DNA of 35,713 nucleotides from Rhodospirillales bacterium 69-11 (lineage in GTDB: Bacteria > Pseudomonadota > Alphaproteobacteria > Acetobacterales > Acetobacteraceae). Position 1 is the first letter of the stretch. Every line of letters starts with the position of its first letter. The DNA lies in the NCBI GenBank assembly GCA_001898425.1, contig MKTV01000005.1:120163-155875 (forward strand), read 5' to 3'. The translations under genes were made by a program, and so were the position numbers. The notes under the pieces were generated by a model. It ran no database searches. It was not told where the DNA came from and was given only the letters and a program-made list of their open reading frames with translations. Positions 1 to 35,713 of the stretch are shown piece by piece.

Positions 1-510
1 CGGCGCGCCGTCGACGATGATCTCGGTGCGCACCCGGCCGGTGATCGGCCCGTCCGGCCCCGTCGCGACGGGCAGGTCGAGGATCATCCGCCCATTGCCG
101 GGCAGCAGGTCGCCTTCCCAGGCGAGCCAGGCCACGGCATAGCCGCGCCGCATCAGATATCCGTTCCCCGCATGCGCGAGGCTGAGCGGATCGTTGCTGT
201 GCGGCGCGTCGTTGAAGAACTGCAGCGCGCGCTTGTGGCCGCGATTGCCGTAATCGTAGAGCAGGCGCCGGTTCCAGCGCGCCCCGTCGACCGGCTTCAG
301 CAGCATGAAGTCGGCCGCGAACCGCACCAGCCCGTCGGAATCGCGCGGCACGTTCCCGATGTCCACCACGTCGGCCTGCGCCGGTGCCAGCGGATCCACC
401 GCGAACAGCGCACGGCCGGACAGGCGCTCATAGGCGCCGGTGTCGGCGAAGCCGTGGCCGTCGGCAAAGGCGCGGCGATCGGTGACGACGAGTTCGAGCA
501 GGTTGGTCAT
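1..510 (-). CDS. alpha/beta hydrolase domain-containing protein, N-terminal part (runs off the window)
   Basis: The frame is open from an ATG at 510 to the window edge, giving about 170 residues of the N-terminus; the rest lies outside. A GGAGG ribosome-binding site sits about 6 bases before the ATG. The translation begins MTNLLELVVTDRR and contains the stretches LLKPVDGARWNRRLLYDYGN and GYLMRRGYAVAWLAWEGD, which resemble the large, poorly characterised alpha/beta hydrolase family Abhydrolase_10 (about 600-700 residues), whose members act on unknown ester-type substrates. No nucleophile elbow is visible because that part is missing. The anti-sigma gene ends 155 bases upstream on the same strand, so this gene could be read from its own promoter or from the sigma operon. 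The family name rests on recall of conserved phrases, not on a search. Confidence 0.6.
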   Translation of the reverse strand, partial: MTNLLELVVTDRRAFADGHGFADTGAYERLSGRALFAVDPLAPAQADVVDIGNVPRDSDGLVRFAADFMLLKPVDGARWNRRLLYDYGNRGHKRALQFFNDAPHSNDPLSLAHAGNGYLMRRGYAVAWLAWEGDLLPGNGRMILDLPVATGPDGPITGRVRTEIIVDGAP

Positions 511-665
511 GGCGCCCTCCGCCGAAACTGTGGCCGTGCCCTCGCCGGCCGGCAAGCCGCGCCCGCGGTGCGCACCGGGATGCCGCCCGGCGGCGGCCCG
601 TCCCGGACCGTGACCCGGGCAGGCTGGCGGCTCAGGCTGCGGGACGGAGCGGCTCCGGCGTCCGA

Positions 666-1436
666 TCAGCTCTCCAGCGCGCGCCGCACCTGTTCGGCGA
701 GCGCGCGCAGCTTGTCCGCGGGCATCGGGGCGACCACCGCCGTGCTCATGCCCCGATCGCTCCAGACGCAACTGTCGAGCGAAGGGCCGGTGATGGTCAT
801 CGGGCCGGAGGACCGCGCGTTCGGGTCCGGCTGCACGAACACGGTCATGCGCATGCCGGCGGCGTTCTGGTACATGAACATGCCGGCCGGCCCCTGCGCG
901 GTCGCGGCCAGGCGGCCACCCATGAACTGGAACCCCTCGGCGGAGAGATCGGGCGGTGCCACGGTATGGTTCATGCGGTTGGAGACCCAGCGCGCCAGGT
1001 CGTCCCGCTGGTCGGCCCCCAGTTCTGTCGGCCGGCGCCGGTCGGCGGCGTAGACGGCGTGGTTGGCCATCGCCTCCCGCGCCAGCGCGCGCATGCCGGC
1101 CGGCGCCTCCGTCCGGCCGCGGAGCATCCATCCGCCCGCCCCGCCGATGCCGAAGGCGAGCACCGCCGCCGCGGCGATCGCGCTCCAGGCCACGTGCGGC
1201 CGCCGCCGCCGCTCCTGCAGCACGGCGGCCAGCGTCAGGCGCGCGGGGAGGTCTTCGTCGGCGAGCTCCGCGAAGGCGGCGCGCAAGGCGTCGCGCTGCG
1301 CCTGCCACGCCGCGACGCGGGCGGCATCCTCCGGATCGGCGGCGAGGTGGGACTGCACGGCCGCGCGCTGCGCCGCACTCGCCTGCCCGTCCACGAACGC
1401 GTGCAGCTCCGCATCGCTCGGGCGCGGGGCGGTCAC
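666..1436 (-). CDS. membrane anti-sigma factor
   Basis: A 256-residue protein starting at GTG 1436. The N-terminus (VTAPRPSDAELHAFVDGQ) is the short helical cytoplasmic segment typical of anti-sigma factors that hold an ECF sigma factor; the zinc-binding HxxxCxxC is absent. One membrane segment follows the basic stretch QERRRRP (around residues 98-117, rich in A, V, G), then a periplasmic domain of about 135 residues. Its start overlaps the stop of the upstream sigma gene by 4 bases (GTGA), so the two are translationally coupled and should be made in equal amounts. It probably tethers and silences the sigma factor at the inner membrane until a stress signal releases it. The signal is unknown. 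Confidence 0.82.
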   Translation of the reverse strand: MTAPRPSDAELHAFVDGQASAAQRAAVQSHLAADPEDAARVAAWQAQRDALRAAFAELADEDLPARLTLAAVLQERRRRPHVAWSAIAAAAVLAFGIGGAGGWMLRGRTEAPAGMRALAREAMANHAVYAADRRRPTELGADQRDDLARWVSNRMNHTVAPPDLSAEGFQFMGGRLAATAQGPAGMFMYQNAAGMRMTVFVQPDPNARSSGPMTITGPSLDSCVWSDRGMSTAVVAPMPADKLRALAEQVRRALES

Positions 1437-1960
1437 TTCACCCTCCGCAGAGGCGGACGTTCGCCGTCGGTCAGCTGGCGCAGCCGCTCCCGCGCCCGCG
1501 AAAGCCGGGACATCACGGTGCCGATCGGCACATCCAGCACCGTGGCCGTCTCCGCATAGGAGAGGTCCTCGACCGAGACCAGCAGCAGCACGCTGCGCTG
1601 CTCCTCGGGCAGTTGGGCCAGCGCGCGCATCAGGTCGCGCCACCGCAAAGGCCCGTCCTGCCCCGCCTCGGCGGCATGCGCGTCCTCATGCCGCTCTTCC
1701 AGCGGTTCGGCGACCGGCCGCACGCGCTTGCGGCGAAGCTGGCTGACGAACAGGTTGTGCATGATGGTGAACAGCCACGCCCTGACATCCGCATCGTCGC
1801 GGCGTGTGTGCAGCTTGTCGAGCGCACGCACGACGCAGTCATGAACGAGGTCGTCGGCATCGTCCCGGTTGCGCAGCAACGCGATCGCGTAGCGGCGCAG
1901 CGCGGGGAGGGACGCCTCGATGCGGCCCAGCACGCCCTGGTCCATCTCGGGCGGCGTCAT
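1433..1960 (-). CDS. ECF (extracytoplasmic function) RNA polymerase sigma factor
   Basis: A 175-residue sigma-70 family protein with only regions 2 and 4. Region 2 includes DADDLVHDCVVRALDKLH and the core-binding/-10 stretch WLFTIMHNLFVSQLRRKR; region 4 has LPEEQRSVLLLVSVEDLSY followed by the helix-turn-helix around VPIGTVMSRLSRARERLRQL. I chose ATG 1960 (MTPPEMDQG). An upstream in-frame ATG at 2017 would add 19 residues of non-conserved sequence and would lie almost at the transcript start predicted from the promoter at 2027-2054. ATG 1945 is a further alternative. The next gene is its anti-sigma factor, overlapping by 4 bases. Likely autoregulated by the promoter upstream. The regulon is not visible apart from this operon. 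Confidence 0.87.
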   Translation of the reverse strand: MTPPEMDQGVLGRIEASLPALRRYAIALLRNRDDADDLVHDCVVRALDKLHTRRDDADVRAWLFTIMHNLFVSQLRRKRVRPVAEPLEERHEDAHAAEAGQDGPLRWRDLMRALAQLPEEQRSVLLLVSVEDLSYAETATVLDVPIGTVMSRLSRARERLRQLTDGERPPLRRVK

Positions 1961-2026
1961 CGGGCGCCGCCATCGGTCGGGAGGTGCGTCGTGCTGGTGT
2001 CTCGCTCCACGCCTCATGTCCCGATG

Positions 2027-2054
2027 TAGACGCGGGAGGCCCGAGTTTATTCCC
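2027..2054 (-). promoter_or_regulatory. candidate ECF-type promoter for the sigma/anti-sigma operon
   Basis: On the minus strand GGGAAT (2054-2049) is followed after exactly 16 bases by CGTCTA (2032-2027). A GGAA-type -35 and CGTC-type -10 with 16-17 base spacing is the usual architecture of ECF sigma promoters, and autoregulation is common for this class. It would start transcription near 2020, leaving a leader of about 60 bases before ATG 1960. No experimental support; the assignment is pattern-based. Confidence 0.55.
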
Positions 2055-2112
2055 GTGGCTGGAGAGGACGCCAGGGGGCAGTCGCTTCTGCGCGCTTTAC
2101 CGTTTGTTTGTT

Positions 2113-2154
2113 TTCACCACGGAGAAGACGGAGGACCACGGAGGGCCACAGGAG
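2113..2154 (+). repeat. 42-bp element, copy 1 (reads FTTEKTEDHGGPQE)
   Basis: This 42-base GGAG/CCAC-rich element recurs in inverted orientation at 2902-2943 with 35 of 42 positions identical by hand alignment. In the frame of the GxxExxY gene downstream it reads FTTEKTEDHGGPQE without a stop, directly joining the coding region. Whether it is translated depends on whether the gene starts at GTG 2164 or at a TTG near 2104. Confidence 0.8.
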
Positions 2155-2163
2155 CCGTGCGGC

Positions 2164-2538
2164 GTGCTGGAGGCGGGGGAACTCACGGAACGGATCATCT
2201 ATCATGCGATCGAGGTGCATCGGGCGACGGGGCCCGGTCTGCTGGAGTCCGTCTACGAACTCTGCCTGTGCCACGAGCTGCACGACGCAGGCGTCCCGTT
2301 CGAACGTCAGGCGGTGGTTCCGGTCGTCTACAAAGGGCGTCGGATCTCACAGGGGTTCCGGGCCGATATCGCGGTCGCGCGGGCCGTCATCGTCGAGGTC
2401 AAGGCGGTCGCGGCGATCCTTCCGGCACACGAGGCACAGGTGCAGACTTATCTGCGGATGTCCGGGCTGCGGATCGGGCTCATCATGAACTTCGCAGCCA
2501 CGCGTCTCGTCGATGGCCTGCGGCGCTTCATTGTGTAG
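2164..2538 (+). CDS. GxxExxY protein (PD-(D/E)xK nuclease-like fold)
   Basis: A 124-residue protein with the family signature GLLESVY (GxxExxY) at about residues 25-31, preceded by ELTERIIYHAIEVHRATGPG. Further on, the stretch FRADIAV supplies an acidic residue and VIVEVKA an ExK, which together resemble the D...ExK arrangement of the PD-(D/E)xK superfamily. The family is widespread, often in odd genomic spots, and its biological role is not established. GTG 2164 is preferred because AGGAG lies 9 bases upstream and the length then matches the family; a TTG near 2104 would add the translated repeat FTTEKTEDHGGPQE. It is flanked by inverted copies of a 42-bp element and has no functional link to its neighbours, so it may have arrived as a unit. 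Confidence 0.8.
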   Translation: MLEAGELTERIIYHAIEVHRATGPGLLESVYELCLCHELHDAGVPFERQAVVPVVYKGRRISQGFRADIAVARAVIVEVKAVAAILPAHEAQVQTYLRMSGLRIGLIMNFAATRLVDGLRRFIV

Positions 2539-2757
2539 GCGAATCCGTGCGCCCGACGGAGCGTTCGGTCGCCTCGCGGCTGAGCCATTTGCAGGGACCT
2601 CGAATGCACCGGCGCTGCACGAGCCCTGACCAACTTCGCACACGCATGGAACCGAGGCACGCGCGTGGAACCGCTCGGTTTCCAGAATCCAAACACGCCT
2701 TCGTCGTCGCTTCGATGCCCGGCGGATCCCCGGTTCAAGCGCCCGCACGGTCGCCCC

Positions 2758-2869
2758 CGTCAGACGCCCGACTTGCCTGATCGATCGTCGAACGGCCGAC
2801 GCCTCAAGCGCCTCGTCGAACGCCCGACGCCCCAAGCCCCTCGCCGAACGCCCGACGCCACGAGCCCCG
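2758..2869. repeat. 28-bp tandem repeats (three clear copies plus one degenerate)
   Basis: Three head-to-tail 28-base units occupy 2786-2813, 2814-2841 and 2842-2869, each starting CG(T/C)CGAACG(G/C)CCGACGCC. The preceding 28 bases (2758-2785) look like a degraded copy and the array touches the 3' end of the glycosyltransferase gene at 2872. The whole gap 2539-2871 (333 bases) holds no convincing gene; apart from this array I see nothing in it. Confidence 0.75.
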
Positions 2870-2871
2870 CG

Positions 2872-4128
2872 TCAGATGCCGCTGACGAGCGAGCGCCCCG
2901 ACTCACGTGGCCCTCCGTGGCGCTCCGTGCCCTCCGTGGTGAACCGCTCCCCCCCGACCACCCGCCGGAACAGGGCGAGCTGACCCGCCGTCGTCTCGTC
3001 CCAGCTCATCCCTTCCGCGAACGCCCGCGTCGCGCGCCGGTCGGGCGCCGCCGCGAGCAGGCGGCGAATCGTGGCCGCCAGCGCGTCGGCCGTTATCTCC
3101 GGCGCGATCAGCCCGGCCGCGGGAACGCGCACCACCTCGGGGTTGCCCCAGATCGGGCTCGCGACCACCGGCGTCCCGCAGGCCATCGACTCCAGCAGCA
3201 CGTTTGCCCAGCCCTCCCGGCTGGAGGCGAGCACGGACGCGTCCGCCGCGCCGTACAGCGCCGGAAGATCGTGGTGCGGCACCGCCCCCAGCAGCCGCAC
3301 GCGATCACCGAGGCCCAGGCCCGCGATCATCGCCTCGAGCCTCGGACGGTCGGGTCCCTCGCCCGCGATCAGGAGCGTCGTGCCGGGCAGGGACGCGATC
3401 GCGGCGATGGTGCGGTGATGGCCCTTCCGCTCGATCAGCCCGCCCACGGACACGAGCGTCGGTCCCGCGACCCCCAAGGCGGCGCGGGCCGCCTCGCGGT
3501 CGACGGGCGGGCGGAACAGCGCCGTATCGACGCCGTTGCGCAGCACCGTGACCTTCCCGGGCGGCGCGCCCAGGTCGAGCAGCGCATCCCGCAGCGCCCC
3601 GCTCACGGCGACCAGCGCGCTGGCGCCGTCGATCGCGGCGCGGATCAGCCGCCGCGGCAGGCGGTAGCGGGGGATCAGGTTCACGTCCGTCCCGCGCGCG
3701 GTCACGACCACGGGCAGGCCGAAGCGACGCCCCAGCCACACCGCCGCGACCCCGTCCGGGTAGAGGTAATGCGCGTCGATCGCGTCGACGCCGGTCCCGT
3801 CCGCCAGCAGCCGCGCGAGCACCGGCCGCATGGCACGATAGAGCAGCCACGGGGCCGCGCTCATGCCGATGCGGGGGATCACCGGGAAGCGCGGGTGCAA
3901 CACGCGCAGCCCGTGGCGGACCTCCTCCTCCGGCACGCGGGCATGCTGCGCCCAGCGGCCGAACCGGGGATCGCGGCTGGGAAACCAGGGCACCGGTGCC
4001 ACGACGGTGCTGTTGGCGCCGCCGCTCGCGACGAGGTGGCGCAGCCGGTTCTCGACGAAGATGCCGTGATTCGGCTGCGCCGCATTCGGGTAGAGGCCGG
4101 AGAAGGTGAGCAGCCGCAACGGAGGCAT
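2872..4128 (-). CDS. GT4-family glycosyltransferase, XrtA locus
   Basis: A 418-residue GT-B fold enzyme with no membrane segment. The N-terminal half has the acceptor-side motif GLYPNAAQPNHGIFVENR and the C-terminal half has VLRNGVDTALFRP, a nucleotide-sugar region (SVGGLIERKGHHR) and the donor-binding stretch SREGWANVLLESMACGTPVV, where the first E and the LLE acidic residue match the E-x7-E motif. It should add a hexose from a nucleotide sugar to the lipid-linked repeat unit on the cytoplasmic face. It is the last gene of the leftward arm, 9 bases after the PrsT stop. Oddity: the last 23 residues (396-418) are not family sequence; 396-409 are translated from the 42-bp repeat element, so the original C-terminus seems to have been replaced or extended. 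Confidence 0.88.
   Translation of the reverse strand: MPPLRLLTFSGLYPNAAQPNHGIFVENRLRHLVASGGANSTVVAPVPWFPSRDPRFGRWAQHARVPEEEVRHGLRVLHPRFPVIPRIGMSAAPWLLYRAMRPVLARLLADGTGVDAIDAHYLYPDGVAAVWLGRRFGLPVVVTARGTDVNLIPRYRLPRRLIRAAIDGASALVAVSGALRDALLDLGAPPGKVTVLRNGVDTALFRPPVDREAARAALGVAGPTLVSVGGLIERKGHHRTIAAIASLPGTTLLIAGEGPDRPRLEAMIAGLGLGDRVRLLGAVPHHDLPALYGAADASVLASSREGWANVLLESMACGTPVVASPIWGNPEVVRVPAAGLIAPEITADALAATIRRLLAAAPDRRATRAFAEGMSWDETTAGQLALFRRVVGGERFTTEGTERHGGPRESGRSLVSGI
2902..2943 (-). repeat. 42-bp element, copy 2 (translated as FTTEGTERHGGPRE)
   Basis: Inverted partner of the element at 2113-2154, 35 of 42 bases identical. It lies inside the 3' end of the glycosyltransferase gene and is read in frame as residues 396-409 of that protein. 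Both copies are therefore in the same reading phase relative to the peptide they would encode. Confidence 0.8.
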
Positions 4129-4137
4129 CGACTCGCG

Positions 4138-6900
4138 TCAGCTTCCCTTGGCGATGTCGTCGAGCAGCTTCTGCGCCTCGGCCTTCTCCCGGAACGCACT
4201 CTTGGTGGCGATCGCGAGGCCCAGCAGCTTCGTCGCTTCCTCCTTCTGCCCGGCGCGGGCGAGCGCGACCGCGAGATGGTACTGAATGTGTGGGTCGTTG
4301 CCGTCCTCGGCGTTGGCCTGGCGCAGCAAAGCGAGGCCGGTCGGGTTCTGGCCCTTGGAGACGAGGATCCAGCCCAGTGTGTCGGCGCTCTGCGCATTGG
4401 GCGAGAGCACGTAGGCCTGTCGCGCCATCTCCTGCGCGCGGGGATCGTCGATCTGCTGGTAGGTCCAGCCGAGATTGTTGAGCGCGACGGGGTCGTGCGG
4501 CTTCAGCGCCAGCAGCTTCTCGATCAGCTTCGCGGCGTCGGCCAGCCGGTCGCGGCCGATCTCGATCTCCGAGAGCTGCTGCAGCACCATCGTGTCGTCG
4601 GGATGCGTGTCGAGCCAGGATCTCAGCGTCGCCTGGGCGTCGTCCGGGCGGTGCGCGCGAAGCTGGGCCCCGGCGAGCCGCGTGACCAGGGACGTGTCGG
4701 GCGTACTCGCGAGCGCCTGGCGATAGGCGGTGATCGCGTCTTCCGGACGTTTGGCGGCGAGGTAGATGTCGCCCTTCAGGCCCCGCAGCGTGGCGAAGTC
4801 GCGGTCCTGTGCGATCAGCCGATCCGCGGTCGCCAGCGCGTCGTCGAGCCCGTTCGCCTTCAGGTCGATCAGCGCGAGATCCTGGTAGAGCTGGTAGGTG
4901 CGCGGGCTGGCGGCGATGCCGGCGAGCACCACGTTGCGGGCGGACTGGAAGTCGCTCGCGTCGATCAAGAGGTTCGCGAGCTGACGGCGCGCGCCCAGCA
5001 GGTTCGGGTCGGTTGTGAGCAGGGCGCCGTAGGTGTCGCGCGCTTCCTTCTTCTGGCCGCGTGCGAGCTGCGCGGAAGCCTTCATCGCAAGGACGTCGGT
5101 GCTGCGGGCGAGCCGGTCCTTCTGCGCGAGCGCGAGATCCAGTGCCTTCTCCGGCGCGCCGCTGCGGATGTAGAGGTCGCCCAGGCTCGCGATCAGCCGC
5201 GTGTTCTGCGGCTCCGCGGCGCGGGCGCGTTCGAGCAGGGCCACGGCATCCGGCAGGCGGCCGGCCTGGGTGTAGGTGGCCACCAGCATCGCCAGGGCCG
5301 GTTCGGCGGCCGGCTGGCGCGCGAGCAGGTCGGCGAGCATCTGCTCCGCGTCCTTGCGGTCGCCCAGCATGGCGGTGACGCGGGCGAGGTTGACGCGCGC
5401 GGCGGCGAAATCGGGGTATTTGCGCACCACCGCGGCGAAGGTGTCGCGCGCTCCGTCCAGGTCGATCTGCGCGAGCTGGTACAGGCCGGTCAGGTTCTCG
5501 GTGACCTCGGTGTCTCCCTGCGCGGCCTTGATCTTCGCCAGGGCGTCGGTGGCCTTGGAGAGGTCGCCGGTGGCGACGGACGCGAAGAACAGGGCTTCAG
5601 CCACCATCGGCATCTTGGGGGCGAGCTGAAGCGTGTGTTCCAGGTCGTCCATCGCCGTCTCGGCCTGGCCGATCCCGAGCCGGAGTGAGGCGAGGCGGGT
5701 CTGCAGGCCGACATCGGTGGGGGCCAGCGCCTCGGCTTTCTGGTAGGCCGCGATCGCCGCGTTCGACTGGCCGGTGGCGGCATAGGCGCGGGCGATCAGG
5801 TCCCAGGTCTCGGCGTCGGCCTTCCCCGTCTCGGTGATGCGCCCGAGCGTCTGGATCACCTGGTCGGGCCGGGCCTTGGCGAACTGAACGCGGGCAAGGA
5901 CCTTGTAGCCAGCCAAGTCGTTCGGCGCGCGATCGATGTATTTCTGTGCCGCATCCTCGGCCTGCTCGTATTGGCCGAGCTGGTCCTTGACGACGGCGGT
6001 GAGGTAGTAGGCGCGGGGCAGGCGGGCGACGTAGGCGGCGATGCGGTCCAGCGCCTTGTCCGCCGCCGGCCAGTCGCGCGTCTGCGCGGCCATGACCGCC
6101 TGCAGGTAGATTCCTTGCACGCTGCCGGGGCTGGCCTTCAGCACCGCGTCGATATCCCCCTTCGCCTGGTCGTTGCGACCCAGGGCGAGGAGCAGGTTCG
6201 CACGGTCGAGCCGCGCCTGGAGGATGTCGGGCTGGTCGCGCACGAGATCGTCCAGCACGCCGAGGGCGCCCGTGGCGTCGTTCTGCATCCGCAGCACCTG
6301 CGCCTTGGCCAGCAGCGCGTCGGCGGATTTCGGCTGGCGCGCGAGGGCGCGGTCGATCACGTCCCGTGCCGCGGCGGCGTCGCCGCGGCCGATGGCGAGG
6401 CGGGCCTCGGCGAGCAGCGGCTCCACAGTATCGGGCGCGGCCTGTTCCGCCTGCTGGAATGCGGCCTGCGCGGCGTCGGGACGACCGAGGCCGAGTTCGG
6501 CATAGCCGCGCGCCACGAGGATGCTCGCGTCGACCAGCGGATCCTTGCCGTCGGGCTTCAGGGTCTGCAACAGCGCGTCGTACTTGCCCTGCGCGAGCAA
6601 GGCCTGCGCGAGCAGTGCCACAGACTGGCGCGGATCGTAGCCGCGATCGCGGGCCGCGGTTGCCTCCCGCTCCGCCGCGACCGGATCGCCGAGTTCGAGG
6701 TTGACGCGCCCGAGCCAGAAATGTGCTTCCGCGTTGTGCGGGTCGGCGCGCACGGCGTTGCGCAGCTCGATCTGGGCGACGCGCAGATCGCCCTTCTTCA
6801 GCGACGTGCGGGCGTTCGAGAGAGAGTCGGCCTGTGCGGCCATGGGCAGGCAGGCGAGGCAGGTGCCCAGGAACAAGGCGCCGAGGAGTCGGTGTCGCAT
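4138..6900 (-). CDS. prsT: PEP-CTERM system TPR-repeat protein PrsT
   Basis: A 920-residue exported protein. The start is ATG 6900 (MRHRLLGALFLG), which gives a clean type-I signal peptide ending AQA before DSLSNARTSLKKGDL; an upstream in-frame start at 7011 would run into the prsR coding region and bury the signal. The mature protein is almost entirely TPR units of 34 residues (for example AEAHFWLGRVNLELGDPVAA and the C-terminal VALNNLGWTYQQIDDPRAQE), arranged as in the PrsT family (TIGR02917, about 900 residues). It probably forms a periplasmic superhelix that scaffolds polysaccharide assembly or PEP-CTERM protein handling, by analogy with TPR proteins of alginate and cellulose systems. It follows prsR by 19 bases and precedes a glycosyltransferase by 9, so all three are likely co-transcribed. 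Confidence 0.9.
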   Translation of the reverse strand: MRHRLLGALFLGTCLACLPMAAQADSLSNARTSLKKGDLRVAQIELRNAVRADPHNAEAHFWLGRVNLELGDPVAAEREATAARDRGYDPRQSVALLAQALLAQGKYDALLQTLKPDGKDPLVDASILVARGYAELGLGRPDAAQAAFQQAEQAAPDTVEPLLAEARLAIGRGDAAAARDVIDRALARQPKSADALLAKAQVLRMQNDATGALGVLDDLVRDQPDILQARLDRANLLLALGRNDQAKGDIDAVLKASPGSVQGIYLQAVMAAQTRDWPAADKALDRIAAYVARLPRAYYLTAVVKDQLGQYEQAEDAAQKYIDRAPNDLAGYKVLARVQFAKARPDQVIQTLGRITETGKADAETWDLIARAYAATGQSNAAIAAYQKAEALAPTDVGLQTRLASLRLGIGQAETAMDDLEHTLQLAPKMPMVAEALFFASVATGDLSKATDALAKIKAAQGDTEVTENLTGLYQLAQIDLDGARDTFAAVVRKYPDFAAARVNLARVTAMLGDRKDAEQMLADLLARQPAAEPALAMLVATYTQAGRLPDAVALLERARAAEPQNTRLIASLGDLYIRSGAPEKALDLALAQKDRLARSTDVLAMKASAQLARGQKKEARDTYGALLTTDPNLLGARRQLANLLIDASDFQSARNVVLAGIAASPRTYQLYQDLALIDLKANGLDDALATADRLIAQDRDFATLRGLKGDIYLAAKRPEDAITAYRQALASTPDTSLVTRLAGAQLRAHRPDDAQATLRSWLDTHPDDTMVLQQLSEIEIGRDRLADAAKLIEKLLALKPHDPVALNNLGWTYQQIDDPRAQEMARQAYVLSPNAQSADTLGWILVSKGQNPTGLALLRQANAEDGNDPHIQYHLAVALARAGQKEEATKLLGLAIATKSAFREKAEAQKLLDDIAKGS

Positions 6901-6919
6901 GGTGCTGGGGACCTTGGTT

Positions 6920-8347
6920 TCAGCGGGCCGGTTCGGCGACGGCTTCGGGTGCAGGAGAGTCGACCGGGGGCGCGTCGCTTTCGGCGCCGGCCCTGCCCTG
7001 GTCCAGGCCATGCGCCTGCAGCAATCCGTAGAGCGTCGGACGCGAGATGCCGAGGAGCCGCGCCGCAGCCGCCATCGTGTTGTTGCTGCGGGCGAGGGCG
7101 ATCTGCAACACCTCGCGTTCGGCGCGCAGCCGGGCCGCGCGGAGATCGAGGTCGGGCGGCGCGTCCTCCGTCGTGTCGAGTTCGAGATCGGCGGGGCCGA
7201 TCATCCGCCCGTCCGCCATCACCACGGCGCGTTTCATGCGGTTCTCGAGCTCGCGCACGTTGCCCGACCAGGGATGCGCCGCCATCGCCGCGATGGCGGG
7301 TTCGGTGAATCCGCGGATGGTACGGCCGAACTCCGCGTTGAAGCGGTTCAGGAAATGGTTGGCCAGCAGCACGACGTCGCCGCCCCGCTCCCGCAGCGGC
7401 GGGATGCGGACGGTGACGGTGTTCATGCGGTAGAGCAGATCCTCCCGGAACAGGCCCTGGGCGATCTTCTCCTCCAGGCTCGCATTCGTGGCGGAGACGA
7501 TCCGCACGTCCACCTGGATCCGCTGCCGGCCGCCGATCCGCTCCACGATCTGGTCCTGCAGGAAGCGCAGCAGTTTCACCTGCAACGGGTGCGGCAGGTC
7601 ACCGATCTCGTCGAGGAACAGCGTGCCCTTGTGCGCGTTCTCGATCTTCCCGATCGTCTGCCGGACGGCCCCGGTGAACGCCCCGCGCTCGTGCCCGAAC
7701 AGCTCGGATTCCAGCAGGTTCTCGGGGATCGCGCCGCAGTTGATCGCGACGAAGGGCTGCCTGGCACGCGGCCCCAGCGCGTGCAGCGCGTGGGCCAGCG
7801 CCTCCTTGCCGGTGCCGCTCTCCCCCAGCAGCAGCACCGGGACGTTGGTGGTCGCGAGCTTCTCGACGTCGCGGCAGACCTTGAGCATCGGTGCGCTCGC
7901 GGTGACGATGCGCTCGATGGGCGAGTGCGTGCTTGCGTCGACGAGGCGGCGATTCTCCTCCTCGAGCCGGTGCAGGTTCAGGCCGCGATCGATGATCGTC
8001 TGCAGCACCGCGATCTCGATCGGCTTCTCGCAGAAATCGTAGGCGCCGGCGCCGACCGCCTTCAGCGCCACCGGCCGGGCTCCGTTTCCGGTGACGACGA
8101 TCACCTTGGTGCGCGGCGAGAGGCGCTGGATCTCCTCGAGCGTGGCGAAGCCTTCGCTGACGCCGTCCGGATCGGGCGGCAGGCCGAGGTCGAGCAGCGC
8201 GACGGGCGGCCGGTCGCGCTTCAGCGCCGCCACGGCCTGGGTTCGGCTTCCCGCAAGCGCGACCTCACAGGCCGGGAAGGCCCAGCGATATTGCGAGCAG
8301 AGGCCGGGATCGTCCTCGATGATCAGCAGCTTGGGCTTGTTGGCCAT
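6920..8347 (-). CDS. prsR: PEP-CTERM-box response regulator PrsR (sigma-54 activator)
   Basis: A 475-residue NtrC-type regulator. Residues 5-120 are a receiver with the acidic pair E11-D12-D13 and phosphorylatable D53 (ALLDLGLPP). The AAA+ domain has Walker A GESGTGKE, the sigma-54 contact loop GAFTGA and Walker B GTLFLDEIGD. A Fis-type helix-turn-helix (NNTMAAAARLLGISRPTLYG) is near the C-terminus, followed by a short A/P-rich tail. It should be phosphorylated by PrsK and open sigma-54 promoters of PEP-CTERM genes. ATG 8347 (MANKPK) is chosen because the receiver begins immediately; a GTG at 8362 overlapping the prsK stop by 4 bases would add five residues and is a real alternative. I found no convincing sigma-54 promoter inside this window, so its targets are probably elsewhere. 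Confidence 0.92.
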   Translation of the reverse strand: MANKPKLLIIEDDPGLCSQYRWAFPACEVALAGSRTQAVAALKRDRPPVALLDLGLPPDPDGVSEGFATLEEIQRLSPRTKVIVVTGNGARPVALKAVGAGAYDFCEKPIEIAVLQTIIDRGLNLHRLEEENRRLVDASTHSPIERIVTASAPMLKVCRDVEKLATTNVPVLLLGESGTGKEALAHALHALGPRARQPFVAINCGAIPENLLESELFGHERGAFTGAVRQTIGKIENAHKGTLFLDEIGDLPHPLQVKLLRFLQDQIVERIGGRQRIQVDVRIVSATNASLEEKIAQGLFREDLLYRMNTVTVRIPPLRERGGDVVLLANHFLNRFNAEFGRTIRGFTEPAIAAMAAHPWSGNVRELENRMKRAVVMADGRMIGPADLELDTTEDAPPDLDLRAARLRAEREVLQIALARSNNTMAAAARLLGISRPTLYGLLQAHGLDQGRAGAESDAPPVDSPAPEAVAEPAR

Positions 8348-8358
8348 GCGGGATCCGT

Positions 8359-10443
8359 TCACGCGGCGGGAAGATGGGCGAGGGCCGCGACGTCTGGTTC
8401 GACCCTGGGCAGCACGAGCCGCATGGTCGTGCCGGCGCCGAGGGTGCTCTGCACCAGCAGGGCGCCGCCGGCGGCCCGCAGCAGGGCGCGGGCCTGGTAG
8501 GCGCCGATGCCGTGGCCCCCGGGCTTGGTGCTGGCGAAGGGCGTGAACAGCCGGTCGCGGATGAAGGCCGCCGACATGCCGGGGCCGCGGTCGATCACCT
8601 CCACGACGACATGCGGACCGTGCGTGCCGCCGCGTACGAGCACCGGCGCGTCACCGGCCGCGTCCACCGCGTTGTCGATCACGTGCCGCAGCACGGCATC
8701 GAATGCATCCGGGTCGATCGCCACGCCCGCACCGGTTCCGACCGGCTCCAGCCGGATGTCGGCGGCGTGGGCGAGCTGCGCCGCGGCAACGGCGGCCCTC
8801 ACGCGGTCGCCGAGGGTGAGCACCGCATGGGCGCGTTCCCGCCGGTCCGCCTGGAGGCGCCGGAGCAGGCGGGTGATGCGATTCACCGAAGCGCGCACGG
8901 TCGCCAGCATGTCCCGCTGGAAGTCCGGGTTCGCGGCATGGATCTCGGCATTGGTCAGCAGCATGGACAATTGCCCGGAGACGTTCTTGATGTCGTGCAG
9001 GACGAACGCGAAGCGCTCGCTGTATTCGCGCAGGGCGGCGGTCTGCGACAGCACCTGTGCGGCGCGCTGTTCCGCGATGCGGCTTGCGACTTCGCGCCCG
9101 AGGACGCGTAGCAAATCGAAAACCTCGCGGTCCAGCGTGAAAGCCGCGCGCGGGCCGGCGAGCACGACGAAGCCGATCAGCCGGCCGAAATGGTTGAGCG
9201 GCACGGCGAGCCAGGTCTGGCCCAGCTCCGCGATGCCGCGGCGCAGGGCCGGCGCGCCGTCCAGGACCACGATCCGGTCGGCGGCCCCGAACGCCGCCAC
9301 CAGCGCATCCCCCGGCGGCACCGGATCGACGGCCGACGGCAGGTTCCACGAACCCGCCCATTGGAACGCGACCTCGTCCGGTGCGCGCACGAACAGCGCG
9401 CCGGCCGGGCTGTCGACCACGTCCGCCACCGCGCGGATCGCCCGCACCGGCAGACCGGTATGCGTCTCCTGCGCCGTCAGCGTATCGATGCAGCGCATCC
9501 ATTCGCGGCGGTAGTCGTAGCGCGCGCTGAAGAAGTGGTCGACGCACAGGCTGCGCAGGCGGGAGCGGGCGGAGGCGGAGGTGACCAGGACGGCGACCGC
9601 GAGCACGCCGCCGAAGACGACCGCGATCTGGGCCACGCGGCCCCATTCCGATCCATCGTGACGAAGCACCTCCCCGGCAAATGCGACGCCGAGCAGGAAG
9701 AGGCCGCTGACCACCAGGGTGGCGGTGTGGAACACGACCTGGCGCGAGAGGTGGATGTCGATCTGCCAGCGCCGGTTCCGGGCGGCGGCGAGCGCGAGCA
9801 GCGGTGCGACCAGGGCGACGGCGAGCGGGCGTGCGGCGAGCAGCAGCGCGGAGGGGTGCCCATGCAGCAGCGCATCGGCGGCGAGCAGCAGGTCGTAGCC
9901 CTGCACGCTGCCGAACCCGATGCAGAGCAGGTTGATCGACCACCGTCGCTCCTGCGGCGTGTTGCGGTAGAGGTTCTCCAGCAGCAGGAGCATCGCGATC
10001 GCGAGCCCCATGCGGGCGCCGATCCCGGCGCTCCACAGGGCGGGGGAAGGGATGCTGGCGGGGACGTTCGGCGCCAGCAGCACCATCGCGCCGATTGCCA
10101 TCGGGACACCGGCGAGCGCCGCGAAGAGGCGGACGGTGCCGGGCGAGGGGCCGGTGGAGCGGCGGTAGACGTGCAGCGTGAAACCGTACCACGCTCCGAA
10201 GCGCAGCAGGTCCAGCCAGGCCGGCAGCGGCACGGCCGGTCCGCCGGTTCCCGCGGCCGCTGACAGGGCCCAGGCCGCGGTGAGTGCGCAGGCTGCGCCG
10301 AACCGGCGCCCCGTCCCGCTCTGGCCGCGACGCGTCAGCACGATCGCCGCGAGCAGCGCATACAGCGCGCCCGCCGCCAGATGCAGCAGCGCGGCGATGG
10401 AGGCGGTGGTCAGCGGCAGGACCAGGACGGCCGTGTGGGGCAC
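8359..10443 (-). CDS. prsK: PEP-CTERM system histidine kinase PrsK
   Basis: A 694-residue membrane sensor kinase starting at GTG 10443, with GGGAG about 10 bases upstream. The first 300 residues hold about eight hydrophobic segments, then a GAF-like domain (around 320-470), then the catalytic core. The phospho-acceptor motif is LHDIKN with His483; the ATP-binding domain has the N box HVIDNAVDAAG, G1 VIDRGPGM and G2 GGHGIGAYQAR. The kinase family (TIGR02916) is tied to exosortase A systems. It should autophosphorylate and pass phosphate to PrsR, encoded next with at most 4 bases of overlap. The signal may be membrane or envelope derived, judging from the multi-pass sensor part; the ligand is unknown. 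Confidence 0.91.
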   Translation of the reverse strand: MPHTAVLVLPLTTASIAALLHLAAGALYALLAAIVLTRRGQSGTGRRFGAACALTAAWALSAAAGTGGPAVPLPAWLDLLRFGAWYGFTLHVYRRSTGPSPGTVRLFAALAGVPMAIGAMVLLAPNVPASIPSPALWSAGIGARMGLAIAMLLLLENLYRNTPQERRWSINLLCIGFGSVQGYDLLLAADALLHGHPSALLLAARPLAVALVAPLLALAAARNRRWQIDIHLSRQVVFHTATLVVSGLFLLGVAFAGEVLRHDGSEWGRVAQIAVVFGGVLAVAVLVTSASARSRLRSLCVDHFFSARYDYRREWMRCIDTLTAQETHTGLPVRAIRAVADVVDSPAGALFVRAPDEVAFQWAGSWNLPSAVDPVPPGDALVAAFGAADRIVVLDGAPALRRGIAELGQTWLAVPLNHFGRLIGFVVLAGPRAAFTLDREVFDLLRVLGREVASRIAEQRAAQVLSQTAALREYSERFAFVLHDIKNVSGQLSMLLTNAEIHAANPDFQRDMLATVRASVNRITRLLRRLQADRRERAHAVLTLGDRVRAAVAAAQLAHAADIRLEPVGTGAGVAIDPDAFDAVLRHVIDNAVDAAGDAPVLVRGGTHGPHVVVEVIDRGPGMSAAFIRDRLFTPFASTKPGGHGIGAYQARALLRAAGGALLVQSTLGAGTTMRLVLPRVEPDVAALAHLPAA

Positions 10444-10479
10444 GGTGAGCTCACTCCCGAACGACGGGCGGCGGCGCCG

Positions 10480-11811
10480 TCAGCGCGCGCCCTCGCGGAA
10501 CAGGACGACGCGCACGGTGGAGAAGAGGATCACCAGGTCGAGGAAGAGGGTCCGGTTCTTCACGTAGTAGAGGTCGTAGGCGAGCTTCTCGCGCGCGTCC
10601 TCGATCGAGGCGCCGTAAGGGAAGTTGACCTGTGCCCAGCCGGTGAGCCCCGGCCGCACCGCGGCGCGATGGTCGTAGAACGGGATCACGCGGGTGAGCT
10701 GGGTGACGAAATGCGGACGCTCCGGACGGGGGCCGACCATGCTCATGTCGCCGCGCAGCACGTTCAGGAGCTGCGGCAGTTCGTCGATCCGCATGGGCCG
10801 CATGATGCGCCCGATGCGCGTCACGCGCGGGTCGCCTTCCTGCGCCCAGCGCGGCGTGCCGGATTCGGCGTCCTGCCGCATGCTGCGGAACTTCAGCAGC
10901 ACGAACGGCACGCCGTGCTGCCCGGCCCGGCGCTGCCGGTACAGCACGGGACCCGGGCTCTCCAGCCGGATGAGCGCCGCGACCACCAGCATCAGCGGCA
11001 GCATGAGCAGCAGCAGAAGGGAACTCACGACGAGATCGGTCGCACGCCTGGCGAGCGCGCCGCCGCGGGAGACGTGGAACCCTTCGCTGGTGAGGATGCG
11101 GGCCGGGGTGAGCGTGTCGAGGTCGAGCCGCCCCAGCTGCGCTTCGTGAAAGGTGGTGTCGTCGAGCACGCGGATGCCGGCGACCTTGCTCTCGAGCAGG
11201 ATGGCGCCTTCGTCGAACGAATCCGGCGCGCAGGCGAGCACCACGGCCCAGATCCGCTGCTCCCGCAGCGCGGAGGCGGTGAGGCAATACGGGTCGCTGC
11301 TGGCCCGCACCGGCTCCCACCGGCGGAAGCGCGGGCTGCGCAGGAGCGCGCAGAGCCGATCCGCCCGCTCACCGCGTCCGACCACCAGGATGCGGCGCAC
11401 CACGGTCCGGTCGCGGCAGAGCCGCAGGAGTCCGCGGAACAACAGGACGCAGCCGCACCACGTTCCAAGCACGGCGGCGAGTCGGCCCGCGTCGTCCCGG
11501 TCCGTCGAGTCCTCCAGCAGCAGGAGACCGATCGGGAAGGCCGCGAGGGACGCGAGGGTGGCGTTGCGGACCAGCGACCGGCCATCGAACAGCGTTTCCG
11601 ACCGATAGAGCCCGATGCTGGCGGCGACTCCCACGAGCCCCAGGGTCAGAACCGCCGCCCAGCTCGCCCCAGGCGGCGGGAAGCTCGGATTGCTGAGATA
11701 GCCGCGCGACTCCACCAGCACGGTGTCGATCAGCAGAAAGGAGATCGCGAGCTCGGCTGACGCCAGCAGCGCCATTTCGCTCGGAAGGTGGCGGGAGAGG
11801 GTGCGCGACAT
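10480..11811 (-). CDS. XrtA-system polyprenyl-phosphate sugar phosphotransferase (TIGR03013 type)
   Basis: A 443-residue initiating glycosyltransferase of the WbaP/WcaJ kind. Four N-terminal hydrophobic segments span roughly residues 12-125, a nucleotide-binding-like middle domain follows (RILVVGRGERADRL), then a fifth hydrophobic segment before the catalytic domain, which carries LKFRSMRQDAE, RIDELPQLLNVLRGDMSMVG, GPRPERP and RPGLTGWAQVNFPYG. It transfers a sugar-1-phosphate from a UDP-sugar to undecaprenyl phosphate, the first step in polymer synthesis. I chose ATG 11811 (MSRTLSRHL), since the reading frame further upstream is intergenic and translates to low-complexity sequence. The ribosome-binding site is weak. 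It heads the leftward arm and is 36 bases before prsK. Confidence 0.9.
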   Translation of the reverse strand: MSRTLSRHLPSEMALLASAELAISFLLIDTVLVESRGYLSNPSFPPPGASWAAVLTLGLVGVAASIGLYRSETLFDGRSLVRNATLASLAAFPIGLLLLEDSTDRDDAGRLAAVLGTWCGCVLLFRGLLRLCRDRTVVRRILVVGRGERADRLCALLRSPRFRRWEPVRASSDPYCLTASALREQRIWAVVLACAPDSFDEGAILLESKVAGIRVLDDTTFHEAQLGRLDLDTLTPARILTSEGFHVSRGGALARRATDLVVSSLLLLLMLPLMLVVAALIRLESPGPVLYRQRRAGQHGVPFVLLKFRSMRQDAESGTPRWAQEGDPRVTRIGRIMRPMRIDELPQLLNVLRGDMSMVGPRPERPHFVTQLTRVIPFYDHRAAVRPGLTGWAQVNFPYGASIEDAREKLAYDLYYVKNRTLFLDLVILFSTVRVVLFREGAR

Positions 11812-12143
11812 CACCGTTTCACGAAGATTTGCGGTTCTGATGCGAGGCCGTTCGCGTCTCTGACCGGGCGGACATGACTGCCTCTTTGAACCAGTAGGTT
11901 GTGGACGTCCCAACGGGATAGAGCGAATATTCGAAACGTCCACAAATTTATATGGACGCCGTAGCCGGGTCAATCCGTATGACGAACGGGTGGCGGTTAT
12001 CAAGCCTCTGATGAAAAATGCTTGGCATGTTCGCAGGCGGATCGAGTATAGCACCGCGCCGAAACCGGCCCCCGACATGATCTCGTCGGAGCCACAACCG
12101 TTGGTTGAGTAGGGTGCGAACTCTGTCGAGGGGGAAGGCAACG
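11812..12143. promoter_or_regulatory. divergent control region between the two exopolysaccharide arms
   Basis: This 332-base gap separates the oppositely read sugar transferase and export lipoprotein genes and must hold promoters for both. It is visibly richer in A/T than its surroundings, notably at 11921-11955. It contains a perfect 10-bp palindrome (11924-11933) nested inside an 8-bp inverted repeat (11901-11908 and 11936-11943), and a CAACC-GTT-GGTTG hairpin at 12095-12107. No clear -35/-10 or sigma-54 (GG-N10-GC) promoter could be picked with confidence. Confidence 0.6.
11901..11943. promoter_or_regulatory. nested palindromes, candidate operator
   Basis: GTGGACGT (11901-11908) and ACGTCCAC (11936-11943) are perfect inverted arms 27 bases apart. 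Inside them CGAATATTCG (11924-11933) is a perfect palindrome. A further TGGACG lies at 11953-11958. The arrangement in the middle of a divergent promoter region resembles a dimeric regulator site that could control both arms; the binding protein is unknown. Confidence 0.4.
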
Positions 12144-12899
12144 ATGCGGAGGTGTCCGGACGCATGTCTCGGCCTGTCGCGTCCAAGGAATCCACGTGAT
12201 TGTGATGTTGATGCGGGCCGCCGCGACCCTCGCGCGCAAGCGGATGGGAGGGGTGCGCGGAGGCCGGCACGGCTCGCCTCGGGGCCGGCGGTGCTCGCCC
12301 TGCTGGCGCCCCTGCTGCTGCAGGCCTGTGCGGCCAGCGCCCCCATGACCCCACCCGCCGCGATCAAGCCGGCCGAGGGCAAGGTGACCGAGGATTACGT
12401 GATCGGCGCCGGCGACAGCCTGAGCGTGTTCGTCTACCGCAACCCCGACCTCAGCGAGGCGAATGTCGCCGTCCGCCCCGACGGGCGCATCTCCGTCCCG
12501 CTGATCGAGGACATCACCGCCGCCGGCAAGACCCCGACCCAGCTCGCGCGGGAGCTCGAGGGGCGGCTGAAGAAGTACATCCAGGACCCGAACGTCACGA
12601 TCATCGTCCGCAGCTTCGTCGGCGCCCCCGACCGCCAGGTCCGGGTGATCGGCGAGGCGGTGGAACCCGTCTCCATTCCCTATCGGGAGCGGATGACGCT
12701 GCTCGACGTGATGATCGCGACCAAGGGCCTGACGCGCTACGCCGCCGGCAACCGCGCCCTGCTGGTCCGCCGGGGGCAGGACGGCACGCAGGTCTCGATT
12801 CCCGTCCGCCTGAGCGATCTCGTGAAGGATGGCGACATCAGCCAGAACATCGAGATGCAGCCGGGCGACACGCTCATCATCCCGCAATCCTGGTTCTGA
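12144..12899 (+). CDS. outer-membrane polysaccharide export lipoprotein (Wza/EpsE type)
   Basis: A 251-residue protein of the XrtA-associated polysaccharide export family. ATG 12144 has an excellent ribosome-binding site (GGGGGAAGG ending 5 bases before it). The hydrophobic stretch ending LLLQAC places a lipobox cysteine at residue 62, so the pre-sequence is unusually long and arginine-rich (46 residues before the hydrophobic core). Mature domains are the Poly_export region (VIGAGDSLSVFVYRNPDLSE, VRPDGRISVPLIEDI) and a SLBB-like domain (VRVIGEAVEPVSIPYRERMT). It should form the outer-membrane end of the export channel. A GTG at residue 50 or an upstream frameshift could explain the long leader. 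It heads the rightward arm, 10 bases before the chain-length gene. Confidence 0.88.
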   Translation: MRRCPDACLGLSRPRNPRDCDVDAGRRDPRAQADGRGARRPARLASGPAVLALLAPLLLQACAASAPMTPPAAIKPAEGKVTEDYVIGAGDSLSVFVYRNPDLSEANVAVRPDGRISVPLIEDITAAGKTPTQLARELEGRLKKYIQDPNVTIIVRSFVGAPDRQVRVIGEAVEPVSIPYRERMTLLDVMIATKGLTRYAAGNRALLVRRGQDGTQVSIPVRLSDLVKDGDISQNIEMQPGDTLIIPQSWF

Positions 12900-12909
12900 G
12901 GCGCGGGCG

Positions 12910-14469
12910 ATGGACACGATGCGCACGATGCTCGCCCGCACGCTGCGGATCGCCTGGCGCCGGCGCTGGCTGGGGCTGGTCGTGGCCTGGCTCGTCTGCG
13001 GGGTCGGCTGGGTCGCGGTCACGCTGGTGCCGAACCAGTTCGAATCGAGCGCGCGGCTCTACGTCGATGCGGATGCGGTGCTCACGCCCCTGCTGCGCGG
13101 CCTCGCCGCCGATTCGGCCCCCACCACGCAGCTCGAGATCCTGCAGCGCACGCTGCTGAGCCGGCCCAACCTCGAGAAGCTGATCTCGAAGACCGACCTC
13201 GATCTCTCGTTGAGCGGCCCGTCCGACCGGGAGCGGCTGATCACCCGGCTGACCAGCACGATCAAGGTCACGCCCCAGACGCGGAACCTGTTCACGATCA
13301 GCTACCGCGACCGCAGCGCCAAGGTCGCCCATGACGTGGTGCAGACCCTGCTGACCATCTTCATCGAGAGCGCGACGGGCGGAAACCGCAGCGACATGGA
13401 GAACGCCCGCCGCTTCCTCGAGCGGCAGATCGCCTCCTACGAGCAGCAGCTTCGGGCGGCGGAGAAACGCCGCGCCGAATTCCGAGCCCGCTACATCGAG
13501 ATCCTGCCGAACGACACCAATCCGAACGTGCCCGCGCTGGAAGGCGCCCGCCAGCAGGTCATCGCGCTCGACGGCCGCCTGCAGGATGCGGTGACGGCGC
13601 GCGATGCGCTGAAGCAGGCGCTGGAGGCGGCGCCGACCATGCTCGTCGTCGAGACGGGCGCGAACCAGGCGATCGGGCCGAACGGGCTGCCGATCGCGCT
13701 TCCGAAGACCCGCCTGCAGGAGGCGGAGGATCGGCTGCGCGACCTTCTGCTCCACGACACCGAGAACCATCCCGACGTGATCGCGCAGCGCCGGCTGATC
13801 GCGGCCCTGAAGGCCTCCCCCGGGGCAACGGGCGCCGTGGCCGGGGATGCCAGGGACCCGAACGGCGTGCGGCGATCGGTGCCCAATCCGATCTACGAGC
13901 AGCTCAAGGTCAAGCTGATCGAAGCCGAGACGCAGGTGGTGTCGCTGCAGCGGCAGCGCGACGAGGCGGTGCGCTGGCGCGAGCGGCTGGAGAAGATCCA
14001 GCGCGAGCAGCCGGGGCTGATCGCGGAATACCAGAACATGGACCGCGACTACGTCGTCCTCCGTCGCAACTACGAGGAGCTGCTGGGCCGCCTGCAGGCG
14101 GCGAACATCGCCCAGGCCGCGGATACGCAGGCCGACAAGGTGAAGCTGCAGGTGATCGATCCGCCCGAGATCCCGCGGATCCCCGCCGCCCCCAACCGGA
14201 TGCTGCTGCTCACCCTGGTGCTGGCGGGCGGCATCGCCGCGGGGACCGGCAGCACCGTGATCGCGAGCCAGTTCGACCGCTCGTTCTCCACCGCCGACGA
14301 TCTCCGCGAACTCGGGCTTCCCGTGCTGGGCGGAATTTCCATCCTGGGCCTGATCCCGCTGCGCTACCGGCTGATGACGGTCCTGCGCTTCGGCCTCGCC
14401 TTCGCCATGCTGGTCGGGGTGTACGGCGGGCTGATGATCTATGTGCTGCGCGTGACGGCGCTGATCTGA
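12910..14469 (+). CDS. XrtA-system chain-length determinant (Wzz-like polysaccharide co-polymerase)
   Basis: A 519-residue inner-membrane protein starting at ATG 12910 (MDTMRTMLARTL) with GAGG upstream. One membrane segment lies near residues 21-41, followed by the Wzz domain (FESSARLYVDADAVLTPLL), a long helical coiled region (about 160-420, rich in E, R, Q and including ASYEQQLRAAEKRRAEFRAR), the P-rich motif IDPPEIPRIPAAPNR and two C-terminal membrane segments. The order matches the pepcterm chain-length family (TIGR03007). It lacks a fused kinase, which is supplied by the next gene 17 bases downstream. It should set polymer length and connect polymerisation to export. Confidence 0.9.
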   Translation: MDTMRTMLARTLRIAWRRRWLGLVVAWLVCGVGWVAVTLVPNQFESSARLYVDADAVLTPLLRGLAADSAPTTQLEILQRTLLSRPNLEKLISKTDLDLSLSGPSDRERLITRLTSTIKVTPQTRNLFTISYRDRSAKVAHDVVQTLLTIFIESATGGNRSDMENARRFLERQIASYEQQLRAAEKRRAEFRARYIEILPNDTNPNVPALEGARQQVIALDGRLQDAVTARDALKQALEAAPTMLVVETGANQAIGPNGLPIALPKTRLQEAEDRLRDLLLHDTENHPDVIAQRRLIAALKASPGATGAVAGDARDPNGVRRSVPNPIYEQLKVKLIEAETQVVSLQRQRDEAVRWRERLEKIQREQPGLIAEYQNMDRDYVVLRRNYEELLGRLQAANIAQAADTQADKVKLQVIDPPEIPRIPAAPNRMLLLTLVLAGGIAAGTGSTVIASQFDRSFSTADDLRELGLPVLGGISILGLIPLRYRLMTVLRFGLAFAMLVGVYGGLMIYVLRVTALI

Positions 14470-14486
14470 ATGTCGGACCCGGACAC

Positions 14487-15461
14487 ATGACGGATCCAGG
14501 ACGTCCCCATCTCGCGGAACGCGTCGCGGCACGCATGCGCGCGGACGGCACGCTCGATCCGTCCGCGGCGCAGCTGCTGCCGGCCGGTGCGCCATCCGGT
14601 GCGTCGGACAGCGGCGACGATGGCGACGGCGGCGGCGCGGAGGCTTCCATGCGCGCCGCCGCCGATGCCGGCGCCACTGATCCGGCCCCCGCGTTCCAGG
14701 CTGCCGCGTTCCAGGCCGGCGGAGACCTGCCCTACGACACGCCCCGCGTCGACGCGATCGCGCTGGAGCGCGCGGGCATGGTCGACTGGTCGCGCACCCG
14801 CAGCCGCATCTCGGAGGAGTTCCGCCTCGCGCAGCGGCAGATCCTGCGCACCGCCTTCGGACCGGACGCGCAACTCGGCTTCTCGAACCTGCTGATGGTG
14901 ACGAGCGCGCGGCCGGGCGAGGGCAAGAGCTTCGTCGCGGTCAACCTCGCCGGCTCGATCGCGCGGCAGGGGGACAATTCCGTCCTGCTGATCGACACCG
15001 ACTCGAAGCGCGATTCCTTCTGCTACGGCCTCGGCCTGGCGGAGGCGCCAGGACTCCTGGACCTGGTCGCCGACCCGCGGCTCGATCCCGCCGGCATGAT
15101 CGTCAAGACGCCCATCCCCCGTCTCTCGATCCTGCCGGTGGGGCGGGAGCGGGAACGCAGCGCCGAACTCTTCTCGACCAAGGAGATGACCCGCCTCGTC
15201 CAGACCCTGGGCCGCCGTTACGCCGACCGGCTGCTGATCCTGGATGCGCCGCCCTGCCTGTCCACCTCCGACCCCGCGGTGCTGGCCCCGGTGGTCGGAC
15301 AGGTGCTGTTCGTGGTGGAGGCCGACCGGACCCAGCGGGAAGAGGTCGAGGCGTCGCTCGACCTGATCCAGGCCTGCCCGTCGATCACGCTCGTCCTGAA
15401 CAAGCAGCAGATCTCCTCGCGCTACACGTTCGGGGCGTACTCGTCCTACTACTCGTCCTGA
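14487..15461 (+). CDS. XrtA-system tyrosine autokinase (BY-kinase)
   Basis: A 324-residue cytoplasmic P-loop kinase of the bacterial tyrosine kinase type. Walker A is SARPGEGKS (140-148), Walker A' VLLIDTDSKR (166-175) and Walker B LLILDAPP (249-256). The first 100 residues are acidic, G/A-rich and probably disordered. The C-terminus ends in a tyrosine cluster (Y313, Y318, Y321, Y322: YTFGAYSSYYSS), the site of autophosphorylation in this family. It should cycle between phosphorylated and free states to control the co-polymerase encoded just upstream. Start ATG 14487; the preceding seven-codon frame from 14470 overlaps it by 4 bases and may couple translation weakly. Confidence 0.92.
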   Translation: MTDPGRPHLAERVAARMRADGTLDPSAAQLLPAGAPSGASDSGDDGDGGGAEASMRAAADAGATDPAPAFQAAAFQAGGDLPYDTPRVDAIALERAGMVDWSRTRSRISEEFRLAQRQILRTAFGPDAQLGFSNLLMVTSARPGEGKSFVAVNLAGSIARQGDNSVLLIDTDSKRDSFCYGLGLAEAPGLLDLVADPRLDPAGMIVKTPIPRLSILPVGRERERSAELFSTKEMTRLVQTLGRRYADRLLILDAPPCLSTSDPAVLAPVVGQVLFVVEADRTQREEVEASLDLIQACPSITLVLNKQQISSRYTFGAYSSYYSS

Positions 15462-15474
15462 GCGGATCGTCCCG

Positions 15475-17202
15475 GTGCGACGATCACGGTCCCTCCGCTG
15501 CCGCCCCGCCATGATCGGCGGAACCGCCGCCGTACTGGCGCTGGCGGCCCCTGGGGGCGCCGGCGCCTTCCCCTACCTCGATCCGACCAACGCGGAGACC
15601 AGCCCGGCCGTCACCGATCTCAGGCCGGTCGAGACGCAGGATCTGCGCCGCCAGTTGCAGCTGTCGGAAGGCATCGCCCCGCCGCCCGGCGGCGGCTGGA
15701 CCATCGTCCCCCGCCTCGAGATCGACGAAGCCGTCAACGACAACATCTTCCAGCTCGGACGTCCCCGCCGCGCCGACCTGGTCACCTACGTCACGCCATC
15801 CCTCGCGATCGCGGCCGACACGTCCCACCTGACGCTCACCCTGGACTGGGCGCCCAGCATGGCGCTGTACCTGCAGAACGGGTCGCAGAACCTGCTCACG
15901 CAGCAGCTCTCCACCGTCGGGCTGCTGACGCTGGTGCCCGATCGGTTCTACGTCGACCTGCGCGCCGCCGCTGCCGTACAGGCGACCAACGGCGGGTTTG
16001 CGGGCGCGGGCGCACTGGCCCTCGCCAACCCCTCCGGCGGCGTGGGCGCGGCCGGGTCGGGCGCCGCAGGCTTGGGCCTCGCCAGGAACAACACCAGCCA
16101 GACGTTCAGCGCGGGGGTCTCCCCCTACACGATCGGACGGCTGGGCGGGGCCGGCGACTACAAGATCGGCGCCTCGGTGAACGTCGCCCACGTCGATACC
16201 GTCGGGCGCGGGACGGGCCCGTACGCCCTCGGCGCCGCCAGCGGCGCGCAGACCCTGGTGACGACCGAACAGCTCGCGCGGTTCAGCAGCGGCGACACGC
16301 TCGACCGCGTGCAGGACGTGCTCACGATCGACCTCAGCCAGTCGAGCGGCTCCTACGACCGGACGAGCATCTTCGGCCAGCCGGTGCCGAACACCTCGAC
16401 CTCTTCGACCCGCGAGACGGTGAGCAACCAGGTGACCTGGCGGTGGGACGAGCATGTCGCGGTGTTCGCGTCCCTGGGCTGGGAATCGCTCCGCTATACC
16501 GGGACGAACGGCTACAGCCTGGACGAGGCGACCTGGAGCATCGGGACGACGCTGTCGCCCGATCCCGACAGTTTCCTCACGCTCAGCTACGGTCACCAGA
16601 ACGGCGCCAACTCCTTGCGCCTGAGCGGGCGATGGGCGGTCACCGGCCGCACCACGCTGACCGCGAGCTACGGCAGTTCGGTCGGGACCCAGCTGCAGAA
16701 CCTGCAGAGCCGGCTGAACCTCGCCGCCGCGAACGCGTCCGGCGGGCTGGTCGATGCGCAGACCGGCGGCTCCCTCGTCGACGGCACGTCGCTGCTGCCG
16801 ATCCAGCCGGGCGTCTACCGGTTCGACACGTTCAGCCTGAACGGCACCACCGCGTGGGATCGCGACCTCGTCACCCTCGCCCTCGGCTTCACCCGCCAGA
16901 CGAATGTCGGGTCGGGCCTCGGCGCCAACACCGCGAGCGAGACGAAGTATCTGAGCGCGCAATGGCGCCATGACCTGTCGCCCGTGACGAGTTTCACCGC
17001 CGGCATGTCGTACAGCCGGGTGGGCTATCTCACCGCCGGCGGGAACACGCGCTACGTCGTGGCGAGCCTGCTCGTGCAGCAACGGCTGAACGAGACGCTC
17101 ACGGCCTTCGGCCGCTACCTGTTCGTCGACCAGGCCTCGGTGATCCCGAACCAGACGATGTACCAGAACGTCGCCCTGGTCGGCGTTAGCAAGCAGTTCT
17201 GA
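15475..17202 (+). CDS. XrtA-system outer-membrane beta-barrel protein (TIGR03016-like)
   Basis: A 575-residue exported protein starting at GTG 15475, with a signal peptide ending GGAGA before FPYLDP. The mature part is rich in alternating polar/hydrophobic strands (for example TLTLDWAPSMALYLQNG, TLTASYGSSVGTQLQNL, SFTAGMSYSRVGYLTAG) and ends with F, the usual last residue of outer-membrane barrels recognised by the BAM complex. A G/A-rich insertion (about 180-205) probably forms a loop. The family occurs in exosortase A polysaccharide loci and is thought to serve as the outer-membrane pore or secretin-like partner. An ATG at 15511 is possible but would remove the basic n-region. Confidence 0.85.
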   Translation: MRRSRSLRCRPAMIGGTAAVLALAAPGGAGAFPYLDPTNAETSPAVTDLRPVETQDLRRQLQLSEGIAPPPGGGWTIVPRLEIDEAVNDNIFQLGRPRRADLVTYVTPSLAIAADTSHLTLTLDWAPSMALYLQNGSQNLLTQQLSTVGLLTLVPDRFYVDLRAAAAVQATNGGFAGAGALALANPSGGVGAAGSGAAGLGLARNNTSQTFSAGVSPYTIGRLGGAGDYKIGASVNVAHVDTVGRGTGPYALGAASGAQTLVTTEQLARFSSGDTLDRVQDVLTIDLSQSSGSYDRTSIFGQPVPNTSTSSTRETVSNQVTWRWDEHVAVFASLGWESLRYTGTNGYSLDEATWSIGTTLSPDPDSFLTLSYGHQNGANSLRLSGRWAVTGRTTLTASYGSSVGTQLQNLQSRLNLAAANASGGLVDAQTGGSLVDGTSLLPIQPGVYRFDTFSLNGTTAWDRDLVTLALGFTRQTNVGSGLGANTASETKYLSAQWRHDLSPVTSFTAGMSYSRVGYLTAGGNTRYVVASLLVQQRLNETLTAFGRYLFVDQASVIPNQTMYQNVALVGVSKQF

Positions 17203-17218
17203 GGCAGGGAGCCACGCG

Positions 17219-18175
17219 ATGTACCAGGGCTTCTACGGCTTCGAGACGATCCCCTTCCTGCTCACGCCGGACAGCCGCTTCTTCTTCGGCTCCGCCGGCC
17301 ACAGCCGCGCCATCGCGCATCTCGTCTACGGGCTGGCGCAGCAGGAAGGGTTCGTCGTCATCACCGGCGACGTGGGGGCGGGCAAGACCACGCTGGTGGA
17401 GCAGCTTCGCACCCAGCTCGACCCGGCGGCCTACGCGCTGGCGCGCGTCGTCACCACGCAGGTGAACGGCGACGACCTGCTGCGCCTCGCGCTCGCCGAT
17501 TTCGGCGTGGACGCGGAACCCGGGATCGACAAGGCGACGCTGCTGCGCCGCTTCGAGGCCTTCATGCGCACGTGCCGAGCGGCCGATCGACGTTGCGTGC
17601 TGGTGGTCGACGAGGTGCAGGCGCTGTCTCTCGCGGCACTCGAGGAACTGCGCATGCTGTCCAACGTCACGGTGGACGGAAGCGCCTGCCTGCAGATCGT
17701 GCTGCTCGGTCAGCCGCAGTTCCGCCCGACCCTCGCGCGCGCCGATCTCGAGCAGCTGCGTCAGCGCGTGCTCGCTTCCTATCATCTCGGGCCGCTCGAT
17801 GCGGCGGAGACGCGGCGCTACGTGGAGCACCGGCTGCGCGTTGCCGGATGGCGGGAAGATCCCGCGTGGGATACGGCGGCCTTCGACGCGCTGCATCGCC
17901 ACACGGGCGGCATCCCGCGCCGCATCAACACGCTCTGCGGCCGCGTGCTGCTCTATGGCGCGCTGGAGGAGGCGCACCGCATCACCGCAGCGATGGTCGA
18001 TCTCGCCGCGGGCGAACTCGCGCAGGACCTGGGTCTTGGCGCAGCCGCGGTGGCGGCGGCGGAGGCCGGATCGGCGCTGCAGCGGATCGACGCGCTGGAG
18101 GACACCGTGGCGCGGCACGACCGCGTCATGCGGCGGCTGCTCGACCTGCTGAACGCGATGCAGGAGCGGCCATGA
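17219..18175 (+). CDS. XrtA-associated ATPase (ExeA/GspA-like AAA)
   Basis: A 318-residue cytoplasmic ATPase. It begins MYQGFYGFETIPF, typical of the ExeA-like group, with Walker A GDVGAGKTT (50-58), Walker B VLVVDE (127-132) and the downstream sensor GGIPRRINTLC. The C-terminal 50 residues (around AGSALQRIDALEDTVARHD) look like a coiled coil. It matches the pepcterm ATPase family (TIGR03015). Its exact role is not established; by analogy with ExeA it may help assemble an envelope complex. The stop overlaps the next start by 4 bases (ATGA), beginning a chain of four such overlaps. Confidence 0.92.
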   Translation: MYQGFYGFETIPFLLTPDSRFFFGSAGHSRAIAHLVYGLAQQEGFVVITGDVGAGKTTLVEQLRTQLDPAAYALARVVTTQVNGDDLLRLALADFGVDAEPGIDKATLLRRFEAFMRTCRAADRRCVLVVDEVQALSLAALEELRMLSNVTVDGSACLQIVLLGQPQFRPTLARADLEQLRQRVLASYHLGPLDAAETRRYVEHRLRVAGWREDPAWDTAAFDALHRHTGGIPRRINTLCGRVLLYGALEEAHRITAAMVDLAAGELAQDLGLGAAAVAAAEAGSALQRIDALEDTVARHDRVMRRLLDLLNAMQERP

Positions 18176-19086
18176 GCGCTCCCTCGACCGTCGTCCAGGC
18201 CACCGCGCGCGACGGCGCGATGGATGCTGGCATCGTCAACGCGATGACGGTGGACGTGGAGGATTACTTCCAGGTCCAGGCCTTCGCCGGAACCGTCGCG
18301 CGCCGCGACTGGGACCGCTTCCCGTCCCGGGTCGAGGCGAACACCGACCGCCTGCTCGAGACCTTCGCCGCATCGGGCGCGCGGGCGACGTTCTTCACGC
18401 TGGGCTGGGTCGCGCGGCGGCATCCTGCCCTGATCCGCCGCATCGTCGCCGGCGGCCACGAGCTTGCCAGCCATGGCTGGGACCATACACGCGCCGACGC
18501 GCAGGATCCCGCGGCGTTCCGCGCCGACGTGAGCCGCGCGCGCGCGGTGCTGGAGGATGCGGGCGGGGTCTGCGTGCGGGGCTACCGCGCCGCGACGTTC
18601 TCGATCGGTGCTCGCAATCTCTGGGCCTTCCGCGTGCTGGAGGAGGCGGGATACCGCTATTCCTCGTCGATCAACCCGATCCGGCACGATCTGTACGGCA
18701 TGCCCGACGCGCCCCGCGTGCCGTTCCGGCCGGGGGGCGGCATGGTGTGGGAATTCCCGATGACCACCGTACGGGCGTTCGGCCGCAATTGGCCCTGCGC
18801 CGGCGGCGGGTATTTTCGCCTGCTGCCCGACGCCCTCTATCGCGCCGGCCTCCGCCGGGTGAACGCGCGGGACGGGTGGCCGGCGATCTTCTACCTCCAC
18901 CCGTGGGAAATCGATCCGGACCAGCCGCGCATCGCGGGCGTCCGGTGGAAGTCCCGCCTGCGGCACTACACCAATCTGGACCGCATGCTGCCGGCCCTGT
19001 GCGGCGTGCTGCGCGCGGCACATTGGGACCGGATGGACCGCGTCTTCGCGCCGCAGCTGGCCGACCCCGGACGGGGCGACGCATGA
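18172..19086 (+). CDS. XrtA-system polysaccharide deacetylase (NodB/CE4)
   Basis: A 304-residue carbohydrate esterase. The start at ATG 18172 is fixed by the ATGA overlap with the upstream gene. The NodB domain has motif 1 TVDVEDY (26-32), motif 2 ASHGWDH with metal ligands His101 and His105, a YRAATFSIG motif and a C-terminal FYLHPWEIDPDQPR segment, as in TIGR03006. No signal peptide is visible, so it either acts on cytoplasmic precursors or is exported by another route. It should remove N-acetyl groups from an amino sugar in the exopolysaccharide. Its stop overlaps the next gene by ATGA. Confidence 0.92.
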   Translation: MSAPSTVVQATARDGAMDAGIVNAMTVDVEDYFQVQAFAGTVARRDWDRFPSRVEANTDRLLETFAASGARATFFTLGWVARRHPALIRRIVAGGHELASHGWDHTRADAQDPAAFRADVSRARAVLEDAGGVCVRGYRAATFSIGARNLWAFRVLEEAGYRYSSSINPIRHDLYGMPDAPRVPFRPGGGMVWEFPMTTVRAFGRNWPCAGGGYFRLLPDALYRAGLRRVNARDGWPAIFYLHPWEIDPDQPRIAGVRWKSRLRHYTNLDRMLPALCGVLRAAHWDRMDRVFAPQLADPGRGDA

Positions 19087-20114
19087 GCCTGCGTCTCCGC
19101 CCGCTCGAACGTGCAAGCGCTCCGGCGTGGGACGCGTTCGTCGCCGCCATGCCGGACGGCACGTTCTGCCACCGCGCCGGCTGGGCGCATGTGCTGGAGA
19201 CCGCGTTCGGCCATCGCAGCCACTACGTCTATGCCGAACGGGACGGGGCCATCGTGGGCGTGCTGCCGCTCGCACGCATGCGCTCGCTGCTGTTCGGCCA
19301 CAGCCTCGTCTCCAGCCCGTTCTGCGTCTATGGCGGCCCGCTCGCGGCCGACGAGGAGGCGCGCCGGGCGCTGGAGGAGCGCGCGGAGGCCCTGCGCGCG
19401 GCGATGGGTGCGACCGTGCTGGAGTTCCGCGAGCGGCGGCGGGTCGACAGCGACTGGCCCTGCCGCGACGACCTCTACGTGACGTTCCGGCGTCCGATCG
19501 GCGCGGATCACGACGCCAACATGAAGGCGATCCCGCGCAAGCAGCGCGCCATGGTGCGCAAGGGGCTGCAGAACGGGCTTCGCTCTGTCGCGAACCAGGA
19601 CGTGCGCACCCTGCATGCGATCTACGCCGAGAGCGTGCGCAATCTCGGCACGCCGGTGATGGCGCGGCGCTACTTCGCACTGCTGGCGGAGACGTTCCGC
19701 GATGCCTGCGACGTCGTGACCGTGCTGGACGGGGACAGGCCGATCGCGGCCGTCCTGAACTTCTACTGGCGCGAGGAGGTGCTGCCCTATTACGGCGGCG
19801 GCCTCGCCGCGGCGCGCCAGCGTGCCGGCAACGACTTCATGTACTGGGAGGTCATGCGTCGCGCCGCCGATCGCGGCTGCCGGATGTTCGATTTCGGCCG
19901 CAGCAAGACGGGCACCGGCGCCTTCGCCTTCAAGCACAATTGGGGGTTCGAGCCGACGCCGCTCGCCTATCGCTACCGGCTCGCGCCAGGCGCCGCGATC
20001 CCCGACCACAACCCGCTCAACCCGAAATACCGGCTGTTCATCGCCGCCTGGAAGCGCCTGCCGCTCGCGCTCGCCAACCGGCTGGGTCCGCCCTTGGTCC
20101 GAGGCCTCGGATGA
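19083..20114 (+). CDS. FemAB-family XrtA/PEP-CTERM-associated protein
   Basis: A 343-residue cytoplasmic protein of the TIGR03019 group. The two-GNAT FemAB-like fold is shown by the conserved phrases NLGTPVMARRYFALL, PYYGGGLAAARQRAGNDFMY and, near the C-terminus, MFDFGRSKTGTGAFAFKHNW followed by GFEPTPL. Relatives transfer amino acids or acyl groups to cell-wall or glycan precursors; the donor and acceptor of this subgroup are unknown. It is bound by ATGA overlaps to the deacetylase before and the glycosyltransferase after, which suggests it acts on the same glycan, perhaps on an amino group exposed by the deacetylase (inference). Confidence 0.9.
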   Translation: MSLRLRPLERASAPAWDAFVAAMPDGTFCHRAGWAHVLETAFGHRSHYVYAERDGAIVGVLPLARMRSLLFGHSLVSSPFCVYGGPLAADEEARRALEERAEALRAAMGATVLEFRERRRVDSDWPCRDDLYVTFRRPIGADHDANMKAIPRKQRAMVRKGLQNGLRSVANQDVRTLHAIYAESVRNLGTPVMARRYFALLAETFRDACDVVTVLDGDRPIAAVLNFYWREEVLPYYGGGLAAARQRAGNDFMYWEVMRRAADRGCRMFDFGRSKTGTGAFAFKHNWGFEPTPLAYRYRLAPGAAIPDHNPLNPKYRLFIAAWKRLPLALANRLGPPLVRGLG

Positions 20115-21325
20115 GCCGGCCACCGCTCCTGTTCCTGACGCAGCGCCTGCCCTATCCGCCGATCAAGGGCGAGAAGATACGGACGCTGCACATCCTGCAC
20201 CGGCTGCGCCAGTGGTACGACGTGCATCTCGGCTGCCTGATCGACGATCCGGCCGACTGGTCGCACGTGGACGCGGTGCGTAGGCTCTGTCGCGACCTCT
20301 ACGTCGCCCCGCTCGATCGCCGCGGCGCGCGGCTCACCTGCCTGCGCGGGCTGCTGACCGGCGAGGCCCTGAGCGTCGTATTCTTCCGCGACCGGGGCCT
20401 GCAGGACTGGGTGCGGCGCGTCATGGCGGAGCTGCGTCCGACCGTGTTCGTGAACTCCTCCAACATGGCGCCCTACGTGCTCGACTTGCCGCGCACGGGA
20501 CCATGCCTGGTGGATCTCGCCGACGTCGATTCCGAGAAATGGCGCGCCTATGCCGCGGCCGCGCGCGGCCCGATGCGCCTGGTCTATCGACGTGAGTGGC
20601 GCCACGTCGCCACGCTCGAGCGCCGGATCGCGACCGAGTGCGACCTCGCGAGCTTCGTCTCCCCGGCGGAGGCGGCGCTGTTCGCGCGCCTCGTTCCCGA
20701 CCAGGCGCACAAGGTCCGCGCAATCAGCAGCGGGGTCGACTTCCGCCACTTCGATCCGGCCGAGACGCATGCGGCGCCGTTCGACCCGGCGGTGCCGAAC
20801 CTCGTCTTCACCGGGACGATGGACTACGCGCCGAACGTGGATGCGGTCACGTGGTTCGCCACCGACGTGTTGCCGCTGATCCGAGCCCGCCTGCCGGACG
20901 CGCAGTTCCACGTGGTCGGCGCTCATCCCGCACCGGCGGTCCAGGCGCTCGCGCGTCGTCCGAGCGTGCATGTGACGGGACGGGTGGCGGATGTGCGGCC
21001 TTACCTCGCGCATGCCGCGGTTGCGGTGGCGCCGCTGCGCATCGCCCGCGGCATCCAGAACAAGGTGCTGGAGGCGATGGCGATGGCGAGACCCGTCGTG
21101 GTCACGAGCGGTGCGCTCGAGGGGATCGACGCGATCCCCGGCCGCGACCTGCTGCTGGCCGATGCGGCCGAGGCCTTCGCCGCGGCGTGCTGCCGTCTGG
21201 TCGAGCGCCCCGACCTCGCCGCCGCCCTCGGCGCTGCTGCCCGCGCGCGGGTGGTCGCCCACTACGATTGGGCCACCTGCCTTGCCGGGTTCGACGACCT
21301 GCTGTGCCCCGCGGAGGCCGCATGA
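20111..21325 (+). CDS. XrtA-system GT4 glycosyltransferase (TIGR03087 type)
   Basis: A 404-residue GT-B enzyme. The N-terminus (LLFLTQRLPYPPIKGEKIRT) is diagnostic of the PEP-CTERM sugar transferase group 1 family. The C-terminal domain has NLVFTGTMDYAPNVDAVTWF, FHVVGAHPAP and the donor-binding stretch RGIQNKVLEAMAMARPVV. It should add a sugar to the lipid-linked repeat unit. Start and stop both lie in ATGA overlaps with neighbours, so expression is coupled to FemAB upstream and xrtA downstream. Confidence 0.92.
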   Translation: MSRPPLLFLTQRLPYPPIKGEKIRTLHILHRLRQWYDVHLGCLIDDPADWSHVDAVRRLCRDLYVAPLDRRGARLTCLRGLLTGEALSVVFFRDRGLQDWVRRVMAELRPTVFVNSSNMAPYVLDLPRTGPCLVDLADVDSEKWRAYAAAARGPMRLVYRREWRHVATLERRIATECDLASFVSPAEAALFARLVPDQAHKVRAISSGVDFRHFDPAETHAAPFDPAVPNLVFTGTMDYAPNVDAVTWFATDVLPLIRARLPDAQFHVVGAHPAPAVQALARRPSVHVTGRVADVRPYLAHAAVAVAPLRIARGIQNKVLEAMAMARPVVVTSGALEGIDAIPGRDLLLADAAEAFAAACCRLVERPDLAAALGAAARARVVAHYDWATCLAGFDDLLCPAEAA

Positions 21326-22956
21326 GCGGCTCGCCCGCCGGAGACCGCATCCGCGACCCGATCGGCGGGGGCCACATGCGCGGGCTCCCCGCCATTCGCG
21401 CCTTCGCGCGGTTTGCGACCAGCCCTGCGTCCCTGGCCATCGGCCTCGGGCTCCTGCTGCTGGGCGTGCTGTTCCATGCCGAGGCCCGCGCCGCGGTCCA
21501 GGTCTGGATCGCCTCCACTGCCTACACCCATTGCTGGCTGGTGTTGCCGATCGCCGTGTGGCTTGCCTGGGACCGTCGTGCCGTCCTGCGCACCGTGCCG
21601 GTGCGGCCCGCGCCCTGGGCGGCGCTGCTTGCGCTCCCGGTGGCCGCCGGGTGGTTCGCCGCCGAACGGCTGGGGATCATGGAGGGGCGGCAGCTCATGG
21701 CGCTCACCCTGGTCGAGCTGCTGGCGCTTGCGGTGCTGGGCTGGCGCATGGCGCGCGCGGCCGCCGGGCCACTGCTGTACCTCTATTTCCTGGTCCCGTT
21801 CGGCGCGTTCCTCGTGCCCTGGCTGCAGGACGTCACCACGGTGTTCGTCCGCTGGGGGCTCTCCATCCTCGGCGTGCCCGCCTATGTCGACGGCTGGATC
21901 ATCGAGATCCCGGAAGGCGTCTTCGTCATTGCCGAAGCCTGCGCCGGGCTGCGCTTCCTGATCGCGTCGATCGCCTTCGGCTGCCTCTATGCGCTGCTGA
22001 TGTATCGCAGCACCTGGCGACGGGCGGGGTTCATCCTGGCGTCGATCGTCGTGCCGATCGTCGCGAACGGGCTGCGCGCCCTCGGCATCGTCTGGCTGGG
22101 CCATGTTCTCGGCAGCGCCGAGGCGGCCGCCGCCGATCACGTGCTGTACGGGTGGATCTTCTTCTCGATCGTCATCCTGCTGCTGGTCCTGTTGGGCCTG
22201 CCGTTCCGGGAGGACGAGGCGTCGCCCCCCAGGCCCGCGGTCGCGCCGGCCTCCCGGGCGACGATGGGCGCCCCGACATCGCGGGCAGGCGCGATACCTG
22301 CGCGATCGGGCGCCACGTCCGGCACCGGCTTCCTCGCCGCCGCCCTGCTCCTCTGCGTGGTCGCGGCGACCGGCCCCGCGCTTGCGGCCGGCCTCGAGCG
22401 CCATGCGCGCGCCGATGCGCCGCCCGTCCGCCCGCTCGCCGTCGGTGCGGATTGCGTGACGACGGACGTCGTGCCGATCGCGCCGCGGGCCGGCGCCGGC
22501 CTCCGGCAGCGGGTGACCTGCGACGACCTTCCGCTCGTGCTGCGGATCGTCGTGTTCTCGCCGCGCAGCACCGCCGAACCCGTGCTGGACGAACGCCGCC
22601 GGCTCGATGGAGGCAATGGCGCGCAGGAGGCGATCCGAACGCAGGTGACGTGCGCCGGCGCACCGTCCCCGCTCTGGACGGTGACCGACATCCAGGATCC
22701 ACCCTTCGCCGCCGCAACCGCGCTCTGGGTCGGCGGCGCGCCGGCCGCCCTGGGTCTTAGGACGCGGTTGCGCATGGCCTGGACGAGCCTGGCGGGCGGC
22801 GCCATCGCGCCCGTGCTGATCGGCGTCATGCCGGAGGTCGACTGGACGGCGATCGACCCGGCCGCGCGCCGTCGCGTCGTCGAGCGGCTCGAGGCGTTTC
22901 TCCGCACGAACGCGACGTTCGCGCGCGAGGTGCCTCGCCTTGCGGGATCGCGCTGA
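21322..22956 (+). CDS. xrtA: exosortase A fused to a divergent EpsI-like domain
   Basis: A 544-residue inner-membrane protein. The N-terminal 300 residues have about eight membrane segments and the exosortase catalytic triad: Cys207 in EACAGLRFL, Arg252 in NGLRALG and His273 in ADHVLYGW. This enzyme cuts the PEP-CTERM signal of exported proteins and passes them to a surface acceptor. After an A/P/R-rich linker (about 300-335) and another hydrophobic segment comes a periplasmic domain (about 365-544) in the position of EpsI, but its usual YxxQ-type conserved phrases are not obvious, so it is a divergent or degenerate version. Start fixed by the ATGA overlap. No PEP-CTERM substrate is encoded in the window. 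Confidence 0.93.
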   Translation: MSGSPAGDRIRDPIGGGHMRGLPAIRAFARFATSPASLAIGLGLLLLGVLFHAEARAAVQVWIASTAYTHCWLVLPIAVWLAWDRRAVLRTVPVRPAPWAALLALPVAAGWFAAERLGIMEGRQLMALTLVELLALAVLGWRMARAAAGPLLYLYFLVPFGAFLVPWLQDVTTVFVRWGLSILGVPAYVDGWIIEIPEGVFVIAEACAGLRFLIASIAFGCLYALLMYRSTWRRAGFILASIVVPIVANGLRALGIVWLGHVLGSAEAAAADHVLYGWIFFSIVILLLVLLGLPFREDEASPPRPAVAPASRATMGAPTSRAGAIPARSGATSGTGFLAAALLLCVVAATGPALAAGLERHARADAPPVRPLAVGADCVTTDVVPIAPRAGAGLRQRVTCDDLPLVLRIVVFSPRSTAEPVLDERRRLDGGNGAQEAIRTQVTCAGAPSPLWTVTDIQDPPFAAATALWVGGAPAALGLRTRLRMAWTSLAGGAIAPVLIGVMPEVDWTAIDPAARRRVVERLEAFLRTNATFAREVPRLAGSR

Positions 22957-22959
22957 CCG

Positions 22960-24036
22960 ATGTCCCCGCGCGTTCTGCATGTCTTCCCGAGTTTCGCGTT
23001 GGGCGGCGCCCAGGCGCGGTTCGCCGCGTTGGCCAACCGGTTCGGGGCAGGCTTCCGCCACCAGGTGGTCGCCCTCGATGGCGACCTCGCGGCACGCGCG
23101 CGACTCGACCCCGCGCTCACGATCGACTTCCCCTCGGTGCCCGCGTCCAAGAACGCCATGCTCGGCAACGCGCTGCGCTTCCGGCGCCTGCTGCGGGACT
23201 GGCAGCCTGACCTCCTGGTCACCTGCAACTGGGGAGCGATCGAGTTCGCCCTGGCGAACCTGCCCCCGGTTGCGCGCCACCTGCACGTGGAGGACGGGTT
23301 CGGGCCCGACGAACGCCACGCGCAGCTTCCGCGCCGCGTCTGGCTGCGCCGGCTGGCGCTGCGCGGCAGCACCGTAGTGCTGCCGTCCCGCACGCTGGAT
23401 CGGATCGCCCGCGAGGTCTGGCGCCTGCCGCAGGCGCGCCTGCGCTTCGTGCCGAACGGCATCCCGACCGCCCGCTTCGCCGCGCCACCCCGGCCCGCGC
23501 GCGTGGAGCCGGTGATCGGCACCGTGGCCGCGCTGCGGCCCGAGAAGGCGCTCGACCGGCTGATCCGCGCCTTCGCCCGCCTGGCCGCGCACCGGCCGGC
23601 GCGGCTCGTCCTGGTGGGGGACGGGCCGGAGCGCGGCCGGCTGACGGCACTGGCCGCGTCCTGCGGCGTTGCGGACCGGGTCTGCTTCGCCGGCCACCAG
23701 GACGATGCGGCCCCGTACTACGCGGGATTCGACGTGTTCGCGCTGTCCTCCGACACGGAGCAGATGCCGCTGTCGGTCCTGGAGGCGATGGCCTCCGGCC
23801 TGCCAGTCGCCGCGACTGACGTGGGCGATGTCCGCGCCATGCTCGCCCTGGCGAACGCGCCGTTCGTGACGCCGTTGGACGAAACGGCGCTGGCCGGCGC
23901 ACTGGACCGGTTGTGCGCCGATGCCGCGCTGCGCCGCGGCTTGGGAGAGGCCAACCGCGCGCGAGCGGCGGCGGAGTTCGACGAGGCCGCGATGGCGGCT
24001 TCCTGGCGGGCGCTGTGGGACGGATCGGCGACCTGA
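22960..24036 (+). CDS. GT4-family glycosyltransferase, XrtA locus
   Basis: A 358-residue GT-B glycosyltransferase beginning MSPRVLHVFPSFALGGAQAR, where GGAQ is the typical N-terminal glycine loop. The second domain has FVPNGIPTARF, TVAALRPEKALDRLIRA, LVLVGDGPERGRL and the donor motif SDTEQMPLSVLEAMASGLPV (E-x7-E type). It resembles the second PEP-CTERM sugar transferase family (TIGR03088). It starts 3 bases after the xrtA stop and its last 22 bases overlap the predicted start of the next gene, so it is part of the same transcript. Confidence 0.88.
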   Translation: MSPRVLHVFPSFALGGAQARFAALANRFGAGFRHQVVALDGDLAARARLDPALTIDFPSVPASKNAMLGNALRFRRLLRDWQPDLLVTCNWGAIEFALANLPPVARHLHVEDGFGPDERHAQLPRRVWLRRLALRGSTVVLPSRTLDRIAREVWRLPQARLRFVPNGIPTARFAAPPRPARVEPVIGTVAALRPEKALDRLIRAFARLAAHRPARLVLVGDGPERGRLTALAASCGVADRVCFAGHQDDAAPYYAGFDVFALSSDTEQMPLSVLEAMASGLPVAATDVGDVRAMLALANAPFVTPLDETALAGALDRLCADAALRRGLGEANRARAAAEFDEAAMAASWRALWDGSAT

Positions 24037-25106
24037 TCGCGACCTGCGCGCCGGTGCGCGACTGGGACACGCTGGAGGTGCGCTGGCGCGCGCTGGAGGC
24101 GCGCGTGCCGGCCTCGTTCTTCCAGAGCTGGACCTGGGTCGGCTGCCTTGGTCCCGAACGCTTCCCCGACCCGTGGCTGCTGGAGCTGCGCCGCGCGGGG
24201 GAGACGGTGGGGCTCGCGTTGTGGAACCGCCGTGCCGGCCCGGTCGTGCCGAGCTTCGCGCTGCAGGAGGCGGGGATGGCGGCGCTGGACACGCCGTATG
24301 TCGAGCATAACGGGATCCTCGGCGCGGCGGCGCCCGCGGCGTTCCGCGCCATGCTGCGGGGCGTCCGTCCGCGCCGCCTGGTGCTGAGCGGCATCGACGA
24401 TGCCACGCTCGCAGCGGTGCGCGATGCGACGCGCTGGGTTCGGGTGCTGCGCAGCCAGCCCGCGCCGTTCCTCGAACTCGGGCGCGATCCGCTCGCCGGG
24501 CGCAGCGCCAACACCCGCGCGCAGCTTCGCCGGTCGGAGCGTGCCTACGGGACGGTCGCGGTGAGCCGCGCGGCAACCGAGGCCGAGGCCTGGGCGATGC
24601 TGGACGAGCTCGCGGCGCTGCACCAGGCGCGCTGGGAGGCGCGGGGGCAACCGGGCGCGTTCGTCCGCCCATTCTTCCGCCGGTTCCATCGCGCGCTGAT
24701 CGCGGCCGGGCTGCCGCGGGGCGAGATCGACCTGCTGCGGGTCACCGGCGATGGTGCGCTGGTCGGCCTGCTCTACAATTTCCGCTACCGCGGTGTGGCC
24801 TACGCCTACCAGGGAGGGTTCGCCTACGAGGACGCGTCCGGCGCGCGGAAGCCGGGCCTGACCTGCCACCTTGCGGCGGTCCGGCACGCTGCCGCCGCGG
24901 GCCTGGTTCGGTACGACTTCCTGGCCGGGGACGCGCAGTACAAGCGCAGCCTCTCGGACGGCGCGACGATGCTGCACTGGGTGGAGGCCGGTCCCGGCAC
25001 GCTGCCCGCAGGACTGGCCCGCGCGCTCCCCGCAGGACTGGCCCGCGCGCTCCCCGCAGAACTGGCCCGCGCGCTCCCCGCGCGACTGCCCCGCATGCTC
25101 GGATGA
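24015..25106 (+). CDS. FemAB/GNAT-like transferase with repeat-encoded tail
   Basis: A 363-residue protein of the BioF2-like/CelD acetyltransferase group. Conserved phrases are SFFQSWTWVG, a central RSANTRAQLRRSERAYG, and YDFLAGDAQYKRSL near the C-terminus, where the YDF...YKR motif belongs to the second GNAT half. The likely start is GTG 24015, overlapping the upstream glycosyltransferase by 22 bases; GTG 24054 is an alternative. It may attach an acyl or amino-acyl group to the polysaccharide or a precursor (inference). The C-terminus is odd: four 24-base tandem repeats (25002-25097) add the peptide LPAGLARA repeated four times, outside the fold. Confidence 0.8.
   Translation: MGRIGDLIATCAPVRDWDTLEVRWRALEARVPASFFQSWTWVGCLGPERFPDPWLLELRRAGETVGLALWNRRAGPVVPSFALQEAGMAALDTPYVEHNGILGAAAPAAFRAMLRGVRPRRLVLSGIDDATLAAVRDATRWVRVLRSQPAPFLELGRDPLAGRSANTRAQLRRSERAYGTVAVSRAATEAEAWAMLDELAALHQARWEARGQPGAFVRPFFRRFHRALIAAGLPRGEIDLLRVTGDGALVGLLYNFRYRGVAYAYQGGFAYEDASGARKPGLTCHLAAVRHAAAAGLVRYDFLAGDAQYKRSLSDGATMLHWVEAGPGTLPAGLARALPAGLARALPAELARALPARLPRMLG
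25002..25097 (+). repeat. 24-bp tandem repeats encoding LPAGLARA x4
   Basis: Four head-to-tail copies (25002-25025, 25026-25049, 25050-25073, 25074-25097); the first three differ at one or two positions and the fourth is more divergent. A fifth, shortened copy follows across the stop codon (about 25098-25118). The period is a multiple of three, so copy-number change would lengthen or shorten the protein tail without a frameshift. Confidence 0.85.
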
Positions 25107-25150
25107 CTTGCCCGCATGCTCCCCTGAGCGCCGGTCGTCTTGCTGCCGGG

Positions 25151-25181
25151 CTGCGCGCGTTCAATGCCAGCGCGCGCGCAG
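25151..25181. terminator. hairpin between convergent operons, candidate bidirectional terminator
   Basis: CTGCGCGCG (25151-25159) pairs perfectly with CGCGCGCAG (25173-25181) around a 13-base loop. It lies between the converging ends of the XrtA arm and the epimerase operon and covers the stop codon of the leftward gene. There is no T-run on either side, so it may rely on Rho or act only as a 3' stabiliser. Confidence 0.4.
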
Positions 25182-26219
25182 CCGTCCCAACGCATGCCGC
25201 GCCAGCAGCGGCCAGCCGGCAGGGCGGCGCGGATCGAGCAGCAGCGCGCCCTCGAACTGCCGGCGTTCGGCCGCCCAGCCCCGCTTGTACGGATCGTCCC
25301 CCCGGCCGAAATCGAGCCAGCCGATCCGCTCCTCCGTCAGGAAGCGGCGGATCATCAGGGCCGTCAGCACGGTCCCGGGGGAGAGCGCCTTTAACGCCTC
25401 GTCATGCGCCAGCTTCAGCACCAGGGCGCGGCCGTCCTCCACCACCCAGAACTGCGCGGCGGCCGGGACGCCATCCACTCGCCAGACCGCGAGCCGCAAC
25501 CGGCCGGAGGGCGCCAGGCTCCGCATCAGCAGCGGGTTGAAGGCGGGGAACGGCTCCGCCGGTTTCCAGCTTCGTGCATAGACGTGCTCGTAGGCGGCGA
25601 TCGCCTCCGCGAGCCCGGCCGGACCATCGGTGAGGGTCAGGCTGGTGCGACCCCGTCCGGCCGCGCGCAGCCGGCGGCGGATCGTCTCCCGCAGCTTGCC
25701 GGGACGCGCGGCGAGATACGTGTCCCAATCGCTCCCGGCGACGCACTCGCTCCAGCGCCCGAACTGCGCGAAGCGAAGCACCAGCAGGCCGGCGCCGCGG
25801 CACGCCGCGAGCAGCGCGTCGGTCTCGGCCTCCGCCGGGTCGAGCGCCTCCAGTCGCACCAGGCCGGCGCGCCGGCAGGCCTCCGCCAACGGCGCGGCTC
25901 GTATGGCCAGCGAGGCGCCGGGCGTGGGCGACGCGAGGGCAGGGGAGCCATTGGTCCGGGCAGCAAGGGCAGGGGCAAAGGCGCAGCTATAGGGCGTGGT
26001 CAGGCTCGTGAGCCGCCCGTCGGCGCGCCGGCACAGCGGCAGCACGGCGTCTCCGTCGCCGGCCACCCAGTAGAGCGGTCGCGCCCCCGGCGGCAGCGCG
26101 GCGTGTTCCACGCAACGCCACCAGTCGAGGTCGCGGAACAGGCCGGTGCCCAGCCGCGCCCGCGCCGCAGCCGGCAGGTCGTCGGCGCGGGCGACCTCAG
26201 CGCAGCCGGTACCAGGCAA
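25161..26219 (-). CDS. FemAB/GNAT-like transferase (BioF2-like)
   Basis: A protein of about 352 residues of the same broad group as the gene it faces. Diagnostic stretches are GKLRETIRRRLRAAGRG in the middle and IGWLDFGRGDDPYKRGWA near the C-terminus, the family's DFG-x3-DPYK signature. Between the upstream stop (26197) and the conserved N-terminus there is no ATG or GTG, so the start must lie inside the YdcF gene: TTG 26219 (23-base overlap, GGA upstream) is preferred, GTG 26306 is the alternative (381 residues). Last gene of the leftward operon. Likely transfers an acyl or aminoacyl group to a glycan; donor and acceptor unknown. Confidence 0.78.
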   Translation of the reverse strand: MPGTGCAEVARADDLPAAARARLGTGLFRDLDWWRCVEHAALPPGARPLYWVAGDGDAVLPLCRRADGRLTSLTTPYSCAFAPALAARTNGSPALASPTPGASLAIRAAPLAEACRRAGLVRLEALDPAEAETDALLAACRGAGLLVLRFAQFGRWSECVAGSDWDTYLAARPGKLRETIRRRLRAAGRGRTSLTLTDGPAGLAEAIAAYEHVYARSWKPAEPFPAFNPLLMRSLAPSGRLRLAVWRVDGVPAAAQFWVVEDGRALVLKLAHDEALKALSPGTVLTALMIRRFLTEERIGWLDFGRGDDPYKRGWAAERRQFEGALLLDPRRPAGWPLLARHALGRLRARWH

Positions 26220-26937
26220 GGCCGATCCATTCGTGCAGCGCCCAGTAGGTCTCGTGCCAGGAGGCGATCCGCGGCAGCAGATCGTGCCAGGTCGGTGCGT
26301 GATCACGGTCGAGGGGCGTGGGCGCCGCGGTCGCGATCAGCCCCGCGCGGTCGAAGGCGAGCAGAGCGCGCCGCATGTGCCAGGCATGGGTCACCACCCA
26401 GACGGACCGGATGCCCGCCGCCCGCAGGATCCGCGCGCTCTCCTGCGCATTGCCCCAGGTGTCGGGGGAGTTCGGTTCCACCCAGCGCACCGGCACCTGG
26501 AAGTCGCGCGTCAGGCTCTCCGCCATCAGCGTCGCGACGGCGGGCTGTCCGTCCTGCGTGACCCCGCCGCTCACCAGCACCGGCAGGCCGGAGGCGCGCG
26601 CGAGCTGCGCGGCACGCCGCAACCGTTCGAGCGTCAGCCGTCCGACTTCGGCGCCGGGCGCCGGCCCTCCGGTGCGGCTGATCTCGGCGCCGAGGAGCAC
26701 GATCGCCTGGGGCGGGGCGTCGGCCGGGGGCGTGGTGGGGAGCCCCGTCTCCAGGCTGGCCAGCAGCGGATCGGAGACCAGCGGCAGGGACAACGCGAGC
26801 AGCAGCACGAGGCAGCTTGCGGGCAGGATGCGCGCGAGCCGGTGCCGCCGCGGGAGCAGCAGCAGCGTGGCGAGCGCCAGCGTCACCAGGCCGACGGGCG
26901 GCATCAGCAGGCTGAGCAGCAGCGACTTCAGGCCCAC
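26197..26937 (-). CDS. YdcF/ElyC-family (DUF218) membrane protein
   Basis: A 246-residue protein starting at GTG 26937. Two N-terminal membrane segments (about 5-28 and 36-55) are followed by the DUF218 domain with AIVLLGAEISRTG, LPVLVSGGV, EPNSPDTWGNAQESARIL and SVWVVTHAWHMRRALLAF, the last carrying the conserved histidines. Relatives (ElyC, SanA, YdcF) act in envelope and polyprenyl-carrier related processes in E. coli; a precise reaction is not established. It is 8 bases after the epimerase stop, and overlaps the following transferase, so it probably serves surface glycan metabolism. Confidence 0.85.
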   Translation of the reverse strand: MGLKSLLLSLLMPPVGLVTLALATLLLLPRRHRLARILPASCLVLLLALSLPLVSDPLLASLETGLPTTPPADAPPQAIVLLGAEISRTGGPAPGAEVGRLTLERLRRAAQLARASGLPVLVSGGVTQDGQPAVATLMAESLTRDFQVPVRWVEPNSPDTWGNAQESARILRAAGIRSVWVVTHAWHMRRALLAFDRAGLIATAAPTPLDRDHAPTWHDLLPRIASWHETYWALHEWIGLAWYRLR

Positions 26938-26945
26938 CGCGAGGC

Positions 26946-27869
26946 TCAGTCGCCATGCTGCGCGAGCAGGTCCCGCAGCCCTTCGCGCAGCGGGCGAGGC
27001 TCCCCGAGACCCAGGATCTGCCGGGCGCGTGCCGGACTGCCGACGGAGTGGCGGATCTCGCCCGCGCGCGGTGCCGCGTGCCGGACCTCCGCGGCCGACC
27101 CGGACAGGTCCGCGACCAGGCGTGCCAGCGCGAGGATCGAGGTCGGCTGGCCGGTGCAGAGGTTGAGCACCGTGGCCTCGGCGGCACGCAGTTTCATGGC
27201 CGCGAGCAGGCCGGCCACGATGTCGCTCACGTGGATGAAGTCGCGGGTCTGGCCGCCATCGCCGAAGATCTCGACCGGGGTTCCGCGCGGCAGCCGGTCG
27301 CAGAAGATCGAGATCACCCCGGAATAGGGGGAGCGCGGGTCCTGCCGCGCGCCGTAGACGTTGAAGAAGCGCAGGCCGACGGTCGGGATGCCGAACACGT
27401 GGCTCGCCACGCGCGCATGCAGTTCGCAGCCCAGCTTGTCCGCGCCGTAGGCGGAGAGCGGGCGCGTCGGCGTGTCCTCGGCCGCCGAACCGTCGGGGCC
27501 ATCGCCGTAGACCGCGGCGGAGGAGGCGTAGACCACTGGGACGCGCAGCCCGGCGCGCTGCAGCGCGTCGAACACGCCGATCGTGCCGGTCAGGTTCGTG
27601 CGGTGGGTGCCCAGCCAGTCGGACACGCCACGTGCGACGGAGGCGATCGCCGCGAGATGGAAGCAGCCGTCGACGTCCTGCACGGCCTGCCGCATCGCCT
27701 CGGGGTCGGCCACGTCGCCGATCTGGAGTTCGACCTGGGGCGGCAGGTTGGCGCGACTCCCGCTCGACAGGTCGTCCAGCACGCGGACGGTCTCTCCGCG
27801 CCCGAGCAGGGCGTCGCAGAGATGCGAGCCGATGAACCCGGCTCCGCCCGTGACGAGGTAGCGCGCCAT
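26946..27869 (-). CDS. NAD-dependent nucleotide-sugar epimerase (GalE/WbpP-like extended SDR)
   Basis: A 307-residue extended short-chain dehydrogenase. The NAD-binding glycine motif TGGAGFIG is at residues 7-14, with the acidic pair LDD at 31-33 selecting NAD. Catalytic residues are Ser117 (in YASSAAVYG), Tyr141 and Lys145 (YGADK). The C-terminal substrate part has FNVYGARQDPRSPYSGVI and FGDGGQTRDFIHVSD, typical of UDP-glucose or UDP-GlcNAc 4-epimerases. It probably supplies an epimerised sugar for the adjacent exopolysaccharide locus. It lies 7 bases after the alcohol dehydrogenase stop. The exact sugar cannot be told from sequence alone. Confidence 0.9.
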   Translation of the reverse strand: MARYLVTGGAGFIGSHLCDALLGRGETVRVLDDLSSGSRANLPPQVELQIGDVADPEAMRQAVQDVDGCFHLAAIASVARGVSDWLGTHRTNLTGTIGVFDALQRAGLRVPVVYASSAAVYGDGPDGSAAEDTPTRPLSAYGADKLGCELHARVASHVFGIPTVGLRFFNVYGARQDPRSPYSGVISIFCDRLPRGTPVEIFGDGGQTRDFIHVSDIVAGLLAAMKLRAAEATVLNLCTGQPTSILALARLVADLSGSAAEVRHAAPRAGEIRHSVGSPARARQILGLGEPRPLREGLRDLLAQHGD

Positions 27870-27876
27870 CCGGTGG

Positions 27877-29010
27877 TCAGGCCGCGTGCGGCAGCAGCAC
27901 CTGGCGGAGGACGGCGCCGTCCGCCAGCAGGTCGAAGCCCTGGTTGATCTGGTCGAAGGTGATCGTGCTGGAGCGCAGCTTCTGCACGGGCAGCTTGCCG
28001 CGCTGGTACAGCCCGAGATAGCGCGGGATGTCCCGCTTCGGCACGCAGCTTCCCATGTAGCTGCCGCGGATGGACTTCTCGTCGCTGACCAGCGCGCCGT
28101 GCAGGTAGGAGAATTGCGCGGTGCTGGCCGGCAGGCCCGCGCTGACGATCGAGCCGCCGCGCGCGGCGATGGCGTAGGCGAGGTTCATCGCCGGGATCGC
28201 GCCCGCGGTCTCGATGACGGTCTCGACGCCGCCATCGGTAGCGTCGCGGATTTCCTGCACCACGTCGGCATTGCCGGCGAGGAACGTGTCGGTCGCGCCG
28301 AGTTCGCGGGCGAGGCGGAGCTTCTCGGCGTTGAGGTCGACCGCGACGATGCGTTCGGCGCCGGCGACGACACCCGCCATCAGAGCGTTCATCCCGACGC
28401 CGCCGAGGCCGACCACGGCCATGGTGGAGCCCGGCTTCACCTGCGCCGTGTTGAGCACCGCGCCCACGCCGGTGACCACCGCGCAGCCGAAGATGGTCGC
28501 GTCCTCCAGCGGGATCTCGTCGGGGATCCTGATCAGCGCGTTCTGCGCGACCACCGCGTATTCGGCGAACACGGACAGGCCGCTGTAGTGGTAGAGCGGG
28601 TCGCCGTTCAGCGAGAGGCGGCGTTCGCCGGAGACCAGCGTCCCAGCGTTGCGCGCGCCCAGCGCGCTCTGGCACAGGCTGGGGCGGCCCTGGTTGCAGT
28701 AGCGGCAATCGCCGCAGGAGCTGACGAACACGCTGATCACGTGGTCGCCGGGCTTCAGCGCGGTGACGCCGGGACCCACCGCCTCCACGATGCCGGCGGC
28801 TTCATGGCCGGGAATGGTCGGCAGCTTGCGCGGACGCAGGTTCTCGATCGTCGAGAGGTCGGAGTGGCAGAGCCCGGCGCCCATGATCTTGTAGAGCACC
28901 TCACCCGGCCCGGGCGGATCGAGATCGACGGTCTCGATCGTCATCGGCATGGATTGGACATAGGGCCGGGGCTTGCCCTGCTCCCGCAACACCGCCGCCT
29001 TCATGCGCAT
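27877..29010 (-). CDS. zinc-dependent alcohol dehydrogenase (class III-like MDR)
   Basis: A 377-residue medium-chain dehydrogenase. The catalytic zinc ligands are Cys48 (GAGLCHSD), His69 (PGHEAAG) and Cys176 (FGCAVVTG). The structural zinc site is Cys99, Cys102, Cys105 and Cys113. The Rossmann motif GLGGVG is at 201-206 and Asp225 (AVDLN) indicates NAD rather than NADP. ATG 29010 has GGGAGG about 8 bases upstream; ATG 29004 is also possible. It oxidises a primary or secondary alcohol of unknown identity. As first gene of an operon with a sugar epimerase and a YdcF protein it may have been recruited to glycan precursor chemistry, or may simply share a promoter. Confidence 0.9.
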   Translation of the reverse strand: MRMKAAVLREQGKPRPYVQSMPMTIETVDLDPPGPGEVLYKIMGAGLCHSDLSTIENLRPRKLPTIPGHEAAGIVEAVGPGVTALKPGDHVISVFVSSCGDCRYCNQGRPSLCQSALGARNAGTLVSGERRLSLNGDPLYHYSGLSVFAEYAVVAQNALIRIPDEIPLEDATIFGCAVVTGVGAVLNTAQVKPGSTMAVVGLGGVGMNALMAGVVAGAERIVAVDLNAEKLRLARELGATDTFLAGNADVVQEIRDATDGGVETVIETAGAIPAMNLAYAIAARGGSIVSAGLPASTAQFSYLHGALVSDEKSIRGSYMGSCVPKRDIPRYLGLYQRGKLPVQKLRSSTITFDQINQGFDLLADGAVLRQVLLPHAA

Positions 29011-29084
29011 CGTTCGCCCTCCCGCTTGCGCCCCCGTTATTCACGGCCGCGCCGCCGGCTGCAAGCGGCGCAGGCCCGCATCTC

Positions 29085-29100
29085 CGGCTGTAAACAGCCG
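29085..29100. promoter_or_regulatory. perfect inverted repeat in a divergent promoter gap
   Basis: CGGCTG (29085-29090), a TAAA loop and CAGCCG (29095-29100) form a perfect 6-bp hairpin in the 152-base gap between the leftward alcohol dehydrogenase and the rightward binding protein. With no T-run it is more like an operator than a terminator. I could not settle -35/-10 boxes for either gene. Confidence 0.3.
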
Positions 29101-29162
29101 CTGGTCAGCACGCACCGGTTGTAGTTAAAGTTTCGGCCTCGCACTGTAGCCGAGGGGCCGTC

Positions 29163-30842
29163 ATGAGACCACCTGCTCGTTTTCCGTCACGCTTCCTACG
29201 TGTGACGGCGCTCGGCGGCGCCGCCCTGCTGGGAGCGAGCCTGGCTGGGGGGAGCCCGTTTGAGGAGAGCCCGAGTGGGGGGAGCCTGCGGGGCGCGATC
29301 CTTGGCGGGGTGACCCTTGGGAGCGTGGCGCACGCAGCGAACTTCCGCTGGGCGAACGACGGCGACGTCAACGCCATGGACCCCGCGACGCGGCAGGAGA
29401 CGGTGCAGCTCTCCTTCCTCGCCAACATCTACGAGCCGCTGGTGCGGCGGAACGCGGATCTGCAGCTCGAGCCGGCCCTGGCCGAGAGCTGGGAACAACT
29501 GAGCCCCACGGTCTGGCGCTTCCATCTTCGCAAGGGGGTGCGCTGGCAGGATGGCTCCCCCTTCACCGCGGACGACGTGGTGTTCACGCTGCGGCGCACG
29601 CTGTCCAAGACGTCCTCCATGCGTGCGCCGATGGCCGCGGTGAAGGAAGCGCGGAAGGTCGACGACCACACCGTCGATTTCGAGACGTTCACGCCCGACC
29701 CGATCCTGGTGCAGGAACAGAGCAACCTGCTGATCATGTCCAAGACGTGGTGCGAGGCGCACGACGCGACGGAACCGGCGATCATCGGCAAGGCGGACAA
29801 CTACGCCCTGCGCAACGCGATGGGCACGGGGCCGTTCCGCCTGGTGTCGCGGGAGCCGGATCGGGCGACGGTGGTCGAGAAGAACCCCACCTGGTGGGAC
29901 GCGCCGAAGCACCACGTGGACCGCGTCGAGCTGGTGGTGATCGGCAGCGCCGCGACCCGCGTGGCTGCGCTGCTGTCGGGCGAGGTCGACATGATCTACG
30001 CCGTGCCGCCGCAGGACATCCCGCGCATCAAGGCGACCCCGGGCCTGAAGCTGCTGCAGGCGCCGGAGCTGCGCACGATCTATCTCGGGTTCAACCAGTC
30101 GCGCGACGAATTGCCCAGCAGCGACGTGAAGGGGAAGAACCCGCTGCGCGACCAGCGCGTGCGCATGGCGCTTGCGCTCGCGATCGACGCGCCGGCGATC
30201 TCGAGCCGCCTCATGCTGGGTCTCGGGCGTCCAGGCTGGACGATGTGGGGACCGGGGGTGAACGGGTACGACGCGGCGCGGGACGTGCGGCCGACGACCG
30301 ATCCGGCGAAGGCGAGGCAGTTGCTGGCCGAGGCGGGGTATCCGGACGGCTTCAAGCTGGGGCTGGATTGCCCGAACGACCGCTACGTGATGGACGAGCA
30401 GATCTGCACGGCGCTGGTCCCGATGCTGGCGCGGATCGGGGTGAGAGTCGAGCTGTCGGCGCAGACCAAGGCCAAGTTCTTCACCAAGATTCTCGCGCCC
30501 AACTACGACACCGATTTCTGGCTGCTCGGGTGGACCCCGGCGACGTATGACGCGCACAACGTGCTCTACACGCTGCTGGGCACGCGGGACGGCAAGCGGG
30601 GCGAGCTGAATGTCGGCGGCTATTCGAATCCGGCGCTGGACGCGCTGATCGGGCAGATCGGGGTGGAGACGAACGCGGGGAAGCGGCTCGAGATGATCCG
30701 CGCGGCGAATGCGATCGTCCAGCAGGACCTGCCGACGGTGCCGCTGCACCAGCAGGTGATCGTGTGGGCCGCGAAGGACACCGTGCAGGTCGCACAGCCT
30801 GCGGACAATTTCTTCCCGTATCGCTACATCCAGGTGAAGTGA
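29163..30842 (+). CDS. peptide/nickel-type ABC transporter substrate-binding protein (SBP family 5)
   Basis: A 559-residue periplasmic binding protein; ATG 29163 has GAGGGG 6 bases upstream. Family 5 signatures include NIYEPLVRRNADLQLEPALA, WRFHLRKGVRWQDGSPFTAD, GTGPFRLV and DFWLLGWTPATYDAHN. The mature protein probably begins at ANFRWA after VAHA, making the leader about 58 residues, far longer than usual. Residues 25-54 of the leader are six five-residue units (ASLAG, GSPFE, ESPSG, GSLRG, AILGG, VTLGS) made by a 15-base tandem repeat. No permease or ATPase gene adjoins it, so it is an orphan and must use components encoded elsewhere. The ligand (peptide or other) is not predictable. Confidence 0.9.
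   Translation: MRPPARFPSRFLRVTALGGAALLGASLAGGSPFEESPSGGSLRGAILGGVTLGSVAHAANFRWANDGDVNAMDPATRQETVQLSFLANIYEPLVRRNADLQLEPALAESWEQLSPTVWRFHLRKGVRWQDGSPFTADDVVFTLRRTLSKTSSMRAPMAAVKEARKVDDHTVDFETFTPDPILVQEQSNLLIMSKTWCEAHDATEPAIIGKADNYALRNAMGTGPFRLVSREPDRATVVEKNPTWWDAPKHHVDRVELVVIGSAATRVAALLSGEVDMIYAVPPQDIPRIKATPGLKLLQAPELRTIYLGFNQSRDELPSSDVKGKNPLRDQRVRMALALAIDAPAISSRLMLGLGRPGWTMWGPGVNGYDAARDVRPTTDPAKARQLLAEAGYPDGFKLGLDCPNDRYVMDEQICTALVPMLARIGVRVELSAQTKAKFFTKILAPNYDTDFWLLGWTPATYDAHNVLYTLLGTRDGKRGELNVGGYSNPALDALIGQIGVETNAGKRLEMIRAANAIVQQDLPTVPLHQQVIVWAAKDTVQVAQPADNFFPYRYIQVK
29235..29324 (+). repeat. 15-bp degenerate tandem repeats inside a signal peptide
   Basis: Six consecutive 15-base units, in frame, encode pentapeptide-like units ASLAG, GSPFE, ESPSG, GSLRG, AILGG and VTLGS. 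The A-x-L-x-x look resembles pentapeptide repeats, but the number is small and the location is a leader, so the resemblance may only reflect tandem duplication. Confidence 0.6.
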
Positions 30843-30905
30843 GGAGGCTTTCAGGCAAGCGCAGGGTCATGGCAGCCCCTCGTGTTATGGCCACCGCCCC
30901 GTGTC

Positions 30906-30992
30906 ATGGCCGGCCTTGGGCCGGCCATCCATGACTTCTGTTGCTCGCAGGTCTTGAGGAAAGTCGTGGATGACCGGGCCAAGCCCGGTCAT
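30906..30992. repeat. REP-like doublet of two inverted stem-loops
   Basis: Two palindromes with perfect 10-bp stems and 3-base loops lie at 30906-30928 (loop TTG) and 30970-30992 (loop CAA). They and their flanks (GTC before, CCATGAC/CCACGAC after) are the same element in opposite orientation, separated by about 41 bases. This is the layout of REP doublets found between genes in many Alpha- and Gammaproteobacteria; here it follows the binding protein gene and could also end its transcript. Confidence 0.7.
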
Positions 30993-31133
30993 GACACGGC
31001 CCCGCCAAGCTCGGTCCTGACACGGTCCCGCCAAGCTCGGTCCTGACACGGTCCCGCCAAGCCCGGTCATGACACGTTCCTGCCAAACCCGGTCATGACA
31101 CGGTCGGGCCCAGCCTGCTCGTGACCGGGCGTC
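30978..31133. repeat. 26-bp tandem array derived from the REP-like element
   Basis: Five close copies of 26 bases start at 30978, 31004, 31030, 31056 and 31082 (GCCAAGC(C/T)CGGTC(A/C)TGACAC as common core) and a sixth degenerate copy at 31108-31133 runs into the stop codon of the DUF805 gene. Each unit equals the right half of the second stem-loop plus a short linker, so the array seems to have grown from it. Units adjoin directly with no unique spacers. The gap 30843-31131 contains no gene. Confidence 0.85.
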
Positions 31134-31608
31134 ACACCGCGCCATTCTCCGGCCCGTAGCGGTTCGGGCCGCGCGTGCCGCGGGTGCAGGCCCAGACCAG
31201 CAGCAGCAGCCAACCCAGCAGCGGCACGAAATACAGCAGCAGCCACCAACCGGATCGGTCGATGTCGTGCAGCCGCCGCACGCCGACCGCCAGGGCGGGC
31301 AGCAGGAACACGACACCCACGAGCGGCCCGAACAGGCCCGGCGGCGTCTCGACCAGCGCGTGATCGACGATGTTCGCGGCGCTCTGGACCAGGACCTCGA
31401 ACAGCACGAACCACCAGTACTCCGCCCGGGGCGCGCGGCCGGTGAAGGTCGCGAAGTTGCGCAGGCAGATCCCGACCGAGGTGCCGAAGCTGCGCGGGAT
31501 GCCATCCCCCGCTCCGCCCGGCCAGCGTCCCGCCCCGCAGGCCGGACAGAACCGCGCGGTCGGCTGCAGCGGTGTCCCGCAGGCCTGGCAGATGCTCATG
31601 TCGCTCAT
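31132..31608 (-). CDS. zinc-ribbon DUF805 membrane protein
   Basis: A 158-residue protein starting at ATG 31608. Residues 6-24 form a zinc ribbon with two CxxC pairs (CQACG and CPACG). A DUF805 domain follows: FATFTGRAPRAEYWWFVLF and VGVRRLHDIDRSGWWLLLYF are the hallmark stretches, with three to four membrane segments. DUF805 proteins are small inner-membrane proteins of unknown function. The true start is set by the ribosome-binding GGAGGGG upstream; the longer open frame to 31788 overlaps the next gene and is not conserved-looking. Its 3' end has absorbed part of a tandem repeat array. Confidence 0.85.
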   Translation of the reverse strand: MSDMSICQACGTPLQPTARFCPACGAGRWPGGAGDGIPRSFGTSVGICLRNFATFTGRAPRAEYWWFVLFEVLVQSAANIVDHALVETPPGLFGPLVGVVFLLPALAVGVRRLHDIDRSGWWLLLYFVPLLGWLLLLVWACTRGTRGPNRYGPENGAV

Positions 31609-31693
31609 GTGCGGATGCGTCCCCTCCTGGCATCCGCAAAGTCTGTCGCGATCGCAAACCGATCCGCAAGCGGATGCGGCTGGCGACCTCCGT

Positions 31694-32737
31694 TCATCCC
31701 AGTGTCTCCGGCGGCACGAAGGCGCGCCAGCGATCCGGGGAGGGGGGCTGCGCGGCATAGGCCTGCATCGAATCCGCCGCGCGGCCAACGAGGTCGGCGA
31801 CGCGCAAGTCGCGTCGCGTCAACCACGCCTCCAACTCCGCGACCATCGCTCCCAGCGCGCCGAAGCCGGACTGCATGACGGGTGAGAGCGTCTCCACGGC
31901 CGAGGCGCCCGCCAGCACCATGCGCGCCACGTCCAGCCCGCTGCGCACGCCGTTGGTGCCCAGCAGCGGGAAGCCCGGCGGCACCGCGCGCCGGCTCTGC
32001 GCCAGGAAGCGGCAGACGATGGGCAGCGCCCAGCCGCCGCCATACGCGGCCGCGGTGCCCAGCGCCGGCGCCAGAGTCTCCAGGTCCGGGACCATGGCCA
32101 TGAAGCGGCCCATCATGCAGACCGCGTCCGCCCCGCCCTGGGCCGCCGCCGCCGCAAGCGCGGGGAGGTTGCCCGACAGGCCGGTGAGCTTGACCCAGAG
32201 CTGCATGCCCCCCGTCTCCGCGCGCACCGCGGCGACGAGGTGCTGCAGCCGCGCCGGATCGCTCTCCTGCGTGATGGCGCCGGCCGCGGCCTCCGCCGCA
32301 TGTGGCGCACCCACGTTCAGCTCGAACACACGGATCCCGGCGCGCCGCGCGAGCGCCGCGATCGCGACCGCGCCGTCCTCCCCGGCATAGACGATGCTGG
32401 CCGCGACGAAGCGCTGCCTGCGCGCCGCCTCCCGGTCGAGCGCCGCCACCGCGGTGAACCACTCCGCCGCCGCGCGCTGCTGCAGGCCCGAACGGTTGAA
32501 CAGCGACGGCCCACTTGCAGCCGGCGCACCGGCCGGGTCCAGGAACACGTAGTCGGCGCGGTCGAGCTGCGCTGCGGCCTCGGGCCGCTCGTTCACCGAC
32601 TTGGCGATCACGCCGGCCGCGCCGGCCGCGAGCGCAGCACGGATTCCGGCCTCGGTCATCACCGGTTCGCCGGATCCGCAGATCACGGGGTTCGGCAGGT
32701 CCAGCGCGCCGATGCGCGTCGCGAGGCGAGAGGTCAT
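31694..32737 (-). CDS. dihydroorotate-dehydrogenase-like flavoprotein
   Basis: A 347-residue TIM-barrel protein. ATG 32737 has AGGGGAAA 6 bases upstream. Features of the FMN-binding DHOD/PreA group include NPVICGSGEPVMTEAG at the start, GVIAKSVNERPE, ELNVGAPHA, MQLWVKLTG and the phosphate-binding LLGTNGVRSGLDVARMVLAG near the C-terminus. It is unlikely to be the housekeeping PyrD, as the usual catalytic Ser/Cys loop is not evident and no pyrimidine genes are nearby. It may reduce or oxidise a small cyclic substrate. Divergent from the SDR gene across 114 bases and possibly co-regulated with it. Confidence 0.75.
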   Translation of the reverse strand: MTSRLATRIGALDLPNPVICGSGEPVMTEAGIRAALAAGAAGVIAKSVNERPEAAAQLDRADYVFLDPAGAPAASGPSLFNRSGLQQRAAAEWFTAVAALDREAARRQRFVAASIVYAGEDGAVAIAALARRAGIRVFELNVGAPHAAEAAAGAITQESDPARLQHLVAAVRAETGGMQLWVKLTGLSGNLPALAAAAAQGGADAVCMMGRFMAMVPDLETLAPALGTAAAYGGGWALPIVCRFLAQSRRAVPPGFPLLGTNGVRSGLDVARMVLAGASAVETLSPVMQSGFGALGAMVAELEAWLTRRDLRVADLVGRAADSMQAYAAQPPSPDRWRAFVPPETLG

Positions 32738-32770
32738 GGCGTTTCCCCTGCTGGCTCCCGGGCGTCGTGC

Positions 32771-32798
32771 TTGCGCCCTGGGCGTTTCGCCTTACCCT
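32771..32798 (+). promoter_or_regulatory. possible sigma-70 promoter of the SDR gene
   Basis: TTGCGC (32771-32776) and TACCCT (32793-32798) are 16 bases apart, about 50 bases before the SDR start. The -35 begins CTTG, as often seen in Alphaproteobacteria, but the -10 is weak. Confidence 0.3.
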
Positions 32799-32851
32799 CG
32801 ATCGGCGAAAGCGGCGAGGCAATCCGCCGCACAACGGAGGGGAGACGGTCC

Positions 32852-33661
32852 ATGGGGAAGCTCGACGGCAAGGTGGCGCTGGTGACGGGGGCGGGGCGGG
32901 GCCTCGGGCGGGCCTATGCGCTGCGGCTCGCCGGGCTCGGCGCCAAGGTCGCCGTCTCCGACATCAACCTGCAGTCGTTCGAGGAGTTCGACGCCGAGAA
33001 GCAGGCGATGACCGCCGAGAACACGGTCGCCGAGATCGAGGCGATGGGCGGCGAGGCGGTCGGCATCCAGTGCGACGTGGCCGATCCCGCCGCGGTCGAT
33101 GCGATGGTGCGCCAAGTCGCGGACCGCTGGGGCCGGGTCGACATCCTGGTCGCCAATGCGGGCGGAGGCCGCGGGCGGCCGATGGACACCACCGCCACGC
33201 GGCTCGATCCCGCGCTGCTGCAGCTCGTCGTCGGCATGAACCTGTACGGCACCGTCTATTGCTGCAACGCCGTCGGTCCGCTGATGAAGGAGCAGCGCTA
33301 CGGCAAGATCGTCACCGTCAGTTCGGTTGCGGGCCTGACGCCGTCGCGCGACGGCGGCTACGCGCATTACGGCGCCGCCAAGGCCGCCATCCTGCACTAC
33401 ACGCGCTACCTCGCGCAGGAGCTGGGCCCCTACAACATCACGGCGAACTGCATCGCGCCCGGCACGATCCAGACCGGCCGCATCATGTCGACCGTGATCC
33501 CCGGCAGCATCGGCGGCAACCAGGACCGCTCCGAACGCGTCGCGCTCCGCCGGCTGGGCACCGTCGAGGACTGCGCCAAGGTCGTCGAGTTCTTCACGAC
33601 CGACCTGTCCGACTACGTCACCGGCCAGGTGATCGCGATCGATGGCGGCATGATGCGCTGA
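32852..33661 (+). CDS. short-chain dehydrogenase/reductase (classical SDR)
   Basis: A 269-residue classical SDR starting at ATG 32852, with GGAGGGGAG about 10 bases upstream. The cofactor motif TGAGRGLG is at 12-19, the NAG motif (VANAGGG) near 100-106, the catalytic serine at 157/158 (TVSSVAG) and the YxxxK pair is Tyr173/Lys177 (HYGAAKAA). Asp36 after the second strand (VSDIN) suggests NAD. The C-terminus VTGQVIAIDGGMMR is typical of FabG-like enzymes. Substrate unknown. The insertion AEKQAMTAENTVAEIEA (about 48-64) is longer than in FabG. Confidence 0.9.
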   Translation: MGKLDGKVALVTGAGRGLGRAYALRLAGLGAKVAVSDINLQSFEEFDAEKQAMTAENTVAEIEAMGGEAVGIQCDVADPAAVDAMVRQVADRWGRVDILVANAGGGRGRPMDTTATRLDPALLQLVVGMNLYGTVYCCNAVGPLMKEQRYGKIVTVSSVAGLTPSRDGGYAHYGAAKAAILHYTRYLAQELGPYNITANCIAPGTIQTGRIMSTVIPGSIGGNQDRSERVALRRLGTVEDCAKVVEFFTTDLSDYVTGQVIAIDGGMMR

Positions 33662-33670
33662 CGCAGCGTC

Positions 33671-33705
33671 CGCGCCGGGCGGAGGGAAGACTTCGGTCCG
33701 GCGCG
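33671..33705. terminator. hairpin after the SDR gene, candidate terminator
   Basis: CGCGCCGG (33671-33678) and CCGGCGCG (33698-33705) are perfect 8-bp arms around a 19-base loop in the gap between two convergent genes. There is no T-run, so intrinsic termination would be inefficient. Confidence 0.35.
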
Positions 33706-33775
33706 TGACCGCGGCGCGACGCCCATCTTCACCAATCCTCTCTGCAATCCCGCAGGGCGGCGGGGCGCACGGGTT

Positions 33776-35116
33776 TCAGGCGGCCTTCACCCCGTCGATG
33801 AACGTCTCCACCACGTGGGTGCCGCGGGCGATCTGCTCCGACACTTCTCCCGCCACGCGTTCCATCTCCGACGCGGCGGAGCCGGTCTGCGCGGCGGCGT
33901 CGCGCACGCGCCCGATCGAGTCGCTCACCGACCGCGTGCTCTCCAGCGCACCGTGGATGCTGTTGGCGATCTCCCGCGTGGCGGCGTTCTGCTCCTCCAC
34001 CGCGGCGCCGATCACGCCGGTGACGGCGCTGACCTCGGCGATGGTCTGGTTGATCGCGGTGATCGCGGCCACGGCTTCCCGCGTCGTCGACTGGATCTGT
34101 CCGATCTGCGCGGAGATCTCCCCGGTCGCGCGGGCGGTCTGGGTGGCAAGGCCCTTCACCTCGGACGCGACGACGGCGAAACCCTTGCCGGCCTCCCCGG
34201 CGCGGGCGGCCTCGATCGTGGCGTTGAGGGCGAGCAGGTTGGTCTGGCCGGCGATCTCGGTGATCAGGTTCACCACGTCGCCGATCTTCTGCGCCGCACC
34301 CGACAGCGCCTGCACGACCGCGTCCGTCCGGTTCGCCTGCTCGACCGCGCGCCGGGTGATGTCGCCGGCGCGATCGATCTGGCGCGCAATCTCGACGATG
34401 GAGGCCGAGAGCTGTTCGGTGGCGCTCGCCACGGTCTGGACGCTGTCGCTGGTCACGTGCGAGGCGGCGGCGGCGCTCTCTCCGTCCCGAGCGGTGCCCA
34501 CGGCCTGGGCGGTCATCGACGCGGCGCTTGCGTGCAGTTCGGTCGCGGCGGCGGCGATGACCTGCATCATCTCCCCGGCCTCGGTCGCGAAGCGCTTGGT
34601 CATGTGCTCGATGCGCGCCGACCGGTTCTGGGCGGCTTCGGCCATGCTGCCGTCCATGTAGACGGACAGCGCGACGTCCATGTCGAGGAACACGGCGGCC
34701 ATGACCGCCGCCTCGGTCTTCCGCTGGGCGTCCGGCGAGAAGCGGTGCATCCGACGGATGATGGCCGTGAGTTCCGGCAGCACGATGTTGTAGCCGCCGA
34801 CGTACCATCGCGGCTCGAGCCCGATCCGTACATGCGCGCGGCCCACCCGGCGCACGCTGCTGAAGTAGTCGGCGTCGAACCGCCCCGAAAACAACCGTTC
34901 CCAGTGCTTCGCCTGGGCGGGCTTCAGCCGATCGAGATTCGACGAGACCATGTTCGCGAGTTCCGGAACGGTGGTCACGTGGCGGTAGAACCGATCGAGG
35001 ATGCGCGGCAACTCGGGCGCCGCGCGTTGCCAGAAGGCGGCCAGCCGCGGCCGGCTTTCCTCGGTCAGGCCGAGAAACGTCAGTCTCCCATGGTCGAGAT
35101 CTTCGACGGCCGGCAT
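33776..35116 (-). CDS. globin-coupled methyl-accepting transducer (HemAT-like)
   Basis: A 446-residue soluble sensor. The N-terminal protoglobin domain (1-170) has the proximal heme ligand His95 in [20 protein letters not shown], the family signature. There is no membrane segment, so it senses a gas, most likely oxygen, in the cytoplasm. The C-terminal signalling domain has the nearly invariant hairpin tip around [20 protein letters not shown] and [15 protein letters not shown], which contacts CheA/CheW. The last residues lack the NWETF-type CheR tether. ATG 35116 ([10 protein letters not shown]) has GGGGTG upstream; a TTG at 35143 is less likely. No che genes adjoin it, so it works with a chemotaxis or chemotaxis-like pathway encoded elsewhere. 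Confidence 0.92.
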
Positions 35117-35216
35117 GGCACACCCCAGCTTTGCGGTGCGCAAGGATGATCGACCGATCCTAACGGCAAGTTAATGCGCGTGCTTCGCCCTGCCTGCTCC
35201 GCTGGCCGGCCAGGGG

Positions 35217-35713
35217 CTACCCCGGTTGCGCCTTCTTGTGCGCGAGCAGAGCCATGAGGCGACGGTCGCGCCACTCCTGCCGGATCGGCTGCATGTTCGC
35301 CGGCAGTTCCGTACGTCGTGCGGCGTGCAGGCGCTCGATCAGGGCGGCGTCCCAATGCAGCGGCTGCGCCTGCTCCTGCAGCGTCTCATAGAGCGGGCCG
35401 TAGCGGGTGCAGTAATCGGCCAGGCCGCCGGGCGCGTTGAGGTCGATCGTCTCCAGCGGTCCCATGAAGCTCCAGCGGAGACCGAGCCCGTCCTTGACGA
35501 GGGCGTCGAGGTCGGTGGGGGAGATGACGTCGTCGGCGAGCAGGCGGAAGGCTTCCGCGAGCAGCGCGCCCTGGAGGCGGTTCAGGGCGAAGCCGTCCAT
35601 CTCCTTCTTCACGGTCGCGGGCACCTGGCCGGCGCGGATCATCAGCTCACGGGTGCGGGCGACGGTCTCGGGCGAGGTCCACGGCGCGGGGCACAGTTCG
35701 ACCAGCGGGATCA
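35217..35713 (-). CDS. 3-hydroxyacyl-CoA dehydrogenase family protein, C-terminal part (runs off the window)
   Basis: The last 165 residues of a protein whose start lies beyond the window edge; the frame is open to 35713 and ends at TAG 35217-35219. Visible sequence begins IPLVELCPAPWTSPETVART, corresponding to the end of the NAD-binding domain after the catalytic His-Pro region, then the C-terminal helical domain KKEMDGFALNRLQGALLAEA, DDVISPTDLDALVKDGLGLR and WSFMGPLETIDLNAPGG. The tail resembles the lambda-crystallin/L-gulonate or carnitine dehydrogenase subgroup more than the fatty-acid oxidation enzymes (moderate certainty). It is followed by a 12-bp palindrome (35202-35213) and then the sensor gene on the same strand. 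Confidence 0.85.
   Translation of the reverse strand, partial: IPLVELCPAPWTSPETVARTRELMIRAGQVPATVKKEMDGFALNRLQGALLAEAFRLLADDVISPTDLDALVKDGLGLRWSFMGPLETIDLNAPGGLADYCTRYGPLYETLQEQAQPLHWDAALIERLHAARRTELPANMQPIRQEWRDRRLMALLAHKKAQPG

Follow-up and report, generated by a model that had tools for sequence, protein, structure and literature searches.

The GxxExxY gene near the start of the window (here the whole stretch of 35,713 nucleotides analysed, from contig MKTV01000005.1 of Rhodospirillales bacterium 69-11) probably belongs to a mobile-element-like unit, which to judge from its sequence is composed of one small PD-(D/E)xK nuclease gene and two inverted arms of iterated 7-base words. On the best reading of the data, GxxExxY supplies the nuclease to a mobile system that resembles REPIN/RAYT and has iteron ends, and we infer that the protein itself does the moving. 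This reading draws on the layout of the unit and its recurrence across phyla, the agreement between its two ends, the co-inheritance of words and protein clades, similar units dispersed among unrelated sites, one site where the unit is present in some genomes and absent from others, purifying selection on the gene and the occurrence of gene-less elements. The locus in the window has the following features:

2113..2168, plus strand: left arm, iterated words TTCACCACGGAG-AAG-ACGGAG-GAC-CACGGAG-GGC-CAC with a period of 9-10; outer edge at 2113
2164..2538, plus strand: GxxExxY gene, 124 aa, predicted PD-(D/E)xK fold; D68, E78-x-K80, Q92-x3-Y96
2539..2901, no strand: spacer from the gene to the right arm; in compact relatives it is shorter by about 340 bp
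2785..2873, plus strand: 28-bp tandem array of 3.2 copies, within the spacer
2888..2943, minus strand: right arm, an inverted copy of the left arm; outer edge at 2943
2872..4128, minus strand: family-4 glycosyltransferase ORF, whose last 23 codons (FTTEGTERHGGPRESGRSLVSGI) begin at the outer edge of the right arm

Both arms consist of 7-base words, CACGGAG or close variants of it, that follow one another at a spacing of 9-10 bp. In a repeat search of the first 6 kb no inverted pair was longer than the one formed by the arms (2113-2168 and 2888-2943), which has 56 nt and 77% complementarity; the next-longest pair has 41 nt and 71%. The first-pass annotation had described two 42-base elements in opposite orientation, and our count from the printed sequence agrees, with 35 of 42 positions identical between the cores 2113-2154 and 2902-2943. 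It was also right to place a PD-(D/E)xK-like GxxExxY gene between them, as the protein carries the conserved residues and scores 136.3 bits with TIGR04256 (cut-off 35) and 131.7 bits with PF13366 (cut-off 22). Based on the motif M-L-x4-LT of relatives, translation likely starts at the GTG at 2164, and the stop codon is at 2536-2538. With 831 bp the window unit is the longest of the 36 top-ranked units and its spacer is unusually long, with 417 bp separating the HMM match from the right outer edge. At its outer edge the left arm has TTCACC, which resembles the unit edges in dispersed copies. Ten ORFs of at least 50 aa overlap the block, and four others than GxxExxY gave no Pfam match up to E 0.1.

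The right edge of the block had been placed inside the glycosyltransferase gene, and the ORF indeed runs through the right arm and ends in the peptide FTTEGTERHGG... (the left arm, in the GxxExxY frame, encodes the similar peptide FTTEKTEDHGG). In a comparison of 19 homologues the alignments end at residue 391-405 of 418, with a stop at most 7 residues past the alignment end in 15 and 11-30 residues further in the other four. Because the homologues align only up to this point, the right arm adds a C-terminal tail and does not split the enzyme, and the window unit therefore occupies the 3' end of the glycosyltransferase gene. The sequence 3' of the glycosyltransferase stop varies among the homologues printed, so that none of the 19 offers a clean empty site for the window unit.

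The assembly that contains the window (6.48 Mb in 124 contigs) has two GxxExxY genes, and the second, on contig C65, also lies between inverted repeats, but of a different sequence (GATTCAACACAGAGTTGAGGCGAG...). With up to 3 mismatches, TTCACCACGGAGNNNACGGAG matches this genome at 33 sites, a large share of which are single sites at 3 mismatches, while the same pattern read backwards, used as a control, is found at none. Several of these sites pair inward without a gene, over roughly 150-420 bp. Among eleven such gene-less pairs compared, six match the arms of the window unit (local score 51-74, versus at most 19 against the arms on C65) and the other five make up a separate group; the gene-less elements of this genome have arms in common, not interiors. 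Since gene-less pairs were found in the same genome, the block can no longer be read as a unique cassette. The first-pass annotation had named wide occurrence of the element without GxxExxY genes as a refutation of its proposal; the element does occur without them, but as inward pairs that resemble non-autonomous relatives.

GxxExxY genes were detected in 32 of the 59 genomes searched, within the genus in 29/33 (up to 32 matches per genome, fragments included), and in 17/289 genomes drawn from its class. They are also widespread beyond it: at least 574 relatives were confirmed in a scan with the window's clade, of which 80, mostly from metagenome assemblies, were kept and 74 had enough flank. 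By record title the kept relatives come from Acidobacteria, Planctomycetes, Bacteroidetes, Chloroflexi, Cyanobacteria, Verrucomicrobia, several proteobacterial classes and others; no arms were seen at a locus titled Methanothrix. Among 72,556 plasmid records only 6 contain a relative of the window's protein, and plasmids were for this reason rejected for finding empty sites at strain level.

The arrangement of the gene between inverted repeats recurs in these collections. Among 72 loci of relatives, 68 had enough flank for the inverted-repeat test; in 25 of them the best upstream-downstream repeat scored above the 99% point of mismatched-locus pairs, and in 43 it did not. For the 74 named loci across phyla the best inverted repeat was above the 95% point of mismatched pairs in 48 and above the 99% point in 28. 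By a fixed word rule the gene has inward-pointing words to its left and to its right in 51/74 named loci (displaced controls: 2/503) and in 25/100 loci of relatives and class members (displaced controls: 0/534), which answers in the affirmative the earlier expectation that the repeat would flank GxxExxY genes elsewhere. Over 183 units the words point inward in 77 and outward in 10. The 36 top-ranked units (score at least 27) include 24 that span 427-509 bp and 12 that span 542-831 bp. A constant element sequence at GxxExxY genes is not what we see, for the words differ between units; it is the layout, the word period and the left-right agreement that are conserved, and the repeat sequence is not constant.

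The words seen are CACAGAG, CACGGAG, CGCAGAG, CACGAAG, CGCAAAG, CACCAAG, CACGACG and CGCAACG, while CGCGGAT and CGCAGAT belong mostly to another protein clade. A word class could be assigned to 109 of the 183 units; the remaining 74 include a GxxExxY sub-clade without words, and the arms are therefore not universal with GxxExxY. When the 103 of these 109 units that have no stops were placed on the protein tree, the word class changed 4 times (200 shuffles: mean 17.2, minimum 14). The same count gave 2 changes for 37 relatives and class members (shuffled 12.6), and a single change for 27 units of the genus, 14 of class AG and 13 of class AT (shuffled mean 9.0, minimum 5). Because arms and gene are linked, this tracking demonstrates co-inheritance only. 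The co-variation of words and protein could come from linkage alone. The protein presumably recognises the words of its own arms. The agreement between left and right arms needs something beyond linkage, such as pairing of the two ends: exact word identity is 0.648 in 77 units, compared with 0.169 when shuffled within class (maximum 0.273 of 1000), and 0.673 in 49 named units of the AG class (shuffled 0.165).

Mobility of the units is supported, as far as sequence comparison goes, by dispersal, by one filled and empty site and by gene-less elements. For instance, the units L107 (genome G010) and L123 (G015) are 81% alike over 528 bp, with a match that ends at most 35 bp from the arm edges and with unrelated flanks, and unit L082 has an 88% copy on contig C127 of G012 whose match ends at most 40 bp from the arms. 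The presence and absence of a unit at one site was seen for L105 of G008, for which ten genomes were searched. The site is filled in G008, G040, G006 (142 bp missing inside) and G045, where the gene is present and the left-arm region is interrupted by 2.7 kb of other DNA. The flanks occur without the unit in G022, where they abut, and in G010, G041 and G004, where they are close; the alignment places their junction in an intergenic region that is conserved, G004 being the least clear case. G005, G009 and G001 match one flank or part of the site only. The inserted stretch exceeds the 488-bp arm-to-arm unit by about 16 and about 55 bp, and is followed by a 16-bp direct repeat, the copies of which are 16 bp and about 55 bp away from the arms on their outer side; its motif is also found elsewhere in the region, and it may be an older promoter repeat.

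L105 gives the one empty site found. Of the clean empty sites that the first-pass annotation called for, a relative's unit thus provides one, and the site of the window unit itself provides none. The target duplication that it also called for was not seen as a general feature, since none of 74 units has a direct repeat of at least 8 bp within 25 bp of its ends, and the mean direct-repeat values at these ends resemble those of mismatched flanks, without excess. The suggestion of a small mobile or recombining cassette with the repeats as its ends is nevertheless supported by the recurring layout, the L105 site and the gene-less relatives. No empty site was found for L115 (flanking genes apart in relatives), L102 (one flank conserved, plus a 90-bp piece) or L100 (left gene conserved, right gene elsewhere). 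Beside the left gene of L100 there is a GxxExxY match in G040, G015 and G010. At L082 the flanks are 57 bp apart in G005, the difference being 1.5 kb; other DNA is therefore involved, and L082 was rejected as an empty site. Besides L105, none of eight indels in three syntenic contigs (G008:C7, G040:C213 and G006:C98) was a clean gain of an element. One of the eight is a CACAGAG element present in both genomes at different lengths, and in G040 an element of the CGCAGATGAA type is nested within one of the CACAGAG type.

By its conserved residues and fold the protein is a predicted PD-(D/E)xK nuclease. G-x-G, E and Y around the name motif, a D and E-x-K are invariant in sets of 26 and 60 sequences, and Q-x3-Y is invariant in the 26 and nearly so in the 60. 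The predicted structure (pLDDT 94.4, pTM 0.87) has as its best Foldseek match 4ic1 (SSO0001; E 1.2e-3), which we take to be a Cas4 nuclease, followed by LHK-Exo and lambda exonuclease, with TM-scores of about 0.5 and no match at E 0.001 or below. The model thus shares the fold class of Cas4 and lambda exonuclease and is not a close match to either. A sequence search of the PDB with the family profile gave no matches up to E 1. The dN/dS ratios of 0.09-0.20 in five pairs indicate that GxxExxY is under purifying selection. The open-access literature searched yielded no established function for GxxExxY and no description of a repeat-bounded GxxExxY unit, and the word strings matched there only papers that, by title, are not on bacterial genomes. 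The part of PMC8934634 that mentions GxxExxY does not treat its function there.

The main rival, which we regard as unlikely, holds that another enzyme, such as a resident transposase, or annealing at the replication fork moves the arms. In this view GxxExxY would be carried along as cargo, or would be a helper whose own task is a different one, such as nuclease action on competing DNA. The many gene-less elements per gene, the 74/183 units without assigned words and the lack of a target duplication are all compatible with it, and since Pfam recognised nothing in four further ORFs that overlap the block, another enzyme could supply the chemistry. Two observations in the genus speak against the rival: CGCRGATGAA sites occur in 23/29 genomes with GxxExxY and in 0/4 without it, and the word class tracks the GxxExxY clade within this one genus. 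For CACRGAG, the four genus genomes without GxxExxY have 1, 0, 0 and 8 sites (controls 2, 0, 3 and 2), the exception being G017 (84% complete), where 8 sites versus 2 in the control accompany no GxxExxY match and thus favour the rival. Also against the rival, GxxExxY recurs between arms in many phyla, although these loci were found by searching for GxxExxY.

The gene-less elements of two relatives bear on a second rival, in which the arms are single dispersed repeats that pair by chance and promote deletions, inversions and gene capture, with no dedicated mobile system. Genome G046 combines a single GxxExxY gene with 37 CGCRGATGAA sites (control 0); its six aligned gene-less elements of 152-237 bp each have an arm that over 32-34 nt shares 94-100% identity with an arm of the unit, and several of them are 70-75% alike over their full length. 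In G047, where the GxxExxY gene of the unit has an in-frame stop, three gene-less elements of 113-128 bp have arms that match the unit, and several elements there are alike over their full length at 78-87%. Two of the three keep the word order of the unit, including the third word CACGAAG, and folded as single strands they have z-scores of -14.7 and -10.8. Such recombination hot spots would suit the gene-less pairs of the window genome, which share arms and not interiors, and the near-identical copies L257 and L258, which differ in word number. They are hard to reconcile with the full-length likeness in G046 and G047, with the size of 427-509 bp in 24 of the 36 top-ranked units (the other 12 having 542-831 bp) and with the left-right concordance of words, and we therefore consider this explanation quite improbable. 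We give just as little credit to a stationary gene for a small nuclease, of a defence or toxin-antitoxin kind, with the arms as its operators or attenuators: iterated words at helical spacing do resemble protein-binding sites, and the fold is Cas4-like with a weak PADLOC match to Cas4b (E 0.06), but PADLOC gave no significant defence model, the arms are inverted at both ends of the gene, arm pairs exist without a gene, similar units lie at unrelated sites and one syntenic site is filled or empty.

If GxxExxY is, as we prefer to think, the enzyme that moves its own arms, several monomers may bind the words of one arm on one face of the helix, the period of 9-10 bp being about one turn. GxxExxY may also join or unpair the ends: the two arms would pair, or be extruded as a hairpin, at replication; the nuclease might cut at the TTNACC outer edges, and insertion at another place would leave no target duplication of fixed length. 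Pairs that lack the gene could be moved in trans, and mismatch repair of paired arms might keep the same words at both ends. A bolder proposal, which we put forward tentatively and with slightly more doubt than belief, makes GxxExxY proteins the enzymes of a so far nameless superfamily of bacterial mobile elements that crosses phyla. Each element would have one PD-(D/E)xK nuclease of 120 residues and iteron arms; words would change along with the enzyme, the two ends would evolve in concert, and gene-less hairpin elements would be moved in trans in swarms. The REPIN/RAYT way of life would then have been invented a second time, independently.

The likeness to REPIN/RAYT systems lies in a single enzyme gene with its own repeats nearby, in gene-less hairpin doublets elsewhere and in repeat groups that go with enzyme groups. 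In the sections of PMC3116915 that concern these points, REPIN doublets fold into hairpins, repeat groups go with RAYT groups and each RAYT is single copy. Gene-less, hairpin-forming inverted doublets are found here too (G047, z -14.7 and -10.8), and repeat type goes with enzyme type, for which linkage could also account. Nevertheless, GxxExxY is a predicted PD-(D/E)xK protein and not a tyrosine (Y1) transposase, and it is the only recognised gene between the arms. The left arm of the window, the one arm tested, consists of directly iterated words and is not a palindrome (fold z -0.33 versus shuffles), and up to 32 GxxExxY matches per genome contrast with the single-copy RAYT of the same sections of PMC3116915. 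Insertion sequences with their MITEs are similar in having terminal inverted repeats, one recognisable gene and short non-autonomous relatives that share the ends. They differ in that no transposase domain, DDE included, was recognised in GxxExxY or in the four other ORFs of the block, that the 74 units show no excess of target duplications and that the ends of different units are different words.

By both curated models (TIGR04256 and PF13366) the window protein is a member of the GxxExxY / PDDEXK_3 family, whose model names give the motif and the fold. With casposons (treated in part of PMC4046053) and Cas4-type nucleases it shares the Cas4-like predicted fold of a single protein. Neither a Cas1 nor a polymerase domain was recognised in the window block. 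Both belong to the gene content of casposons. Rpn / YhgA-like proteins are of the PD-(D/E)xK type, and we know of no iterated arms around their genes. They form a Pfam family (PF04754) different from that of GxxExxY (PF13366), and the relevant part of PMC5350276 presents them as studied for a part in DNA mobilisation.

Taken against the open-access literature searched, the unit looks like a previously unrecognised kind of mobile DNA. Now that the unit is defined, with its ends, its gene-less relatives and its matched words, one can test directly what GxxExxY does, that is, whether it binds, cuts and moves these sequences. If confirmed, the reading would give a name to a common class of bacterial repeats, would explain the recurrent CACNGAG and CGCNGATGAA words and would add a type of nuclease to those known to mobilise DNA.

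A second GxxExxY unit is present in the genome of the window, and the features considered here, from this and other genomes, are the following.

Window, 25000-25094: tandem array, 24 bp x 4.0
Window, 30978-31105: tandem array, 26 bp x 4.9
L033 (window's own assembly, G000:C65), 2324-2912: second GxxExxY unit of the genome
L316 (G000:C66), 15442-17329: two inward-facing pairs of CACGGAG words, 1.9 kb apart
L250 (Rhodopila globiformis DSM 161, G045:C139), 50490-53200: syntenic copy of the L105 unit of genome G008, with 2.7 kb of other DNA in its left-arm region
L257 and L258 (G045:C43 and C274), about 760-930: near-alike repeats of outward-pointing CGCAGATGAA words
L256 (G040:C140), 791-1325: CGCAGATGAA-word element within a CACAGAG-word element

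The arms of L033 differ in sequence from those of the window's unit, and their likeness to each other extends beyond the words on both sides (GTTCGTGCTGGA...GCTTTGATT); its G+C content is 48%, against 60-78% in most other elements compared in this assembly. No connection was seen between the two window arrays and the GxxExxY unit.

Iterated words are absent at the GxxExxY genes of several loci of the genus (Rhodopila, as inferred for the window's genome), for instance L060, L061, L084, L093 and L099, and TTAACC lies upstream in several loci of this type. L087 and L095 have no word class either, yet the unit region is common to both while their flanks are unrelated.

The number of words is unequal between the L257 and L258 copies. 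L316 may represent a larger element bearing cargo, and the nesting at L256 is an insertion of one element type into the other.
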